A stretch of 64,000 nt of DNA, from contig NZ_CP129016.1 of NCBI RefSeq assembly GCF_020524085.2, forward strand, positions 986,001 through 1,050,000. Reading direction: 5' to 3'. The notes under the pieces were generated by a model. The model saw only the letters and a list, made by a program, of their open reading frames with translations. It searched no databases and was not told the origin of the DNA. The DNA is from Halobacillus litoralis (lineage in GTDB: Bacteria > Bacillota > Bacilli > Bacillales > Halobacillaceae). Below, in pieces: positions 1 to 64,000 of this stretch; within the stretch, counting starts at the first letter, position 1; every line of letters starts with the position of its first letter. A program made the position numbers and the translations under genes.

Positions 1-1100
1 TGCCGATGGCCTTGTTTGGACCGGTTGCTGGAATGGTGGCTGATCGATTCAGCAGGAAAACGCTTATGATTGTCTCTGATGTTGTAAGGGCAGCTTTAAT
101 ACTGATTTTGACGGTCGCTACATCACTTTGGATGGTTTATGCAACGCTACTTACAATTGGAATTTTTTCCGCTGTCTTCATCCCTGCGAAAAACGGAAAA
201 TTGAAAGAAGTGGTTGCGGAGGAAGATATGAAAGGGGCGATGTCAATCACCTCGATGATTGACTCCTCAACGAAAATTCTCGGCCCGCTCATTAGTGGGT
301 TGCTTGTCACAGTAGTCGGTGCCCAGCAAGTGTTCATTATCGATTCTGCCACGTTTCTCATGTCTGCGGTCATCCTTTTGTTTGTTCCAAATGCGCGCTC
401 CCTGGAAACGATCGAAGAAGAAAAAGAGGAGGGGGCGTTCAAGAAAGAGTTCGCACTCGGCTTTTCTTTTCTTAAGTCAAACCGCTTTATGATGACGGGT
501 TTGATTTTGGTTGGTCTCAGCCTTTTGATTCTCCAATCGGCCGATTCCCAACTCATCGTCTTAATCCGTGAACTGACGCAGGCTTCACCAGATTTGTTCG
601 GTTATCTTGTGACCGGTTCTGGCCTCGGCATGTTCTTAGCGGGCTTTTTGTTAGCGAAGAAAACGGATTATCAAGCTTATCCGCTCATGCTTCTCGGGGT
701 ATGTGGAATCGGAGCGAGCTTTGGTGTTATGGGGATGCTTACCTATTATGACCTTAATTATTCCATCCTGTGGGGACCAGGGCTTGGATTCACGGCGGGT
801 TTTTCAGCAAGCTTGATTTTTATTCCATTCCAGGCGACTGTCCAGGTGAACACGCCTGTTCATATGACCGGGCGCGTGTTTGGGGTCATCAATAGTGTCA
901 TGACGACTGCGACGATCATCGGGCCTCTCGTCGGAGGGTGGATCGCAACAATGATCGGCGTCATTCCGACATTTACGATTACAGCAAGTCTTCTCGTCTT
1001 CGTATCTATCGTAGGGTTTATTTCGAAGCAAAAAGTAGAGGGAGTGAAGAGAGATGTCTCCACGAGTGAGCAAGGAACACCTGAAGCAACGACGAGCTGA
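1..1100 (+). CDS. MFS exporter, 5'-truncated by window edge
   Basis: Membrane transporter of the major facilitator superfamily, probably a drug or metabolite exporter of the MFS_3/enterobactin-exporter type. The reading frame is open from the first base, so the real start lies upstream; at least 364 residues are visible. The loop after the second membrane segment (GMVADRFSRKTLM) is the classic MFS motif A between TM2 and TM3. Hydrophobic segments continue to about residue 345, followed by a short charged tail. The end overlaps the next gene, a TetR regulator, by 47 bp, so the two are probably co-transcribed and the exporter is likely controlled by that repressor. Substrate cannot be predicted. 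Confidence 0.9.
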   Translation, partial: PMALFGPVAGMVADRFSRKTLMIVSDVVRAALILILTVATSLWMVYATLLTIGIFSAVFIPAKNGKLKEVVAEEDMKGAMSITSMIDSSTKILGPLISGLLVTVVGAQQVFIIDSATFLMSAVILLFVPNARSLETIEEEKEEGAFKKEFALGFSFLKSNRFMMTGLILVGLSLLILQSADSQLIVLIRELTQASPDLFGYLVTGSGLGMFLAGFLLAKKTDYQAYPLMLLGVCGIGASFGVMGMLTYYDLNYSILWGPGLGFTAGFSASLIFIPFQATVQVNTPVHMTGRVFGVINSVMTTATIIGPLVGGWIATMIGVIPTFTITASLLVFVSIVGFISKQKVEGVKRDVSTSEQGTPEATTS

Positions 1101-1677
1101 CATCATGGAAGCTGCAAGGAACGTATTTATTAAGCATGGATATGAGTACACGACCATGAAGCACGTCATGGAAGCTGCTGGCGTCAGCAGGGGCGGTCTC
1201 TATCAATATTTTTCAAATAAAGAAGATCTGTTTGAAGCTTTGCTTGAAGAAGGGCTCACGGACGAAGCGGAAGCGACAGTGGATTCACTGGAAAAAGTAG
1301 AATCTTACTGGGCTTTGCTTATGCAGCTTTTGTTCGGAGAAGATGGAAATCCTGATACAGAGATGGACCCACTCGCACCAAGCAAATTAGAATTTTTCAT
1401 CACGGGTCGGAACGATGAACGAAGACGTGACTATGGAGAAAAGCGTTATGAAATGGGGCTGCGTATTTACGATGAACTCATCAAAAAAGGGCAGGAATCC
1501 GGTGAGTTCAGTGACCGCTATGACAGCGAGCTTGTGGCAAGGTCAATCATCACTTTTATCGACGGTCTTGCGCTAGATCATGCGATTTTGCCGGAAGAGA
1601 AAGTGAAGATAAAGGAGCAGTCAGCTTTGTTTGTAGAATATTTGAAAATGGCATTGGATGTACCCTCCTCTCGTTGA
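1054..1677 (+). CDS. TetR/AcrR family transcriptional regulator
   Basis: DNA-binding repressor of 207 residues. The N-terminal helix-turn-helix (residues about 12-60) has the TetR signature: an alpha1 helix (RADIMEAARNVFIKHGY), then TTMKHVMEAAGVSRGGLYQYFSNKEDLF. The C-terminal ligand-binding domain is not recognisable beyond being helical and charged. The start ATG lies inside the 3' end of the MFS gene in another frame, a coupled arrangement typical of an exporter with its own regulator. A palindrome at 1716-1735, just downstream, is one candidate operator, but nothing shows that this protein binds it. Ligand unknown. Confidence 0.92.
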   Translation: MSPRVSKEHLKQRRADIMEAARNVFIKHGYEYTTMKHVMEAAGVSRGGLYQYFSNKEDLFEALLEEGLTDEAEATVDSLEKVESYWALLMQLLFGEDGNPDTEMDPLAPSKLEFFITGRNDERRRDYGEKRYEMGLRIYDELIKKGQESGEFSDRYDSELVARSIITFIDGLALDHAILPEEKVKIKEQSALFVEYLKMALDVPSSR

Positions 1678-1692
1678 GGAGGGTTTTCTATA
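1661..1692 (+). terminator. Rho-independent terminator of MFS-tetR unit
   Basis: A GC-rich hairpin (CCCTCCTC / GAGGAGGG with a short TCGTT loop) followed by TTTTCT. It overlaps the last codons and stop of the TetR gene. Confidence 0.8.
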
Positions 1693-1703
1693 TTTGTGCA
1701 TGT

Positions 1704-1735
1704 TTGACTTTATAAATAGTTGGATATACAACTAT
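1704..1735 (+). promoter_or_regulatory. Candidate promoter with palindromic operator before the AKR gene
   Basis: TTGACT at 1704-1709 resembles a -35 box; the -10 element is weak (TATACA at 1725-1730, spacing only 15). A perfect inverted repeat ATAGTTG-GATATA-CAACTAT occupies 1716-1735, where it would cover the -10 region. This is the layout of a repressor operator. The binding protein is not known; the TetR regulator just upstream is one candidate. Confidence 0.45.
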
Positions 1736-1762
1736 ATGATTCGACCAAAGGAGGAATCACAC

Positions 1763-2748
1763 ATGAAATCACTGGAGAATGCGTTGAAGCATAGAGTAGG
1801 ACTAGGAACCGCCCCTTTAGGAAATATGTTCAGGAATGTACCGGAAGAAGAAGCTCGTGACACGATACAAACGGCCTGGGATCAGGGCGTCCGCTATTTT
1901 GACACCGCCCCTTTTTATGGCGCTGGTTTAGCGGAAATGCGTGTCGGTGACGTATTATCGAAGTACAACCGCGATGACTATGTGTTAAGCACAAAAGTAG
2001 GACGTTATATGACGGATGAGACAGAAGAGAACGAAGGTCTTTTTGAACATGGCCGGAACAATAAAGTCATTACAGATTATACGGAAGACGCAACAAAGAG
2101 GTCGATCGAGCAAAGCCTCGAACGACTGAAAACCGATCGTTTAGATATGGTCTTCGTGCACGACGTTTCTCCTGATTTCCACGGTGATGAATGGGTAGCT
2201 AAATTTGAAGAAGCGAGGACCGGAGCTTTCCGTGTGTTGTCACGTCTTCGCGAAGAAGGAGTCATCCGTTCGTGGGGCCTTGGTGTCAACACGACAGAAC
2301 CGATTGAACTTGCGATGGAACTTGAAGAAACAAAACCGGATGTCTGCTTATCCGCAACGCAATATACGCTCCTGCAGCATGACCGCGCACTGCAGCGGAT
2401 GATGACGATGGCAGAAGAGAAGGGCGTAGATATCGTTATCGGCAGTCCCTATAACTCCGGCGTTTTGTTTGGTGGAGATCACTATAACTATGAAAAAGCT
2501 GGAGCGGAGATTATTGGTAGAGTAAATCAATTGAAAGAGATCGGCGACAAGTACAATGTCCCGTTAAAAGCAGCTGCACTCCAATTTTCAACAGCCCATC
2601 CAGCCGTGAAATCGGTCATCCAGGTTCAACGCGTCCGGACCGGATTAAGGAAGATTTAGAGATGATTCAGCGTGAGATTCCAAAAGCGTTTTGGGATGAA
2701 CTTGTGGAGAGAGGGTTTGTCTCGGCGCAGGCTCCTCTGCCTGAATGA
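1763..2748 (+). CDS. Aldo/keto reductase (L-fucose dehydrogenase-like), C-terminal frameshift
   Basis: NAD(P)H-dependent oxidoreductase of the aldo/keto reductase fold, closest in character to the L-fucose/aldose dehydrogenase and pyridoxal dehydrogenase subgroup. The start at 1763 is chosen for its AAAGGAGGAATCACAC ribosome binding site. Catalytic residues are visible: Asp in FDTAPFYG, Tyr in the same segment, Lys in LSTKVGR, His in MVFVHD. The open frame stops at 2659. Near 2610 the expected VIPG-type motif is broken (ATCCAGG where ATCCCAGG would keep frame). One added C restores a conserved end, IKEDLEMIQREIPKAFW to LPE, stopping at 2748. So a one-base deletion in a C run shifts the last ~30 residues; it may be a sequencing error. 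Confidence 0.82.
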
Positions 2749-2758
2749 TTCACTCTAT

Positions 2759-2801
2759 ATATGATAGGAAGGAAGCTGCAAGATCTGCTTCCTTCCTTTT
2801 T
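2759..2801 (+). terminator. Rho-independent terminator
   Basis: Hairpin GGAAGGAAGC / GCTTCCTTCC with a 10-nt loop, followed by TTTTTATTTT. It ends the aldo/keto reductase transcript. Confidence 0.85.
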
Positions 2802-2878
2802 ATTTTCTGTGCTTTAAACTAACCCCAATCAAATATTACGATTAAGGTTAAGTGGAAGACATAGATTTGATATTTATT

Positions 2879-4303
2879 TTAGGTTTTTTTTGAGGACCAT
2901 GGAGCTGCTTCCTCCAGTTGGGCAGCCAATGATAGGAGTAACCCCTCATTCGAGAAAGCGCTTGCAAATTGCATCCCAATGGGAAGACCTTCTTTACTCC
3001 AACCTAAGGGTAAAGAAATGGCGGGAGTTCCGGTAGCATTATACAAATTCGTATAAGGGGCATAGGTGAAAATTTGATTGGTCCAATCTTCAGCCGTCAG
3101 GCCTTCTTTGTTACAATTGAGGGTTCCCAGGGGTAAGGGTTTTTGTGCTGTCACAGGGGAGAGTATCACATCGTATTTTGTGAAAAATTCACCGATGACC
3201 CTCGAAATCATGGCATTGATATCAATGGCTTGTAGCAATTCTTCTCCCGAAATCTTTCCTCCAAATTCATAACAGGCCCAAATGCCTGATTCAAGATTTT
3301 CCTGTGATGGAATGCGGTTCACCATACTGGCAGCTCCATTGATCATATGTCTGATGTTCGTGGTCCAAATTCTGAGAGTTGATAATGAAAGTGCTTCCGC
3401 ATCAACAGCAGGAGATACTTCTATGACCTCATGACCAAGATCTTCACACAATTTCGCGGTTTTATCCAACTCATTCAAGCAGTCTTCATCTACAGGTACA
3501 TGGGATAACGGATCCCTCATCAAAGCGATCTTTAGTTTTTGCGGGGCTTTCTTCATTTGAGAAGAAAATGATTCAACAGGGGGCTCAGCCCAACCATAGC
3601 AACCGATGTCAGGTCCCGAGACAGCATCCAGGAGTGCCGCTGTATCCCGAACGGTTTTGGTTAAAGCAAATTCAATGGCTATTCCGTTCAATGGTTCGCT
3701 ATTGTATGGGCCTGCAGGAATACGTCCTCGCGTCGGTTTGAGTCCTACTAATCCATTACAGGACGCCGGTATCCTGATAGATCCGCCTCCGTCATTGGCG
3801 TGGGCAACCGGGACAATCCCCGCAGCAATAGATGCCCCTGAACCGCCGCTTGATCCGCCAGGGCTGAGGGAAGAGTCCCATGGATTTCGCGTCGCTCCAT
3901 AAAAAACAGATTCAGTTGTCGCATTATATCCAAATTCAGGAGTCGTTGTGGTACCGACAGTTAAAAGGCCAGCCTCTTTGTATCTCTTCATAAGTTCACT
4001 ATCTACAGGGAAAGTGAGTCCTTCAGTTAATTGACTTCCCATATTAACGGGAACGTTTGCTTTGTGTAACACAAGTTCTTTAATTAAGAACGGGACCCCA
4101 TGAAATGGACCTTTTGGGAGCTCCTTATTTATCTCTTCCTGAGAGTCTTGGTGTAATGTTTGTACGACTGCATTCAACTCGGGATTCAACAATGTGATAG
4201 CCTCAAGGGCCAATTCTCTTAACTCTGAAGCTTTGACTTTTTTATCCTTCACTAATCCAGATAGACCTAACCCATCATAGCTTGCATACTCATCTAAGCG
4301 CAT
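2879..4303 (-). CDS. Amidase (amidase-signature family)
   Basis: Hydrolase of 474 residues that cleaves C-N amide bonds. The amidase signature is clear: the glycine/serine-rich core [15 protein letters not shown] with the Ser-cisSer-Lys triad; the catalytic Lys is expected in the upstream PFLIKE segment. A longer frame begins at 4333, but the ATG at 4303 follows an AAAGGAGGAGAAAG site and is the likely start. The length suits a free amidase rather than GatA, and there is no gatC or gatB neighbour. It is divergent from a LuxR-type regulator 148 bp away, which may control it. Substrate unknown. Confidence 0.9.
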
Positions 4304-4372
4304 ACTTTCTCCTCCTTTTGTATAGTTTCCCATGTTAGAGGAGAGAGATAAATTACCCGAAAGTATAGTATT

Positions 4373-4401
4373 TTGAAAATTCTATATATTTAAGGTATAA
4401 T
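4373..4401 (+). promoter_or_regulatory. Sigma-A promoter for the LuxR-type regulator
   Basis: TTGAAA at 4373-4378 and TATAAT at 4396-4401 with exactly 17 bp between them, 50 bp before the gene start. Confidence 0.7.
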
Positions 4402-4451
4402 GAGGACGGCTTAACGCTTCACCATCTAGGACTATGGAGAGGGGTTCTATA

Positions 4452-5186
4452 ATGTTGAGCGAAACTCGTCTAGATCAAACCGATTACGAAAAGATGCTGT
4501 CCTTTTATAATATAGTCCTTCAGTGTAACGGTAATCATATAATTATTCAGGAGGCGCTCAAAGAAATCTTCAATTTTAACCAGACCATCCTATGGGATCT
4601 TCATCCAAAAAGAACCTTAGCCTTGCCACGTGCTTTCAATCTTCCAAGACAAGCGCTAGATGATTATTTAAGCTATTTTCAACCTTTGGACCTTCTTCAC
4701 CCTAAAAATCTTTACATATCTAGCAGGAAACAAATATTTTGTTTGAATGAAATACTATCTCAGAACGATTATGAGCAATCCGAATACTATCAAGATTTCA
4801 TGAAGAAACACGGGTACTACGATGAGATGGGTGTTTATTTCATGTTGGACAATCAAGTCAGAGGGGTTCTTGGATTAGTACGCACCCACGATGAGCCGCC
4901 TTTTACAACGAAAGATGTGACTCTTCTAAGCTATCTAATCCCTCCAATGAGCTCGATATTTATGGATAAGAAGAAAGAAAAGTTGAAAGGCATTTTAATT
5001 AAGAATGGAATCACAGAGCGAGAGAGCCAGGTAGTTCATCTTGTCATAGAGGGAAAGACGAATAAAGAGATGGCAGAGATATTATTCGTTAGTGAAAATA
5101 CAATTAAGAAACATTTACAAAACATTTTCCATAAATTTGGTGTTTCTAATAGAACAAGCATCTATCGAGTTTTGCAGATGGAATAA
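4452..5186 (+). CDS. LuxR-type helix-turn-helix transcriptional regulator
   Basis: DNA-binding regulator of 244 residues from the preferred ATG at 4452 (GGAGAGGGGT site 7 nt upstream; another ATG at 4434 lacks a site). The last ~65 residues form a GerE/LuxR HTH: ITERESQVVHLVIEGKTNKEMAE, then SENTIKKHLQNIFHKFGVSNR. The first ~170 residues look like a GAF-like sensory region without an identifiable ligand motif and have no phospho-acceptor receiver domain. It is divergent from the amidase gene, which is the obvious regulatory target by position; this is inference only. Confidence 0.85.
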   Translation: MLSETRLDQTDYEKMLSFYNIVLQCNGNHIIIQEALKEIFNFNQTILWDLHPKRTLALPRAFNLPRQALDDYLSYFQPLDLLHPKNLYISSRKQIFCLNEILSQNDYEQSEYYQDFMKKHGYYDEMGVYFMLDNQVRGVLGLVRTHDEPPFTTKDVTLLSYLIPPMSSIFMDKKKEKLKGILIKNGITERESQVVHLVIEGKTNKEMAEILFVSENTIKKHLQNIFHKFGVSNRTSIYRVLQME

Positions 5187-5258
5187 AGTTGCGACTTTCT
5201 GTTTGTTGTAGGAAGGTTTCTGGGAGCTAAAAAGGGAAAAGCCTATCTAACATAGCAT

Positions 5259-5293
5259 AAAAAAACGAGGTATAGGTTGGTCCCTATACCTCG
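5259..5293 (-). terminator. ahpF: Terminator of ahpC-ahpF
   Basis: On the minus strand a hairpin CGAGGTATAGG / CCTATACCTCG is followed by seven T residues, directly after the ahpF stop. Confidence 0.85.
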
Positions 5294-5303
5294 TCTATTT
5301 GTA

Positions 5304-6839
5304 TTAGTTACGAATCAAGTAATCAAACGCACCAAGCGCCGCGTTCGCACCATCACCCATAGAGATGATGATTTGGTTGTGTGGGCTGTCGGTGACGTCA
5401 CCAGCCGCAAACAATCCTGGAATGTTTGTAGCGCCGCGCTTGTCTGTGATAATTTCCCCGATACGGTTCATTTCAACAGATTCGTCCATCCATTCGGTGT
5501 TTGGTACAAGGCCGATTTGGACGAAGACACCTTCAAGGCCGATGTGCTGTTCTTCACCAGATTCACGGTCGATATATGTGATTCCATTCACATTGTCATC
5601 GCCAGTGATTTCTTTGGTTTGGGCATTCGTTTTCACTTCGGCATTCGGAAGGCTGTTCAAGCGTTCTTGTAAGACTTCGTCTGCTTTCAGTGTGTCTGCG
5701 AATTCAAGCACGGTTACGTTTTGGACGATACCGGCAAGGTCGATCGCTGCTTCGACACCAGAGTTTCCGCCGCCGATGACAGCAACGTCTTTGCCTTCGA
5801 ACAATGGTCCGTCACAGTGTGGGCAGTAGGCGACACCTTTGTTCTTGTACTCGTCCTCACCAGGGACGCCGAGCTGACGCCAGCGAGCACCTGTGGAGAT
5901 GATGACGGTTTTACTTTTCAGCACCCCGCCGTTTTCTAGTTCAAGTTCAAACATATCGTCATCGTTTTTCTGCAAGCTTTTCGCACGTTGAAGGTTCATG
6001 ATATCGATCTCATAATCTTTGACGTGTTCTTCAAGACTTGCTGCGAACTTCGGTCCTTCTGTGCTCTTCACACTGATGAAGTTTTCAATCGTCATCGTAT
6101 CTAGGACCTGTCCACCGAATCGTTCTGCGACGATTCCTGTACGGATGCCTTTACGTGCAGAGTAGATCGCTGCACTTGCGCCTGCAGGGCCACCACCGAT
6201 TACGAGAACTTCATAAGGCTCGCGGTTAGTGAACTCTTCTGGAGAAGGGCCTTCACTAATTTTCGCAACGATTTCTTCAAGCGTCGTGCGTCCACCACTG
6301 AAGAATTCTCCGTTAAGGTGGACAGAAGGAACGGCCATGATGTTTTTCTCTTCTGCTTCTTCTTTAAACGCCGCACCATCAATCATTGTGTGCGTAATGT
6401 TCGGGTTCAGCACGCTCATGATATTCAGGGCCTGAACAACATCCGGACAGTTGTGGCAGCTTAAGCTGACAAACGTTTCGAAATGAAACTCACCGGAGAT
6501 GTTTTTGATTTGGTCGATCATCGTATCATCGATTTTCGGAGCTCTACCGCTCACTTGCAGTAAAGCAAGAACCAAGGACGTGAATTCATGACCAAGCGGA
6601 ACACCGGCAAACGTAACGCCTGTCTCTTCTTGCGGGCGGTTCACGCTGAAGCTTGGTGTGCGTTTCAATTCTGTGTTTTGTGCTGTGATTTTCGGTGACA
6701 TGGATGCAAGCTCATCCGTGAGAGCCAGCATGTCACGGGAGACTTTGTCGTCTCCCGCGCTGACTTTCAGTTCGATGTCACCTTCTAAAAGCTTTAGATA
6801 CTCTTCTAATTGTGCTTTTATTTGTGCATCGAGAACCAT
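5304..6839 (-). CDS. ahpF: Alkyl hydroperoxide reductase subunit F
   Basis: Flavoprotein disulfide reductase of 511 residues that passes electrons from NADH to AhpC for peroxide reduction in the cytoplasm. The N-terminal tandem thioredoxin-like domain (to ~residue 200) has its active CxxC in SCHNCPD. The C-terminal thioredoxin-reductase-like part has the FAD motif VLVIGGGPAGASAA, the redox CPHCDGP motif, the NAD motif VAVIGGGNSGVEAA and the C-terminal FAD motif FAAGDVTDSPHNQI. Length equals the usual AhpF. It follows ahpC by 14 bp in the same operon, so it should be under the PerR-type box upstream of ahpC. Confidence 0.97.
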   Translation of the reverse strand: MVLDAQIKAQLEEYLKLLEGDIELKVSAGDDKVSRDMLALTDELASMSPKITAQNTELKRTPSFSVNRPQEETGVTFAGVPLGHEFTSLVLALLQVSGRAPKIDDTMIDQIKNISGEFHFETFVSLSCHNCPDVVQALNIMSVLNPNITHTMIDGAAFKEEAEEKNIMAVPSVHLNGEFFSGGRTTLEEIVAKISEGPSPEEFTNREPYEVLVIGGGPAGASAAIYSARKGIRTGIVAERFGGQVLDTMTIENFISVKSTEGPKFAASLEEHVKDYEIDIMNLQRAKSLQKNDDDMFELELENGGVLKSKTVIISTGARWRQLGVPGEDEYKNKGVAYCPHCDGPLFEGKDVAVIGGGNSGVEAAIDLAGIVQNVTVLEFADTLKADEVLQERLNSLPNAEVKTNAQTKEITGDDNVNGITYIDRESGEEQHIGLEGVFVQIGLVPNTEWMDESVEMNRIGEIITDKRGATNIPGLFAAGDVTDSPHNQIIISMGDGANAALGAFDYLIRN

Positions 6840-6853
6840 TTATTTTCCACTCC

Positions 6854-7418
6854 TTAAATTTTGCCGACTAGGTCAAGGCTTGGTGTTAGTGTTTCTTCGC
6901 CTTCTTCCCATTTTGCTGGGCAAACTTCGCCAGGATTGTTACGTACGTATTGAGCAGCTTTGATTTTGCCAATTAGGCTGCTTGCATCGCGGCCGATTCC
7001 GCCAGCGTTGATTTCTACAGTCTGAATAACGCCATCTGGATCGATAATGAATGTACCGCGCTCAGCTAGTCCATCTTCTTCGTTCAGTACGTCGAATTGA
7101 CGGGAGATCTGCTGAGATGGGTCACCGATCATGGAGTAAGTGATTTTGTTGATTTTTTCGGAAGCATCGTGCCAGCCTTTGTGTACGAAGTGAGTATCTG
7201 TAGAAACAGAGTATACTTCTGCACCTAGTTCTTTCAGTGCGTCGTAGTTGTTTTGTAGATCTTCAAGTTCTGTAGGGCAAACGAAAGAGAAGTCTGCTGG
7301 GTAGAAGCAAACAACGCTCCATTGTCCTTTGAAGTTTTGTTCTGATACGTCAACGAAATCACCGTTTTTGAATGCTTTCGCCCTGGAATGGTTGTACTTC
7401 TTTACCGATTAGAGCCAT
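6854..7418 (-). pseudogene. ahpC: Alkyl hydroperoxide reductase subunit C (peroxiredoxin), frameshifted near N-terminus
   Basis: Two-Cys peroxiredoxin, the partner of AhpF. The ATG at 7418 (site AGGAGGAATTCTACT) starts [13 protein letters not shown], then hits a stop after ~19 codons. From about 7382 the minus +1 frame continues uninterrupted with [13 protein letters not shown] to the end, including the peroxidatic Cys in FSFVCPTE and the resolving Cys in GEVCPAKW. Deleting one G from the GGG run near 7382 restores one full ~187-residue protein. Because ahpF is intact and AhpC is central to peroxide defence, an assembly error is more likely than real loss. Operon with ahpF. Confidence 0.9.
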
Positions 7419-7473
7419 AGTAGAATTCCTCCTGAAAAGTATGTTTGATTAGCTGCTGTGATGTTGCAGCTTT

Positions 7474-7488
7474 TTATAATAATTCTAA
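7474..7488 (-). promoter_or_regulatory. PerR box
   Basis: TTATAATAATTCTAA matches 14 of 15 positions of the B. subtilis PerR consensus TTATAATNATTATAA. It sits just downstream of the ahpC -10 element, where a bound repressor would block transcription. The rest of the 386 bp between ahpC and the small ORF at 7805 shows no other recognisable element besides the ahpC promoter. Confidence 0.75.
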
Positions 7489-7498
7489 TTCAGTAGCT

Positions 7499-7527
7499 AT
7501 TATTATATAAAATCGAGTATTTGTCAA
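7499..7527 (-). promoter_or_regulatory. Sigma-A promoter of ahpCF
   Basis: On the minus strand TTGACA (7527-7522) and AATAAT (7504-7499) are separated by 17 bp. The PerR box follows ~10 bp downstream. Confidence 0.75.
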
Positions 7528-7804
7528 CAAAGACAAAAATCTGTCGAAATTTAGTTCTCAGCTGGCTGAATGAGAATGATTATACAAAAATTTCTCACGT
7601 TTTCTAGTGTAACAAGAAATAGAGAAAGGGTTTAGTAATTAGCCTTCCCGATTTTCATTTAATATAGAATCATATTGAGGAAATAATTTCATGTGAACAT
7701 CCTTTTTCTTTTGTTCGGGTTTTGTAAAGGCTGGAAGGGAAGTACAGGGGATTGGCGGGTGATGTCGAATAGTATATAAGCAGTTAATAAAGAGGAGGAT
7801 GAGA

Positions 7805-7900
7805 ATGACTGATGATAAGAAAAATGTAGTGGCTTTTGCGCAGCCATCCAAACAAACGGATCCTTTTCGTCATGGCCAACCGTTATCAGAAGAACTTTAG
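7805..7900 (+). CDS. Possible 31-residue small protein
   Basis: ATG at 7805 follows AGAGGAGGATGAGA, a strong ribosome binding site at proper spacing. The product starts MTDDKKNVVAFAQPSK and ends in GQPLSEEL. It is hydrophilic, with no signal or membrane segment. It lies alone between the ahpC promoter region and the sucrose regulon, ~120 bp before sacT. No family is recognised. The strong site is the only evidence for expression, so this could be a leader peptide, a gene remnant or chance. Confidence 0.4.
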   Translation: MTDDKKNVVAFAQPSKQTDPFRHGQPLSEEL

Positions 7901-8021
7901 ATAAGATTACTCCTTCATCCTCCTCTTCACTCTGTTTTAGCTAATCGCCCATTCCATTGTCATAGAAGGCTCTCTTCGTGGTAATATTGAAGGAGCAACC
8001 ATTCGAGCGGAGGAGCTTACT

Positions 8022-8852
8022 ATGCGCATTTTCAAAATCCTGAATAACAATGCCGTCGTTGTGTACGATGGTCCCCAAGAGAAAATCGTCATGGGGAAGG
8101 GCGTTGCTTTTCAGAAGAAACGGAACGATATTGTGCCGAAACATAAAATCGAGAAGATCTTCCTCTTACGAGACCAGTCCTCAGAAAAATTCCAACAGTT
8201 ATTATCCACTTTACCAGAAAAGCATATTGAAGTGGCCGAGCGAATCATCAGTCATGCAGAAGGATATTTGGAAGCCCCCTTGAACGACCATATCCATATT
8301 GCGCTTACCGACCACTTATCGTTTGCTTTAGAACGTTTGGAGCAAGGCTTTCCGATCCAAAACAAGTTGACGAATGAAATTAAGTTCCTATATAAGAAGG
8401 AATTCGAAGTAGGGATGTGGGCGAAAGAAGAGATCAAACGTGAACTTGGTGTCGAAGTTCCGATGGATGAGGTCGCCCATATCGCCCTTCACGTTCATAC
8501 CGCGAAAATGGACACGCCGTCGATGAGCGAATCGTTGCAGACGGCGACCATTTTGCGTGACTTTGTTGAGCAGGTTGAAACGATTGTTGGGCTTACTATT
8601 GAAGAGACGAGCATCAACTACCAACGCTTGATTACCCATCTTCGCTTTGCATTGAATCGTGTAGAAGAGGGGAGCAATTTCGAACCAATTGATGAAGACA
8701 TGCTGGATCTAATTCAAACGAAATATAAGGAAGCTTTTGAGACTTCAGAGAAGGTAGCCCTCTATTTGAAGGAAGAATACGGCATTGATTTTCCCGATTC
8801 TGAAATCGCCTATATCGCCTTGCACATCCAACGCCTGTTAAAAATAAATTAA
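8022..8852 (+). CDS. sacT: BglG-family transcription antiterminator for the sucrose operon
   Basis: RNA-binding antiterminator of 276 residues. The N-terminal CAT RNA-binding domain (residues 1-~56, MRIFKILNNNAVVV) is followed by two PTS regulation domains (PRD1 about 65-170, PRD2 about 172-276) with conserved histidines such as SHAEG and HIALHVH. Phosphorylation of PRD histidines by the PTS is known to control dimerisation in this family. A RAT RNA site with an overlapping terminator sits directly downstream, before the sucrose PTS gene, which fixes its target. SacT is chosen over LicT by context. The ribosome binding site is GCGGAGGAGCTTACT. Confidence 0.93.
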   Translation: MRIFKILNNNAVVVYDGPQEKIVMGKGVAFQKKRNDIVPKHKIEKIFLLRDQSSEKFQQLLSTLPEKHIEVAERIISHAEGYLEAPLNDHIHIALTDHLSFALERLEQGFPIQNKLTNEIKFLYKKEFEVGMWAKEEIKRELGVEVPMDEVAHIALHVHTAKMDTPSMSESLQTATILRDFVEQVETIVGLTIEETSINYQRLITHLRFALNRVEEGSNFEPIDEDMLDLIQTKYKEAFETSEKVALYLKEEYGIDFPDSEIAYIALHIQRLLKIN

Positions 8853-8865
8853 TTTTATTAAGGGA

Positions 8866-8894
8866 TTGACGATAGCGTTTTCAATAGTTAGAAT
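8866..8894 (+). promoter_or_regulatory. Sigma-A promoter of the sucrose operon with overlapping cre
   Basis: TTGACG (8866-8871) and TAGAAT (8889-8894) are spaced 17 bp apart. The spacer holds CGATAGCGTTTTCA (8870-8883), which matches the CcpA cre consensus TGWNANCGNTNWCA at all fixed positions but the first. Glucose repression through CcpA is therefore likely. Confidence 0.75.
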
Positions 8895-8918
8895 GAAATT
8901 GTTCAAAGTTAAATAGTG

Positions 8919-9030
8919 CAGGATTGTTACTGTTAAAGCAGGCAAGACCTAAAATGTGTAGAGTTGGATAGGTGACTCGTGTATGCGAATGACCTAACCA
9001 CACTGTGCGCGTTTTAGGTCTTTTTTATTT
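8919..9030 (+). promoter_or_regulatory. RAT antiterminator site overlapping an intrinsic terminator
   Basis: The leader contains GGATTGTTACTGTTAAAGCA and then GGCAAGACCTAAA (8921-8953), nearly identical to the ribonucleic antiterminator sequences bound by LicT/SacT/SacY. Its 3' part, AGACCTAAAA (8945-8954), also pairs with TTTTAGGTCT (9012-9021), followed by a T run, forming the terminator. SacT binding to the RAT hairpin would prevent the terminator from forming and let transcription enter the PTS gene. Confidence 0.92.
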
Positions 9031-9057
9031 TCTATAAAATGACAAGGGGGAAATATC

Positions 9058-10431
9058 ATGAATCATAAAGAAGTAGCTGAACAATTGGTTCCGTTGCTCG
9101 GCGGCAAGGATAATGTTGTCAGTGCCACTCACTGTGCCACACGTTTACGTCTCGTCATTGAAGATGAGAGTCAAATCGATAAAGCAGCCATAGAAGAACT
9201 CGATGGGGTTAAAGGGGCGTTCTCAAGCTCTGGTCAGTTCCAGATTATCTTCGGAACAGGAACGGTCAACAAAGTGTTCACCCACTTTGGACCAATGGTC
9301 GGAGCTTCGGTGGAAGAAGAGGAAAATGACAAGTCCGTCTCTCACAAGGATGCGGCGAAAAGTAAAATGAATCCACTGGCACGTTTTGCCCGGACACTAT
9401 CGAATATTTTTGTTCCAATCATCCCGGCGATCGTTGCTGCGGGTATGCTGATGGGGCTGCTCGGCCTGATGAACACATACAACTGGGTCGATCCTGAAAG
9501 CGGAATATTCGTCATGCTGGATATGTTCTCATCTGCTTCTTTCATCATTCTGCCAATCTTGATTGGTTTTAGTGCCGCGAAGGAATTTGGCGGAAATACG
9601 TATTTGGGTGCCGTCATCGGTGGAATCATGACCCACCCGAACCTTTTGAACCCGTGGGGACTTTCTGATGCTCAGCCGGAAACACTGGATTTCCTAGGCT
9701 TTGGGGTTGAAATGCTTGGATATCAGGGAACGGTTATCCCTGTGCTATTGACGGTTTATGTGATGTCAAAAATGGAACGAGCCTTCCGTAAGGTTGTTCC
9801 GAATGCCATTGATCTATTGGTTACACCGTTCTTGACAGTTATTTTTACAGGTTTTGTTGCTTTGCTTGTCGTTGGACCACTTGGCCGTACGCTAGGTAAT
9901 GGACTGACTTCCGTGCTTGGTGTTGTGTATGACACAGCTGGTCCAATTGCAGGACTCATTTTCGGTGGCTTGTATTCAACGATTGTACTGACAGGAGTGC
10001 ACCACAGTTTCCACGCGATTGAAGCGGAACTGTTGAACGTCGGCGGAAACTACTTGCTTCCGATTTGGGCAATGGCGAACGTAGCTCAAGGGGGAGCGAC
10101 GATTGCGGTATTCTTCAAGACGAAAAACAAGAAAACGAAAGAAATTGCTCTTCCTGCAGGAATCTCTGCTTTCTTAGGAATTACAGAGCCAGCGATTTTC
10201 GGTGTCAACTTGAAATACCGTCGTCCGTTTATCGGAGCGGCGATTGGTGGAGCGCTTGGCGGTGCGTACGTCGTGTTCACAAAGGTAATGGCAAATGGAA
10301 TCGGATTGACTGGTTTACCGATGTTCGCGATAGCTCAGGATCCGATCAACTACGGAATCGGCTGTCTAATCGCGATTGGTGGTTCCATCTTGGCGACGCT
10401 TCTGCTTGGATGGAGTGAAGATACGAAATAA
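9058..10431 (+). CDS. sacP: PTS sucrose transporter subunit IIBC
   Basis: Sucrose permease of the phosphotransferase system, 457 residues, importing sucrose as sucrose-6-phosphate. The IIB domain (1-~90) has its phosphorylated Cys26 in ATHCATRLRL. A linker to ~105 leads to the IIC membrane domain (~110-455), with the sugar-site motif GITEPAIFGVNLKYRRPF. There is no IIA domain, so phosphate must come from another IIA (the glucose enzyme in B. subtilis). First gene after the RAT/terminator; site AAGGGGGAAATATC. Confidence 0.95.
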   Translation: MNHKEVAEQLVPLLGGKDNVVSATHCATRLRLVIEDESQIDKAAIEELDGVKGAFSSSGQFQIIFGTGTVNKVFTHFGPMVGASVEEEENDKSVSHKDAAKSKMNPLARFARTLSNIFVPIIPAIVAAGMLMGLLGLMNTYNWVDPESGIFVMLDMFSSASFIILPILIGFSAAKEFGGNTYLGAVIGGIMTHPNLLNPWGLSDAQPETLDFLGFGVEMLGYQGTVIPVLLTVYVMSKMERAFRKVVPNAIDLLVTPFLTVIFTGFVALLVVGPLGRTLGNGLTSVLGVVYDTAGPIAGLIFGGLYSTIVLTGVHHSFHAIEAELLNVGGNYLLPIWAMANVAQGGATIAVFFKTKNKKTKEIALPAGISAFLGITEPAIFGVNLKYRRPFIGAAIGGALGGAYVVFTKVMANGIGLTGLPMFAIAQDPINYGIGCLIAIGGSILATLLLGWSEDTK

Positions 10432-10439
10432 TAGTGACA

Positions 10440-10477
10440 AATCCTTACCAGCCCTTCGGCTGGTAGGGATTTGTTTT
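10440..10477 (+). terminator. Intra-operon terminator/attenuator
   Basis: Hairpin AATCCTTACCAGCC-CTTC-GGCTGGTAGGGATT followed by TGTTTTG between sacP and the fructokinase gene. It would lower expression of the two enzymes relative to the transporter, or mark a processing point. Confidence 0.7.
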
Positions 10478-10533
10478 GTATAGGTGAATGGAAGATAATA
10501 AAGCAAAGAACGACTTTTGGAGGAGGATGAACG

Positions 10534-11490
10534 ATGAAAAAAGGTGTCATTTCGCTTGGGGAAGCATTGATTGATTTTATCCCGTTGGATCAGGACAACA
10601 CGAACTATCAAAAGAGCCCAGGAGGTGCGCCGGCAAACGTTTCTGTCGGTGTTGCGAGACTTGGGGCGACGTCTACGTTTTTAGGGAAAGTCGGCGATGA
10701 TGTGCTCGGCCGTTTTATGAAAAAAACGCTCACCGATTACGGGGTGCAGACGCATAGCATGTTCCTGACGCCTGAGGTGAGGACAGGCGTTGTTTTTGTA
10801 ACGAATGCTGAGGATGGGGAACGAAGCTTTGACTTTTATATCCATCCAAGTGCCGATCAGTTCCTTGAAGCAGGGGAGGTCGACGTGTCCGATTTCGATA
10901 CCCATAAAGTGCTTCACTTCGGTTCGATTTCAATGATTGGTGAGACGGTCAAAGAGGCGACGCGCCATGCGGTTTCTTTGGCGAAGAAAAAAGAGATGAT
11001 TGTCTCGTATGACCCGAACCTACGCCTACCGCTTTGGGATTCAGAGGAACAGGCAAGGGAAACGATTCAGTCGATGCTGTCAGAAGCAGACCTTTTGAAA
11101 ATATCGGAGGAAGAATTGGAGTTCATCACAGGCGAAGCGGATATAGAGCGCGGGCTTGAGAAGCTTGCGGGTTACGATATTCCTTTGACACTGATTACAA
11201 TGGGTGGAGAAGGCAACTATGTGTGCACGTCTGATGGAATACAGCATGTTCCTGCCATGAAAGTGAAAGCCGTCGATACGACAGGTGCAGGCGATGCGTT
11301 TGTTTCGGGTATGTTGTACTCCTTGAATGAGTACGAAGGCGATATCACTAGCATCACACTTCCGGAAGCGGTGAAGATGGCGAAGTTTGCAAGTGTATCC
11401 GGAGCCCTTGCGGCATCGACAAAAGGTGCGATGACAGCCCTTCCGACGCGGGATGAAGTAATGAAGCATCTCGAAGAGGCAGGCGAGTAA
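10534..11490 (+). CDS. scrK: Fructokinase (PfkB family)
   Basis: Ribokinase-fold sugar kinase of 318 residues, expected to phosphorylate the fructose released from sucrose-6-phosphate. PfkB signatures are visible: the N-terminal GEALIDFIP and PGGAPANVSVGVARLG sugar-site motif, and DTTGAGDAFVSG near residue 250 with the catalytic Asp. Ribosome binding site GGAGGAGGATGAACG. Three bases separate it from the hydrolase gene, so the two are translated together. Function is assigned from the family plus the sucrose operon context. Confidence 0.92.
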   Translation: MKKGVISLGEALIDFIPLDQDNTNYQKSPGGAPANVSVGVARLGATSTFLGKVGDDVLGRFMKKTLTDYGVQTHSMFLTPEVRTGVVFVTNAEDGERSFDFYIHPSADQFLEAGEVDVSDFDTHKVLHFGSISMIGETVKEATRHAVSLAKKKEMIVSYDPNLRLPLWDSEEQARETIQSMLSEADLLKISEEELEFITGEADIERGLEKLAGYDIPLTLITMGGEGNYVCTSDGIQHVPAMKVKAVDTTGAGDAFVSGMLYSLNEYEGDITSITLPEAVKMAKFASVSGALAASTKGAMTALPTRDEVMKHLEEAGE

Positions 11491-11493
11491 TCG

Positions 11494-12945
11494 ATGAGCA
11501 AGGATCAGGAATTGCGCCGAACCGCATTTGCAGAAGTGGAAAAGTATCAGGACATTGTAGAAGCGGATCCTTATCGGCTTCATTATCACATTATGCCACC
11601 CGTCGGTTTGTTGAATGATCCAAACGGCTGGATCCAGTGGAACGGTACCTATCATTTGTTTTACCAATGGATGCCGTTCAAGACGGGTCATGGTGCGAAA
11701 TTTTGGGGACATTATTCGTCTCAGGACCTCATCAACTGGACACATGAAGATATTGCTCTTACACCCTCTGAATGGTTTGAGAAAAATGGCTGTTATTCAG
11801 GATCTGCGATTGAGCATAACGGCGAGCTTTATGCTTTTTACACAGGGAACGTGAAGGATGAGAAAGGCAATCGTGAGTCGTATCAATGCCTTGCTGTGTC
11901 CAAGGATGGCATTCATTTTGATAAAAAAGGTCCGGTCGTACACCTGCCGGAAGGATACACGGCCCATTTCCGCGACCCGAAAGTTTGGGAGCAAGATGGT
12001 TCTTACTTTATGGTGGTAGGCGCACAAACGGAAGACTTAAAAGGGGCTGTTGCGTTGCTTCGGAGTGAGGATTTACTTGCTTGGACTCATATTGGTGTCT
12101 TAGCTGGAGGGGGAGAAGACCGCTTAGGTGAGTTTGGCTATATGTTTGAATGTCCAGATTTGTTTGAGCTGGACGGCGGGGATGTCCTTGTTTTTTCACC
12201 CCAAGGGCTAGAACCTGAAGGGATGAAATATCAGAACGTCTATCAGGCAGGGTATGTGGTCGGAACGTTTGAGTCTCAGAATGGAGCCTATGAGCATGGC
12301 GATTTTTATGAGCTGGATCACGGTTTTGACTTTTATGCACCGCAGACGACGGAAGATGAGCACGGCCGCCGGGTTATGTTTGGCTGGATGAGCGTTCCGG
12401 ACCAGGATGAACAGGAGCACCCAACCATAAAGCATCAGTGGCTGCATAATATGACCCTTCCGCGTGAGATGAAGCTCGTGGATGGAAGAGTCTATCAAAC
12501 ACCAGTGGCGGAGCTTGAGGACTTACGTAAGGATGATGTGGTGGAACGAGAAGTCGAGATTGATCACGAGACACTTGAGGTGGACGGTGTCAAAGGGAAA
12601 GCAGTTGAGATGAAGTTTGAAGATATCAACGTTTCTAAAGGTTGGTTCTCGCTTGAGATTGGCGGAGCTGCACGTATCGTTTATTCCAGTGAGCAAAGAA
12701 CTTTCACATTGGAACGCGAAAGTTACGTAGACGGTGTCGTTGAGAAGCGGCAGACCGAAGTTGCCGAGTTGAAGGACCTGCATATCTTTATCGATACGTC
12801 GTCCGTAGAAGTGTTTGTCAATGGAGGCGCACATGTCTTCACAGCCCGTTTCTACCCAGCGCCCAACAACGATAGAATTCAATTTACCGCATCACAGAAA
12901 ACCTCCCTCAACCTTAAAAAATGGGACTTGAGGAAAGTGTTTTAA
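11494..12945 (+). CDS. sacA: Sucrose-6-phosphate hydrolase (GH32)
   Basis: Cytoplasmic invertase of 483 residues that splits sucrose-6-phosphate into glucose-6-phosphate and fructose. The GH32 five-bladed propeller carries the nucleophile in LLNDPNGWIQW, the transition-state Asp in FRDPKVW and the acid/base Glu in FECPDLF. The C-terminal ~120 residues form the beta-sandwich. No signal peptide, as expected for an enzyme acting on the PTS product. Last gene of the sac operon. Confidence 0.96.
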   Translation: MSKDQELRRTAFAEVEKYQDIVEADPYRLHYHIMPPVGLLNDPNGWIQWNGTYHLFYQWMPFKTGHGAKFWGHYSSQDLINWTHEDIALTPSEWFEKNGCYSGSAIEHNGELYAFYTGNVKDEKGNRESYQCLAVSKDGIHFDKKGPVVHLPEGYTAHFRDPKVWEQDGSYFMVVGAQTEDLKGAVALLRSEDLLAWTHIGVLAGGGEDRLGEFGYMFECPDLFELDGGDVLVFSPQGLEPEGMKYQNVYQAGYVVGTFESQNGAYEHGDFYELDHGFDFYAPQTTEDEHGRRVMFGWMSVPDQDEQEHPTIKHQWLHNMTLPREMKLVDGRVYQTPVAELEDLRKDDVVEREVEIDHETLEVDGVKGKAVEMKFEDINVSKGWFSLEIGGAARIVYSSEQRTFTLERESYVDGVVEKRQTEVAELKDLHIFIDTSSVEVFVNGGAHVFTARFYPAPNNDRIQFTASQKTSLNLKKWDLRKVF

Positions 12946-12952
12946 TTTCCAT

Positions 12953-12992
12953 TATCTGTATGACCTGGTACGTAAAAATATGGTATCTAAAA
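12953..12992 (+). repeat. Dispersed ~30-nt motif, copy 1
   Basis: CTGTATGACCTGGTACG followed by TAAAAATATGG. The core TATGACCTGGTAC and the trailing AATATGG recur at 14255-14302 (same strand) and, on the other strand, at 32471-32512 and 33291-33330. The copies lie between genes. Function unknown. Confidence 0.6.
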
Positions 12993-12997
12993 CAGTA

Positions 12998-13052
12998 AAG
13001 GAAGCCGAAGCTCGCTTAGAATGTGTCTAAGTAGGCTTCGGCTTCTTTTTTG
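12998..13052 (+). terminator. Terminator of the sac operon
   Basis: GAAGCCGAAGC pairs with GCTTCGGCTTC, followed by TTTTTTG. It overlaps the last codons of the convergent gene at 13016. Confidence 0.75.
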
Positions 13053-13720
13053 TTGGGGAAAATTTTGTTGTGGCCCATTTCGTCCATTCGCTGTTTCAAG
13101 TATGGGTACATGTATTCAGCATGTGTGTAGAGAGCGATGGCTGAGGGTTTTTTGGAGGCGACAAGGGTGCGTAGTTCTTCCATTTCCCCTTCTACATCAG
13201 GAGTATTGATCTTTTCGCCGTTCATATCAATGAGGATCGTAAATCCTTCAGTCGTGTGCTCCAAGCTCTCTTTAATTGCGTTGCAGTAAATATTGACGTT
13301 TTCCTTCGTAATGAGTTCGCGTATTTTAATAAACTGTCTTTGGGTGGCCGGGTCGTAATAGACAATAAATTTCGAATGGTAGTACCAGTCTGTGAGCTCA
13401 AACATGATGGAGTGGGCTTCTACTTCCACACGAATGAAGGCTTCATTTTCACGGCCGTCCATAATCATACTTTTGAAGAATTGAAGCTGTGCTTCTTCTT
13501 TTCTTAGGTGAAAGATGATGGAAGAACGATTCCCACGCCCGCGTCCAGGAATCCAGGTCAGCCACCTGAGATCTTCCATCTTTTTTATAATGATCCTTAA
13601 GTTCCTCAGCGTATAAAAAAGATCATCCGCCAGCTGCTGCATGTTGACTTCCACCTGCTCTTCTTCTCCTACCTTATGAAAATGTGTTCGCAAACGAATA
13701 TACGTTTCCTCAAGCTTCAC
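13016..13720 (-). CDS. SgrR_N-type DNA-binding protein with unknown C-terminal domain
   Basis: Protein of 234 residues. The first ~110 residues match the SgrR N-terminal winged-helix: MKLEETYIRLR, a two-helix motif with MQQLADDLFYTLRNLRIIIKK, then DLRWLTWIPGRGRGNRS. In SgrR-type proteins this is followed by a solute-binding domain, but here the C-terminal ~100 residues (FTILIDMNGEKINTPDVEGE to AEAYLDTF) instead look like a short alpha/beta fold resembling SpoIIAA-like/STAS modules. No signal or membrane segment. Likely a transcription factor; ligand and targets unknown. Convergent with the sac operon and flanked by two copies of a dispersed motif. Confidence 0.7.
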   Translation of the reverse strand: MKLEETYIRLRTHFHKVGEEEQVEVNMQQLADDLFYTLRNLRIIIKKMEDLRWLTWIPGRGRGNRSSIIFHLRKEEAQLQFFKSMIMDGRENEAFIRVEVEAHSIMFELTDWYYHSKFIVYYDPATQRQFIKIRELITKENVNIYCNAIKESLEHTTEGFTILIDMNGEKINTPDVEGEMEELRTLVASKKPSAIALYTHAEYMYPYLKQRMDEMGHNKIFPNKKEAEAYLDTF

Positions 13721-14254
13721 AGTCTTCTCATCTCCTAAAAAGCGGAATTTTCAACGCATGACCTCTGCCTCTTTATCTTTCTCTATTCCTGATATGATTG
13801 AATTAGAAGTTAAAAACAGTATAACAATTTGCCTTCGGAATAGGGACGTACATTCAGTTCTCTCCATACAATCTCCTGCCTTTTTGTTCAGTAAGTTAAC
13901 TTGTCTGAAATTAGGGCATGTGAATCATTGCGTTGACTTTGTCGGCACCTTCCCCCGTGAAAGTTTGGAAATGTTGGGTCTTAGTTTTTAAGTGCGAAAA
14001 TATGGGATAACATGTAAGGGGTAAGATCATGATCAAATTCATATTATTTATACAGAAGGTGGTTGTACGGATATTATCGATGAATGGATGTTTGCAAATT
14101 ACTACAATGAAGAACGGTCCGCATTTCAGTTTAGAAATCATTCTAACTAAAAAGAAGCGGCTTCCTTTATATCATAAGACCATCCCAATCTTAGAGAGAT
14201 CAGGAGATGACCTTGAAAAAAGAAAGGTACTTCATAAGTGTGATTAGTAGGGTT
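13721..14254 (+). other. Intergenic region with a possible decayed gene end
   Basis: No convincing intact gene. One frame (14025-14150, ending TAA) reads like protein: IIYTEGGCTDIIDEWMFANY and so on. It resembles the last helices of a TetR-type ligand domain, but it has no start after the preceding stop. An ATG at 14029 in another frame has a good site (AAGGGGTAAGATC) and would give an unremarkable 72-residue peptide. A one-base shift between the two frames near 14055 would join them. I treat it as a probable gene remnant. Confidence 0.3.
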
Positions 14255-14302
14255 TTTAATTCCCATAAAATGTATGACCTCCTGGTACGCCAATATATGG
14301 GA
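14255..14302 (+). repeat. Dispersed ~30-nt motif, copy 2
   Basis: TTCCCATAAAATGTATGACC, then TCCTGGTACGCCAATATATGGGAA. Same strand as copy 1, with two extra bases (CT/TC) inside the core. The outer CCCATA and TATGGG form an inverted pair. Confidence 0.6.
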
Positions 14303-14304
14303 AA

Positions 14305-14335
14305 AGACGGTCCTATCATGGACCGTCTTCTTTGG
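14305..14335 (-). terminator. Terminator of the lipase gene
   Basis: Minus-strand hairpin AAGACGGTCC / GGACCGTCTT followed by TTCCC, just after the lipase stop. Confidence 0.65.
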
Positions 14336-15835
14336 TTATGGTGTGTAGAGCTTCCCTTTATCATCGATGTAAACGGATTGGATGATGGTCCGTTCGACAG
14401 GTGTACCTTCGTAGGTGCCTTTCACGTCAATCGTCATATTGTAGACCCCTTCACCCAGGCTTGGGATGTTAAAGTTATTCCCACTCTTCTTGGCATTCCA
14501 TTTCTTCTCTTTCAATTTCCCGTTTTTATCATAGTACTCGATCGTCATTTCGGTGGTGACATTCAGTTTTTTGTTTCCTTTCACTTTCATTTGATTACCT
14601 TCCACTTCACTACTGAGCATGGCATCGACTGGACTTTCAAAGGTCGTGTTCAGAAGGTAACGTTCTTTTTGGTTAGCTTTCGTTTCCAGTGTCCACTGCC
14701 CAGCTTCCGGTTTTTCAAAGGTGATGGTGTGGTGAAAGGCTCCATTGAAAAACTCAGTATTGTCAGCCGTCACATCGAAGTCGGCATACGTTTTTTTACT
14801 CGGTGATGTGAGTGTTAAGGAGGTATCTTTTTGATCACTCATCCAGTCGAAGGTGACGGAATCCACTTCTTTTTCTACCGCTACCCTTTCCTTATGTGTC
14901 CCGACATATTCCCCACCGTTTACATAATGCCCCGCAGTTGTTTCCGCTTCTTCCGTGACGGCGGCTGCCTCGAAGCTTGCGATAGAAGCCGAATAAGCCA
15001 TGCTTTCGTTAAGATAATCTTTAAAGAGGTTAAAGGTGGAGGACCCTTCTTTGATCGTCGTATGATTCCATCTTCCTACACTTATTTCAGTAGCGTAAGG
15101 AAGGCGGGAACTTTGGACAGTAACAGCGCCGTCATTGCTACCATAGGAGCTTAAATAAAGACCACCCCAGTAGAGAGCGCTTCCAAAACTGCCCCACTTC
15201 GTTCCTCCGAATGTGTAAAAAGGGGTATTGTACACATTGGCATGGCTGTCTGTAACGGAGCGGTAATAATCCATGTAGCCGGTTTGGAGGGAGTAGGTGC
15301 CATCATTTTTACTTCCTATGATACCGGCAAGCCAGCCCGCCCAGCTGCTGTAGGCTAGGTCTGCGAGTTGTGAGCCGCGATGTGGTGAAGACAATGTAAT
15401 GACACGTTCAATATACGGATCTGCTCCGTAATGAACGAGAGCGGATTGGGTATCTACACCGCCTTTACTATGGGCGACGACAACAACTTTTTCGCCGAAG
15501 TAGTTATAGATTTCCTTTACTTTTTCGGCTAAAAGAGCTCCGTTGTCCCACATGCTCTTACCGGCATTGAGGTCGATGAAAGCTGTTTCATAGCCGTTTT
15601 GATAGGCGGTTGTGTACATATTGTTGTTTTCATACCAAGTGTTTGAGGAGCTGTTCAATCCGTGTACAAAAAGAATGGGGTGTGAGTTAGCGGTGATTGT
15701 AGAAGGAGTTTCCCCGACATACCATTCGCCAGGGTTACCCGATGCACCATCCTTGATCGATCCAGCCATACTGACGGATGGTACGGTGAGAAAAAAGGCA
15801 GTAAAAACGACGAACCACTTCTTAAAGTTAAGCAT
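14336..15835 (-). CDS. Secreted alpha/beta-hydrolase (lipase-like)
   Basis: Exported esterase/lipase of 499 residues. The N-terminus is a typical signal peptide (MLNFKKWFVVFTAFFLTVPS, VSMAGS). The catalytic domain (~35-290) has the oxyanion strand PILFVHGLNSSSNTW and the nucleophile elbow VVVAHSKGGVD; the substitution of Lys after Ser resembles the AHSxG lipases of Bacillus. The C-terminal ~200 residues (from about 300) are beta-rich, with no catalytic motif, and may be a surface or stabilising domain. Substrate not predictable beyond acyl esters. Confidence 0.85.
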   Translation of the reverse strand: MLNFKKWFVVFTAFFLTVPSVSMAGSIKDGASGNPGEWYVGETPSTITANSHPILFVHGLNSSSNTWYENNNMYTTAYQNGYETAFIDLNAGKSMWDNGALLAEKVKEIYNYFGEKVVVVAHSKGGVDTQSALVHYGADPYIERVITLSSPHRGSQLADLAYSSWAGWLAGIIGSKNDGTYSLQTGYMDYYRSVTDSHANVYNTPFYTFGGTKWGSFGSALYWGGLYLSSYGSNDGAVTVQSSRLPYATEISVGRWNHTTIKEGSSTFNLFKDYLNESMAYSASIASFEAAAVTEEAETTAGHYVNGGEYVGTHKERVAVEKEVDSVTFDWMSDQKDTSLTLTSPSKKTYADFDVTADNTEFFNGAFHHTITFEKPEAGQWTLETKANQKERYLLNTTFESPVDAMLSSEVEGNQMKVKGNKKLNVTTEMTIEYYDKNGKLKEKKWNAKKSGNNFNIPSLGEGVYNMTIDVKGTYEGTPVERTIIQSVYIDDKGKLYTP

Positions 15836-16032
15836 TTCCTGTCTCCTTTAAAAAAGTTTTTGGAGTCGTGTAGATGGGTTATGTAGGTGTCTCCTTCTAT
15901 ACCATTCGTTGTACAATGCTCATTTCCTCCATTTGGAAAATGGGAAGTTTTGTTGAAATATGTTTCTTAGGCCTTCCGCTTCCAAGGTGGCTCACATAGG
16001 ATGGATTATGAGCAAATGGGGGAGGAATGAGG

Positions 16033-16401
16033 ATGTCCCACAGAATCACTTCAGGTAATCGTCTTCTTTTCGTCACGGAACCAGGCGGCCAGGTCATTGA
16101 GGAAGGACAAACGGTCGATTTGACGGAAGAATATCCGGCGGGCATCGATGTCAGCCCTTTTTATACGATTCGGGTGGCCGGGGGAAACCGGGTGGTCTCA
16201 GAAGGCGCCGTCACGTTCAAGTTACTTATGAAAGTCAATCAGGTCAGTTTTTTAACCCTCGATCAGATTACGGTGTATCCGGGAGAACGGTTCAACCGTA
16301 CCTATAATGTGCCGGGGCTTGGGTTGGGGATTAAAGCGGAAGCAGAAAATGGTTCGGGCGTAGATGCCGTCGATTTAGTTGTGATCGGGTTTAAGTTCTA
16401 G
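16033..16401 (+). CDS. Conserved-looking hypothetical protein
   Basis: About 122 residues starting MSHRITSGNRLLFVT. An ATG at 16027 abuts the GGGGGAGGA site, so the second ATG at 16033, 7 nt away, is preferred. The product is beta-rich and acidic, without signal peptide, membrane segment or cysteine, ending in AVDLVVIGFKF. I do not recognise the family. It stands alone with its own terminator. Confidence 0.55.
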   Translation: MSHRITSGNRLLFVTEPGGQVIEEGQTVDLTEEYPAGIDVSPFYTIRVAGGNRVVSEGAVTFKLLMKVNQVSFLTLDQITVYPGERFNRTYNVPGLGLGIKAEAENGSGVDAVDLVVIGFKF

Positions 16402-16416
16402 AATGGAAATAAGGAC

Positions 16417-16455
16417 ATAAAAAAGGACGCCTCCGCTAAAAGACGTCCTTTTGCT
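16417..16455 (+). terminator. Bidirectional terminator
   Basis: AAAAAGGACG ... CGTCCTTTT hairpin between convergent genes, with A-rich and T-rich flanks that suit both strands. Confidence 0.7.
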
Positions 16456-16797
16456 TTATTCTTTTTCAATGGTGTAGGTGCCTCGTGCGGTTTCCAGTGT
16501 GAAGCGGTCATTCAAGTATTGGTATCGAGTCGAATCTTCCAGGGGAATTTCATAGTAGGCGGATGGCAGCGGCTGGGCGCTTTGTGCATCCGTTTCTGTC
16601 TGTCCCTGGCCATGTAAGTAAAGCGCGTGCATCGGTGTGTAATCGTCGAGACGGCGCGTGTGAGTCTCATAAGATATGTGATCAAGGGTCATCGTGATGG
16701 TATCCTCATCGCGTAGCTCGTGTTTCTGAATACGAATGTTTTCCCCCTGCCACTGTTGCAGGCGCTGGTTGAATTCTTCAATCGTTAAATCGTTCAT
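16456..16797 (-). CDS. Hypothetical cytoplasmic protein, 113 residues
   Basis: The frame opens at 16911, but the ATG at 16797 follows GGAGGGATCAGC and begins MNDLTIEEFNQRLQQW; I take this as the start. The protein is acidic and hydrophilic, with no membrane or signal segment, and ends FTLETARGTYTIEKE. Family not recognised. Convergent with the gene at 16033 and divergent from the lipoprotein at 17014. Confidence 0.6.
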   Translation of the reverse strand: MNDLTIEEFNQRLQQWQGENIRIQKHELRDEDTITMTLDHISYETHTRRLDDYTPMHALYLHGQGQTETDAQSAQPLPSAYYEIPLEDSTRYQYLNDRFTLETARGTYTIEKE

Positions 16798-17013
16798 GCT
16801 GATCCCTCCTGCGTTTATCTTTTCCACAAGGGTCGTAAACATGCAGGTGATGCTTCCCATATCATGGTAAAATGAAGGCGGAACAGTAATTCCAGTGATG
16901 ATACCGTCCAATGGATGGATATATTTATACGGAGAATATACAAATTAAAGCTAGGATCTATCCATGGAAGGACGATGGCTTACATATAAATCAGATGGAG
17001 GAGGGACCATTCT

Positions 17014-17706
17014 ATGAGTAAATTCGGACAAGTTTTCGTAGTGATTTTTATGGTCACTATTTTGACGGCGTGCGTGGAAGGGGACTTGAAACTGAAGATT
17101 AATAAAGATGGAAGCGGTGAACATACGATCACGGCAGGCGTTGAAGATGACACGTTGAGTCGCTTCGGAAACCGCGCTGAGAATACGATGAATTCCGTTT
17201 CAGAAGAGCTTGAGTCAAAAGGTTACGAAGTGGAATCTTATCATAAGAGCGGCTTTACTGGTTTTCGGGCTAAAAAGAACTTTGAGGATGTGCAGGAGAT
17301 GGAAATCCTGCCTGTGTCGAGTGGTATGACAGAAGCAGGTGTTGCGCCTGCGATTGGCAACGTTCCAGTCGAGATGACGACAGAAGGGGGTATTTTTACA
17401 ACGACATACAAAGTGGAAGCAGAACTCGACCTCTCGAATTCAGGGGTCATCGGAGGCATGCAGTCACTTGTTGCGGATCAGTTGGATCTTACGTTTACCC
17501 TTGACCTTCCTATAAAACCGAAGTCTCATAATGCTGACCGTGTGGATGGAGATGTATTGCAATGGGACATCCGGGCAGCTGGTGAAACGAACATGATGGT
17601 GGAAATGGTTGTACCGAACGTGAAAAACATCATCATTGCAGGGGTGGCAGCAGTAGTTGTATTAGGACTGATCTTCTTCCTTATTCGAAAACGACGCCGG
17701 AATTAA
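17014..17706 (+). CDS. Membrane-anchored lipoprotein (LppM/DUF3153-like)
   Basis: Exported protein of 230 residues. A lipoprotein signal (MSKFGQVFVVIFMVTILTAC) puts the lipidated Cys at residue 20. The body is beta-rich and begins EGDLKLKINKDGSGEH, as in LppM/DUF3153-type lipoproteins. A C-terminal transmembrane helix (IIIAGVAAVVVLGLIFFLI) and RKRRRN tail anchor it a second time. Role unknown; probably cell envelope. Single gene with strong terminator; site GGAGGAGGGACCATTCT. Confidence 0.75.
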   Translation: MSKFGQVFVVIFMVTILTACVEGDLKLKINKDGSGEHTITAGVEDDTLSRFGNRAENTMNSVSEELESKGYEVESYHKSGFTGFRAKKNFEDVQEMEILPVSSGMTEAGVAPAIGNVPVEMTTEGGIFTTTYKVEAELDLSNSGVIGGMQSLVADQLDLTFTLDLPIKPKSHNADRVDGDVLQWDIRAAGETNMMVEMVVPNVKNIIIAGVAAVVVLGLIFFLIRKRRRN

Positions 17707-17737
17707 AAAACTCCCACATTAACGGGAGTTTTTTTGT
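17703..17737 (+). terminator. Bidirectional terminator
   Basis: AAAAAACTCCC / GGGAGTTTTTTT hairpin with a short ACATTAAC loop, between the convergent lipoprotein and cryptochrome genes. Confidence 0.85.
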
Positions 17738-19179
17738 GCTTGTTCAAATACTTGTTTCCTTATTCTCATGGATTCATGCAAATCCACAACGGGTAGCGGG
17801 TAGTCTTCTCCCAGCCTAACCCCGTACTGCTCTTGCTCGAGCATCCCCATCTCTCTAGGCTGGTGGATCCACGGGGCGGGAAGGTCCCTTAATTCAGGCA
17901 GCCAGTAGCGCAAATAAGACCCATCTGGATCATAATCGAGAGCCTGCTTTTCTACATTGAACGCTCGAAAGGGTACAGCATCGTTACCTACGCCTGCGAT
18001 ATAAAGCCAGTTTCCGTAATTGCTGGCAACATCAAAGTCCACCAGTTGTGATTCAAACCAGGCGGCGCCAATGCGCCAATCCAGTCCAAGGTTTTTTGTG
18101 AAAAAGCTTGCCACATTCTGCCTGGCACGGTTGGACATAAATCCTGTTTGCTTCAATTCTCTCATGGCGGCGTCGACGAGAGGATAGCCTGTCATCCCAT
18201 CCATCCAGCAGTGCAGAAGTTCTTGGTCGTCATCCCAAGGGATCCGGTCCCCTTTGATCCCTGCCGGGTAAAAAATTCGATCGCCATATTTACGATGCAC
18301 CAGATGGAAATAATCGCGCCATAACAATTCAAAATAAAGCATGTATGTGGACTCATTTTTTCCGTGTTTCCTTTCATAGGTGCGAATCTGGTCAAGGACG
18401 ACCTTAGGGGACAGGCACCCGTTCGCAAGGTAGGGAGAGAATTTAGAGGAGTCATCTTCCTTCAGCATCCCGTTCCTCGTCTCCTTGTACACCTTCAGCC
18501 GGTCTGCTTTGAAAATATAATGAAGCAGACGGTCCTTAGCTTTAGACGAACCCCCTGGATAACGCGGCGGCCGATCCAACTCCTCCAAACCAAGCTCCTG
18601 CAAAGTAGGGATGTCCCCTTCAGGAACATTCATCGGCAAGTGTGAGCCTCTGATTGATGATGGTATGGATATTTCTGTGAGACCTGGTAAACCATTTTTT
18701 CCCAACACCTTGCGGAACTGCGAAAAGGTGTCTGGAAGTTCGCTGATGTTGAATGGGAGGTCTTCTGGTGGATACAGGTTATGGCCGCGGTCAATGGTGA
18801 AGGTGGTGTGCGGAAGTCGTTCACGGACCTTTCGCTCGATGGAGCGTTCTTCACTGCCGATTTCTTCATGGAGGAAGATCTCTTGTATAGTAAAGCTCTC
18901 CGATATCGAAGTAAATACTTCTTCAGGTGAGCCATGTCTTACGAGAAGGGGTACACCTAATTGCTTTAGGTTCTGTCGCAAATCTGCGACACTTTCCCGA
19001 ATGAATTGAGTACGATGTTTGCCCGTCTTCGGAAATCCGTAGGAGAGGTTTTGATATTGTCCTGGATCAAATACGTAAACACCGAGGACTGGAAGCCCAT
19101 GGGATGAAGCGTGTAACAGCGGGCGGTGGTCGTGCACGCGTAAGTCATTCCGGAACCAGACGATAACACAAGAATCCAT
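17719..19179 (-). CDS. Cryptochrome DASH / photolyase family protein
   Basis: Flavoprotein of 486 residues that binds FAD and, in this family, repairs cyclobutane dimers in single-stranded or loop DNA using blue light. The N-terminal photolyase domain starts VIVWFRNDLRVHDHRPL. DASH-type features include FPKTGKHRTQFIRESVADLR, the FAD-binding region with GYPLVDAAMRELKQTGFMSNRARQNVASF, and NYGNWLYIAGVGNDAVPFRAFN. Length and motifs fit Cry-DASH better than class I CPD photolyase. It is monocistronic and convergent with the lipoprotein gene. With the rhodopsin 14 kb away it points to a sunlit habitat. Confidence 0.9.
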   Translation of the reverse strand: MDSCVIVWFRNDLRVHDHRPLLHASSHGLPVLGVYVFDPGQYQNLSYGFPKTGKHRTQFIRESVADLRQNLKQLGVPLLVRHGSPEEVFTSISESFTIQEIFLHEEIGSEERSIERKVRERLPHTTFTIDRGHNLYPPEDLPFNISELPDTFSQFRKVLGKNGLPGLTEISIPSSIRGSHLPMNVPEGDIPTLQELGLEELDRPPRYPGGSSKAKDRLLHYIFKADRLKVYKETRNGMLKEDDSSKFSPYLANGCLSPKVVLDQIRTYERKHGKNESTYMLYFELLWRDYFHLVHRKYGDRIFYPAGIKGDRIPWDDDQELLHCWMDGMTGYPLVDAAMRELKQTGFMSNRARQNVASFFTKNLGLDWRIGAAWFESQLVDFDVASNYGNWLYIAGVGNDAVPFRAFNVEKQALDYDPDGSYLRYWLPELRDLPAPWIHQPREMGMLEQEQYGVRLGEDYPLPVVDLHESMRIRKQVFEQAQKNSR

Positions 19180-19296
19180 TTGATCGCCTCCTTTTAGCCT
19201 AGTGTACCCTCTCCGTGATGGAGCAATAAACTTTCAATCGGCCGTCACACCTGTTGAAGCGTTTTAGAATAGGCTATCTATAAAGGAGATGACTGC

Positions 19297-19845
19297 ATGG
19301 ATACTCTCTTAGTGGAAAAGTTGCAACAAGGTGGCTACACGCTGTATGTCCGTCATGGAGAAGCGAATGTCGGAACGGACCAGCCCGATTTCTCATTCGA
19401 AGATTGTTCCACACAACGGAATCTTTCAACAAAAGGACAAAATCAGGCAGAACGATTTGGAAACGCGATCCGCAGGCTGAACATCCCTGTCGCAACCCCT
19501 GTGATTGCAAGTCCTTTTTGTCGCGCGAAAGAATCCGCCATGCTTGCATTCGGAGCTGAAAATACTCGCATCAATCCTTTCTGGTACAACGTTTATAAGC
19601 TGAATACACCCCTATTACCCTACGTGCAGTCTGCCATTCTGACACGTCTTTCTGGTTTTCTCGAACAGCGGCCACCCAAAGGAGCAAACCGGTTCATCAT
19701 CGCCCATAGCTTTCCGAAAGGTGTTGCGTTTGGCCCCATGCCTAGTATGGGGGCCATAGTCGTGAAACCTTATGGAAAAAGGGAAGGATTTTCTGTTGCC
19801 GGTCACTTTACCCTTGATGAACTTGAAGAGTTTGTAAAGGAATAA
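19297..19845 (+). CDS. Histidine phosphatase family protein
   Basis: Cytoplasmic phosphohydrolase of 182 residues. The catalytic RHG motif is in LYVRHGEANVG near residue 20, and the second catalytic His is in IIAHSFP. The segment between carries the expected TKGQNQAERFGNAIR and SPFCRAKESAMLAF elements of the phosphoglycerate-mutase-like fold. Substrate unknown; members range from sugar phosphatases to protein phosphatases. Start follows AAAGGAGATGACTGC. Confidence 0.85.
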   Translation: MDTLLVEKLQQGGYTLYVRHGEANVGTDQPDFSFEDCSTQRNLSTKGQNQAERFGNAIRRLNIPVATPVIASPFCRAKESAMLAFGAENTRINPFWYNVYKLNTPLLPYVQSAILTRLSGFLEQRPPKGANRFIIAHSFPKGVAFGPMPSMGAIVVKPYGKREGFSVAGHFTLDELEEFVKE

Positions 19846-19986
19846 GTTATTGCTTTCCTTTATTCGACAAGAACAGTTATAGTAAACATAGATATGTGCA
19901 ACGGTAGACGAAGCCTTCATAGAATCCTGTCACCATCCAGCGTCTACATTGAGAACCCGCAGCAAAACAGTCATGGAGGGTACACA

Positions 19987-20897
19987 ATGTTCAAGTGGTT
20001 TAGGAAAAAGAAGAAGGGATCGATGATCATTATGACAGTATTGTCTCTTTTCATTTTAGGGGCTTGTACTGTTGGGACCAGGAGAAACCGAAGCGAAGAG
20101 TTGGAAGAATGAACTGAAACAAGCAGAAGGATTGAAGTATTCAAAAGAGCTGACAGAGGAGCTTTATAAGCAATTACGTAAAGAGGAAAAAGGACCGCTT
20201 CCTTTTTCAGATGCCTTAGAAGACATTCATTCGTTGAGCAAAGTGGAGACCATGGATTTATACTTAGATCGTAACAACAAAAAAAGTGAAGCCGAAAGAA
20301 ATCCGCGCCATCGTTGACGGTGTGTACGGCATTGACCTTGAAGCGGTTTCTGAACTTGGTGTTGGGAAACAGACGAGCACCTATTCTGACGACGTAATCC
20401 AACGGATAAGACAAGCCCTTGGGGAAGAAGTCAGTGATGAAGCTATCACTAAGATGCCAAAGGTAGAAGTAATGGAGTTATACTGGGAGTCCTTTGATGG
20501 GAAAATGTCCGGCGATGATATGAGGAAGATGATCAATGCCATTTTTGGAATTAATTTAGCGGGCATATCCGGACTTGAAGGAACGGGCGTCTCGCTTTTT
20601 TCAAAAGATCAGTGGATCTCCCGCTATGATCACGATTTGTTCGTCGTCCATACGGGAGCAGATGATGTAGATGTGTGGATTTACCCGACGGACTATTTCA
20701 AAAAACAGACAGGACTGGAGGAGAACCCTCGTGGATTGGAAGTCGCCCTCACCGCTCTAGGCTTTGCATATAATGAGGAGAAAAATGCGTTATATTATGC
20801 GAATCCTACAGGGGAATCAGTACCTGACAACTTCAAAGGACAGACTCTCGGAATGATGATCGGTTTTATTAAAGAGAATTATGAGGATTTGAAATAA
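19987..20897 (+). pseudogene. Lipoprotein gene interrupted by two frameshifts
   Basis: The first frame gives a lipoprotein signal (MFKWFRKKKKGSMIIMTVLS then LFILGAC). Within ~10 codons the sense passes to the next frame (GPGETEAKSWKNELKQAEG to LYLDRNNKK, near 20065-20280), then shifts again at a run of seven A residues (20279-20285) into VKPKEIRAIVDGVYGIDLEAV, continuing to 20897. Joined, these give about 300 residues: an exported lipoprotein with two similar alpha-helical segments (both contain a KVE-MxLY element). Family not recognised. The A-run could be a sequencing error or a slippage site. Confidence 0.7.
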
Positions 20898-20900
20898 AGA

Positions 20901-20935
20901 AAAGCTCTGCGTCTGAACGCAGAGCTTTTTTAAAA
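20901..20935 (+). terminator. Rho-independent terminator
   Basis: AAAGCTCTGCGT / ACGCAGAGCTTTTTT hairpin, directly after the lipoprotein stop. Confidence 0.85.
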
Positions 20936-20976
20936 TGCCTGCCTTTCTTTTAGAAAAGATAAGGAGTCATCCGTTT

Positions 20977-21597
20977 TTATTTTTTCAGGATATCCACAAA
21001 ATGGGAAACGATCCTTGCTGTCATCCCCCAGATTACTTTATCTCCATAAATATAGAAGTATTCCTCAAGCTGACGCGTCCGCCAGTTGTATTCTTCCCCC
21101 CCTGGAATTAAATCAAAGGGGAAATTCGCTTCCGGCTGAGCTTCAAAGTGGACGTAGTGGATGCGAGGTCCATTTTCCATGAAAAAGGATAGCGGCACTG
21201 TAAACACTTCGCGGACCTCATCGGGGTTACGGACGAGTTCTTCTTCGGCTACATCCAAATATCCTGCAAACGTGTAGACGATCATGCCGAAGGGAGAAAT
21301 CAGGTAGTCGAGTGGATGGACTTCTGTGAACTGCCCTGGTTTGACGCCTAATTCTTCTTCCGTCTCCCGAATGGCGGCTTGTTTTGCGGAAGGGTCCTCA
21401 GGGTCAATTTTTCCACCTGGGAAACAAATCTCACCCGGTTGTCTTCTGAGTTGATGAGAACGCACTTCGAAAACGACATGAAGCTCATTGTTTTTTTTAA
21501 TAATTGGTAAAAGGACAGCGAACTTACGGAACTGTTCGTGACCGAGAACAGAGGGGTCATGTTTTTTCACTGTCTCAAAAATGGTTTTTGCGTCCAT
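20977..21597 (-). CDS. Nudix hydrolase, CoA pyrophosphatase-like
   Basis: Hydrolase of 206 residues that probably cleaves CoA or its derivatives. The Nudix box is GGKIDPEDPSAKQAAIRETEEELG, preceded by the CoA-hydrolase signature around EVRSHQLRRQPGEICFPGG. A GTG at 21606 is also in frame but touches its own site; the ATG at 21597, 6 nt after GAGGTG, is preferred. Monocistronic. Confidence 0.88.
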   Translation of the reverse strand: MDAKTIFETVKKHDPSVLGHEQFRKFAVLLPIIKKNNELHVVFEVRSHQLRRQPGEICFPGGKIDPEDPSAKQAAIRETEEELGVKPGQFTEVHPLDYLISPFGMIVYTFAGYLDVAEEELVRNPDEVREVFTVPLSFFMENGPRIHYVHFEAQPEANFPFDLIPGGEEYNWRTRQLEEYFYIYGDKVIWGMTARIVSHFVDILKK

Positions 21598-21658
21598 AGT
21601 TTTCACCTCGTCTTTTTACTATACCAGAACATTTGCCTGAATAGAAAAGAGGCACTCA

Positions 21659-21888
21659 TCAGAGCGCCTCTTTAATGATTTTTTTGTAATAAAGAACAGA
21701 CAGCATTCCGAAAATCGAATAGAAAGCTGTGTAAAGCCCCATGACGATCAGCATCGGCGTCCATAACTCGGTCCCGAAAAAGAATCAGCCGGACTTTACG
21801 GCAAAGTAGCTGTGCAGGAGTCCAATCAGTAACGGAATTCCGAAGTTGAACAACTGCTTTCCTTGAATACCGCGCAAAAGTATAGGTG
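21659..21888 (-). pseudogene. Remnant of a BceB/FtsX-type ABC transporter permease C-terminus
   Basis: In one minus frame the sequence reads RGIQGKQLFNFGIPLLIGLL, HSYFAVKSG, stop (TGA), FFFGTELWTPMLIVMGLY and TAFYSIFGMLSVLYYKKI, ending IKEAL. This is the last two membrane helices and tail of peptide-resistance ABC permeases (BceB/YtsD type). The TGA replaces an expected TGG Trp. Nothing before residue ~70 from the end remains. It is a truncated relic with a nonsense codon, left between the Nudix gene and ilvE. No ATPase remnant was seen. Confidence 0.65.
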
Positions 21889-21932
21889 TTCACGCATTTT
21901 ATTACGAAAAAGCGGTGGTGTAGTAAAAATAT

Positions 21933-21950
21933 TTTGACCATTCCGTCAAA
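21933..21950 (+). promoter_or_regulatory. Inverted repeat upstream of ilvE
   Basis: TTTGAC-CATTCC-GTCAAA, a perfect 6-bp inverted repeat with 6-bp spacer, ~80 bp before the ilvE start. TTGACC within it could double as a -35 box with TTAAAA 17 bp on. Candidate operator; the regulator is unknown. Confidence 0.4.
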
Positions 21951-22028
21951 TCCTCTTTAAAAAAGGTGAGGATGAGCGTACAATGGATACTAATATTCAA
22001 AGACCACCATAGAAAAGGAGTCATGAAA

Positions 22029-23090
22029 ATGTCAGTGAACATCGTCGAAGCAACCCATAAAAAAGCCAAACCAGAAAGTGAAAAGATTCCTTTTGGACGC
22101 ACTTTCACGGATCATATGTTTGTGATGGATTATGAAGAGGATAAAGGATGGCACGAACCGCGGATCGTTCCTTATGAACCGCTGACGCTCGATCCGGCTG
22201 CGATGATTTTTCATTATGGACAAACCGTTTTTGAAGGATTGAAAGCATACCGCACGGATGATGGACGCGTACTTCTTTTCCGTCCCGAAAAAAACTTCGA
22301 GCGACTAAACTTGTCGAGTGACCGATTGAGCATACCGCCGGTCGATGAACAAGAAGTGCTCGGTTACTTGAAAGAATTGGTCCAACTTGAAAAAGACTGG
22401 GTGCCTTCTTTTGAAGGAACGTCGCTGTACATACGACCATTTATTATTGCGACAGAACCGAGCCTTGCGGTGGCTCCGTCCAAATCATATAAACTGATGA
22501 TTATCTTATCACCAGTCGGGCCCTATTTTTCAGGCGGCATCAAACCGGTAACGATAAACGTAGAAGACAAATTTACTCGTGCTGTCAAAGGTGGAACAGG
22601 CATGGCGAAAACCGCCGGCAACTACTCTTCCGGATATCAGGCTCAAGCGAAAGCCGTAGAAGAAGGAAACAACGATGTCCTATGGCTCGATGGCGTAGAA
22701 AAACGCTACATCGAAGAAGTCGGAAGCATGAATATCTTTTTCAAAATCGATGGAGAAATCGTGACTCCAGCCTTGAGTGGAAGCATTCTGCAGGGGATTA
22801 CACGTACATCAATCCTTGAGCTTCTACGTAAATGGGAGGTTCCTGTAACCGAGCGCCGGATTTCGATTGATGAACTGTACCAGGCCTATGAAGACGGGAA
22901 GCTCGAGGAGGCCTTCGGAACCGGTACCGCCGCCGTCATTTCGCCTGTTGGTGAATTAAACTGGCTCGGCAAGAAGATGGTCATCAACGACCATGAAATC
23001 GGTGCTTTATCTCAAGAGCTTTATGATACGATTACGGGGATTCAACGGGGAAGAAAAGAAGATCGCTATGGTTGGACAGTGGAAGTATAG
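22029..23090 (+). CDS. ilvE: Branched-chain amino acid aminotransferase
   Basis: PLP class IV aminotransferase of 353 residues, interconverting Leu, Ile and Val with their 2-oxo acids. The PLP lysine lies in GTGMAKTAGNYSSGY. The N-terminal YGQTVFEGLKAYR and the C-terminal EEAFGTGTAAVISPVGEL are typical of the IlvE/YwaA group. Upstream in-frame starts exist, but the ATG at 22029 lies 8 nt after AAAAGGAGT and is preferred. It stands alone, away from an ilv operon, so it could be the catabolic or the biosynthetic paralogue. Confidence 0.94.
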   Translation: MSVNIVEATHKKAKPESEKIPFGRTFTDHMFVMDYEEDKGWHEPRIVPYEPLTLDPAAMIFHYGQTVFEGLKAYRTDDGRVLLFRPEKNFERLNLSSDRLSIPPVDEQEVLGYLKELVQLEKDWVPSFEGTSLYIRPFIIATEPSLAVAPSKSYKLMIILSPVGPYFSGGIKPVTINVEDKFTRAVKGGTGMAKTAGNYSSGYQAQAKAVEEGNNDVLWLDGVEKRYIEEVGSMNIFFKIDGEIVTPALSGSILQGITRTSILELLRKWEVPVTERRISIDELYQAYEDGKLEEAFGTGTAAVISPVGELNWLGKKMVINDHEIGALSQELYDTITGIQRGRKEDRYGWTVEV

Positions 23091-23092
23091 AA

Positions 23093-23127
23093 GGAAAGCC
23101 TCAGGTGTTGGTGCCTGAGGCTTTTTA
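23093..23127 (+). terminator. Rho-independent terminator
   Basis: AAAGCCTCAGG / CCTGAGGCTTTTTA hairpin after ilvE; it also serves the convergent small gene at 23125. Confidence 0.85.
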
Positions 23128-23310
23128 ATGCTCATTTGTTTTTTGATTCAAGAAATTTATCAGGGACATCAGGACAAAGTATAGAATGAAAACAATTGCA
23201 AGGCTCACAAACCAACTGAATGTTGAGTGGAGAAAAGGACTTAGCATGATGACGACGAGAAGAAAAAGAAACCGGGCGATGTCTTTCTTCTTTTTCTGTC
23301 GCTTGGACAT
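23125..23310 (-). CDS. Small membrane protein, 61 residues
   Basis: Short protein with a basic N-terminus (MSKRQKKKKD) and two hydrophobic segments (FLFLLVVIMLSPFL and WFVSLAIVFILYFVLMSLI). The start is supported by AAAGGAGGAATACC. Family not recognised. Convergent with ilvE, divergent from the sigma factor gene. Confidence 0.6.
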   Translation of the reverse strand: MSKRQKKKKDIARFLFLLVVIMLSPFLHSTFSWFVSLAIVFILYFVLMSLINFLNQKTNEH

Positions 23311-23472
23311 GGTATTCCTCCTTTTTCTATCTTCTAACCGAATATCATACTCCTTAATCTTTTTGAAACCGAAGGGGTTTAGACAATCAGCAGAGAATAA
23401 AAATAGAAATACCCATATCTTTTTCGTGGAGTTTTCCGTTATAGCTGTGAGAGGTCGAAAGGAGTGTGAAAA

Positions 23473-24129
23473 GTGGAACTGAATAGAAGGAATTCCGAGG
23501 GCAGGACTGGTCTTAAGGGGATAGAGAAGGACTATGATAAACTTTTACGTTATTGCCTTTTCTTAACGCGCGATGGATGGGACGGAAGAGACCTTGCCCA
23601 GGAGTCGGTGGCAAGGGCGTTTGAGCACTATGATGCTGGTGAGATCAGACCGGCTCTTCTCAAAAAGATTGCCTACCATGTGTGGATGGATCAAAAACGC
23701 ATGGAGAAAAAGACCCCTTTGATGGAGAGAGCGGCTGATGACTTTGTAAAAAATGAAGAGGGTGTCGATGAAACATTAATTCAATTTCTTATAGAAAAAT
23801 TGACGGTGAAGCAGATGTTTGCATTTATTTTGAAGGAAGCTTTTCATTATAAAATTGCAGAGGTTGCAGAACTGCTTCATATGAAGGAAACAGGAGTCAA
23901 GGCGTTATTGAAGCGTTCGCGGGACAATCTGCACAGGTGTGCAGAAGTGGATAGGCTTCATATCATGCGTACCCGCTCAGAGGACGATCTTCTTTACCAA
24001 ACATTGATCAGAACGCTAACTATACAGGATCCAACGGTATTGATTGAGAAAATTCCTGTCCTCCTCAAACCGGCTTCCAGAAATCAGCTCCCAGATTCAC
24101 CTTTAAACGATCTCTCCTTAGCAGCATAA
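23473..24129 (+). CDS. ECF-like RNA polymerase sigma factor
   Basis: Sigma-70 family protein of 218 residues. Region 2 is visible as IEKDYDKLLRYCLFLTRDGW then DGRDLAQESVARAFEHYDAG. Region 4 is weaker, LTVKQMFAFILKEAFHYKIAEVAELLHMKETGVKALLKRS. A ~60-residue C-terminal extension follows, unlike minimal ECF factors. No anti-sigma gene is adjacent; 15 bp downstream lies a clpP paralogue, probably in the same operon. Start at the given GTG follows GAAAGGAGTGTGAAAA. Confidence 0.85.
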   Translation: MELNRRNSEGRTGLKGIEKDYDKLLRYCLFLTRDGWDGRDLAQESVARAFEHYDAGEIRPALLKKIAYHVWMDQKRMEKKTPLMERAADDFVKNEEGVDETLIQFLIEKLTVKQMFAFILKEAFHYKIAEVAELLHMKETGVKALLKRSRDNLHRCAEVDRLHIMRTRSEDDLLYQTLIRTLTIQDPTVLIEKIPVLLKPASRNQLPDSPLNDLSLAA

Positions 24130-24144
24130 AAGGAGGAAAATCCG

Positions 24145-24726
24145 ATGAATACGATTCCTTATGTCATTGAACAGACAAGCAGAGGGGAGAGGTCTTACGA
24201 TATCTACTCCAGGCTTTTGAAAGACCGGATCGTTATGGTAAGTGAAGAAATCAATGATCACATGGCCAACAGTATTGTTGCCCAACTTTTATACCTTGCA
24301 GCGGATGATCCGGAAAAAGACATCTCCTTGTATATCAACAGTCCAGGAGGGTCGACGACGGCAGGGTTTTCCATTCTGGATACGATGCAGTATATCCAGC
24401 CTGAAGTTAGAACGATCTGTACGGGAATGGCCGCTTCTTTTGGAGCCATGCTTTTGTTGGCAGGGACAAAAGGGAAGCGGTATGCATTACCGAATAGTGA
24501 AATCATGATTCACCAGCCGCTTGGAGGAGCTCGCGGTCAGGCGGCTGACATAGAGATTTCAGCGAAACGAATCATCAAACTGAGGCAGCACATCAATGAA
24601 ATCATCGCCGAACGGACCGGACAGCCGGTAGAAAAGGTGGCAGAAGATACCGATCGTGATTATTTTATGAGTGCGGAAGAAGCAAAGGAATACGGAATCA
24701 TCGATGAGATTGTTCACAAAAAATGA
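24145..24726 (+). CDS. clpP: ClpP-family serine protease (paralogue next to a sigma factor)
   Basis: Proteolytic subunit of the ATP-dependent Clp machine, 193 residues. The catalytic Ser is in [10 protein letters not shown] (~residue 98), His in IMIHQPLGG (~123), and Asp lies in the following helix region. It also has the conserved [12 protein letters not shown] loop. The sequence starts [20 protein letters not shown] as in canonical ClpP. Being co-transcribed with an ECF-like sigma gene rather than alone, it may be a second, specialised copy; the main clpP would then lie elsewhere. Ribosome site AAAAGGAGGAAAATCCG. Confidence 0.94.
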
Positions 24727-24757
24727 AAAACCGCCCATGCCGGGCGGTTTTTCTTAT
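24724..24757 (+). terminator. Bidirectional terminator
   Basis: AAAACCGCCC / GGGCGGTTTTTC hairpin between the convergent clpP and dapA genes. Confidence 0.85.
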
Positions 24758-25650
24758 GAAGCTTTGACCGCTTCTTTCGGTTGTACTTTTTCAAGTTCGC
24801 CGAGCACCTGCTTTTCTTCTTCTTCTGAAAGCGGCAGAAGGGGAAGACGGACTCCACCGACCTCCACACCTTTAGCATTCAGAGCCGCTTTCACAGGGGA
24901 CGGGCTTGGTGCAGAGAAGATGGCATGCATAACAGGAACAAGCTTCTGGTGAAGGCGGGCGGCATACGCAAAATCGCCTTCCCGGAAACTCTGGATCATC
25001 TGCTGCATTTCATTTCCGATCACATGGGAGGATACGGAGACAATTCCTGTACCTCCGATCGATACGAATGGAAGTGTATTGGAGTCCTCACCACTATATA
25101 CAGAAAAATCATCGGACGTTTCACGGATGATTTCCGTCGCCGCATCAAGATCGCCGCTTGCTTCCTTGATGGAAACGATATTTTTGATTTGAGATAAGCG
25201 AATGACTGTAGCTGGCTCCATATTGATGACGCTTCTGCCTGGAATGTTGTAAAGCATCACGGGAAGCGATGTAGATTTGGCAATCGTAGAGAAGTGCTGG
25301 TAAAGGCCTTCTTGAGTTGGTTTATTGTAATAAGGGGACACGAGCATGACGGCGTCGACGCCGACTTCCTCCGCTTTTTCAGTCAACCGGATAGACGCTC
25401 TCGTGTTGTTGGATCCGGTACCTGCGATAACAGGAACTCTTCCGTCCACTTCTTCGACAACGAACTTGAAGAGTTCTACTTTCTCTTCTGTGGTCAATGT
25501 CGGTGATTCACCGGTCGTGCCTGCAATGACAAGGCCATCCGAACCGTTCTCAATCAAGTGGTTGACTAGCGCTCGTGTTGCATCCAAATCAATGTTTTCT
25601 TCACTGTCAAAAGGGGTCACCATCGCTGTTAATACTTGGCCGAAATTCAT
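24754..25650 (-). CDS. dapA: 4-hydroxy-tetrahydrodipicolinate synthase
   Basis: First committed enzyme of the lysine/diaminopimelate branch: condenses aspartate semialdehyde with pyruvate. About 298 residues. The Schiff-base Lys lies in IVSIKEASGD, the catalytic Tyr in VMLYNIPGRS, and the N-terminal TAMVTPFD and GTTGESPTLT motifs are complete. ATG at 25650 is 9 nt after AAAGGTG; a GTG four codons upstream is less likely. A lysine riboswitch and terminator precede it, so this stand-alone copy is lysine-repressed and biosynthetic. Confidence 0.96.
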   Translation of the reverse strand: MNFGQVLTAMVTPFDSEENIDLDATRALVNHLIENGSDGLVIAGTTGESPTLTTEEKVELFKFVVEEVDGRVPVIAGTGSNNTRASIRLTEKAEEVGVDAVMLVSPYYNKPTQEGLYQHFSTIAKSTSLPVMLYNIPGRSVINMEPATVIRLSQIKNIVSIKEASGDLDAATEIIRETSDDFSVYSGEDSNTLPFVSIGGTGIVSVSSHVIGNEMQQMIQSFREGDFAYAARLHQKLVPVMHAIFSAPSPSPVKAALNAKGVEVGGVRLPLLPLSEEEEKQVLGELEKVQPKEAVKAS

Positions 25651-25713
25651 AACCTCACACACCTTTGTTTAGAATTTTGAATACGTTCGAGGTTGTGAGG
25701 GCTACGGCAGTCA

Positions 25714-25751
25714 AAATAAAAACGGCAACAACGAGGGCGTCGCTGCTGCCG
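25714..25751 (-). terminator. Riboswitch expression-platform terminator
   Basis: Minus-strand hairpin CGGCAGCAGCGACG ... CGTTGTTGCCG followed by TTTTTATTTT, between the L-box aptamer and dapA. Its 5' arm can also pair with ACTGCCGTAG downstream, giving an alternative structure. Confidence 0.8.
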
Positions 25752-25774
25752 TAGAAACTTTTAACCGTTCCTGC

Positions 25775-25950
25775 GTAAGATAGCCCTCCATATAGTTTCC
25801 TATATGACAGTCCTGTACTTGTTCAGCAGCAGAACCAGCATCAGGGATATGAGATCCCTTTCGCTTCGGCAATTTCCCCTTTCCACTTTCATCTCAGGAG
25901 CTCATTCTCCTCCGACAAGTGTACTTATGTCATTGCACCTCTATCCTTAC
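25775..25950 (-). ncRNA. Lysine riboswitch (L box)
   Basis: Read on the minus strand, the leader carries the conserved L-box blocks in order: GATAGAGGTGCAATGACA, AGTACACTTGTCGGAGGAG, GAAAGTGGAAAGGGGAAA, TTGCCGAAGCGAAAGGG, CAGGACTGTCATATAGGAAA and GGAGGGCTATCTTACG. These match the B. subtilis lysC leader motifs (GAGGUGCG, GCCGAAGC, GGCUGUCA, GGAGGGCUAUC). It is followed by a terminator and dapA, so lysine binding should end transcription early. Confidence 0.93.
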
Positions 25951-26075
25951 TTCAAAATCATTTGAAATAAGAAAATATTTAGTTAGTTAAAGATTATCAA
26001 AAAAGTATCAAACTTACAAGTGGAAAGACAAGGGAACAAACGATTCGACAAAATCTCTGAGATTCTTATCTTAAG

Positions 26076-26290
26076 CTATCTGGCAGGTTTGTGGAAGGCT
26101 CAGTTTTCGAGACTTTTGTTGAGCGGAGGGGGCTACGGGGAATAGCTCGCTTTCCGCGGGAGCGCGGTGAGCCTCCTCGGACTGCGTCCTGTGGGGTCTC
26201 ACCATGCACTTTTTTCCCACAGGAGTCTCGCCATTCCCCACCGTCCCCTTGCTATATCGGTGTCTCGAAACCACTTATGGAAGACTCAGC
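26076..26290 (-). repeat. Extragenic palindromic repeat, copy A
   Basis: Starts CTATCTGGCAGG, then GGCTCAGTTTTCGAGAC, and ends TCTCGAAACCACTTATGG. The core is an almost exact reverse complement of copy G (63724-63918), sharing GCGGTGAGCCTCCTCGGACT. The arms pair with each other (GGGGAATAGCTCGCTTTCC with GGAGTCTCGCCATTCCCC), so a transcript would fold into a long hairpin. Short ORFs inside are by-products. Confidence 0.85.
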
Positions 26291-26397
26291 TTGTATGATT
26301 GTGGAAAGTGGATGTGGGTATTCAGAACGTAAAAGTTTGATACAGGGGGTTTTATGCCTGATTAGGAGGAAGGGTGGGGGACACTTCCTCTCGGTGG

Positions 26398-26612
26398 TGT
26401 AGGGGTTCGTTTCTTCCTTGCATGGAATGGGGTGGTTGGGAAGCTGCGAGACTCCCGTGGGAGAAAGGAGATAGGCAAGATCCCGCAGGGCGGTAGCCCG
26501 AGGAAGCTTGACACTCCCCCGCAGGAAAGCGAGTGGCTTCCCAACCACCCCTGACGCTCAACCTAGGTAACGAGCCCCGGTTATCTGGAAACTGAGTCTT
26601 CAAGTGAAGGGA
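26398..26612 (+). repeat. Extragenic palindromic repeat, copy B
   Basis: Second subfamily: GGGGTGGTTGGGAAGCTGCG near the left end pairs with GCTTCCCAACCACCCC at the right. It ends CTGGAAACTGAGTCTTCAAG, the same edge seen in the other copies. Related to copies D and F. Confidence 0.8.
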
Positions 26613-26739
26613 GCTTTTTTTGGAAGAGTTGTAGAAATCAGACCTGAGGCGGATGAAGATTCATTCCCGGGAACATCGTGGATAGCATCAACCTTTTATA
26701 CAATAGAATCAACCAATAACAAACGAAGGTGTGATTCGA

Positions 26740-27999
26740 ATGGCAGTCAATGAAATAGCGTTGCAACAGTCAGAAACAGAACCGAAAGAGATCCCATCCA
26801 TATTCAAGAATCGAAACTTTTTGCTGCTTTGGGGAGCGGCACTCTTATCAAGCTTTGGCATTTCCTTTTTCCTTTTCTCACAAAGCTGGTACGTCGTTAA
26901 TGTCTTAGGCTTAGAGGCTTCTCTTGGAATTCTTTATATCGCCGTCAGTATCCCGAGGGTACTTTTTATGATTATCAGTGGAACGGTTGCTGACCGCTTT
27001 GATAAAGCGAAAATCATGTTTTTGTCTGATTTTATCCGGGGACTGCTCCTTATCGGTCTTGTCGTTTGGTTTATGTTTGGTGGGATTACGTTATGGACAT
27101 TTGTGACGTTCGCCTTTTTCTTCGGTATTCTGGATGCCTTTTTCTGGGCGGCGGAAAGTGCCGTCATTCCTTCGATTATTCATAAAGATAATCTTACGAG
27201 AGGCAATTCGATTATCCAGATGACCAACCAGACATCGTTCATACTCGCTCCTATGCTTGCCGGGGTCATCATTGCGTTTGGAAACTATGAAATTGTGTTT
27301 GCCACAACTGCAATTATGCTCGTTGTGGCGAGTGGTTTAATTTTCTGTATGCGTGTACCAAAAGTGAAAGAAGAGTCAGACGAACAAAAAAAGTTTTGGG
27401 ATGATTTTAAGGAAGGATTGCTTTATGTAAAAAACTCCCGTGTCATTTCGCTGGTCGTGTTGACGACGATCTTTATGAATCTCTTCTTAGTCGGACCTTT
27501 GACAATGGGGCTTCCGTTATTTGTGAAGACTATTTTAGAGGGGACGGCCATGGATTTCAGTTTTCTTGAAGCAGGTTTGGCTGTGGGGATGCTGCTTGGT
27601 TCAATTGTGGTGGGTGTGTTGAACGTGAAAAAGAATCGAGGGAAGATTGGTATTCTGGCACTGGTCATTGGTGGGATGGCGTTTACAGGACTCAGCTTCA
27701 CAACAGAACTTTGGATGAGTATTCTATGCCTTGGGATCTTCGGATTCGCCTTATCAGGTTCTAATATCCCATTCATTGCCGCAATTCAGAGCTTGATTGA
27801 AGAGAAGATGCTTGGGCGTGTGATGGGACTCATTTCGCTAGCTTCGATGGGACTGATTCCCGTCAGCTATGCCTTAACATCTGGAGTTTTAGCTTTTGGA
27901 GTATCCATCCATCATATTATGGCGGTCGGTGCGATTTTAGTAACTATGTATTCTGTGTTTATTTTCTTTAGGTTTAAAGAACTGAGAGAGATTGAATAA
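26740..27999 (+). CDS. MFS transporter
   Basis: Integral membrane transporter of ~419 residues with about 12 hydrophobic segments and the motif-A loop GTVADRFDKAKIMFL between TM2 and TM3. The N-terminus (IPSIFKNRNFLLLWGAALLS) and overall layout match the MFS_3/macrolide-efflux-like group, the same group as the partial gene at the window start. ATG at 26740 is preferred over a GTG at 26731 because AAGGTGTG is 8 nt upstream. Stand-alone gene between repeats and a broken chemoreceptor; substrate unknown. Confidence 0.9.
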   Translation: MAVNEIALQQSETEPKEIPSIFKNRNFLLLWGAALLSSFGISFFLFSQSWYVVNVLGLEASLGILYIAVSIPRVLFMIISGTVADRFDKAKIMFLSDFIRGLLLIGLVVWFMFGGITLWTFVTFAFFFGILDAFFWAAESAVIPSIIHKDNLTRGNSIIQMTNQTSFILAPMLAGVIIAFGNYEIVFATTAIMLVVASGLIFCMRVPKVKEESDEQKKFWDDFKEGLLYVKNSRVISLVVLTTIFMNLFLVGPLTMGLPLFVKTILEGTAMDFSFLEAGLAVGMLLGSIVVGVLNVKKNRGKIGILALVIGGMAFTGLSFTTELWMSILCLGIFGFALSGSNIPFIAAIQSLIEEKMLGRVMGLISLASMGLIPVSYALTSGVLAFGVSIHHIMAVGAILVTMYSVFIFFRFKELREIE

Positions 28000-28092
28000 G
28001 AAAAAACCCTAGGACATACTAATGTGGGCTTTAGGGAACGCATACTACTTCCAATAAAAAATAAAGGAAAAATACGGAAGAGGAGCATTCTC

Positions 28093-28664
28093 ATGAAAAG
28101 TCTTAAAAAAAGGATTTCAGTATCTTTTTCGGTGGTTATAATGTTGACGGTCATTTTAAGCAGCTTCAATTTTTTTGCCACAAAATATACGCCGGTGAGC
28201 ATGGCAAAGGTTTTGCTGTCGTTGCAGATGAAGTAAGGAAGCTCGCCGAACAAGTCACAAATTCCGTAGGTGATATTACAGAAATAGTGGAAGGCATTCA
28301 AAAAGAAACCGGGAGTGTTGTCAGCTCTCTTGAAGCGGGGAATCAAGAAGTGGATCAAGGTTCCATGCAGATGAAAGAGACGGGCGCAATGTTTGAGGGA
28401 ATTAAGGGTTCCGTTTCAGAAATGGTCGCCAAAATCCTGAGCATCTCTACGCACTTGAAAGAGATTGCAGAAAACAGCCTGCAGATGAACCACTCCATTG
28501 AAGAAATTGCTTCGATCACAGAAGAGTCTGCTGCAGGTGTTGAACAGGATGCTGCCTCTGCTCAACAGTCGAACAGTTCTATGGAGGAAGTTTACAGAAC
28601 AGCTGAAGACTTAAATAACCTTGCTGAACAATTAAATGAACAAGTCCGCCGATTTAAGCTGTAA
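28093..28664 (+). pseudogene. Methyl-accepting chemotaxis protein gene with large internal deletion
   Basis: An intact start (MKSLKKRISVSFSVVIMLTV, first membrane helix) runs for ~34 codons. It then joins, out of frame near 28190, the signalling domain of an MCP: AGEHGKGFAVVADEVRKLAEQ and on through the C-terminal methylation helix to EQLNEQVRRFKL. The extracellular sensor, HAMP domain and first half of the coiled coil (roughly 350 or more residues) are gone. This is a genuine deletion remnant, not a one-base error. No functional receptor is possible. Confidence 0.85.
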
Positions 28665-28670
28665 GTACAG

Positions 28671-28702
28671 AAACCTCGCTCATGTAATGGGCGAGGTTTT
28701 TT
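28671..28702 (+). terminator. Rho-independent terminator
   Basis: AAACCTCGCTCA / GGGCGAGGTTTTTT hairpin after the chemoreceptor remnant. Confidence 0.85.
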
Positions 28703-28771
28703 CACGTGACTTTAGGGTTAAATGATCTGGATGAAGAGTTTTATATGTCGTAAGTGTGAATGGGTTCTGGG

Positions 28772-28802
28772 GAACCACTCGCCTCTGGAAAACGAGTGGT
28801 TC
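28772..28802. repeat. Perfect inverted repeat between MCP remnant and desR
   Basis: GAACCACTCG ... CGAGTGGTTC with an 11-nt loop. It lacks a T run on either side, so it is not a classic terminator; it may end the desR transcript or be a protein site. Confidence 0.5.
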
Positions 28803-28840
28803 TCAACGCACCTCATTCTAGTTCGAATTTCTGAGGAGGG

Positions 28841-29455
28841 TTAGCGGGATTTTTTGTACCAGCCTTTTTCTTTAAATCTAGAAATGGCTTCGATGCGGTT
28901 GCTGACCTCTAATTTTTCTAAAATGACAGAAATATAGTTACGAACGGTCCCTGGAGTGATGAACAGTTCTTGGGAAATGTCTTTGGTGTTTTTTCCGTCA
29001 GCCATCAGTTGGATGACCTCGCGCTCACGTTCTGTTAAGGGGTTTTGCTGTGTGAATGCCAGGTCGACGAGTTCTGGGTCAAAGATACGCTGCCCGTTGG
29101 TGATTTTCCGAATGGCGGTGGCGAGTTCTTCACTCGGGCTGTCTTTCAACAAATAACCACTGACACCCGCACGCCGGGCGCGGTCGAAATATCCGGGCCG
29201 GGCGAAGGTTGTCAAAATGATCACTTTGCAAGGCTCTTCATATAATTCTTCAGCGGCATCCAGTCCATCCTTCACAGGCATCTCAATATCCATGATGCAA
29301 ACATCGGGTTTTAATTTTTTTACAAGTTCACAAGCTTCTTCACCATTTTGAGCCTGGCCCACAACTTCCATGCCGTCCTCTAAATCGAGAAGAGCACCCA
29401 GTGCGCCTAGCAGCATGCGCTGATCTTCGGCAATGACAATCCGAATCATGCTCAT
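28841..29455 (-). CDS. desR: DesR-type response regulator
   Basis: NarL/FixJ response regulator of 204 residues. The receiver domain (1-~120) has the phospho-acceptor Asp in DVCIMDIEMPVKDG and the conserved Lys in LLKDSPSEEL. The LuxR HTH at the C-terminus begins NPLTEREREVIQLMADGKNT. It overlaps desK by 4 bp and sits behind a desaturase gene, the order of the B. subtilis membrane-fluidity system, where phosphorylated DesR activates des in the cold. Confidence 0.93.
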   Translation of the reverse strand: MSMIRIVIAEDQRMLLGALGALLDLEDGMEVVGQAQNGEEACELVKKLKPDVCIMDIEMPVKDGLDAAEELYEEPCKVIILTTFARPGYFDRARRAGVSGYLLKDSPSEELATAIRKITNGQRIFDPELVDLAFTQQNPLTEREREVIQLMADGKNTKDISQELFITPGTVRNYISVILEKLEVSNRIEAISRFKEKGWYKKSR

Positions 29456-30582
29456 TCCTCCTTTTCTTTGTTTTTAATGACGTTCGGAACGTGGAATCGT
29501 AGTGTCGTTCCATTTTTTGATTCGATTTCAAGCTTTCCGTTCACAAATTCGAGGCGCTCACGCATGCCTTGTAATCCATTTCCGCGAAAAGGATCCAATG
29601 AGGTGGGGAGGCCTTTCCCATCATCTTCAACACCGATGAGAATTTCAGTCGGGAATTGTTCGATCGTCACACAGCAGGTGGTTGCTTCACTGTGTTTCAC
29701 AATATTCGTTGCCGCTTCTTTTAAGCACATGCTGAGCACATTTTCAACAAGCAGGGGAGTATTGGTGACGTGCGGGTCTCCTTCGAATTGAAAGTTCATT
29801 TCTGCCGCTTCGATAATCTGCTGGACGCGGACAATTTCATCTTCAAGCTTCGTCCCTTTCATATTCGATACCATCTCCCTGACTTCCTTCAAAGCCGTCC
29901 GGGCTGTGTTACGGATATCCTCCACTTCTTTACTGGCCTTTTCCGGTTGAACCGTCATTAACTTGCGGGCGAGATCACTTTTCAAACCGATCATTGAAAG
30001 CTTTTGTCCAAGCGTATCATGGAGGTCACGCGCAATCCTTTCACGCTCTTCAATGACCATCAGCTGTGAAATTCGTTCATTCGCATCTTCCAATTCCCCT
30101 TCGAGTTTTTGTTGTTGGTTCCGGTAGCGGACAGTAAATGGAAGGAGAATGACCCCGATCACGGTAACGATGATGAAAGGGAGGTTCGGAAAAAGAGAAT
30201 CAATTTGATAAATGAATGTCGTCGTAATTGCAATTAACGTCGTCGTCAAATGGACGATATATAGAGCTAAAAAGCCGCCAAGGTGTTTGATGTTACCAAT
30301 AAAATAAGCGATGAAAAGAGCGAAATAAATGTATCCGAACAGAGCCGTCATGACGATACTGATGACCATCTCCACACTGACCCATAAATAGACGAATCGG
30401 CTGTTGGATATGAACGACAACCGGTACGCGAGGAAGAAGATCAGCGTCATTAGAATGCCGAACAGCATTTCGTATATGGATGAAGAACGGAAAATGAAGA
30501 AAAAGGGCAACAAACAAAAAATGATCCAGACGTAAATGCTGAGTCCTGTATTTTTCGGAATAATTTGATACCAGTTCTGCAT
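29452..30582 (-). CDS. desK: DesK-type membrane sensor histidine kinase
   Basis: Thermosensor kinase of 376 residues from the ATG at 30582 (AAGGAGGTGGACCCGC upstream; the longer frame to 30657 has no site). The N-terminal half has about five hydrophobic helices. The HisKA_3 dimerisation domain follows with the phospho-His in ERERIARDLHDTLGQKLSM, then an HATPase domain with VEDDGKGLP and GNGLQGMRERLE. In B. subtilis DesK senses membrane thickness and switches from phosphatase to kinase on cooling. Confidence 0.93.
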   Translation of the reverse strand: MQNWYQIIPKNTGLSIYVWIIFCLLPFFFIFRSSSIYEMLFGILMTLIFFLAYRLSFISNSRFVYLWVSVEMVISIVMTALFGYIYFALFIAYFIGNIKHLGGFLALYIVHLTTTLIAITTTFIYQIDSLFPNLPFIIVTVIGVILLPFTVRYRNQQQKLEGELEDANERISQLMVIEERERIARDLHDTLGQKLSMIGLKSDLARKLMTVQPEKASKEVEDIRNTARTALKEVREMVSNMKGTKLEDEIVRVQQIIEAAEMNFQFEGDPHVTNTPLLVENVLSMCLKEAATNIVKHSEATTCCVTIEQFPTEILIGVEDDGKGLPTSLDPFRGNGLQGMRERLEFVNGKLEIESKNGTTLRFHVPNVIKNKEKEE

Positions 30583-30609
30583 GCGGGTCCACCTCCTTTT
30601 TCTTAGCAT

Positions 30610-30641
30610 AAAGGAAAAGCCCATTCGAGGGAATGGACTTT
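30610..30641 (-). terminator. Weak terminator between des and desK
   Basis: Minus-strand hairpin AAAGTCCATTC / GAATGGGCTTT followed by TCCTTT. It may give lower read-through expression of desKR from the des promoter. Confidence 0.6.
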
Positions 30642-30649
30642 CAACTTCT

Positions 30650-31699
30650 TTATTCATCCTGGAAGCTTGGCTGCCTTTGATCGATCATGGCTACGCGCTT
30701 CTTTTTCAGGAGTGGTTTCACTTCCTTGAAGGATATGAATGTTTTATTTTCTGTATCATAGAGGCGGAATCGGATTGATTCAAGGCTCGTGGCCAGTGTA
30801 ATTGTCGTCGCGTGTTTCAAAGGCGGTGTCTTTTCGTGCGCTTCTTCCAACGCATAGTTCGGAACCCTAGGGGCTAGATGGTGAACATGGTGGAAGCCAA
30901 TGTTGCCGGATACCCACTGAAGCATTTTAGGAAGCTTGTAATACGAGCTGCCATCGACAGCTGCTTTTACAAAATCCCATTCTGACTCGTCTTCAAAGTA
31001 AGAATCTTCGAATTGGTGTTGGACATAAAACAACCAGATGCCTAGGACCCCTGAAACGTACAGGACGGGGATTTGTATGATTAAGAATGCTTCCCAGCCG
31101 ATCGCCCAAATAATCAAGCTGTAGATGGCGAGAACAGCAATATTTGTCACATACGTATTGGTGCGCTCTTTCTTTTTGGCGCCTTTCCGATTAAAACGGT
31201 TGGAGACAAGGAACAAGTAAAGCGGTCCTAAGCCAAACATGACAATTGGGTTACGGTAAAGGCGGTAGGCGAGTCTTTCTTTCCATGACGCTTCTATATA
31301 CTCGTCCACGGTCATGACCCAAATGTCGCCAGTGCCGCGTTTATCTAAGTTTCCGCTTGTTGCATGGTGAATCGAATGGCTTCGTTTCCACTTATCGAAA
31401 GGAAACAACGTTAGAATGCCTGTGATCGTCCCTATGATGCGGTTGGCCTTTTGGCTTTTCAAGAACGACTGGTGTGTACAATCGTGGAAAATGATGAAAA
31501 GACGGATGACGAATCCACCAGCAATCATAGCGACAGGAACAGCAAGCCATACAGAGACGGACAGGCTTGCATAGGCCAATACCCATAATAAAACAAATGG
31601 AATAATTGTATTGATCAACTGGCGAATGCCCGCTTTTGTATCAGGTTTCGCAAAGGCTGAAACGCTTTTCTTCAGCTCTCGTTGTTTATCCTTGTTCAT
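30650..31699 (-). CDS. des: Membrane fatty acid (delta5-type) desaturase
   Basis: Acyl-lipid desaturase of 349 residues that introduces a double bond into membrane phospholipid chains. Three histidine boxes bind the di-iron centre: HDCTHQSF, HSIHHATSGN and HHVHHL. Four or so membrane helices surround them. The ATG at 31699 is preferred (GAAGGAG 8 nt upstream) over one nine codons earlier. Located directly upstream of desK-desR, as in B. subtilis, so it should be cold-induced through DesR. Confidence 0.95.
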   Translation of the reverse strand: MNKDKQRELKKSVSAFAKPDTKAGIRQLINTIIPFVLLWVLAYASLSVSVWLAVPVAMIAGGFVIRLFIIFHDCTHQSFLKSQKANRIIGTITGILTLFPFDKWKRSHSIHHATSGNLDKRGTGDIWVMTVDEYIEASWKERLAYRLYRNPIVMFGLGPLYLFLVSNRFNRKGAKKKERTNTYVTNIAVLAIYSLIIWAIGWEAFLIIQIPVLYVSGVLGIWLFYVQHQFEDSYFEDESEWDFVKAAVDGSSYYKLPKMLQWVSGNIGFHHVHHLAPRVPNYALEEAHEKTPPLKHATTITLATSLESIRFRLYDTENKTFISFKEVKPLLKKKRVAMIDQRQPSFQDE

Positions 31700-31784
31700 A
31701 ATAACGACTCCTTCATATTTCTTCATGTTATATATGATAGGAAAAACCCCTCCATTTTATAAGACACAAACGTCAGGACATATA

Positions 31785-31800
31785 CATGACACTTGTCATG
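31785..31800 (-). promoter_or_regulatory. Candidate DesR operator of des
   Basis: CATGAC-ACTT-GTCATG, a perfect inverted repeat ~85 bp upstream of the des start. The downstream region has TATAAA but no recognisable -35 box, as expected for an activator-dependent promoter. Assignment to DesR is by position and symmetry. Confidence 0.5.
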
Positions 31801-31883
31801 GGTGTTTGTCTATTGTTAGGAGATAAAGTGGGGGATAAAGGAAAAAGCTATTCCTTCTCATTAGCATAAAGATGAGGTCGCTA

Positions 31884-31912
31884 TTAAGATAACGCTTACA
31901 ATGTGATATAAT
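31884..31912 (+). promoter_or_regulatory. Promoter with cre site for the universal stress protein
   Basis: TTAAGA (31884-31889) and TATAAT (31907-31912) are 17 bp apart, with an upstream TGTGA element. AGATAACGCTTACA (31887-31900) overlaps and matches all but the first fixed position of the CcpA cre consensus. Confidence 0.6.
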
Positions 31913-31952
31913 GGAAGTGTAAATCGATACTCTATTATTGGAGGGTTACCCT

Positions 31953-32387
31953 ATGACCAAACGAATTCTCGTTGCGTACGATGGGAGTGACTTAAGTAGA
32001 GAAGCGGTATGGGAAGCAAGGAATCAGGCGTGTGAAACTTCTAATAGAGAAATTCATATTGTATCTGTCGTTAAACCCACAGGTCCAGCAACAAATGCTG
32101 CGGTCTCCCATAGTATAGGGGACGAAATGGCAGGGAAGTTGCGTTCAGAAATGGATGGACTGAAAGAAGAATTGGCTTCACCTGATGTGGGTGTCATTAC
32201 AGAAGTCATCGTTAGTGATGTACAAGAAAACCCTGGTATCGGTATTTGTAAATATGCGGAGGAGCAAGCGGTGGACTTGATCATCGTCGGGAACCGCGGC
32301 CTTGGAAAAGTGAAAAAAATGTTATTGGGAAGTGTCAGTAATAACGTCGTCCAACATGCCACCTGCCCCGTATTAGTTATGAAATAA
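31953..32387 (+). CDS. Universal stress protein (UspA family)
   Basis: Single-domain UspA fold of 144 residues starting MTKRILVAYDGSDLSREAV. The ATP-binding loop is near the end: VGNRGLGKVKKMLLGSVSNNV, followed by HATCPVLVMK. The start ATG at 31953 follows TTGGAGGGTTACCCT. Members act in stress survival, often as dimers, without a defined single reaction. It converges on the rhodopsin gene, separated by a terminator. Confidence 0.92.
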   Translation: MTKRILVAYDGSDLSREAVWEARNQACETSNREIHIVSVVKPTGPATNAAVSHSIGDEMAGKLRSEMDGLKEELASPDVGVITEVIVSDVQENPGIGICKYAEEQAVDLIIVGNRGLGKVKKMLLGSVSNNVVQHATCPVLVMK

Positions 32388-32398
32388 AGGATAAAGAA

Positions 32399-32434
32399 AG
32401 CTTGAAGGACTCCTTCAAGCTTTCTTTTTTTTAT
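32399..32434 (+). terminator. Rho-independent terminator
   Basis: AAAGCTTGAAGGA / TCCTTCAAGCTTTC hairpin followed by TTTTTTTT, after the universal stress protein gene. Confidence 0.88.
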
Positions 32435-32470
32435 GGTCATAAAGACATTGCGGATAGATTCTTGAATCAC

Positions 32471-32512
32471 CCATATTTTGGGTGACCAGGTCATACATAT
32501 ATTTCCATTTAA
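32471..32512 (-). repeat. Dispersed ~30-nt motif, copy 3
   Basis: Minus strand: AAATATATGTATGACCTGGT then CACCCAAAATATGGG. It lies between the usp terminator and the rhodopsin stop, in the same orientation as the rhodopsin gene and as copy 4 on its other side. Confidence 0.6.
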
Positions 32513-32525
32513 AAGGGTTGATGAA

Positions 32526-33224
32526 TCAATCATCAACGCCTGAAAGCTGCAACCGCCGAAGTCCTCCTACATCGAGGAGGCTAAATCCAACCTTGGATAG
32601 GATGGGGAGGATGATGAATGCTGTGATCTCTGTCGCTTGCTGTGTCCACCCGACTCCAGAAGGGCCAATAATCCAGGCTGTCGGGTAACAGACCCAAAAG
32701 ATAGTCAGGTAAGCGGCGGTTCGCTGGTAGTGTTTTTTCAGTTCCGTCCCACCTTTGGCAGCAATCTTCCTTAACGGATACCAAACAATATAAAGGATGA
32801 TGACTAGAGCAACTACACCGAGTACATACCAGATGTATTTGATGGTCTCGGAGGAGAAGTCGGCAATCAAACCAGTCAGAATCATAAATACGTCAGCTGC
32901 TACTAAAGCAGCGATTAAGGCTTTGTCTTTTTTCTTCTCATAAAACATGGCGGTCAAAGCGAGTGCGAGCAATAGGAGGGGCGTTGTTACCACCCAGTCT
33001 AAGTAACGGGCAAAGTACACAGTTTTGTCAGGCTGTTCGAGCAATCCTTGTCCTAAGGCAATGGATAAGTAAGCGGCTCCCGACCATGAAGGAATAATAA
33101 TCGCAATCACATACTCATACTTCGGAACACCCCGCGGATTCCGACTTAAATATAGAAACGTCAAAGCCCCAGCCAACATGACGAACGTATAAATCCAATG
33201 CAGCGAAACAATATATTCACTCAT
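32526..33224 (-). CDS. Microbial rhodopsin, Anabaena sensory rhodopsin-like
   Basis: Seven-helix retinal protein of 232 residues in the plasma membrane. The Schiff-base lysine is Lys211 in LPILSKVGFSLLDVGGLR. Helix C reads FARYLDWVVTTPLLLLALAL, giving Arg73, counterion Asp76, Thr80 and Ala87, where bacteriorhodopsin has Asp85, Thr89 and donor Asp96. Pro207 replaces Asp212, as in Anabaena sensory rhodopsin, whose SRNPRGVP-YEY, IPSWSG, GLIAD and WIIGPSG-GW segments are also shared. Asp111 occupies the place of bacteriorhodopsin Asp115. Lack of a cytoplasmic carboxylate argues for sensing or photoswitching rather than efficient pumping. No transducer or retinal-synthesis gene is adjacent; monocistronic and convergent with usp. 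Confidence 0.95.
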   Translation of the reverse strand: MSEYIVSLHWIYTFVMLAGALTFLYLSRNPRGVPKYEYVIAIIIPSWSGAAYLSIALGQGLLEQPDKTVYFARYLDWVVTTPLLLLALALTAMFYEKKKDKALIAALVAADVFMILTGLIADFSSETIKYIWYVLGVVALVIILYIVWYPLRKIAAKGGTELKKHYQRTAAYLTIFWVCYPTAWIIGPSGVGWTQQATEITAFIILPILSKVGFSLLDVGGLRRLQLSGVDD

Positions 33225-33290
33225 CGTGTCACCTCAATCTTCTATCTCATTACCTCTCATTCTAGTCAAAAATACGAGGGGCTAGACAGT

Positions 33291-33330
33291 TACATATTCT
33301 GGTGTACCAGGTCTTACATAATTTCCCATA
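33291..33330 (-). repeat. Dispersed ~30-nt motif, copy 4
   Basis: Minus strand: TATGGGAAATTATGTAAGAC, then CTGGTACACCAGAATATG. It sits ~70 bp upstream of the rhodopsin start and could overlap its promoter. Same orientation as copy 3. Confidence 0.6.
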
Positions 33331-33451
33331 CTCTCACATTAAAGGCATCCTGTCTTCCCGCTGAAGTCTTTTTATAAACGGGGGTGAGTCGCTTTTGTGT
33401 TTAAACTATAAAACTGGGGGCTTATCTTTGTGTTTGCTACACGTTGCTGAA

Positions 33452-33465
33452 TGTAAGCGCTATTC
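33452..33465 (+). promoter_or_regulatory. Candidate cre site upstream of putB
   Basis: TGTAAGCGCTATTC matches the CcpA cre consensus except at the last two fixed positions, ~100 bp before the proline dehydrogenase gene. The rest of the gap back to the rhodopsin holds only dispersed motif copy 4. Confidence 0.4.
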
Positions 33466-33555
33466 GTTACAATTTTCTTAACAGTTCAAACATTATTACT
33501 TCCATTCCACCTAACGAGCCCACTTGGTGAATCAATAGGAGAATGATGAAAGGGT

Positions 33556-34482
33556 GTGGTGATCTTGGAAGCCATCAGTAAGAACTTTTTCTTATACCTT
33601 TCCAACAATAAGTTGTTAGATCGCTTCGCTAAGCGCTTTGGCAGTAAATTTGGGGCTGACAAGATAGTAGGGGGAGAAACGTTCTCCCAGGCAATTCCAT
33701 TAATACAGCAATTGAACCATGAGGGTCTGGTCGTTACGGTTGACCATTTAGGAGAGTTTGTAGACTGTGAGGAAGAATCAAGAGACCGCGCAGGTGAATG
33801 CATCCGTTGTATTCAACAGATTGCGAGTAACCAGCTGCAGTCGGAAGTATCTCTGAAACTGACATCGCTTGGACTGGACATCAGTCGCGAGCTGGTCATG
33901 GAGAATATGGAACTTATTTTGAAAGAAGCCCAGAAACACGACATCACGGTGACCATTGATATGGAAGACTCGTCACGGTGCGGGGCTACTTTAGATATTT
34001 ATCAGGAGTTGAAAAAGGACTACCCGAATCTGGGTACGGTCGTTCAGTCTTATCTTTATCGAACCGATGAGGATCTTGATCGACTGAATGAGTGCCAACC
34101 TTACTTGCGCCTTGTGAAAGGGGCTTATAAGGAATCGGGAAAAGTGGCTTTTCCTGAAAAGCATCTCGTCGACAATAATTTGAAGCATCTGATCAAGAAA
34201 AATTTGTTGAACGGCAACTATACAGCCATTGCAAGTCACGACGATGCGATTGTCGATTATACGAAAAAGCTTGTGAAAGAGCACAACATTCCGAAAGACC
34301 AGTTTGAATTCCAGATGCTTTACGGAATGAGGAATCAAATGCAGAAAGATCTTCTTGAAGAAGGGTACAAAGTAAGAGTGTATCTTCCTTATGGAGAAGA
34401 CTGGTATGGGTACTTCATGAGAAGACTCGCCGAAAGACCAGCGAACATCGCCTTTGCATTAAAAGGTGTTTTCAGTAAATAA
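33556..34482 (+). CDS. putB: Proline dehydrogenase
   Basis: FAD enzyme of ~308 residues oxidising proline to pyrroline-5-carboxylate, delivering electrons to the membrane. The beta-barrel core shows [49 protein letters not shown] and the C-terminal [12 protein letters not shown] motif with substrate-binding arginines. Start codons near 33556 are GTG, GTG and TTG (33556, 33559, 33565); AAAGGG at 33549 leaves the exact start open. First gene of the proline catabolic operon with the P5C dehydrogenase 32 bp on. Confidence 0.94.
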
Positions 34483-34514
34483 AACTTCTACACATTAGAA
34501 AGGGGAATTTTATC

Positions 34515-36061
34515 ATGGTCCAGCCTTATAAACACGAACCATTCACAGACTTTACAATTGAAGAAAACAAGAAAGCTTTTGAGGAAGCGCTGAAGCAAGT
34601 GAAAGAAGAATTAGGGCAGCATCATGATCTTCTCATCGATGGCGACCGTATCCGCACAGACAATACGATTACCTCCACAAACCCTGCGGACACGAAGCAG
34701 GTCGTAGGTACCGTATCCAAAGCGAATGAAGACTTAGCGGAAAAAGCCGTCCAGTCAGCAGCGACTGCTTTTGAAGACTGGAGAAAATGGGATCCGCGTG
34801 CTCGCGCTGAGTTATTGTTCCGTGCGGCTCACATCATCCGTCGTCGTAAGCATGAATTTTCCGCTTATCTTGTGTATGAAGTAGGAAAGCCTTGGAAAGA
34901 AGCTGATGCAGATACGGCAGAAGCGATCGACTTCCTTGAGTATTACGGCCGTCAGATGATCGAATTGAAGGAAGGCAAGCCAGTTGAAAGCCGCCTGGTG
35001 AGCAAAACCGTTACATCTATACATCCACTGGCGTTGCGGTTGTTATCCCGCCTTGGAACCTTGCATTTGCCATCATGGCAGGTACAACGGTTGCTCCACT
35101 TGTTACAGGAAGCACGGTCGTTATGAAGCCGGCAAGTAACAGCCCTGTCATTGCTGCGAAATTCGTAGAAGTACTTGAAGAAGCAGGTCTACCGAAAGGT
35201 GTCTTGAACTTCGTGCCAGGAAGCGGTGGCGAAGTCGGTGACTATCTTGTCGATCACCCTAAAACGGCCCTGATTTCCTTTACAGGTTCCCGTGATGTTG
35301 GAACACGTATCATTAAACGTGCGGCAGAAATTCAAGAAGGTCAGAACCACCTTAAGCAAGTGATTGCTGAAATGGGCGGGAAAGACACTGTCGTCGTCGA
35401 TAAGGAAGCGAATATCGAAACAGCGGTCGATGCCATTATCGTCTCCGCCTTCGGATTCTCCGGTCAAAAATGTTCTTCCGGTTCACGCGCCGTCGTTCAC
35501 GAAGATGTGTATGATGAAGTGTTGGAAAAAGTAAAAGAACGCGCTGAACAGCTGACCGTCGGAAATGCATCTGAAGAGAACGTCTACATGGGACCCGTTG
35601 TCGACCAGGGCGCTTATGATAAGATCATGAGCTACATGGAGATCGGTAAAGAAGAAGGCCGTCTAGTCACAGGTGGTAAAGGGGACGACTCGAAAGGGTA
35701 CTTTATCGAGCCAACGGTATTTGCGGATCTCGCTCCGGATTCCCGTATGCAACAGGAGGAAATCTTTGGACCGGTCGTCTGCTTCACAAAAGCGAAAAAC
35801 TTCGATGAAGCCATCGACATTGCCAACAATACAGAATACGGTCTCACAGGTGCGGTCATCTCTGACAACCGTGACCACTTGGAAAAAGCGAAATACGACT
35901 TCCACGTAGGGAACTTGTATTTCAACCGTAACTGTACAGGAGCCATCGTCGGTTATCAGCCATTCGGCGGTTTCAAGATGAGTGGAACAGACTCCAAAGC
36001 CGGCGGACCTGACTACCTTGCTCTACACATGCAAGCGAAGACGATCTCTGAAATGTTTTAA
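34515..36061 (+). pseudogene. putC: L-glutamate gamma-semialdehyde (P5C) dehydrogenase, one-base frameshift
   Basis: NAD-dependent enzyme finishing proline breakdown to glutamate, ~515 residues when joined. The first frame covers residues 1-~160 ([13 protein letters not shown] to GKPVESRL). At 34996-34998 CTGGTGAGC would need one more G; with it the sense continues as [20 protein letters not shown] and on to QAKTISEMF. The catalytic Glu ([12 protein letters not shown]) and Cys ([11 protein letters not shown]) are present downstream. A missing G in a GGG run is a typical consensus error, so the gene may be intact in the organism. RocA is an alternative name. Confidence 0.92.
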
Positions 36062-36104
36062 AAAAAGCCTAAGGCTCTCCCAAACTTGGGAGAGCTTTTT
36101 TCAT
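36060..36104 (+). terminator. Terminator of the put operon
   Basis: AAGGCTCTCCCAA / TTGGGAGAGCTTTTTT hairpin right after the P5C dehydrogenase stop. Confidence 0.85.
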
Positions 36105-36272
36105 AGGATAACATCGTTCTGTTTACCGTATTTTGCTTGAACGGAAGCAGGAAAGCGAATGATCACCGATTCCTGTATTAAACGAAGGAACAGCATGAAA
36201 GTTATTCAAGATGCCTTAGATATATTTCTTTTTCTTTCCATCCACAACCGATATAATGGAGGGTAACGATAC

Positions 36273-37577
36273 ATGACATTCAACCTACTCGGAAAGGTCA
36301 GGATTCCTATGGAAGTCAAAGAATTGATCCTTCAGGCAGAAGATATTCATAAAGCGACAGAGCTGATCAGTTCGAAGTTGAAGAAGCCTGTCATTATTGA
36401 AAATAAAAATTTCGAATTGATTGCCTATAGTTCGGCGTTTGATGATTTCGATCAGACACAGCAGAAAACGATTCTTTCGAAAAAATGTCCGATCTTCATT
36501 ATCGATCGTTTAAAGAAAGAAGGCATTGTCACTCGTTTGGAAAAACAATCAGATCCTATCCGCGTCCATCCCATGGAGGATCTTGGATTTCAACAGCGTG
36601 TCGTCATTGCCGCCAAGCACCTTGGACATACGCTTGGGTACGTGTGGGTTCAGGAATCGGAGCAATCCTTGAACGCAGAGGAAATGGAATTTTTAGAGGA
36701 AATCAACGGCCATCTCGGGAAGTTGATCTATGATCAGTTCATGAAAGAGAACGCCAAAGAAGGACGTAAAGAGGAGCTTCTCTGGCAGCTCCTTCATCAT
36801 GAATACGCCAGTGAAAGCCAGTTTCGTCATGATGCTTCTCTCGCTCAACTTAAGGTCCCGGATCGATTTTCAGTCGTTGTTTTTTCAGTGACTGCTCCTC
36901 AGTACAAGTCGATGCTGGATGATTTGGAAAACACGGTGAACCGCTTCCGTACGAACCGCCACCTGTATTACTTGAAAACCGAATTCCAATTGATTCTGTT
37001 TATTGAGGGGAGAGAATCCGACCGCTTTTCATCAAGGGATATCGCCCGTGACCTCATTGATGTGGTCAAAGTGGAAACAGGGGAGGAAGATTTTTATCAT
37101 TTCCTCATTGGTGTCGGGAAAGAATACACGAAAATTTATTACATGCGAAAAAGCTTTCTTGAAGCGTTGGAAGTGATTGAGACCGCGAACTTCATCGGCC
37201 CGCGTCCTGAAACGATGCCGCGCGAGTTCTCCAAACTTGGTTTGTACCGCTACTTAGCGGCATTGTACGAAAAAAACAGTTCGGAGGATTACTACAGTGA
37301 AGACTTGCTGACGTTGATTAAAAATGACACGACGAAGCAGACGGACCTTCTCTTCACATTAGAAGCGTACCTTGCGAACAACGGGAAAGGAAAGCAGACG
37401 GCGAATGAACTGTTCATCCATCCCAATACACTGAATTATCGAATCAAGCAAATCCAGGAGCTTACGAACATCGATTTCTCTGATTTCAATATGAAGGCCT
37501 ATTTATATACCGAGTTGTTGTTACTGAATAATGTAGACAGCTATTATGAACGATACGAAGCAGCGTTACAAAAATAA
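36273..37577 (+). CDS. putR: PucR/CdaR-type activator, probable proline-utilisation regulator
   Basis: Transcription factor of 434 residues. The C-terminal HTH_30 domain reads TLEAYLANNGKGKQTANELF then IHPNTLNYRIKQIQELTNID, as in PucR-family proteins such as B. subtilis PutR. The N-terminal and central parts (~10-300) lack a named ligand motif. Two starts are possible: ATG 36273 (GGAGGG, 9 nt) and ATG 36309 (AGGATTCCT, 5 nt). Its place right after putB-putC suggests it is their proline-responsive activator. Confidence 0.8.
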   Translation: MTFNLLGKVRIPMEVKELILQAEDIHKATELISSKLKKPVIIENKNFELIAYSSAFDDFDQTQQKTILSKKCPIFIIDRLKKEGIVTRLEKQSDPIRVHPMEDLGFQQRVVIAAKHLGHTLGYVWVQESEQSLNAEEMEFLEEINGHLGKLIYDQFMKENAKEGRKEELLWQLLHHEYASESQFRHDASLAQLKVPDRFSVVVFSVTAPQYKSMLDDLENTVNRFRTNRHLYYLKTEFQLILFIEGRESDRFSSRDIARDLIDVVKVETGEEDFYHFLIGVGKEYTKIYYMRKSFLEALEVIETANFIGPRPETMPREFSKLGLYRYLAALYEKNSSEDYYSEDLLTLIKNDTTKQTDLLFTLEAYLANNGKGKQTANELFIHPNTLNYRIKQIQELTNIDFSDFNMKAYLYTELLLLNNVDSYYERYEAALQK

Positions 37578-37769
37578 ATGATATGGGTGCCCGGGATGAT
37601 AGCGGTCGGTTTTTTGTACTGCTGATTGTTTGTGTATTTGTCGACAATTCCGAACAGTTATCCCGTCCAGAAAAAAACAAAAGGGAGCGCTTTTTTGGGA
37701 GGATCCTGGACCTGTAAGCCAGAGCCTGACCATCCGTAGTAACTAAAACGACTAATACCATTGCAAAAC

Positions 37770-37808
37770 CAAAAAAGGAGGGGGCATCCATCATGTCCCC
37801 TCCTTTTT
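37770..37808 (-). terminator. Terminator of the CoA-disulfide reductase gene
   Basis: AAAAAGGAGGGGGCAT / ATGTCCCCTCCTTTTTC hairpin overlapping the end of the minus-strand gene; the A run gives a T run on the minus strand. Confidence 0.75.
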
Positions 37809-37809
37809 C

Positions 37810-39463
37810 TTATGCCTGAACGGCGCTTTCGTAAGTTTTGTAACCACCACTTAAATTCTTGACTTGATACCCGTTGTGAGTAAGGATCCTTGTCGCCAGA
37901 TACCCTCTTAAACCGACCTGACAGTGCACATAAATAGGACGATCATTAGGCAGTTCATTCAATCGGTCTCGTAATTCTCCTAAAGGAATATTGATGGATC
38001 GTTCAATGGCTCCGTTTTCCCGCTCTTTCGGTTCTCTGACATCCACAATGATTTCCCCTTTTGCAACAAGGTCAGCTACTTCATGGTAGTGAAAAACGGA
38101 TACTTCACCATCCATCACATTTGAAGCTACGTAACCTGCCATGTTCACAGGATCTTTAGCTGATGAATACGGAGGGGCATAAGCCAACTCCAAATCTGCC
38201 AAATCGGTTACTTTCAAGTCCCCTTTGATGGCTGTTGCAATCACATCAATTCTTTTCTCTCCTTTTATGCCGACACCTTGGGCCCCTAGTATGTTCCCTG
38301 TGCTAGGATCGAACAGCAACTTTAAGGATACTGGGCTCCCGCCAGGGGTAATAGGACGCGTTTGACGCCGGATGTATATGAATCGCTTCATATTCTTTTT
38401 GAAGACTCTTCAAAAGTTTCTCGTTATTCCCGGTAGTTGCGACGGTAAGATTGAAAATTTTTGCGACAGACGTTCCTAATGTACCTGAATAGACGACTGG
38501 TTGACCGTGGATGTGGTCGGCAACCAAACGTCCTTGCCGGTTGGCCGGCCAGGCAAGTGGGATCATTGCAGGAGTTTGCTGGATATAATCTTTGACTTCA
38601 ATGGCATCGCCGATCGCATAAATGTTTTCATCCTTCGTTTGAAGGTGTTCATTTACGAGGATGCCGCCACGGGATCCGATATCGAGATCAGCTTTTTTAG
38701 CAAGGTCGCTTTCAGGTTGGACACCAATGGATAAGATCGTTAAATCGCTCGCAATGGAACGGCCGCTCTGTAAAAGGATCATTTTCCCCTGGTCTTCAAA
38801 AGCTTTTACCCCGTCATTGAAGATTAAGTTAACCCCGTTGTTTTTCAGCTCTTTATTCACCATGGCTGCCATCTCGTAATCGAGCGGAGCCATCACCTGG
38901 CTTCCAAGTTCAACAATCGTCACCTTTACGCCACGGTGAACTAGGTTTTCAGCCATTTCCAAGCCAATAAACCCTCCACCTATAATGACAGCATGTTCAG
39001 GCGCTTGATCGTCCACCCACGCCTTAATTTTATCCGTATCAGGGACTGTACGTAGAGTGAAAAGATTTTCAGTTTTTTTTATACCTTTGAAAGGTGGAAC
39101 AATAGGCTTTGCTCCAGGGGATAAGATGAGTGTATCGTACGTTTCCTTATATGTTTCACCCGTATCCACTTTTCTAATGGTGAGCGTTTTTCTTTCTCGG
39201 TCAATTTCTGTGGCTTCACTAAGGTTGCGGATATCGAGATTGAATTTTTTTGACATTCCTTCAACGGTTTGGACAAGGAGCCGGTCCCGGTCGGTGATCA
39301 CTTCTCCAATATAATAAGGCAAACCACAGTTTGCGAAAGAAATGTACGTTCCTTTTTCAATCAAGATGATTTCATTTTCTTCACTCAGGCGTCTTAGTCT
39401 GGCTGCAGCAGTTGCTCCGCCGGCGACACCGCCCACGATAATAATTTTTTTTGACACCGTCAT
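37810..39463 (-). pseudogene. cdr: CoA-disulfide reductase with rhodanese domain, one-base frameshift
   Basis: FAD/NAD(P)H disulfide reductase fused to a C-terminal rhodanese, ~550 residues when joined. The N-terminal part (start 39463) has IIIVGGVAGGATAAARLRR for FAD, active Cys in ISFANCGLPYY, and VIIGGGFIGLEMAE for NAD. At 38345-38348 a run of four G (C on the coding strand) has one base too many: SYYPWREP gives way to PGGSPVSLKLLFDP in the next frame. The rest holds the dimerisation domain and the rhodanese loop YVHCQVGLRGYLA with its Cys. Likely role: keeping CoA thiol reduced. The indel may be an assembly error. Confidence 0.9.
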
Positions 39464-39480
39464 CCTCCCCTTCTCTCCTT

Positions 39481-39500
39481 AATGTGAAATGATTCACATT
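39481..39500 (-). promoter_or_regulatory. Rex- or FNR/CRP-like operator upstream of cdr
   Basis: AATGTGAAATGATTCACATT, a perfect 8-bp inverted repeat with 4-bp spacer, 18 bp before the cdr start. TGTGAA-N4-TTCACA is the core of the Rex (NADH/NAD+ sensor) site; TGTGA-N6-TCACA also fits CRP/FNR-type boxes. Either would suit a NAD(P)H-using redox enzyme. Confidence 0.6.
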
Positions 39501-39655
39501 AAGTCTTATCTATAGATTACTCCGTGTTTCTCTAAAATACAATATACCCCCTTATGTATATTTTGTGACACTTTCTCTAATAAAAATAGGGATCCGTGCA
39601 TGACGGGGTTCTGACGTTGTAAGATAAGGATAGTGGAAAAAGGAGATGGTGGTTA

Positions 39656-40006
39656 ATGGTAGATGAAAGAAAACTCATTCAGCAGCATTTAGCCAATGAA
39701 CGGACATATTTAGCTTGGATTCGGACGAGTATCGCCCTTGTCGGGATCGGGTTTTTAGCTACAACGCTCCATATTTCAGCCCTTCCGACGGCCGGGGATT
39801 TCACGAATAATCTGGCGATGCTCGTCAGCATATCCTCCTTGTTTCTTGGCGTAATGACGATTATTGGTGCAACCGTGAATTATTATCATACGCGGAAGAA
39901 TATCAATGAGGACCGCTTTGTCTCTTCCCACCGGATTATTGTCTATATGACCTCTGTGGCCTTTTTGCTGTTTATATTGGTGACGACGTATCTATTTTTT
40001 GTATAA
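39656..40006 (+). CDS. YidH/DUF202-family membrane protein
   Basis: Small membrane protein of 116 residues with three hydrophobic helices. The hallmark LANERTYLAWIRTSIALVGIG near the N-terminus defines DUF202. Function of the family is unknown. Divergent from cdr; own terminator. Confidence 0.88.
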   Translation: MVDERKLIQQHLANERTYLAWIRTSIALVGIGFLATTLHISALPTAGDFTNNLAMLVSISSLFLGVMTIIGATVNYYHTRKNINEDRFVSSHRIIVYMTSVAFLLFILVTTYLFFV

Positions 40007-40019
40007 TTCCTTTGAATAA

Positions 40020-40057
40020 AGAAAAGCCTCGCTGTCCTGTCAGCGAGGCTTTCCTTG
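40020..40057 (+). terminator. Bidirectional terminator
   Basis: AAAGCCTCGCTG / CAGCGAGGCTTTCC hairpin between the convergent DUF202 and MFS genes. Confidence 0.8.
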
Positions 40058-40067
40058 TGTGAAATTT

Positions 40068-41468
40068 TCAAGCGTTACTTAATTCACCTTCATCCGAACG
40101 GGATTTTTTAATGAAAAATGCCATGATAAAACCGGAAACAGCAAAGATCCCAGCAACAATAAAGGAAACGTTCACTCCATGAATCAGACCGGTCACACCT
40201 TCAGAAGGAATGGTTTGACTCGTCATCACAGAAACGAGCATAGCCGTACCGACGGCTCCGGAAACTTGACGCATGGTATTGTTCATGGCCGTTCCATGTG
40301 GCATTAAATGCTGTGGCAGCTGGTTAAGTCCTGCTGTAGTCACAGGCATCATCACCATAGCAATCCCGAACATACGGACACAATTGACGAGAGCCAAATA
40401 CAGAAAGGTCGTCGATGGATCAAGGTTCGTAAACAGGAATGTGGAAACTGTGAGAAGTCCGAGACCAATGATCGCAAGCCAACGCGCACCGAATTTATCA
40501 AACAGACGGCCGGTAATTGGATTCATTATGCCCATTAACAATGCTCCTGGCAATAGCATCAAGCCTGACTCAAAGGCTGTAAATCCAAGCATGTCCTGCA
40601 TGAGAATCGGTAAAATGACCGCCCCACCGATCATGGAGATAAAAACAATCATCCCGAGTGCTGTCGTCAGGGTGAAAATTTTATATTTAAAAATACGGAA
40701 TTCCAAAATTGGTTTTTCCAATTTCATTTGGCGGGTGATGAAAAGCGTCAACGTAATCGCTCCGACAGCTAGAGAAATGAGCACCTCTTGACTTAAGAAG
40801 CTGGCACTACCGGCAACACTGAATCCGTATAAAATTCCGCCAAAACCAAACGTAGATAGGATAATGGATATCGGATCAACTTTAGGGAACGTCTGCTTCG
40901 TTACATTTTTCAAAATGAAGTAAGCGACGATCAAGTCGGCAATTGCGATTGGCAAAATGACGAAGAACAGGCTTCTCCATGGGAACTGTTCGACGAGCCA
41001 GCCGGATAATGTCGGGCCGATGGCCGGTGCAAAAGCAATGACGAGACCGAACATGCCCATCGCTGACCCTCTTTTTTCAATAGGGAAAACGAGGAACATA
41101 ATCGTCTGCATTAATGGAAGAATAATACCGGCACCTGAGGCCTGCAACACTCTTCCTGACAAAAGAATTGAAAAATTAGGGGCAATTCCGCAGACAAGTG
41201 TTCCGACAGCAAATAATCCAACGGCTGTCATGAACAATCCTCTCGTAGAAAAACGTTCAATTAAAAAAGCTGTGATAGGGATCATGATTCCGTTCACTAA
41301 CATAAAGATCGACTGCAGCCATTGGGCTGTATTTGCGTCTAAATTCAAATCTGCCATTATGTGAGGCAGGGCCGTAGCTAACAGGGTTTGATTTAATATC
41401 GCTACAAAGGCACCTGATATGAGCACGATCATCAAAGGGATACGGTTAATTTCTTGAGATGACATCAT
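40068..41468 (-). CDS. DHA2-family multidrug efflux MFS transporter
   Basis: Proton-coupled exporter of 466 residues with about 14 membrane segments (EmrB/QacA/LmrB group). Near the N-terminus FVAILNQTLLATALPHIMAD is the DHA2 signature (motif D1), and the antiporter motif C region is seen as GMFGLVIAFAPAIGPTLSGWL. Two adjacent ATGs start the frame; the second is better spaced from GAAGG. Substrates cannot be read from sequence. Confidence 0.93.
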   Translation of the reverse strand: MMSSQEINRIPLMIVLISGAFVAILNQTLLATALPHIMADLNLDANTAQWLQSIFMLVNGIMIPITAFLIERFSTRGLFMTAVGLFAVGTLVCGIAPNFSILLSGRVLQASGAGIILPLMQTIMFLVFPIEKRGSAMGMFGLVIAFAPAIGPTLSGWLVEQFPWRSLFFVILPIAIADLIVAYFILKNVTKQTFPKVDPISIILSTFGFGGILYGFSVAGSASFLSQEVLISLAVGAITLTLFITRQMKLEKPILEFRIFKYKIFTLTTALGMIVFISMIGGAVILPILMQDMLGFTAFESGLMLLPGALLMGIMNPITGRLFDKFGARWLAIIGLGLLTVSTFLFTNLDPSTTFLYLALVNCVRMFGIAMVMMPVTTAGLNQLPQHLMPHGTAMNNTMRQVSGAVGTAMLVSVMTSQTIPSEGVTGLIHGVNVSFIVAGIFAVSGFIMAFFIKKSRSDEGELSNA

Positions 41469-41589
41469 TTAACCTTCTTTCTAAAATACTTAGGCAACTA
41501 ATAAAATATCATATCATAATAAAGAGTATTTGTTCAGTATCCTGCATATATTTCCTGTTAAAAAATTAGGCATCTAAGATTATTACATT

Positions 41590-41622
41590 GAAAAACAACG
41601 CCTGCTATGCGCAGACGTTGTT
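41590..41622 (-). terminator. Terminator of the GltS-type gene
   Basis: Minus-strand hairpin AACAACG-CTGC / GCAG-CGTTGTT followed by TTTC. Confidence 0.7.
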
Positions 41623-41626
41623 TTGT

Positions 41627-43021
41627 TTAGGCTGCTTTTTGTTTTCCGAAGTAAAACAGTCCAAAAAAGATACCAATCGCTGTCATGGCGACGGCTACGA
41701 TCAGCGTCGGCCATGGCCCGAATTGAGAAATGAACGGAACAGATAAAGCTGTCACAAACCCTCCACCCAAGAAGGGTTCATAAAACAGTTGTTTGTATCC
41801 GAATGCTTCAAAAGCGGGGGATTCATTATCAGGATCGACAACGCGCATCAGAAGCAACCCTGTTGCGGTGACACCCATTGATTGTCCAAAGTCTCCAATT
41901 CCCCGTTCAAACCAGTATTGTGGAATCATTCGAGGAGCAAGCACAAGGAATCCGAATAAATTCCAAGCGATCCCCGCAGCCGCTAGAATCACAAATGGAA
42001 CGAGGTATTCGCCAATGACATCTAATGACACAGTGGATATTGCCGTCAGAATAAGGATATCGAGCGCAAGTCCTTGAATTCTGTTAATCATTCTCCGGTC
42101 AACGAGGTTGTATTTATCCCATTTACTGAAAAAGATTTGGAGAGCAATTCCACCAATCATTGCTAGCGGGAACAATGGAATATAGCTCATAAAATCAGAT
42201 CCGATGGTGATAGACTCGAGACCAATCAACCCTTGCAATAATAGCCAGCCGAGCAGAATAGCGATGAAAACGATAGAAAGGTGGAAGGATAACGGTTCGA
42301 TTGATTCCGGACGTAAGGTCATTTTTCCCGCTGGTTCACGGTTTTGGTACTCCATCACTCCACGTTTTCTTAAATCAGAAAAGTCTTCCACATCTTCAAT
42401 GACTTTCGTCTTTTTATTTCGAACACCCCAGTTAATGAGGATGATTCCAAAAATAACTCCAGATAATACACCGATTGTTGCAAGGCCGATGGCCAAATCG
42501 AAAGCTTCTGCAAAACCAAGCTCTTCAAAAGTACTCGCCATTCCCGCAGCCGTCCCGTGGCCACCCTCAAAAGCAACCTCAACCAAAGCACCTGACATGG
42601 CAGGGAGATCAAAGAAAGGAACTAAGATGAGTACCGCCAGTGTAATCCCGACCACATACTGACCCCAGCCCACAGACCATCCAAGCGCCAGCTGCGGACC
42701 GGCGTAATACCAAATATCTTTTAATTTTGGTATGGCAGCTCCAAGGAAAAGAGCAGCAAATACCACATTGATCATGAGACCGGGAAGGGCGGACCATACT
42801 TCCATAATGGATTCAGTCATGACCCCGTTTGAGAAGAAGCTGTCTTCCGGCATGAACTTTCCGAGTACCTGAGGACCAAGGAAGAGTGCGATAAACCCTC
42901 CGATAATGGAGGAGGGTAAGAATAAATTTTGTAGTAATGTCCATTTGACCCGGATAATTTTACCGATCAAAAGGAAGACACCGATGTATAGAAGTGCGAA
43001 GCCTATTTCATTCGGAGTCAT
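41627..43021 (-). CDS. gltS: Sodium/glutamate symporter, GltS (ESS) family
   Basis: Membrane carrier of 464 residues importing glutamate with Na+. ESS-family motifs occur twice: VEVAFEGGHGTAAGMASTF in the first half and IGDFGQSMGVTATGLLLMRV in the second, the re-entrant loops that form the binding site. About 12 hydrophobic segments, with a charged central loop (~205-240). Glutamate is a compatible solute in halophilic bacilli, which may explain a second glutamate carrier only 450 bp upstream. Confidence 0.88.
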   Translation of the reverse strand: MTPNEIGFALLYIGVFLLIGKIIRVKWTLLQNLFLPSSIIGGFIALFLGPQVLGKFMPEDSFFSNGVMTESIMEVWSALPGLMINVVFAALFLGAAIPKLKDIWYYAGPQLALGWSVGWGQYVVGITLAVLILVPFFDLPAMSGALVEVAFEGGHGTAAGMASTFEELGFAEAFDLAIGLATIGVLSGVIFGIILINWGVRNKKTKVIEDVEDFSDLRKRGVMEYQNREPAGKMTLRPESIEPLSFHLSIVFIAILLGWLLLQGLIGLESITIGSDFMSYIPLFPLAMIGGIALQIFFSKWDKYNLVDRRMINRIQGLALDILILTAISTVSLDVIGEYLVPFVILAAAGIAWNLFGFLVLAPRMIPQYWFERGIGDFGQSMGVTATGLLLMRVVDPDNESPAFEAFGYKQLFYEPFLGGGFVTALSVPFISQFGPWPTLIVAVAMTAIGIFFGLFYFGKQKAA

Positions 43022-43151
43022 ATGTTCACCTCTTTCTTAAAGGGGATGTTTCCCGTTTGTGTAATTGCAACATTTTCTCACTTTCCCTGTTATTTGTTTT
43101 TTTGAAACTACATTTTTTATTAAATCTTTAATGATTTTTAATCGTCTTTCC

Positions 43152-43432
43152 TTCTTCAACTAAAGCTCACTGTTCTGGAAGACTCCGTTTCGAGATTTTT
43201 TGTGTGTTTAGGGGCTCCGGAAAACCGTTCGTCTTGCTCCATCGTCCAGACACTCGCGTCATAAGCAGAACAGCAAAGGAATGAAAGAGCACATTCTTTT
43301 GCTGTTCTGCTTATGCCAGTCGTGTCTACCAGGACGATTTCGCATTTGAACACTTTCCATGGGGCGGGCGGTGAGCCCCCATCCACTTAACTAAAGTCTC
43401 GAAATCAAGTCTTCAAGAAACCTGCCATATAG
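43152..43432 (-). repeat. Extragenic palindromic repeat, copy C, with nested hairpin
   Basis: Ends carry GAAGACTCCGTTTCGAGA and TCTCGAAATCAAGTCTTC, then CCTGCCATATAGT, the edges of the repeat family. Inside, a perfect 17-bp inverted repeat (ATAAGCAGAACAGCAAA at 43261-43277 and its complement at 43298-43314) is absent from the other copies and looks like an insertion. The rest of the 43022-43435 gap has nothing gene-like. Confidence 0.75.
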
Positions 43433-43434
43433 TG

Positions 43435-43471
43435 AAAAAATCCTCCGTCTGTACAGACGGAGGATTTCTGG
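43435..43471 (-). terminator. Terminator of the DAACS transporter gene
   Basis: AATCCTCCGTCTG / CAGACGGAGGATT perfect hairpin with TTTTTTC on the minus strand. Confidence 0.88.
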
Positions 43472-43473
43472 CT

Positions 43474-44688
43474 TTAGGATTGGCTTTTTTCTGTTTTGTT
43501 AATAAGTGAAGTTCCGACAAGGTCGCCGGTTACGTTTAGGGCTGTGGCCCCCATGCCGATCAGAACGTCTACGGATGCAAGAAGAGCGACAGCTTCCATA
43601 GGCAGTCCGACTTGAGAGAACACAGTCGCAATCATGATGATTCCGGCTCCTGGAACTCCAGCTGTCCCAACAGAAGCAAGTGTACCCACAATGACAATTT
43701 GAAGGATGGAGACAAAGCTTAATGGATCGCCGATAATGTTGGCAGCGAATACGGCAGATACAGCAATTCGAATAGCTGCTCCGTCCATATTAATTGTCGC
43801 TCCTAATGGGAGGCTGAATCCATACAAGCTTTTATTCAATCCCAGGTTCTTTGCAGCATTCAATGTGACAGGAAGCGTACCAGAACTGCTCTGTGTAACA
43901 AAGGCGGTCAACATAGGAGTGCGTGCTTCTTTGAAAAAAGCAGTGGGTTTTCGCTTGCTCATAAATAGGAAAAGAATATAAATGGCTAATTGTACAAGTA
44001 AACCTACGTAAAGGACGACAATGAAGTTTCCGAGCTCAAATAACGTGTTTGCCCCTTGTGTCCCAACGACTTCAGCGATAATCGCAAAAATCCCGACGGG
44101 GACATATTGAAGGATTCCCTTCATGACGATTAAAGTGGCCTCATTTAAAGCATTAATGACTTTGTACAGGTGACCTCCAAGACTTTGATAAGCGTTGGTA
44201 GAACGCATGTAAGAGAGTGCCAAACCAAAGACGATTGCAGTAAAAATGATTCCAAGCAAGTTCATTTCGGTGAAGGCTGTAAGAATATTTTCGGGCACGA
44301 TGTTTAAAAGCACGCTGGTGACGCCAGGGTTTTCAGGGACATCGACGGTTTCATCTCCAAGACTCATCCCTGTACCCGGATTAAACAAAGTGGCAACGGA
44401 TACGCCCACCAGGATGGCAAGGGCAGAAGTACCGAGGTAATAAAGGAAGACCTTTCCTCCCATGCGTCCCAATGAATGAATGCTTGTCTGATTAATCCCT
44501 ACAACAAGAGTGAACAGAATCAACGGCACAATGATAAATTTCAAGAGACGGAGCAATAGATCACCAAAAGGGGCTAGAACAGAAGCGTCTTCTCCAAACA
44601 GGAGACCAACGGATACACCTAGCACCAAGGCGACGGTGATTTTTTTAATCAATGATGTTTGTGTGTAGATTCTCCACAACTTACTCAT
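43474..44688 (-). CDS. Dicarboxylate/amino acid:cation symporter (DAACS)
   Basis: Na+ or H+ coupled importer of glutamate, aspartate or C4-dicarboxylates, 404 residues. Family marks: the serine-rich loop FVTQSSSGTLPVTLNAAKNLG, LPLGATINMDGAAI with the substrate-contact NMDGA motif, and GTAGVPGAGIIMIATVFSQVGLP. About eight membrane segments plus two hairpins, as in GltP/GltT. Site AGGAGGGGTTCACC. Stand-alone gene. Confidence 0.93.
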   Translation of the reverse strand: MSKLWRIYTQTSLIKKITVALVLGVSVGLLFGEDASVLAPFGDLLLRLLKFIIVPLILFTLVVGINQTSIHSLGRMGGKVFLYYLGTSALAILVGVSVATLFNPGTGMSLGDETVDVPENPGVTSVLLNIVPENILTAFTEMNLLGIIFTAIVFGLALSYMRSTNAYQSLGGHLYKVINALNEATLIVMKGILQYVPVGIFAIIAEVVGTQGANTLFELGNFIVVLYVGLLVQLAIYILFLFMSKRKPTAFFKEARTPMLTAFVTQSSSGTLPVTLNAAKNLGLNKSLYGFSLPLGATINMDGAAIRIAVSAVFAANIIGDPLSFVSILQIVIVGTLASVGTAGVPGAGIIMIATVFSQVGLPMEAVALLASVDVLIGMGATALNVTGDLVGTSLINKTEKSQS

Positions 44689-45040
44689 GGTGAACCCCTC
44701 CTTTTTCTATTTTTAATCAGAATAAAGCTGATTGGTTTACTGAGGTTTACTAGGGTAAGATAAGGCATGTGAACAAGGATGTCAACGGTATTGCTTACCA
44801 TTTACACAATCTTAATCAAAGTCTTCCTCAATTTTCGTGATATATTTTCCGTATACAGGACTAAGTTGTGATGAGGTGTATCAGTGCGTCGGATTTTTTC
44901 AAAGCTATAAACTGACACAAACATCTCGGAATAGAACCTTTTACAATCCTGCCATATAGTCAAGCATTGCTCAAAGGATAGGTGTTACATATGCATAGTC
45001 CGAGGGTACTAGGTTTAAAAAACGTAAGGAAGTGATAACT
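44689..45040. other. Intergenic region, no gene seen
   Basis: About 350 bp between divergent genes. It holds a stray CCTGCCATATAG (44946-44957), identical to the edge of the palindromic repeats, suggesting a fragment of that family. No clear promoter match or ORF. Confidence 0.4.
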
Positions 45041-46459
45041 GTGGAAAATAAAACTATCGTTGCTCTTGCGGGGGCAAGTGGATATATAGGCCAAAATTTA
45101 ATGGAAAAACTGAAAGACCGCTCACACATTATCGCCTTATCCCGAAACGGCGACGAAAAGGAAGACAGTGACCAAGTGACCTGGCGTTCGTGCGATTTAT
45201 ACTCGATGGCTGATGCAGAAAAAGGCCTGGATGGAGCGGATATCGCTGTATATCTAGTGCACTCGATGATGCCTTCAGCTAAGTTGACCCAGGGGTCTTT
45301 TGAAGATATGGATGTGATCCTTGCTGATAATTTTGCTCAGGCGGCCAAAAAAGTAGGCGTGAAGCAAATCGTTTATTTGAGTGGCATCATCCCTGAAAAC
45401 CAACCGGAACTTTCCCGTCATTTGAGCAGTCGGCTTGAAGTGGAAAAGATTCTAGGGGCTTACGGAGTACCTGTGACAACGATCCGGGCAGGGCTTATTG
45501 TTGGCCCAAGAGGATCTTCGTTTCCGATATTGAAAAAGTTAGTGAAGCGACTTCCTTTTATGGTTCTCCCGCAATGGACGAAGACCAAGACGCAACCGAT
45601 TGCCTTACCGGACGTGATCGGTTCCCTCGACCAAAGTATCGGCAAAGATAGCCTAAAGGGGCGTTCGATAGACGTTGGCGGCCCGGATGTGATGACTTAT
45701 GAAGAAATGATGCAAAAAGTGGCAGGCGTTATGGGCAGGAAACCTTTTATAGTTCATATACCTTTTTTGACCATTGATTTATCTAAGCTCTGGGTAAGGC
45801 TTGTAACAGGTGCGTCTAAAGAAATGGTATACCCACTCATTGAAAGCCTTATTCATCCGATGGTTACCCATTCAAAAAATAAAGTGGATGGAATCAGTGA
45901 AGGGGAAATCCCTTTCGAGGAAGCGGCCGAATGGGCTTTAAGAGAGGAAGAAAAGCAACCTAAAAGCAAATGGAACAGGCCAGGTCTCCCTTCCATGTAG
46001 GATGATGTCCGCTCTGTCCAGCGTATCCCGCTCCCTCAGGGCCATTCTGCAGACTGGATTGGGAAGTATTATGTGAAGTGGCTGGAAACGGTATTGAATC
46101 CATGGGTGAAAACGACCGTGGATGAAACCCATTGTTGTCAAATTGGTGTGATTTTTAATGACATACCACTGCTCGAATTCACCTACTCAGCAGAGAGAAG
46201 TACGAAGGACCGTGCTTTGTATTATATATCCGGGGGCCGTTTGTCCAATAAAGAGAAAAACGTCAGGGGGAGACTGGAATTCAGGAAAATTCCAGAGAAA
46301 AATGAAGCGATTGTAGCCATTCATGACTATATGCCATCATTGCCATGGTTCTTATATAAGTACACACAGGCAAAGGCTCATTTGATTGTCATGGCGTTAT
46401 TCCGCAGGCATTTGGAGAGATGGGGGACAAACCAACCTTCGTTTCATGTGCATGAATAA
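45041..46459 (+). pseudogene. NAD(P)-binding SDR-like protein with C-terminal DUF2867-type domain, internal TAG
   Basis: The N-terminal ~300 residues form an NmrA/atypical SDR domain with the dinucleotide loop ALAGASGYIGQNLME. The frame stops at TAG (45998-46000) after RPGLPSM, then continues in the same frame with DDVRSVQRIPLPQGHSADWI through FRRHLERWG to 46459. That tail is the DUF2867-like domain that normally completes this ~475-residue family. A single change (for example CAG to TAG) would explain it: a nonsense mutation or base error. GTG at 45041 is preferred because GTG 45032 touches AAGGA. Confidence 0.75.
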
Positions 46460-46484
46460 TTTCAGGATATCGAAACATAATAAC

Positions 46485-46509
46485 CGTGTAAGACATTATG
46501 TTTTACACG
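46485..46509 (+). promoter_or_regulatory. Inverted repeat upstream of a small gene
   Basis: CGTGTAA ... TTACACG with an 11-nt centre, ending 12 bp before the start of the 55-residue protein. Possible operator. Confidence 0.4.
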
Positions 46510-46520
46510 AGGTGATTAGG

Positions 46521-46688
46521 ATGGGCAACAAGGAAAAAAAACCGGATCGCCAGTTCAAGGAAAGAAAGAGCCATGGCGAGCACCGGAATGGCCGAAAAGC
46601 TCAATTCAAAAACCACAGTACACATTTTGGAGAAGTTCCGAATGAGTACGTCGACCGTGAGCGTTTAGGATACAACGCTGACGCGTAA
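46521..46688 (+). CDS. Small basic hydrophilic protein, 55 residues
   Basis: ATG at 46521 follows ACGAGGTGATTAGG. The product (MGNKEKKPDRQFKERKSHGE to VDRERLGYNADA) is highly charged, with no hydrophobic segment. It resembles small spore- or stress-associated proteins of bacilli in composition, but I do not recognise a family. It has its own terminator, supporting a real gene. Confidence 0.6.
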   Translation: MGNKEKKPDRQFKERKSHGEHRNGRKAQFKNHSTHFGEVPNEYVDRERLGYNADA

Positions 46689-46689
46689 C

Positions 46690-46731
46690 CTAATCCCCCA
46701 TACGGCATCATGCCGTATGGGGGATTTTCTT
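46690..46731 (+). terminator. Rho-independent terminator
   Basis: ATCCCCCATACGGCAT / ATGCCGTATGGGGGAT hairpin followed by TTTCTTCTT. Confidence 0.9.
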
Positions 46732-46785
46732 CTTCAAAAGCCATGCACTTCAACTAAATGGAAAGATTGTGAGAGGTGTTGCAGG

Positions 46786-46962
46786 GTTCGTTTGCTGTTT
46801 GGAGAGTCAGGGGTGGCTGGGAAGCGGCTCGCTTTCCTGCGGGGATGACGGAGAGCCTCCTCGAGCTAAAGCTCTGCGGGGTCTCTCCAGCCCATCCATT
46901 CCTGCGGGAGTCTCGCTGCTTCCCAACCACCCATTCGATGAAAGTGAGAAATGAACCCCTCC
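46786..46962 (+). repeat. Extragenic palindromic repeat, copy D
   Basis: Subfamily with GGGGTGGCTGGGAAGCGGCTCG at the left and GCTGCTTCCCAACCACCC at the right. The core TGCGGGGTCTCTCCAGCCCA is shared with copy F (63378-63603), to which it is ~90% alike by eye. Confidence 0.85.
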
Positions 46963-47085
46963 CACGTGAGGACTGTCTTTCACCACCACACTGATATAAT
47001 CATAAAGCGCTCCCGGGAGCTAAATACATGACCTGGGAGTTTAATTCTCGTACTTTCGTCAATTTGGATAAGCTGCTTATTATAG

Positions 47086-47246
47086 AAGTGGTTTCGAAAC
47101 ACTAACATGGTAGAGGGGCGGAGGGAAACGGTGAGACCCCGGAAGGCGTAGCCTGAGGAGGCTCACCGCCCGCCCCATGGAAAGCGAACCTTTTCCCGGA
47201 GCCCCTATATTCACATGAACATCTCGAAACTGAGTCTTTAAGTATA
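47086..47246 (+). repeat. Extragenic palindromic repeat, copy E
   Basis: Starts GAAGTGGTTTCGAAAC, contains GAGGCTCACCGCCCGCCCCA, and ends TCTCGAAACTGAGTCTTTAAG. A shorter version of the type seen in copies A and G. Confidence 0.8.
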
Positions 47247-47342
47247 GAGTTCGTTTGGGGAAGAAGTGGAATCTCTTACTTAACTGTTCGCTCGTTAAAG
47301 TCGATATTACTAGAAGAGAGAGTCAACTTAAGGGGGAAGAAC

Positions 47343-48626
47343 ATGGGTATATTCATGACGAAGAAGAAAGAGGAAGTTCGACCGCTCGGGGAAGGATTTA
47401 CAGGAGTCATTGACATACAAGAAGGTTCCAATTTACATACACAGTTCGAAATGGTTCATCTTAGTGAACAGGATTTGGCGATTCTGCAATCTTTACAGCC
47501 GGTGATCAGCAATCACATCGATCGAATCGTTACCCAATTCTATAAAAACTTGGAAAGTGAACCATCCTTAAAACGGATCATCAAGGACCATAGTTCTGTT
47601 GATCGATTAAAACAAACATTGACCGTTCATATTCAGGAAATGTTCAATGGTACAATTGATCACACATTTATTGAAAAAAGAAAAAGGATTGCGACCGTTC
47701 ATTTGAAAATCGGACTGGAACCGAAATGGTACATGTGTGCTTTCCGGGACCTATTATTATCATTTATGGATATTTATGAAGAGGAACTTCCACATGAACA
47801 TTATGGCCAGGCGACTCGTGCAACGACCAAAATATTAAATATTGAGCAGCAGCTCGTGCTGGAAATGTTTCAGGAAAAAGCCGAAGATCTCCGTCAGATT
47901 GAAGTGGAGCGAAGAGAAGAGGCTTACCGTCGAGTAGATCAAATGTCCGAAGAGGTGGCGGCTGTCTCCCAACAGGCGAGTGCTTCCACAGAGCAATTGA
48001 CGGAACAGACAGATAAGATTGTCAGTGACTCTAAAAAAGGTTCCCAAGTCGCTCAACAAGTGGAGCAGCAGTCAATGGATGGCAAGCAGCGTTTGGAAAT
48101 TCAGCAAAAACAAATGAACGAGATCCAAGAAAATATCAATGAAATATCGGGGGACATGGAAAAATTAAAACATGTCGCTGAAGAGATTAGTAAAATCGTA
48201 ACTATCGTTTCTTCCATTGCTGAACAGACAAATTTACTCTCATTGAATGCATCAATCGAAGCTGCAAGAGCGGGTGAGCACGGTGCAGGTTTTACTGTGG
48301 TCGCAAATGAGGTGCGGAAGTTGTCTGAACAGACGCAGAACTCAGTAGCAGAGGTTTCAGACTTAATTTCCACTACAAGTGGTCAGATTCATAATGTTTC
48401 AAGTAATGTCGGAAACATCAACACCATGATTTCTGAAGGTGCTGACAGCATGGGTCAAATCAATCAATTTTTTACAGAAATCGTATCCGCGATGGGTCAG
48501 AACAAAATGTATAATGCAGGGATTGAAGCAGAGCTCGAACAATTCGCTCAGGTGATCGAGGAAATAAATGGCGCAGTCTATAAGGTGGCAGCTTCTTCTC
48601 AACAGTTGACGGAGCTTACAGAATAA
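47343..48626 (+). CDS. hemAT: HemAT-type globin-coupled aerotaxis transducer
   Basis: Soluble oxygen sensor for chemotaxis, 427 residues. The globin domain (~20-185) has the haem-proximal His120 in [21 protein letters not shown] coiled coil leads to the MCP signalling domain, with tip region [22 protein letters not shown]. No membrane helix, as in B. subtilis HemAT. The signalling domain is intact, in contrast to the broken MCP gene at 28 kb. Site AAGGGGGAAGAAC supports ATG 47343. Confidence 0.93.
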
Positions 48627-48717
48627 ACGTGAAGAACCGAATTCTATCTAAATGGAACATTTCAGGTGTTACACGATGAATACGTAACATATCCTCCTTC
48701 AGTGGTCGTGAAAAAAC

Positions 48718-48757
48718 AGGAAGCCCTGCACTTTTATGTGCAGGGCTTCTTTCTTGC
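48718..48757 (+). terminator. Bidirectional terminator
   Basis: GAAGCCCTGCAC-TTTTAT-GTGCAGGGCTTC followed by TTTCTT, between HemAT and the convergent YtxH gene. Confidence 0.85.
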
Positions 48758-48766
48758 AGAATAGAA

Positions 48767-49288
48767 TTAGCGTGGAGGATTGACCTCTACGACTTTTTCT
48801 TGAGGTAATTTAGCTTCTTCCTCAGCTGAATCTTCTTTAAGCTCGTCCTTCGCTTCTTGGGCTTTATCGCCCACTTCCTGCAAATCTTCTCCGGCCTCTT
48901 TTGCTGTGTTTATAATTTCTTCAGACTCTTCTTTAATATCTTTGGCTCTATCGGCAATCTCTTTTCCTTGGTTATTAAATACGTCTTGAACAGTTGCGGC
49001 AGCTTCACTTACAATGTTCACCACGTTACGGACGCGTGTAACAAGGTCATCTTTTTTTGCAGATGGATCTTCTTTTACCTCAGAAGCATAGTCAGAAACC
49101 GCGTCTTTCGTTGAACGCGTGCCTTCTTTCAGACGCTTTCTTTCTTTAGGGTCTTTAATAAGAATGAAAGCCCCGCCGATTAATGCCCCTGTTAAGATAG
49201 CAATCGGCAATTTTTTGTTGCCTCTTTTTTTAGTTGTTTGAGCTTGTGGTTGCTGGTTAACATTTTGATTTACATTTTGGTTTTCCAT
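48767..49288 (-). CDS. YtxH-like general stress protein
   Basis: Protein of 173 residues with a Gln/Asn-rich start, one hydrophobic segment (LPIAILTGALIGGAFILI) and a long, highly charged helical tail rich in Glu, Lys and Asp. The segment with GGAFILIKDPKERKRLKEGT is typical of YtxH. Last gene of a four-gene operon with two DUF948 proteins, the YtxG/YtxH pairing known from bacilli. Probably peripheral to the envelope; molecular role unknown. Confidence 0.75.
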   Translation of the reverse strand: MENQNVNQNVNQQPQAQTTKKRGNKKLPIAILTGALIGGAFILIKDPKERKRLKEGTRSTKDAVSDYASEVKEDPSAKKDDLVTRVRNVVNIVSEAAATVQDVFNNQGKEIADRAKDIKEESEEIINTAKEAGEDLQEVGDKAQEAKDELKEDSAEEEAKLPQEKVVEVNPPR

Positions 49289-49512
49289 TAGGAAGTTCCC
49301 CTTTCGGTGGTTAAATTTTTTTGCGCTTCCATACGCATTTTTTCTTTTGTCGTTTGGATGTCTTCATATTGATTTCTACCTGCATTATAAAATTCCTCTT
49401 TTTTGCGGTCATACTTCATTTTTGAAACAGAAGGTTCCTTGACCCATATCCTTAAAGCTAATCCACTGATGAAACCGGCGACGATTCCAATGATCCACTC
49501 GAGAGCCTTCAT
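49288..49512 (-). CDS. Small membrane-anchored protein, 74 residues
   Basis: ATG at 49512 overlaps the stop of the preceding gene (ATGA-type coupling) and follows GGAGACCACTTCCTC. One N-terminal membrane helix (WIIGIVAGFISGLALRIWV) and a charged helical tail. Family not recognised, but it sits between DUF948 and YtxH genes, so it is likely part of the same envelope-stress module. The stop overlaps the next start by one base. Confidence 0.65.
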   Translation of the reverse strand: MKALEWIIGIVAGFISGLALRIWVKEPSVSKMKYDRKKEEFYNAGRNQYEDIQTTKEKMRMEAQKNLTTERGTS

Positions 49513-49958
49513 GAGGAAGTGGTCTCCAACTGAGTGGCTTTCATTGCCTTCCGTTTTTGTGAAAAGTAATACGTCAAAGCTAGAGCACCGTAAACTCCGC
49601 GCCAACCTTCTTCGTTAATCTTTTGTTCGCCTTCATGCGTTGTCTGCTTGAGGGAATAGGTCATATCAACAAGAGAGGAAGTAAGTTTCCTGGAAGACTC
49701 ACCGATATCACCGACGATGTAGAAAAGAGGACTGAGCGCCCGAATTTTTTCATTCACATCAGCTAATGTATCATTACTGTGGTGCAGGACACCTGTCGTT
49801 TCTTTCATGACAGAATCCAGTTGCTCTGGCAGTTGATCGACGGTTTTTTTAACTCCGCCAAGGACACCTGCCAAGTTGTTCAATGCTTTAATGAGGAAAA
49901 TGGAGACAATCGCAAAGGCGATCCCGATAATTAAAACACCGATTCCTAAAAAGTCCAT
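49509..49958 (-). CDS. DUF948 (YtxG-like) membrane protein
   Basis: 149 residues. An N-terminal membrane helix (GIGVLIIGIAFAIVSIFLI) is followed by the DUF948 helical region LNNLAGVLGGVKKTVDQLPE and a coiled-coil part, ending with an Ala/Leu/Tyr-rich short helix and basic tail. Second gene of the operon. Family function unknown; B. subtilis YtxG is a general stress protein. Confidence 0.82.
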   Translation of the reverse strand: MDFLGIGVLIIGIAFAIVSIFLIKALNNLAGVLGGVKKTVDQLPEQLDSVMKETTGVLHHSNDTLADVNEKIRALSPLFYIVGDIGESSRKLTSSLVDMTYSLKQTTHEGEQKINEEGWRGVYGALALTYYFSQKRKAMKATQLETTSS

Positions 49959-49976
49959 CTGAAAAACCTCTCTTCT

Positions 49977-50388
49977 TTATTGTACTTTTTTTCTCTTCCA
50001 TTTCAGATACAGTTCAATTGCTGCATCTCCCCAACGGAGTGCTTTTGTTACTTTTTCATCTCTTTCATGAGAAGCATGCGCGACACTTTCAGAAACGCCC
50101 TGAATGGACTGGTTGACATGACCGACCGTGGTACCGACATTGCTGAGGGCGTCCATCAGACCGTCAAGCGTCTTCGTTTTGGTTTCAATATCTGAAGCAA
50201 TGTGATTCGTTTTCTTTAGTAAGCTTTCTGATTCTGTTGTGATGCCCTGCATCTGTCCTTCGACTTTTTCTAACGTCTGAAACACTCGTCATCGTACTCG
50301 ATGCAGCTTTCAATGTTTTCACGACGAAGATGGCTATGAATGCAAAGGCAATCGCGATGATGAGTAAACTGATTCCCGCTAATGACAT
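49977..50388 (-). pseudogene. DUF948-like protein, one-base frameshift
   Basis: The first frame begins MSLAGISLLIIAIAFAFIAI with the membrane helix and KTLKAASSTMTSV. Near 50285 the sense moves to the next frame: FQTLEKVEGQMQGITTESES to the basic C-terminus LYLKWKRKKVQ at 49977. One base is missing in or near a TTT run. Joined, it gives ~137 residues, a paralogue of the DUF948 protein that follows it. First gene of the operon; probable sequencing error. Confidence 0.75.
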
Positions 50389-50940
50389 GACTCTTCACCT
50401 CTTTTATGTTTTAGGAATTCCTCTATCTGCTTTCTTTTTGCAAAGGAGAGAAAAAGCCACTGGAACATCTGTCTCCAGCTAACCCTTTAATTCTTGTAAA
50501 GCTATACCACTAATCTTTTTCAATGAAACACTCTCCAAGCTAGAAGTTTATGTAAATCTAAAAGATCGTCCTTTTTCCTCAAAATCGGCTTTTCTAAAAT
50601 AGTTGGTTTCATTGGGGGCAGGGAAGTCTCCCTCGATGTAAGAGAAACAACAAGGAGTCAATCTGCTCCTTATGAATTCTTGTCCATTGCCAGTCTATTT
50701 TTTGCCCATTAACCAATAAGAATTCACACAGAGTGGTTCATCGTTTTCTTCTATTGTTAAGCTACTATCTTCCGCCTCTTAGATCTTCCAACCTATATTT
50801 CTTTAGAGACTGAGCAAAAACAAAAAGCAATTCTTCCAAACGATGAATACCTATATATTCATTACTATAAAAGTCCTATATTTGGAATCTTTTGTATAAG
50901 TCATGTTTTTCCATAAAAGGAAGAGGGAAGTACATAATCA
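50389..50940. other. Intergenic region upstream of the glycogen operon
   Basis: About 550 bp of AT-rich sequence without a convincing ORF, RNA motif or repeat copy. It must hold the promoter of the minus-strand DUF948 operon near 50400-50450, but I see no confident match. Confidence 0.4.
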
Positions 50941-50954
50941 TGCAAGCGCTTACT
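50941..50954 (+). promoter_or_regulatory. Candidate cre site of the glg operon
   Basis: TGCAAGCGCTTACT matches 12 of 14 positions of the CcpA site, ~110 bp upstream of the promoter. A CcpA link would suit carbon-storage genes. Confidence 0.4.
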
Positions 50955-51051
50955 TATAAACGTTGTTATCAAAGTAAGCAGAAATAATAATTTTGTATAA
51001 AAATTCGTCACGATTCGACAAAACTTTTCAGAAAATTTTTATTAATAGCAA

Positions 51052-51080
51052 TTGTAAAAGAGGTTTTCTGATTTTATGAT
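51052..51080 (+). promoter_or_regulatory. Candidate promoter of the glg operon
   Basis: TTGTAA (51052-51057) and TATGAT (51075-51080), 17 bp apart, ~90 bp before glgB. Confidence 0.5.
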
Positions 51081-51167
51081 GAATATAGGCAAAAATAAAA
51101 CACGTAAATTTTTTGCATGTTCATCAACAGAAACTAAAAATCTACTAGATTTAAGAGGAGTGATGGT

Positions 51168-53087
51168 GTGGTCCAAGATACAACTTTAGAGCATGATATC
51201 TATTTATTCCATGAAGGAAATCTCCGTTACAGTCACAGGCTGCTCGGGGCGCATCCGGAGACGAGAAACGGAGAGAAAGGTGTCCGTTTTGCTGTTTGGG
51301 CTCCAAATGCGGTTCAGGTGAGTGTCGTCGGGATGTTTAACGAGTGGGACGGTCGGGAGAATCCCATGGAAAAAATCAATGATAACGGAATTTGGATCGC
51401 CTTCATTCCAGGTCTTGATAAAGGCACCATGTACAAATATGAGATTTTAACCACTCACGGTCATCTTCAGCTGAAAGCGGACCCATATGCTATTTCCAGC
51501 GAACTTCGTCCTGATACGGCTTCTGTCGTCCATCCTTTGGACAATTACTCCTGGGGTGATGATGAATGGATGAAGCAGAGAAAAGCGAAGAACCCCTATG
51601 AATCTCCGATGTCGATCTATGAGCTTCACCTTGGTTCATGGAAAAACATAGAACCTGAGGTTTTTTACAATTACCGAGACTACGCAGAGATGGTCATTCC
51701 TTACGTAAAGGACCTCGGATATACCCATATTGAACTCCTTCCATTGACAGAGCACCCTTTTGACCGTTCATGGGGATATCAAGCTACCGGGTACTTCTCT
51801 GTCACATCCCGTTATGGAACCCCTGACGATTTCAAATATTTTGTCGACCAGTGTCATAAATATGGAATCGGTGTCATATTGGATTGGGTTCCGGGGCATT
51901 TTTGTAAGGATGCCCATGGGTTACGTCGGTTCGATGGAGAAGCTCTCTATGAATATGCAAATCCTAGTAAGGCGGAGAAAACGCAGTGGGGTACGCTTAC
52001 GTTCGATTTTGCTAGAAACGAAGTTCAGAGTTTCCTGATTTCGAACGCGATTTACTGGCTGAAGGAATACCACCTCGATGGCTTGCGGGTGGATGCCGTT
52101 GCTAGCATGTTGTATTTGGATTTCGGCAAGGAAGATGGAGAGTGGGAGCTGAATGAGTACGGCGGGCGTGAAAACTTGGAAGCCGTTTCGTTTATCAAAA
52201 AAATGAATGAAGCTATTTTTGAGGAAACACCAGATGTATTGATGATGGCCGAAGAGTCCACCTCATGGCCGCTCGTCAGTGCGCCAACCTATATCGGAGG
52301 TCTAGGCTTCAATTATAAATGGAACATGGGCTGGATGAACGACATGCTTAAGTATATGGAGATGGATCCGATTCACCGGAAGTACCACCATAACTTGATT
52401 ACTTTCTCTTTGTTCTATGCTTTTTCCGAGAATTTTGTATTGCCGATTTCTCATGATGAGGTCGTTCATGGTAAGAAATCGTTACTAAATAAAATGCCGG
52501 GTGATTACTGGCAGAAGTTCGCGAACTTGCGAGCCTTTCTCGCCTATATGTATGCCCACCCAGGGAAAAAACTCATGTTCATGGGAGGTGAATTCGGACA
52601 GTTCGATGAGTGGAAAGATTTAGAGGATTTGGATTGGGAGCTATTGGACTACGATTCCCACGCCTCCATATTGGATTATACGAAACAGTTGCACCAATTG
52701 TATCAAGATATGCCAGCTCTATGGGAACTTGATCATAAAGAAGAAGGCTTCATGTGGATCGATGCCAACAACTATGAGCAGAGCATCATCTCATTTGTCC
52801 GCAACAGTCGTACATCGAATGACCAACTGGTGGTCGTCTGCAATTTCACTCCAGAAGTCTACCACGATTACAGAGTAGGAGTACCGAAACATGGCTCATA
52901 TAAAGAGATTTTCTCGAGCGACGCGGAACATTTCGGAGGTTCTGGGCAGACAAACGGTTTGCCTTTAGAAAGCGTACCTTCCCCATGGCAAGGACAGGAT
53001 CAGCATATTACCATGACGATTCCCCCGCTCGGTGTGAGCTTCTTGAAAAGAACTTCAGTATCCAAGGAGGAAAATCATGAAAAATAA
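51168..53087 (+). CDS. glgB: 1,4-alpha-glucan branching enzyme
   Basis: GH13 branching enzyme of 639 residues, making alpha-1,6 branches in glycogen. N-terminal CBM48 domain ([20 protein letters not shown]), then the catalytic barrel with nucleophile Asp in [14 protein letters not shown], acid/base Glu in VLMMAEEST and the third Asp in [13 protein letters not shown] start with GAGGAGTGATG. Its stop overlaps glgC by 11 bp, so translation is coupled. First gene of the operon. Confidence 0.97.
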
Positions 53088-54237
53088 AGAATGTGTAGCA
53101 ATGCTTCTGGCTGGCGGACAAGGAACCAGGCTGAAGTCATTGACCAAACAAATCGCAAAGCCTGCCGTCTACTTTGGCGGAAAATATAGAATCATCGACT
53201 TTCCATTGAGCAATTGCACAAATTCAGGGATTGACACAGTCGGTGTCCTTACTCAATACGAACCGTTGATATTGAACGACTATATAGGAATTGGAGACAC
53301 ATGGGATCTTGACCGTAAATATGGCGGGGTATCCGTTCTTCCTCCATTCATGCAGGCGGAAGGGGGCGGCTGGTACACAGGAACAGCCAACGCCATTTAC
53401 CGGAACTTGAAATTTCTGAATCAATACGACCCTGAACACGTACTTGTACTTTCTGGAGACCATATTTATAAAATGGATTACGGTGCGATGCTTGATTATC
53501 ATAGAGGATCCGGTGCTGATGCAACGATTTCGGTTATTGAAGTGCCGTGGGACGATGCCAGCCGTTTTGGCATCATGAACACGGATGGAGATGGAAGAAT
53601 TACTGAATTCGATGAAAAACCTGAGAATCCGAAGAGCAACTTGGCATCTATGGGTGTGTATATTTTCCGTTGGGATGTATTGAAACAATACCTGATTGAA
53701 GATGCAGAAAAAGAAAATTCCTCCCATGATTTCGGGAAGGATATCATTCCAGCTCTTCTTTATGACTATAAAAAATTGATGGCTTATACGTTTGAAGGTT
53801 ATTGGAAGGATGTCGGGACGATCGACAGCCTTTGGGAAGCGAACATGGACCTTCTGAAGAGGGAGCCTGAGTTGGATTTGAACGATTCGAAGTGGCGAAT
53901 TTACTCAAAGAACCCGAACCAGCCGCCACAATATATCGCGCCGACTGCTCATGTGAGAAATGCCTTGATTAATGAGGGGTGCCGCATCAAGGGATCTGTA
54001 GATACATCGATCATTTTCTATGGTGTGCACGTAGATGAATCTTCGGTTGTCAAAGACAGTGTCATCATGCCTGATGTGAAAATCGGTAAAAATGTTAAGA
54101 TTCACCGTGCCATCATTTCAAAAGGCAGCGTCATTGAAGATGGAGCGGTCATCGGCGACCCTTCACCAGACAGTGAAATCACACTCGTGGCAGATGAGGG
54201 AAGTGTCCTTGCCACAAGTTATGCTACCAATAGTTAA
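53077..54237 (+). CDS. glgC: Glucose-1-phosphate adenylyltransferase, catalytic subunit
   Basis: Makes ADP-glucose, 386 residues. The nucleotidyltransferase signature [20 protein letters not shown] is intact, with [20 protein letters not shown] next. The C-terminal ~100 residues are a left-handed beta-helix (hexapeptide-like repeats [19 protein letters not shown]). Pairs with GlgD as in B. subtilis. Site CCAAGGAGGAAAATC. Confidence 0.97.
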
Positions 54238-54249
54238 AGGGAGGATTTT

Positions 54250-55356
54250 ATGGATCGTATAGCAGGAATCATAAACTTAGATCACGAACAAGACATGTTG
54301 GATGAGTTGACCTATTTCCGTTGTGGCGCAGCCGTACCGTTTGCGGGGCGTTACCGGATGATCGACTTTGCCATTTCAAATATGACGAATTCCCGGATTG
54401 AATCCGTGGCGGTATTCGCTCGCAGAAAGTACCGCTCCCTGATGGACCATTTGGAACAAGGGAAAGCATGGGACTTGGACCGCAAGCGCGGGGGACTGTT
54501 CATCCTTCCTCCTGACTGGAATGATCCAACAGACATTTCACGTGGGGACTTGCAGCATTTCCACAACAATATCGATTTCATCAATCGAACGTTAGCCAAC
54601 TATATCGTCGTCTCGGGCTCTCAGCATATCTGCAACATCAATTATCAAGATGTCCTTCAAGAGCATAAGAGCTCTGGTGCGGATGTTACGGTTATCTACA
54701 AAAAAGTCGATGAACTTTACCCCGAGCATCAAAGAGCCCACAAGCTTGACATTAATCAAGACAACCGTGTGACAGCGATCCACAATGATCATAGCAATAA
54801 CAATGTGTACATGGATATGTACATCATTGAGAAAGACCTCTTGTACTCCTTAATTGAAAAATGCATCGCCCACGGCTGCTCCCACTTTTTCTTGGACGGG
54901 ATTAAAGCCAAACTTCCTGAAATTAATATTCATGCGTATGAATACCATGGTGGTCATGCTTTGGTGAATTCTGTTGAAAGCTACTACCGTAACAGTGCGA
55001 AGCTCTTGAATCCAGAAGAACATGATGAATTGTTTAAGGATGATGCTCCTGTATTCACAAAAGTAAAAAACGAAGCACCTTCCAACTATACCGCGACATC
55101 CAACGTGACTAATACGATGGTCGCAAATGGATGTGTCATTGAAGGTCATGTTGAGGACAGCATTCTATTCCGCGGTGTGAAAGTCGCTGAAGGAGCGGTT
55201 ATTAAAAATTCGATCATTATGCAACGCTGTGAAATTGATAGCAATGCCGTTTTAGAAAACGTCATTCTTGATAAAGATTGCAACATTTCAAATGGAAAGA
55301 CATTAATTGGTGCTCCAGAGAAGCCGTATGTCGTAGCGAAAAGAAGAACAATGTAA
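54250..55356 (+). CDS. glgD: Glucose-1-phosphate adenylyltransferase, regulatory subunit GlgD
   Basis: 368 residues, same fold as GlgC, but the N-terminal glycine-rich pyrophosphorylase loop is replaced by AGIINLDHEQDMLDEL. It keeps the FAGRYRMIDFAISNM segment and the C-terminal beta-helix (VEDSILFRGVKVAEGAVIKN). Absence of the nucleotide-binding loop is typical of the non-catalytic partner that stabilises or activates GlgC. 12 bp after glgC. Confidence 0.95.
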   Translation: MDRIAGIINLDHEQDMLDELTYFRCGAAVPFAGRYRMIDFAISNMTNSRIESVAVFARRKYRSLMDHLEQGKAWDLDRKRGGLFILPPDWNDPTDISRGDLQHFHNNIDFINRTLANYIVVSGSQHICNINYQDVLQEHKSSGADVTVIYKKVDELYPEHQRAHKLDINQDNRVTAIHNDHSNNNVYMDMYIIEKDLLYSLIEKCIAHGCSHFFLDGIKAKLPEINIHAYEYHGGHALVNSVESYYRNSAKLLNPEEHDELFKDDAPVFTKVKNEAPSNYTATSNVTNTMVANGCVIEGHVEDSILFRGVKVAEGAVIKNSIIMQRCEIDSNAVLENVILDKDCNISNGKTLIGAPEKPYVVAKRRTM

Positions 55357-55368
55357 TATCCCAATGGA

Positions 55369-55408
55369 AGGGACTGTCCGGATCTCATCACTCTGACAGT
55401 CCTTTTCA
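55369..55408 (+). terminator. Intra-operon terminator/attenuator
   Basis: GGACTGTC ... GACAGTCC hairpin followed by TTTTC, between glgD and glgA. Confidence 0.65.
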
Positions 55409-55472
55409 TGTAATCAGCTTATTCGTGATGTTTTGAACATGTTCGAACTAATATTAAAGGAGTGGGTCAAGC

Positions 55473-56903
55473 GTGAATGTATTGATGATTGGTTCTGAGT
55501 GTACCCCTTTTATAAAAACGGGTGGTCTTGCCGATGTTTTGGGTTCTCTTCCTCATGCCTTGAAAAAGCAGGGCGCGGATGTCAGGGTCGTCCTGCCGAA
55601 ATATGAAAACATGGATGATCACTGGAAAGAGCAGCTGGAGCATCTGGGTGAGATGAATGTGCAGCTGGGATGGCGCAGCCAATATGCTGGAATCGAATAT
55701 ATCAAATATGAAGGCATTCCTGTTTATTTCATAGATAACGAGTATTATTTCAAGCGTTCCAATCTATACGGATACGATGATGAAGCCGAACGTTTCGTAT
55801 TCTTTAACCGTGCCGTGATGGATTGGGTCTGTGAGATGGACTGGACGCCTGATGTTTTGCATTGCCACGACTGGCAGACGGGGTTGATTCCGGTTTACTT
55901 ACATACCCACTACAAGGAAGTTGAGAAACTTCAAGGTATGAAAACAGTTTTTACCATCCATAATTTGAAGTATCAAGGCGTTTTTGCGCAATCTGTGCTT
56001 CATGATTTGATGGACTTTGATGAGAACATGATGTCGGAAGATGCGTTTGAATTTTTCGGAGACATCAATTTTATGAAAGGGGCCTTGAATTACGCGGACT
56101 TCATTACAACAGTCAGTGAAACTTACGCAAAAGAGATTCAAACGCCTTATTATGGGGAAAACCTAGACGGAGTGTTACGTAAGCGTACTGATGAATTGAT
56201 CGGGATCGTTAACGGCATCGACGATCAAAACTATAACCCTATGAAAGACGATGCCCTGGCGTTTCCTTATCGCAGTTCTTTGATCAAGAAAGCCCAAAAC
56301 AAAATGTGGCTGCAGGCGGAACTTGGTTTGCCAGTCAGAAAAGATGTTCCAATGATTGGCATCGTTTCCAGGCTGGTGGAGCAAAAAGGATTCGATTTAA
56401 TCGGGCGGGTCATCGATGAGTTATTACATGACGATGACGTCCAGATCGTCTTACTTGGTACAGGCGAATACCAATATGAACAGATGCTCCAGTGGGCTCA
56501 GCACCGACACCCAGAAAAAATGTCTACGAACATCCGATTTTCAGAACCTTTTTCCAGACAGATTTATGCGGCGAGCGATCTATTCCTCATGCCATCCCGT
56601 TTTGAACCATGTGGCATCGGCCAGTTGATCGCTTTGCGATATTTGGCTGCTCCGATTGTAAGAGAAACGGGAGGACTCGCGGACACCGTCCAGCCATATA
56701 ATGAAGAGACGGGAGAAGGGAACGGATTTACGTTTACGAACTACAATGCGCATGACATGCTGTACACCATTCGCAGAGCGCTCGAATTCTATCAGGAACC
56801 TGCTGCTTGGCAGAATCTTGTGAAGAACATTTGCAAGAGTAAGTTCACATGGAAAAACTCTGCTGATCAATATATGGATCTTTATCAATCCATGTTTCGT
56901 TAG
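55473..56903 (+). CDS. glgA: Glycogen synthase (ADP-glucose)
   Basis: GT5 glucosyltransferase of 476 residues elongating glycogen from ADP-glucose. The N-terminal KTGGLADVLGSLPHAL holds the ADP-glucose lysine motif; the C-terminal domain has MPSRFEPCGIGQLIALRYL and RETGGLADTV. GTG start after AAAGGAGTGGGTCAAGC. Followed at 24 bp by glgP. Confidence 0.97.
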   Translation: MNVLMIGSECTPFIKTGGLADVLGSLPHALKKQGADVRVVLPKYENMDDHWKEQLEHLGEMNVQLGWRSQYAGIEYIKYEGIPVYFIDNEYYFKRSNLYGYDDEAERFVFFNRAVMDWVCEMDWTPDVLHCHDWQTGLIPVYLHTHYKEVEKLQGMKTVFTIHNLKYQGVFAQSVLHDLMDFDENMMSEDAFEFFGDINFMKGALNYADFITTVSETYAKEIQTPYYGENLDGVLRKRTDELIGIVNGIDDQNYNPMKDDALAFPYRSSLIKKAQNKMWLQAELGLPVRKDVPMIGIVSRLVEQKGFDLIGRVIDELLHDDDVQIVLLGTGEYQYEQMLQWAQHRHPEKMSTNIRFSEPFSRQIYAASDLFLMPSRFEPCGIGQLIALRYLAAPIVRETGGLADTVQPYNEETGEGNGFTFTNYNAHDMLYTIRRALEFYQEPAAWQNLVKNICKSKFTWKNSADQYMDLYQSMFR

Positions 56904-56926
56904 CAGAGGTGATAGGAGGAACCTTC

Positions 56927-59233
56927 ATGGTGATGTTCAGTGACAAAGAAGAATTCAAGTCAGAGTTCAAAGCGCAGTTGGAAAGTAAGTTTGGTAAGAC
57001 CATAGACACAGCATCCGAATTTGATACGTACCGGGCACTCGGTGCGCTGATCCGCGAGAAGATCAATAAAGATTGGTTGAAAACGAACCGGGAGTACAAA
57101 ACGAATAAGACAAAGCAGGTGTATTACTTCTCCATGGAATTTCTAATGGGACGTCTGCTTGGCAATAATTTATTAAATTTGGACGTACTTTCGCTTGTTG
57201 AAGAAGGGTTAGCGGATCTGGGGCTTTCTTTATCAGAACTTGAAAAGAAGGAAAGTGATGCTGGACTTGGTAATGGCGGCTTAGGACGATTAGCTGCTTG
57301 TTTTCTCGATTCCCTTGCTTCTTTAGAATTAGCTGGACATGGCTATGGTCTACGGTACCGATATGGAATGTTCGATCAGCATATTATCGATGGAAAACAG
57401 GTGGAGTTCCCGGATTATTGGCTTTCAAAAGAATTCATCTGGGAAGTGCGCCGTCCTGAAGATGCGATCGAAGTCCGCTTTGGCGGAAATGTATCATCGA
57501 CAAGAGATAAAGATGGAAAACTCCATTTCAAATATGAAAACTATGAACCAATCCAGGCTGTCCCGTACGATGTACCTGTTGTCGGTTACCACAACGATAC
57601 GGTAAACACATTGAGGCTTTGGTCCGCTGAACCGACGGTTGAGGATACGATGACAAAAGCGGAAAGAGAAGGGTTATTTGGTCACTTTTTAGATCATAAA
57701 CGATCTCTCGAATCCATCTCGGATTTCCTTTACCCCGACGATTCTACAGAGGAAGGTAAGAGCCTTCGTTTGAAGCAGGAATACTTCTTGGTGTCTTCTG
57801 GAGTGCAATCGGTTGTGCGTTCGTTTGAAAGGCTTGGGCTTCCGTGGTCATCGTTCCCTGACAAGGTAGCCCTTCATATCAATGACACGCACCCAGCTCT
57901 CGTCATTCCTGAGCTGATGAGGATTCTTATGGATGAAAAAGGGGTGGGCTGGGAGGAAGCCTGGGAAATTACACAGTCCTCTGTTTCTTATACGAACCAC
58001 ACGACATTAAGCGAAGCTCTCGAGTCGTGGCCGGTGGGACTAGTACGGACATTGCTTCCTCGGATTTTCATGATTATCGACGAGATCAATGAACGTTTTT
58101 GTCAGGGTTTATGGAAAACCTATCCTGGTGAATTCGACCGAATTGCGGATTTAGCCATCGTGGCGGATGGACAGGTGAAAATGGCACACTTAAGTATTGT
58201 CGGCAGTCACAGTATTAATGGAGTGGCTAAGCTCCACACGGATATATTGAAGGAACGTGAAATGAAACGTTTCTATAATACATTTCCTGAGCGTTTCAAT
58301 AATAAAACGAACGGCATTACCCATCGTCGCTGGCTGATGCACGCAAACAGTCCATTGACCTCAGTCATTACTGAAGCCATTGGTGATGAGTGGATGAAAG
58401 AGCCGAAACAGCTGACCCGTTTGCTTGACCATAAGGATGATCTGGCTTTTCTTGACCAGCTCCATTCAATCAAGCAGGAGAACAAAATCGAGTTCGCTAA
58501 ATGGGTCAAAAATACACAAGGGATTACGGTCGACCCGAATTCTATCTTTGATGTTCATATCAAGCGCTTGCACGGGTACAAACGCCAACTGCTTAATGCC
58601 CTTCATATTATGCATTTATATAATGAATTGAAGTCAGACCCGACGCTCGATATCGTTCCGAGAACCTTCTTCTTCGGAGCAAAAGCAGCGCCAAGCTATC
58701 ACTTCGCAAAAAAAGTGATTCAACTCATCAACCGCATCGCATCTGTGATCAATAACGATCCTGATGTGAAGGATTATATAAAGGTGGTCTTCCTGCCGAA
58801 CTACTCGGTTTCCATCGCAGAGAAAATTATTCCGGCGAGCAATGTCAGTGAACAAATTTCAATGGCGACCAAAGAAGCCTCAGGAACAGGCAACATGAAG
58901 TTTATGATGAATGGAGCGCTGACTCTTGGAACCATGGATGGAGCGAATGTTGAAATCCATGATCTTGTCGGAGATGATAATATTTACATTTTCGGTTTAA
59001 CGTCTGATGAAGTGTGGGACTATTACCGAAACGGATCCTATTCTTCCCGATACGTTTATGAAAATGATGAGCGTGTCCGTCACATCATGGATGAACTCAT
59101 TCACTACAGTCCGTTTTCTAAGGGAGAGACCGTTTTTCAGGAGATTTATGATGCCCTTTTGACCTATAACGATGAATATTTCGTGCTTAAGGATTTCGCG
59201 AGCTACGTATTGGCTCAGAAAAAGGTAAGCTAG
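56927..59233 (+). CDS. glgP: Glycogen phosphorylase, shortened by in-frame TAG
   Basis: GT35 phosphorylase releasing glucose-1-phosphate from glycogen. The PLP lysine is in EASGTGNMKFMMNGALTLGT. ATG 56927 is preferred (GGAGG 7 nt upstream). The frame stops at TAG (59231-59233) after YVLAQKKVS. The next codons in the same frame read DYQRKRQWNLKSLVNISQSG then VFSSDRTIQEYARDIWDI, ending at TGA 59369-59371. That is the normal GlgP C-terminus, with the TAG exactly one codon in the alignment. So the enzyme lacks ~46 residues, or a base is misread. Full length would be 814 codons. Confidence 0.92.
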   Translation: MVMFSDKEEFKSEFKAQLESKFGKTIDTASEFDTYRALGALIREKINKDWLKTNREYKTNKTKQVYYFSMEFLMGRLLGNNLLNLDVLSLVEEGLADLGLSLSELEKKESDAGLGNGGLGRLAACFLDSLASLELAGHGYGLRYRYGMFDQHIIDGKQVEFPDYWLSKEFIWEVRRPEDAIEVRFGGNVSSTRDKDGKLHFKYENYEPIQAVPYDVPVVGYHNDTVNTLRLWSAEPTVEDTMTKAEREGLFGHFLDHKRSLESISDFLYPDDSTEEGKSLRLKQEYFLVSSGVQSVVRSFERLGLPWSSFPDKVALHINDTHPALVIPELMRILMDEKGVGWEEAWEITQSSVSYTNHTTLSEALESWPVGLVRTLLPRIFMIIDEINERFCQGLWKTYPGEFDRIADLAIVADGQVKMAHLSIVGSHSINGVAKLHTDILKEREMKRFYNTFPERFNNKTNGITHRRWLMHANSPLTSVITEAIGDEWMKEPKQLTRLLDHKDDLAFLDQLHSIKQENKIEFAKWVKNTQGITVDPNSIFDVHIKRLHGYKRQLLNALHIMHLYNELKSDPTLDIVPRTFFFGAKAAPSYHFAKKVIQLINRIASVINNDPDVKDYIKVVFLPNYSVSIAEKIIPASNVSEQISMATKEASGTGNMKFMMNGALTLGTMDGANVEIHDLVGDDNIYIFGLTSDEVWDYYRNGSYSSRYVYENDERVRHIMDELIHYSPFSKGETVFQEIYDALLTYNDEYFVLKDFASYVLAQKKVS

Positions 59234-59395
59234 GATTACCAACGCAAACGTCAGTGGAACTTAAAGAGTCTTGTCAATATCTCTCAATCCGGAGTTTTCT
59301 CAAGCGACCGGACCATTCAGGAATATGCCCGCGATATATGGGACATTCAACGTGTGAAGACGTTGAAGTGAGGTACTATTTAGGGGGACGGATGT

Positions 59396-61315
59396 GTGAG
59401 ACAAAAGGATATGTATCATAATAGTTTCGAAGAATCTTATCGAGAGCCTTTCGGCGCAGCGCCGAAGGGTTCTCCTGTTACGCTCAAAATTGATCTCAGT
59501 GACCGGTACAGGGTTTCCCACGTCATCCTTCATTACATCTTGGACCGCACAGATGACGAGAAAACGAAGGAGATGGACCTCTGCAGTCAGGAACATCAGC
59601 AGGTGTCTTATGAAGCTACAATCCGGATGCCTGAGACGCCGCAGCTCATCTGGTACTTTTTCGAAATCACCCTAGAGGACCAGACCCTTTTTTACGGAAG
59701 GGAAAAAAGCTATGAAAGTGGGGAGGGGAAAGTGTATGATCACATCCCTCCTTCTTGGCAGATTACGGTGTACGACTCTTCTTATAAAACCCCGGATTGG
59801 TGGAAAAACGCAACGATGTATCAAATTTTCCCGGATCGTTTCTACACGGCAGGGGAACTCCAGAGGGAGAAGGCGCCTGAAACAAGTCTGATCCACGCCC
59901 ATTGGGAAAATGAACCGGTGTATATTCGAAATGAACGAGGAGAAGTTATCCGCTGGGATTTCTTCGGTGGTAACTTGCAAGGAATTACGGAAAAACTCGA
60001 TTATATTGAAGGTTTAGGGGTATCGGTTATTTATTTGAATCCAATTTTCGAAGCGGAAAGCAACCACCGCTATGATACAGGCGATTACCATAAAATCGAT
60101 CCTCTGCTCGGTACAAAAGAGGACTTGGAAACATTGATCAAGGAAGCGTCTGGAAGAGGGATTGAAATCATGCTGGACGGAGTGTTCAGTCATACTGGAA
60201 GTAACAGCATCTATTTTAATCGAGAAGGAAAATATGATTCGCTCGGCGCGTATCAGTCTAAAAACTCCCCGTACTACAGCTGGTACACCTTTCACCATTA
60301 TCCAGATGAATACGATGCCTGGTGGGGCGTTGGAACTCTTCCTACATTGAATAAAGAAAATGAAGATTATCAAGACTTCCTCGTCCATGATGAAGAAAGT
60401 GTCATTAAAACTTGGCAGCGATCAGGGATGAAGAACTGGCGCCTGGACGTGGCAGATGAGCTGACCGATGACTTGATCAGTCAAATCTATCGGCAGTTGA
60501 AGAAGGAAGATGAAACGAGTGTCCTCCTTGGTGAGGTTTGGGAGGATGCTTCAAACAAAACGGCTTACGGAAAACGGCGGGACTATTTCTTGGGTGGTGT
60601 TTTGGATTCGGTGATGAACTACCCCATGCGCCGCTTGATGCTTGACTTTATGAAAGGTGAAATGGATGCTTATACCGTTCACCGCCGACTTATGACGTTA
60701 AGCGAACATTATCCGAAAGAGTATTTCTATGCCGTCATGAACATGCTTTCAAGTCACGATGTAGAGAGGATCCAAACGATGTTGGAAGACTACCTCCCTG
60801 ATGACTTTAGTCAAGAGGAAGCAGAGAAACTCATCATCAAGCAAATCAAATCTCTCAGTCTATGGCTTTATGCTTTCCCAGGCGTACCATCCTTGTACTA
60901 TGGAGATGAAGCGGGAGTGACAGGCGGGGCTGACCCTGATAACCGCAAACCTTACCCTTGGGGGCGGGAGAATGAAGAGTTGCTGGACTGGTATAAAAAA
61001 ATCGGACAGTGGAGAAAAGAACATACCGCTCTCCGGACAGGTCACTGGAAGTCTTTCACCCTCGACAAAGATGTCATCGGTTTCGAGCGCTGGACAGAAA
61101 ACGGTGTGGACCACTTCAATGAAGAAACAAGCGATGAACGAATGCTGTATTTATTCAACCGGAATACAAGAAAGAAAATAGAGATCAACTTGCCGATTCA
61201 AAAAGGGAAGTGGCAGCACCTGGAAAACAAAAAACGGATATTCAGTTCAAAAAACAATGTGTTAACAATTGAACTAGAACCTTGTGAAGCCATGTTATTA
61301 CGCTTAATGAAATAG
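59396..61315 (+). CDS. GH13 alpha-glucosidase (cyclomaltodextrinase/neopullulanase type)
   Basis: Cytoplasmic alpha-glucan hydrolase of 639 residues. An N-terminal immunoglobulin-like domain (~1-125) precedes the barrel starting WWKNATMYQIFPDRFY. Catalytic residues: nucleophile Asp in KNWRLDVADEL, Glu in LLGEVWEDAS, Asp in MLSSHDVERI. No signal peptide, so it acts inside the cell, perhaps on maltodextrins or glycogen ends left by GlgP. GTG start after AGGGGGACGGATGT. It extends the glg operon beyond the B. subtilis set. Confidence 0.92.
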   Translation: MRQKDMYHNSFEESYREPFGAAPKGSPVTLKIDLSDRYRVSHVILHYILDRTDDEKTKEMDLCSQEHQQVSYEATIRMPETPQLIWYFFEITLEDQTLFYGREKSYESGEGKVYDHIPPSWQITVYDSSYKTPDWWKNATMYQIFPDRFYTAGELQREKAPETSLIHAHWENEPVYIRNERGEVIRWDFFGGNLQGITEKLDYIEGLGVSVIYLNPIFEAESNHRYDTGDYHKIDPLLGTKEDLETLIKEASGRGIEIMLDGVFSHTGSNSIYFNREGKYDSLGAYQSKNSPYYSWYTFHHYPDEYDAWWGVGTLPTLNKENEDYQDFLVHDEESVIKTWQRSGMKNWRLDVADELTDDLISQIYRQLKKEDETSVLLGEVWEDASNKTAYGKRRDYFLGGVLDSVMNYPMRRLMLDFMKGEMDAYTVHRRLMTLSEHYPKEYFYAVMNMLSSHDVERIQTMLEDYLPDDFSQEEAEKLIIKQIKSLSLWLYAFPGVPSLYYGDEAGVTGGADPDNRKPYPWGRENEELLDWYKKIGQWRKEHTALRTGHWKSFTLDKDVIGFERWTENGVDHFNEETSDERMLYLFNRNTRKKIEINLPIQKGKWQHLENKKRIFSSKNNVLTIELEPCEAMLLRLMK

Positions 61316-61326
61316 GAGGTGTACGG

Positions 61327-61701
61327 ATGGGATTTTTAGATGGACTGATGGGCAATGCCAGTCAGGTGGATGTCGATAAGATTGAAAGAGAGCTTGAAGG
61401 CATTCTTATTGAAGGTGAAAACATTCAAAACGGTTATAAAGTTCTCAGAGATTCTTTCATTTTCACAGACCGACGCCTCCTGCTTATTGATAAGCAGGGC
61501 ATGACAGGGAAGAAGGTCGAGTACCACTCCATTCCTTACAAAAGCATCACACACTTTAGTGTTGAGACAGCAGGGAGCTTTGATCTCGATTCCGAATTGA
61601 AAATCTGGATCTCTGGAACAAATGAACCAATTGGGAAACTCTTCAAGAAAGACAGTCCGATTGAAGAAGTCCAACAAACACTCGCCACTTATGTATTATA
61701 A
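61327..61701 (+). CDS. Bacterial PH-domain protein
   Basis: 124 residues beginning MGFLDGLMGNASQVDVDKIE. The PH-like fold (bPH_1 type) is indicated by the strand pattern KVLRDSFIFTDRRLLLIDKQ, then YHSIPYKSITHFSVETAG. No membrane helix. Only 11 bp after the GH13 gene, so co-transcribed at the end of the glg operon; a functional tie to glycogen is not known. parS lies 1 bp after its stop. Confidence 0.82.
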   Translation: MGFLDGLMGNASQVDVDKIERELEGILIEGENIQNGYKVLRDSFIFTDRRLLLIDKQGMTGKKVEYHSIPYKSITHFSVETAGSFDLDSELKIWISGTNEPIGKLFKKDSPIEEVQQTLATYVL

Positions 61702-61702
61702 A

Positions 61703-61718
61703 TGTTTCACGTGAAACA
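61703..61718. promoter_or_regulatory. parS: parS site (ParB/Spo0J binding)
   Basis: TGTTTCACGTGAAACA, a perfect 16-bp palindrome identical to the canonical Firmicutes parS. ParB/Spo0J nucleates here to load condensin and segregate origins. Such sites cluster in the origin-proximal part of the chromosome, so the window should lie there. Confidence 0.93.
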
Positions 61719-61727
61719 ATTCTGAAA

Positions 61728-61764
61728 ATAAGCCTGGAAACTAGCTTTCGGGCTTATTTTTTAT
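61728..61764 (+). terminator. Terminator of the glg operon
   Basis: AATAAGCC ... GGCTTATTTTTTA hairpin shortly after parS. Confidence 0.8.
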
Positions 61765-61951
61765 GTTTATTTTTCACTTATTTAACAGGTTTTTGGAATG
61801 CTTGATTACCAGCTTAATGGGGTTCTTTGCAGGGCTTAGCGTCAGAGGTTGCTCGGAAGGAATTGGAATTTTAGATGTAGAAGTAGTAATATAGTCGGGT
61901 GTCATTTTTTACATAATAGTTTAGTGAGTTTCACAAAAGGGGGAGTTTAGA

Positions 61952-63316
61952 ATGACAAAATTAAAAGATAAGATCCAAGGCGAAGTCTTGGTACCAGGTG
62001 ATGACCAGTACGAGGGGACAAGAAAAATTTTTAACGCCGCCATTACAAAAAGACCGTCCGTTATCGTCGTATGTAAGGATGCCCAGGATGTATCAGAAGC
62101 AGTGATGTATGCAACGGAAAACGATTTAGAGATTGCGGTCAGAGGGGGAGGTCACCACGTTTCAGGAACATCATTGACAGAAGGTGGTTTACTCATTGAT
62201 CTTTCCCAGATGACAACCGTCGATGTACATAAAGAATCGCAAATCGTATCTGTCCAAGGTGGGGCTACTCTTGCGGATATCGATGAAGAAACACAAAAAC
62301 ATGGGTTGGCCATGCCAACCGGAACCGTTTCAGAAACTGGGATTGCAGGCCTTGCCTTATCTGGGGGTGTCGGGTACCTCCGCGGGGTGTTAGGCTTATC
62401 CTGCGACCAATTGGTAGAAGCGAACGTCGTGACCGCTTCTGGAGAACAAAAAGTGGTGAATAAGGACACAAATGATGATTTATTCTGGGCTATTCGTGGA
62501 GGTGGAGGTAACTTTGGTGTAGTGACAGAATTCAAATTCAATCTGCACCTCGTTGGTCCTGAAGTATTAGCATTTAACGTCATGTATGACTTGAAAGATG
62601 GCATGAAAGTATTCCGAGGTTTGAACGAATATTTAATGACCGCTCCTGATGAAGTCAGTGTAAACATGACAGTGATGGATCTTCCACCAGCACCCATGCT
62701 CCCGGAATTTCTTCATAATAAATCTGTGATGGTCATCGCAGGCATGTATGCGGGTGATGCTGATGAGGGACAGGGTATCATCAATCCATTGAGAAAGTTA
62801 GCGGAACCAATCATTGATCAGACGGGGGTCATCCCATATACGGATCTACAGAAAAAGTTGGACCCGATGGTACCGCAAGGCGCTAGTTTCAAAGGAACAT
62901 CGCTGTTTTTCAAGGATCTTAATGAAGATACATTTAAACAACTACTAGAGGAAAAAGATAAGGCCCCTGGTGGACTTTTGTTCCAACTATGGGAAATGCA
63001 TGGGCAAGTCAACTCCGTCCCTGCAGATTTTAATGCCTTCTCCGTCCGTGATAGTCAGTATTTACTGCTGCTAGATCTCGTTTATGAACCAGGCAACGAT
63101 AAAGCTGCGGACGATTGGGCTGAAAAATTCTATGAAACATTCGCTCCCTTTTCATTAAACGGTGCCGCATATTTGAATGGCATCGATCCAGATAAAGACG
63201 TCATTGAAAAGACCTACGGTTCCAATTACCAGCGTTTGCAAGAAATTAAAGCAAAATACGACCCTCACAACGTTTTTACACGGAACCACAATATTAAAGC
63301 CAATCAAAACGTCTAA
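61952..63316 (+). CDS. FAD-binding oxidoreductase (berberine-bridge-enzyme-like)
   Basis: Flavoprotein oxidase of 454 residues. The FAD_binding_4 domain has RGGGHHVSGTSLTEGGLLID, with the His that usually carries covalent FAD, and GGGGNFGVVTEF. A Cys in GVLGLSCDQLVEAN is at the place where some members form a second covalent bond, so bicovalent flavin is possible. The BBE domain closes the protein (YGSNYQRLQEIKAKYDPHNV, FTRNHNI). Substrate unknown; the family oxidises sugars, alcohols or alkaloids. Site AAGGGGGAGTTTAG. Confidence 0.9.
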   Translation: MTKLKDKIQGEVLVPGDDQYEGTRKIFNAAITKRPSVIVVCKDAQDVSEAVMYATENDLEIAVRGGGHHVSGTSLTEGGLLIDLSQMTTVDVHKESQIVSVQGGATLADIDEETQKHGLAMPTGTVSETGIAGLALSGGVGYLRGVLGLSCDQLVEANVVTASGEQKVVNKDTNDDLFWAIRGGGGNFGVVTEFKFNLHLVGPEVLAFNVMYDLKDGMKVFRGLNEYLMTAPDEVSVNMTVMDLPPAPMLPEFLHNKSVMVIAGMYAGDADEGQGIINPLRKLAEPIIDQTGVIPYTDLQKKLDPMVPQGASFKGTSLFFKDLNEDTFKQLLEEKDKAPGGLLFQLWEMHGQVNSVPADFNAFSVRDSQYLLLLDLVYEPGNDKAADDWAEKFYETFAPFSLNGAAYLNGIDPDKDVIEKTYGSNYQRLQEIKAKYDPHNVFTRNHNIKANQNV

Positions 63317-63328
63317 AAACTACCAGAA

Positions 63329-63364
63329 TCCACCTTCTACTTTACGTAGAGGGTGGATTATTTT
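63329..63364 (+). terminator. Rho-independent terminator
   Basis: AATCCACC-TTCTA ... TAGA-GGGTGGATT hairpin followed by ATTTTTAG. Confidence 0.8.
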
Positions 63365-63377
63365 TAGTAACTTTTCA

Positions 63378-63603
63378 ACTATATGGCCGGATTGTTGAAG
63401 ACTCAGTTTGGAGACTTTCCGGGGTTCATTACCCGGGTTAAGCGCCAGGGGTGGCTGGTAAGCAGCTCGCTTTCCTGCGGGGATGACGGAGAGCCTCCTC
63501 TAGCTAAAGCTCTGCGGGGTCTCTCCAGCCCATCCATTCCCGCGGGAGTCTCGCAGCTTCCCAACCTCCCCTTTCAATGTAAGGGAGAAACGAACCCTTG
63601 TAC
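63378..63603 (+). repeat. Extragenic palindromic repeat, copy F
   Basis: Edge CTATATGGCCGG then GAAGACTCAGTTTGGAGAC. The core AGGGGTGGCTGGTAAGCAGC pairs with GCAGCTTCCCAACCTCCCCT. Near twin of copy D. Confidence 0.85.
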
Positions 63604-63723
63604 CAAGTTGGAGTGTCTTCCGCTATCCAATTGTTAGAGGTATAAAGCGCTGTGGATTAAGCTTTTAAGAGTTATGTAGGTGTTCTATAACCCACTTCCC
63701 ATAATTATATGAGCTGACCTTTT

Positions 63724-63918
63724 GGTAGTGGTTTCGAGGATCTTCCTTGGCAAAGGGGCGGAGGGGAATGGCGAGACTCCTGCGGGAAAAAAGTGCAGGG
63801 TGAGACCCCACAGGACGCAGTCCGAGGAGGCTCACCGCGCTCCCGCGGAAAGCGAGCTATTCCCTGCAGCCCCCATCCACTCAACAAAAGTCTCGAAACT
63901 GAGTCTTCCATAATCGGG
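63724..63918 (+). repeat. Extragenic palindromic repeat, copy G
   Basis: Starts GTAGTGGTTTCGAGGATC and ends TCTCGAAACTGAGTCTTCC. GGGGAATGGCGAGACTCC pairs with the later GGAAAGCGAGCTATTCCC region, and GGTGAGACC with the later GGCTCACC. Near reverse complement of copy A. Confidence 0.85.
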
Positions 63919-64000
63919 AGCGTTAGTGGTAAAACTACTCTAGGAATCTAAAAATTCCATATATATTTGAATTTTTGGTCTGATTAGCCCATCATAAGTA

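What the first reader, a model, noticed from the sequence alone, without database searches (positions are those of the whole stretch)
32526..33224. Anabaena-sensory-rhodopsin-like photoreceptor in a Gram-positive chromosome, without an adjacent transducer
Seen: Lys211, Asp76, Thr80, Ala87 and Pro207 at the positions of bacteriorhodopsin 216, 85, 89, 96 and 212. Established: Anabaena sensory rhodopsin has Pro at 212 and a non-carboxylic residue at 96, and signals through a soluble partner (ASRT) encoded next to it; a similar sensory rhodopsin was reported in the Bacillus coahuilensis genome. Inference: this is a sensory or photochromic protein with an unusual D-T-A triad and an Asp111 (bacteriorhodopsin Asp115 position) not shared with the Anabaena protein as I recall it. 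The neighbours are a universal stress protein, cold-sensing desKR and a proline regulator, any of which could be an output. Nothing in the sequence proves it.
Basis: partly seen in the sequence, partly recalled or inferred. Interest (0 to 1): 0.85.

Follow-up and report, generated by a model that had tools for sequence, protein, structure and literature searches.

The report
Light-driven inward proton pump in Halobacillus
The gene encodes a light-sensitive membrane protein that very probably pumps protons into the cell, like its characterised cousin from Bacillus coahuilensis, and the open puzzle is where this bacterium gets the vitamin-A-like pigment the protein needs.

Summary
The organism is a Halobacillus (four named Halobacillus genomes carry 95-96% identical genes). 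Tree, fold search, Asp at position 111, short tail and absence of the transducer ASRT place it with BcXeR. The D-T-A triad is the commonest in the rows compared. No neighbour is shared beyond Halobacillus. Best reading: an inward H+ pump of the BcXeR kind, patchy in the genus (9 of 22 genomes, plus one remnant) and under strong purifying selection (dN/dS 0.03-0.06). The interesting part is retinal supply. None of 27 xenorhodopsin-bearing Bacillota genomes searched has a true Blh, a carotenoid cleavage oxygenase or a full-length lycopene cyclase match, whereas Blh or the oxygenase was found in all 9 Gram-negative and cyanobacterial comparison genomes. That gap in Firmicutes is already mentioned in print, without data. 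New member of a known kind; moderate interest.

The parts
32526..33224 (-). Xenorhodopsin gene, 232 aa; retinal Lys211, counterion Asp76, Pro207, cytoplasmic Glu37/Thr91/Ser215/Asp218
   Evidence: closest solved structure BcXeR 7zmy E 3.4e-87; Foldseek top 10 all BcXeR, TM 0.92-0.94
33229..33235 (-). Shine-Dalgarno-like GAGGTGA, 4 nt before the ATG
   Evidence: Read from the sequence; the same in 3 of the 4 closest orthologues and one base different in L023, not seen in L026 and L031
33225..33555 (-). Intergenic region upstream of the rhodopsin, divergent from the proline dehydrogenase gene; promoter presumed here, none identified
   Evidence: Sigma-70-like sites no more than in shuffles; best sigma-B-like site reached by 105 of 200 shuffles
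32393..32427 (.). 17-bp perfect hairpin between the convergent usp and rhodopsin genes, probable terminator shared by both
   Evidence: Inverted repeat I1; terminator-like on both strands
31938..32387 (+). Universal stress protein gene, convergent neighbour; not part of the rhodopsin unit
   Evidence: PF00582 E 4.5e-30; near the rhodopsin only in Halobacillus loci
28841..31726 (-). DesR-like response regulator, DesK-like kinase, fatty acid desaturase: read as a separate cold-sensing unit
   Evidence: PF00072/PF00196, PF23540/PF07730, PF00487; the same block stands in G002, which has only a rhodopsin remnant (L020); but see L026 and L031, where the rhodopsin directly precedes it
33556..34482 (+). 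Proline dehydrogenase, divergent neighbour
   Evidence: PF01619 E 1.4e-38

Best explanation
It is a xenorhodopsin of the BcXeR type: a light-driven inward proton pump encoded by a gene of its own. Inferred working by homology with BcXeR: light turns all-trans retinal on Lys211 to 13-cis; the Schiff-base proton leaves toward the cytoplasm along a water chain past Ser215 to the Glu37/Thr91/Asp218 pocket; the Schiff base is reprotonated from the outside. Net effect: light-driven H+ entry. Shown here: sequence, fold and clade membership, conservation, no detectable ASRT, gene layout (convergent to usp, divergent from proline dehydrogenase). Inferred: direction of pumping and photocycle. Unknown: physiological use and where the retinal comes from; no known route was found in the genome, so scavenged retinal or an unknown route is required.
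For: 62% identity to BcXeR against 50% to ASR; phmmer 295 bits against 231; Foldseek ranks 1-10 all BcXeR; 24-row clade with BcXeR 100/98; residues named for BcXeR proton release (Glu34, Thr88, Asp214, Ser211; PMC12002130 and PMC13093656 passages) are conserved as Glu37, Thr91, Asp218, Ser215; short tail without the Arg-rich extension (tail after residue 225: median 7 in its clade, 39.5 in the ASR clade), the lack of which PMC5118547 used to set PoXeR apart from ASR (passage); no ASRT match; no neighbour shared beyond Halobacillus; dN/dS 0.030-0.058 against 4 orthologues.
Against: The pump residues Glu37, Thr91 and Ser215 are present in 32 of 32 ASR-clade rows and Asp218 in 30 of 32, so they do not by themselves separate pump from sensor; ASR, with these residues, is described as a sensor and pumps inward after the D217E change (PMC3198991 and PMC13093656). 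Ser215 itself is kept in only 15 of 23 rows of the BcXeR clade. No known retinal gene was found in the genome, so a working holoprotein in the native cell is not shown. BcXeR has Ser where this protein has Thr80. NsXeR was not in the tree. No activity was measured.
Confidence: 0.82

Rival explanations
1. Sensory or photochromic rhodopsin working like Anabaena sensory rhodopsin, through an unidentified partner or through neighbours such as Usp or DesKR.
For: Same family and same core residues as ASR; the PoXeR authors themselves suggested signalling as a use of inward pumping (PMC5118547 passage). In 7 of the 9 Halobacillus genomes with an intact gene it lies by the desaturase-DesKR block, and in 2 of them (L026, L031) directly before the desaturase on the same strand, so a shared transcript is possible there.
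Against: No ASRT match; outside the ASR clade; Asp111 and short tail; the DesKR block, Usp and proline genes were not near the rhodopsin in any locus outside Halobacillus, nor in 2 of the 9 Halobacillus genomes; the block persists in G002, which keeps only a rhodopsin remnant.
Confidence: 0.13
2. A decaying or never-functional apoprotein, since no retinal can be made.
For: No Blh, carotenoid cleavage oxygenase or lycopene cyclase match in the genome; no match in 12 and only a remnant in 1 of 22 Halobacillus genomes.
Against: Intact frame and strong purifying selection, dN/dS 0.03-0.06; Aurantimicrobium minutum makes functional rhodopsin without known retinal genes (PMC7734400 abstract and section 13).
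Confidence: 0.04
3. Outward proton pump.
For: Asp76 at the BR-85 acceptor position.
Against: Pro207 for Asp212 and Ala87 for the Asp96 donor; clade membership. Class-level relatives with Lys at the donor position (D-T-K; 6 of 20 put in the tree) form a distant separate group.
Confidence: 0.01

Closest known systems
BcXeR, Bacillus coahuilensis xenorhodopsin (PDB 7zmy and others)
   Same: 62% identity, fold TM 0.92-0.94, same clade, same Glu/Thr/Ser/Asp cytoplasmic set, Ala at the BR-96 position, Pro at BR-212, Asp at BR-115
   Different: Thr80 instead of Ser (D-T-A against D-S-A) and the other 38% of positions
Anabaena sensory rhodopsin (ASR)
   Same: About 50% identity, Pro at BR-212, same counterion and cytoplasmic Asp
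   Different: Asp111 against Gln, Ala87 against Ser, no long Arg-rich tail, no ASRT match in the genome, different clade
PoXeR, Parvularcula oceani xenorhodopsin (L049)
   Same: 56% identity, Asp111, Pro207, Asp218; PoXeR is an inward pump (PMC5118547 passages). That L049 is the PoXeR gene itself is inferred from the species
   Different: D-T-L triad; its genome has Blh and a lycopene cyclase match, this one has neither

Membership tests
Xenorhodopsin, inward-pump type (BcXeR, PoXeR) | Seven-helix Bac_rhodopsin domain with the retinal lysine | tested here: met
   PF01036 E 2.7e-53; seven helices of 22 or more residues plus a short one in the model; Lys211
Xenorhodopsin, inward-pump type (BcXeR, PoXeR) | Pro at the BR-212 position (named as diagnostic in PMC3198991) | tested here: met
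   Pro207; Pro in all 80 rows counted, Asp in the 6 outgroup rows, L093 not covering it
Xenorhodopsin, inward-pump type (BcXeR, PoXeR) | No carboxylate at the BR-96 donor position | tested here: met
   Ala87
Xenorhodopsin, inward-pump type (BcXeR, PoXeR) | Groups with characterised inward pumps and not with ASR | tested here: met
   With BcXeR 100/98; ASR clade separate 100/98; the wider grouping with the PoXeR species is weaker, 90/89
Xenorhodopsin, inward-pump type (BcXeR, PoXeR) | Measured light-driven inward H+ transport | not testable with these tools
   Needs expression with retinal and a pH assay
Anabaena sensory rhodopsin system | ASRT transducer gene beside it or in the genome | tested here: not met
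   PF07100 0 matches in the own genome, one control rang; 1 of 27 xenorhodopsin-bearing Bacillota genomes, on another contig. The feature is a weak test: 0 of 3 cyanobacteria searched had it either
Anabaena sensory rhodopsin system | Membership of the ASR clade | tested here: not met
Anabaena sensory rhodopsin system | Long Arg-rich C-terminus (as named in PMC5118547) | tested here: not met
   Seven residues, QLSGVDD, after residue 225; ASR clade median 39.5 residues with a median of 6 Arg, range 13-46 residues
Outward proton pump (bacteriorhodopsin, proteorhodopsin) | Proton donor at BR-96 (Asp, Glu or Lys) and Asp at BR-212 | tested here: not met
   Ala87 and Pro207

The most novel reading that the evidence does not exclude
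The Bacillota xenorhodopsins run on a chromophore made by an unknown route. In the 27 genomes searched their hosts show no known retinal-forming enzyme and no full-length lycopene cyclase match, Halobacillus is known for acyclic C30 carotenoids, and yet the opsin is kept under strong purifying selection. An undiscovered enzyme, perhaps acting on C30 carotenoids and perhaps giving an unusual retinal analogue, would supply it.
Probability: 0.2. Interest if true: 0.75.

Novelty: new member of a known kind. Interest (0 to 1): 0.42.

Why it matters
The biological use of inward proton pumps is called a mystery in PMC12002130 (passage), and the authors of PoXeR could not address it because a culture of native cells was not available (PMC5118547 passage). 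Several Halobacillus, Rossellomorea and Metabacillus genomes found here come from named strains, so the question could be asked in native Gram-positive hosts. The same strains would test how opsin carriers without known retinal genes obtain chromophore.

Tried and rejected
Sigma-B control of the rhodopsin (because Usp is next door): in the window the best site was reached by 105 of 200 mononucleotide shuffles; of the 29 upstream regions scanned, 5 (L022, L027, L029, L054, L094) had a site reached by 24 or fewer of 200 shuffles, without a common position (L027 and L029, two strains of one species, share theirs). Rejected.

Rhodopsin-specific operator: similar GACCTGGT-containing sequences flank the gene on both sides in the window and its four closest orthologues, which looked like an operator pair or a cassette boundary. 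Sampling 484 kb of the own genome showed a dispersed palindromic repeat (36 profile hits, 32 below E 0.01; a palindromic place can count on both strands), so the flanks are members of a genome-wide family. Rejected as rhodopsin-specific.

Blh in Alkalibacterium: a below-cut-off PF15461 match belongs to a YidC-type 60KD_IMP protein. Rejected. The first own-genome Blh search had no ringing control; the wider search supplied it (6 of 6 Proteobacteria and Hymenobacter genomes).

Lycopene cyclase PF05834 rang at low scores in many Bacillota genomes, over parts of the profile only, read as FAD-domain cross-talk; the best Bacillota match was E 2.6e-9 over positions 1-149 of 380 (G062), above the family cut-off. 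For the own genome 39 of 45 candidates were scored. PF18916 gave only one below-cut-off match, in a comparison cyanobacterium, and rang in 3 control genomes (1 over the cut-off), so it is a weak negative.

Neighbour check: the ORF filter had dropped the window's usp gene for a longer shadow frame, so these two calls say nothing about Usp; one search repeated the test for six window genes on unfiltered frames of 44 loci.

Rows dropped: L093 (truncated before helix G) was left out of the group counts; identical proteins were entered once in the tree (L139 equals L073). One search ended with a script error after the neighbour clustering was printed; its tail analysis (which parsed 18 of 36 Bacillota rows) was redone by alignment column. 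Whether the two Bacillota groups join is weakly supported (89/60) and left open. For the multi-genome searches I gave the genomes of 26 of the 35 Bacillota loci and 9 of the 45 other loci, plus the own genome; itself kept the best 80 of 195.

Full report
What is there. The ORF at 32526-33224 on the - strand encodes 232 aa with ATG start and a GAGGTGA ribosome-binding sequence. It is a Bac_rhodopsin protein (PF01036, E 2.7e-53) and the only one found in its 3.95 Mb genome. The genome is a Halobacillus: the nearest loci in named genomes are H. litoralis SL-4, H. litoralis 22505_10_Sand, Halobacillus sp. Nhm2S1 and H. faecis, 95-96% identical.

Which rhodopsin. The best solved relative is the xenorhodopsin BcXeR (7zmy; E 3.4e-87, 295 bits), ahead of ASR (231 bits). 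Identity is 62% to BcXeR and 50% to ASR. An AlphaFold2 model from 28 window and locus sequences has mean pLDDT 91.2; its ten best Foldseek matches in the PDB are all BcXeR (TM 0.92-0.94), and ASR follows at 0.90. In a maximum-likelihood tree of 89 sequences the window protein sits in a 24-row set with BcXeR and Bacillota proteins (100/98), while the ASR set of 34 rows, all cyanobacterial, is separate (100/98). The wider group that unites the Bacillota with PoXeR's species is 90/89, and the union of the two Bacillota groups only 89/60. The tool warned of long branches, BcXeR's among them, so deep order is not claimed.

What marks it as pump-like. BcXeR is described as an inward proton pump with proton release through Glu34, Thr88 and Asp214 and a water chain to Ser211 (PMC12002130 and PMC13093656, passages only; PDB titles). 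These are Glu37, Thr91, Asp218 and Ser215 here. They are not discriminating, since ASR has them too. What separates the groups is residue 111 (BR-115): Asp in 36 of 36 Bacillota rows, 4 of 4 proteobacterial, 6 of 6 Hymenobacter and 2 of 2 other rows, Gln in 31 of 32 ASR-clade rows (L093, truncated, left out); and the tail after residue 225, median 7 residues in this clade against 39.5 with a median of 6 Arg in the ASR clade. NsXeR carries Glu111 with an assigned carboxyl signal; that it is the same position is inferred from its numbering (Asp76 in both). The D-T-A triad is the commonest one, 52 of 80 rows, among them 17 of 23 in this clade, though 1 of 6 Hymenobacter and 0 of 4 proteobacterial rows.

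Transducer and neighbours. ASRT (PF07100) gave no match in the own genome. Ugalde and colleagues reported in 2011 that, among the xenorhodopsin carriers known then, they identified ASRT homologues only in Anabaena (PMC3198991, findings section read in full). In the window the gene is convergent to usp with a hairpin between at 32393-32427 and divergent from proline dehydrogenase. Among 18 representative Bacillota loci no neighbour family within four ORFs recurs in more than two (that call's ORF filter missed usp). A repeat on unfiltered frames of 44 loci (8 genomes are in it twice) found the window's Usp, desaturase, DesK, proline dehydrogenase and PucR genes near the rhodopsin only in Halobacillus: in 7 of the 9 genomes with an intact gene, counting the window, and in G002 with its remnant, but not in the other two Halobacillus (L032, L035) nor in any other genus of the set. 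In two of the seven (L026, L031) the order differs: the rhodopsin lies directly before the desaturase on the same strand, so co-transcription with DesKR is possible there.

Distribution and constraint. In the family sample, 9 of 22 Halobacillus genomes have an intact gene, one more (G002) keeps a 37-residue remnant at the same place, and 0 of 22 genomes of five other genera have a match. Against the four closest orthologues dN/dS is 0.030-0.058, so the protein is being kept. Its GC (0.467) is slightly above the window's (0.446) and its third-position GC (0.504) lies within the quartiles of 39 window ORFs, so there is no sign of recent import.

The retinal gap. Blh (PF15461) was found in 6 of 6 Proteobacteria and Hymenobacter xenorhodopsin genomes, 0 of 3 cyanobacteria, and truly in 0 of 27 Bacillota; the one weak Bacillota match is a YidC protein. 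Carotenoid cleavage oxygenase (PF03055) was found in 3 of 3 cyanobacteria, 0 of 6 and 0 of 27. Full-length lycopene cyclase PF05834 was found in 6 of 6 and only as partial matches in Bacillota, the best E 2.6e-9 over 149 of 380 positions, none in the own genome; PF18916 in none of the 27, a weak negative. The 27 are the own genome and those of 26 of the 35 Bacillota loci. The own genome has one phytoene-synthase-family gene with three crtI-family genes and a glycosyltransferase within 10 kb, consistent with the acyclic C30 carotenoids reported from H. halophilus (PMC9598406 passages); that this cluster makes C30 pigments is inference. Nakajima and colleagues already noted that Firmicutes among others carry rhodopsins without blh or diox1 (data not shown) and showed that A. 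minutum makes retinal by an unknown route (PMC7734400, abstract and section 13). So the gap is not new; the count and the contrast with sister clades sharpen it.

Literature check. Searches for rhodopsin with Halobacillus (all 15 papers listed; passages of one seen) and for two of xenorhodopsin/inward/Halobacillus (20 of 68 listed) showed no title or abstract start describing a Halobacillus xenorhodopsin. Only open-licence PMC papers are held, so this is no proof of absence. The original BcXeR paper was not read; it is known here through citing papers and PDB titles. PMC12227055 was seen as passages only.

Verdict. Observation confirmed; sensory reading not supported as the first choice. It is a new member of the BcXeR branch of xenorhodopsins, most likely a light-driven inward proton pump (0.82), with physiological role and chromophore source open.

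Noticed in passing
window 32485-32498 and 33306-33319; also window 12956; L149, L150, L151, L153, L156-L158: Dispersed short palindromic repeat with core GACCTGGT, often as ACCAGGTC, a palindromic ATCCA...TGGAT middle, then GACCTGGT. 32 profile hits below E 0.01 in 484 kb of the own genome, 11 in 180 kb of other Halobacillus, 0 in 250 kb of 15 other Bacillota loci and 0 in 187 kb of 13 mostly cyanobacterial loci (palindromes can count on both strands, and the profile was built from the own genome). No Rfam match at these places in window and L153. May be genus-restricted.
   Followed up: partly
L026 8001-9884 and L031 8001-9884 (+): In these two Halobacillus genomes the xenorhodopsin lies directly before the fatty acid desaturase-DesKR genes on the same strand, unlike in the window where usp lies between: a possible co-transcript of a light pump with the cold-sensing desaturase unit.
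   Followed up: partly
window 34515-36061 (+): The aldehyde dehydrogenase (P5C dehydrogenase-like) gene after proline dehydrogenase is split into two frames here, while the same gene is one 515-aa frame in L013-L016 and L020: a frameshift or a sequencing error.
   Followed up: partly
window 17719-19179 (-): DNA photolyase/cryptochrome-family gene (PF00875, PF03441), another light-related protein in the window.
   Followed up: partly
window 25773-25951 (-): Lysine riboswitch RF00168, 112.7 bits.
   Followed up: no
L020 9759-9869 (+): 37-residue xenorhodopsin remnant (89% identical to residues 167-203) in Halobacillus genome G002 at the same site: a lost copy.
   Followed up: partly
   Followed up: no
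L119-L138: Class-level relatives of one unnamed family (f32), 20 genomes, carry another rhodopsin; the 6 rows checked have D-T-K, like the Exiguobacterium outward pump as I recall it.
   Followed up: partly
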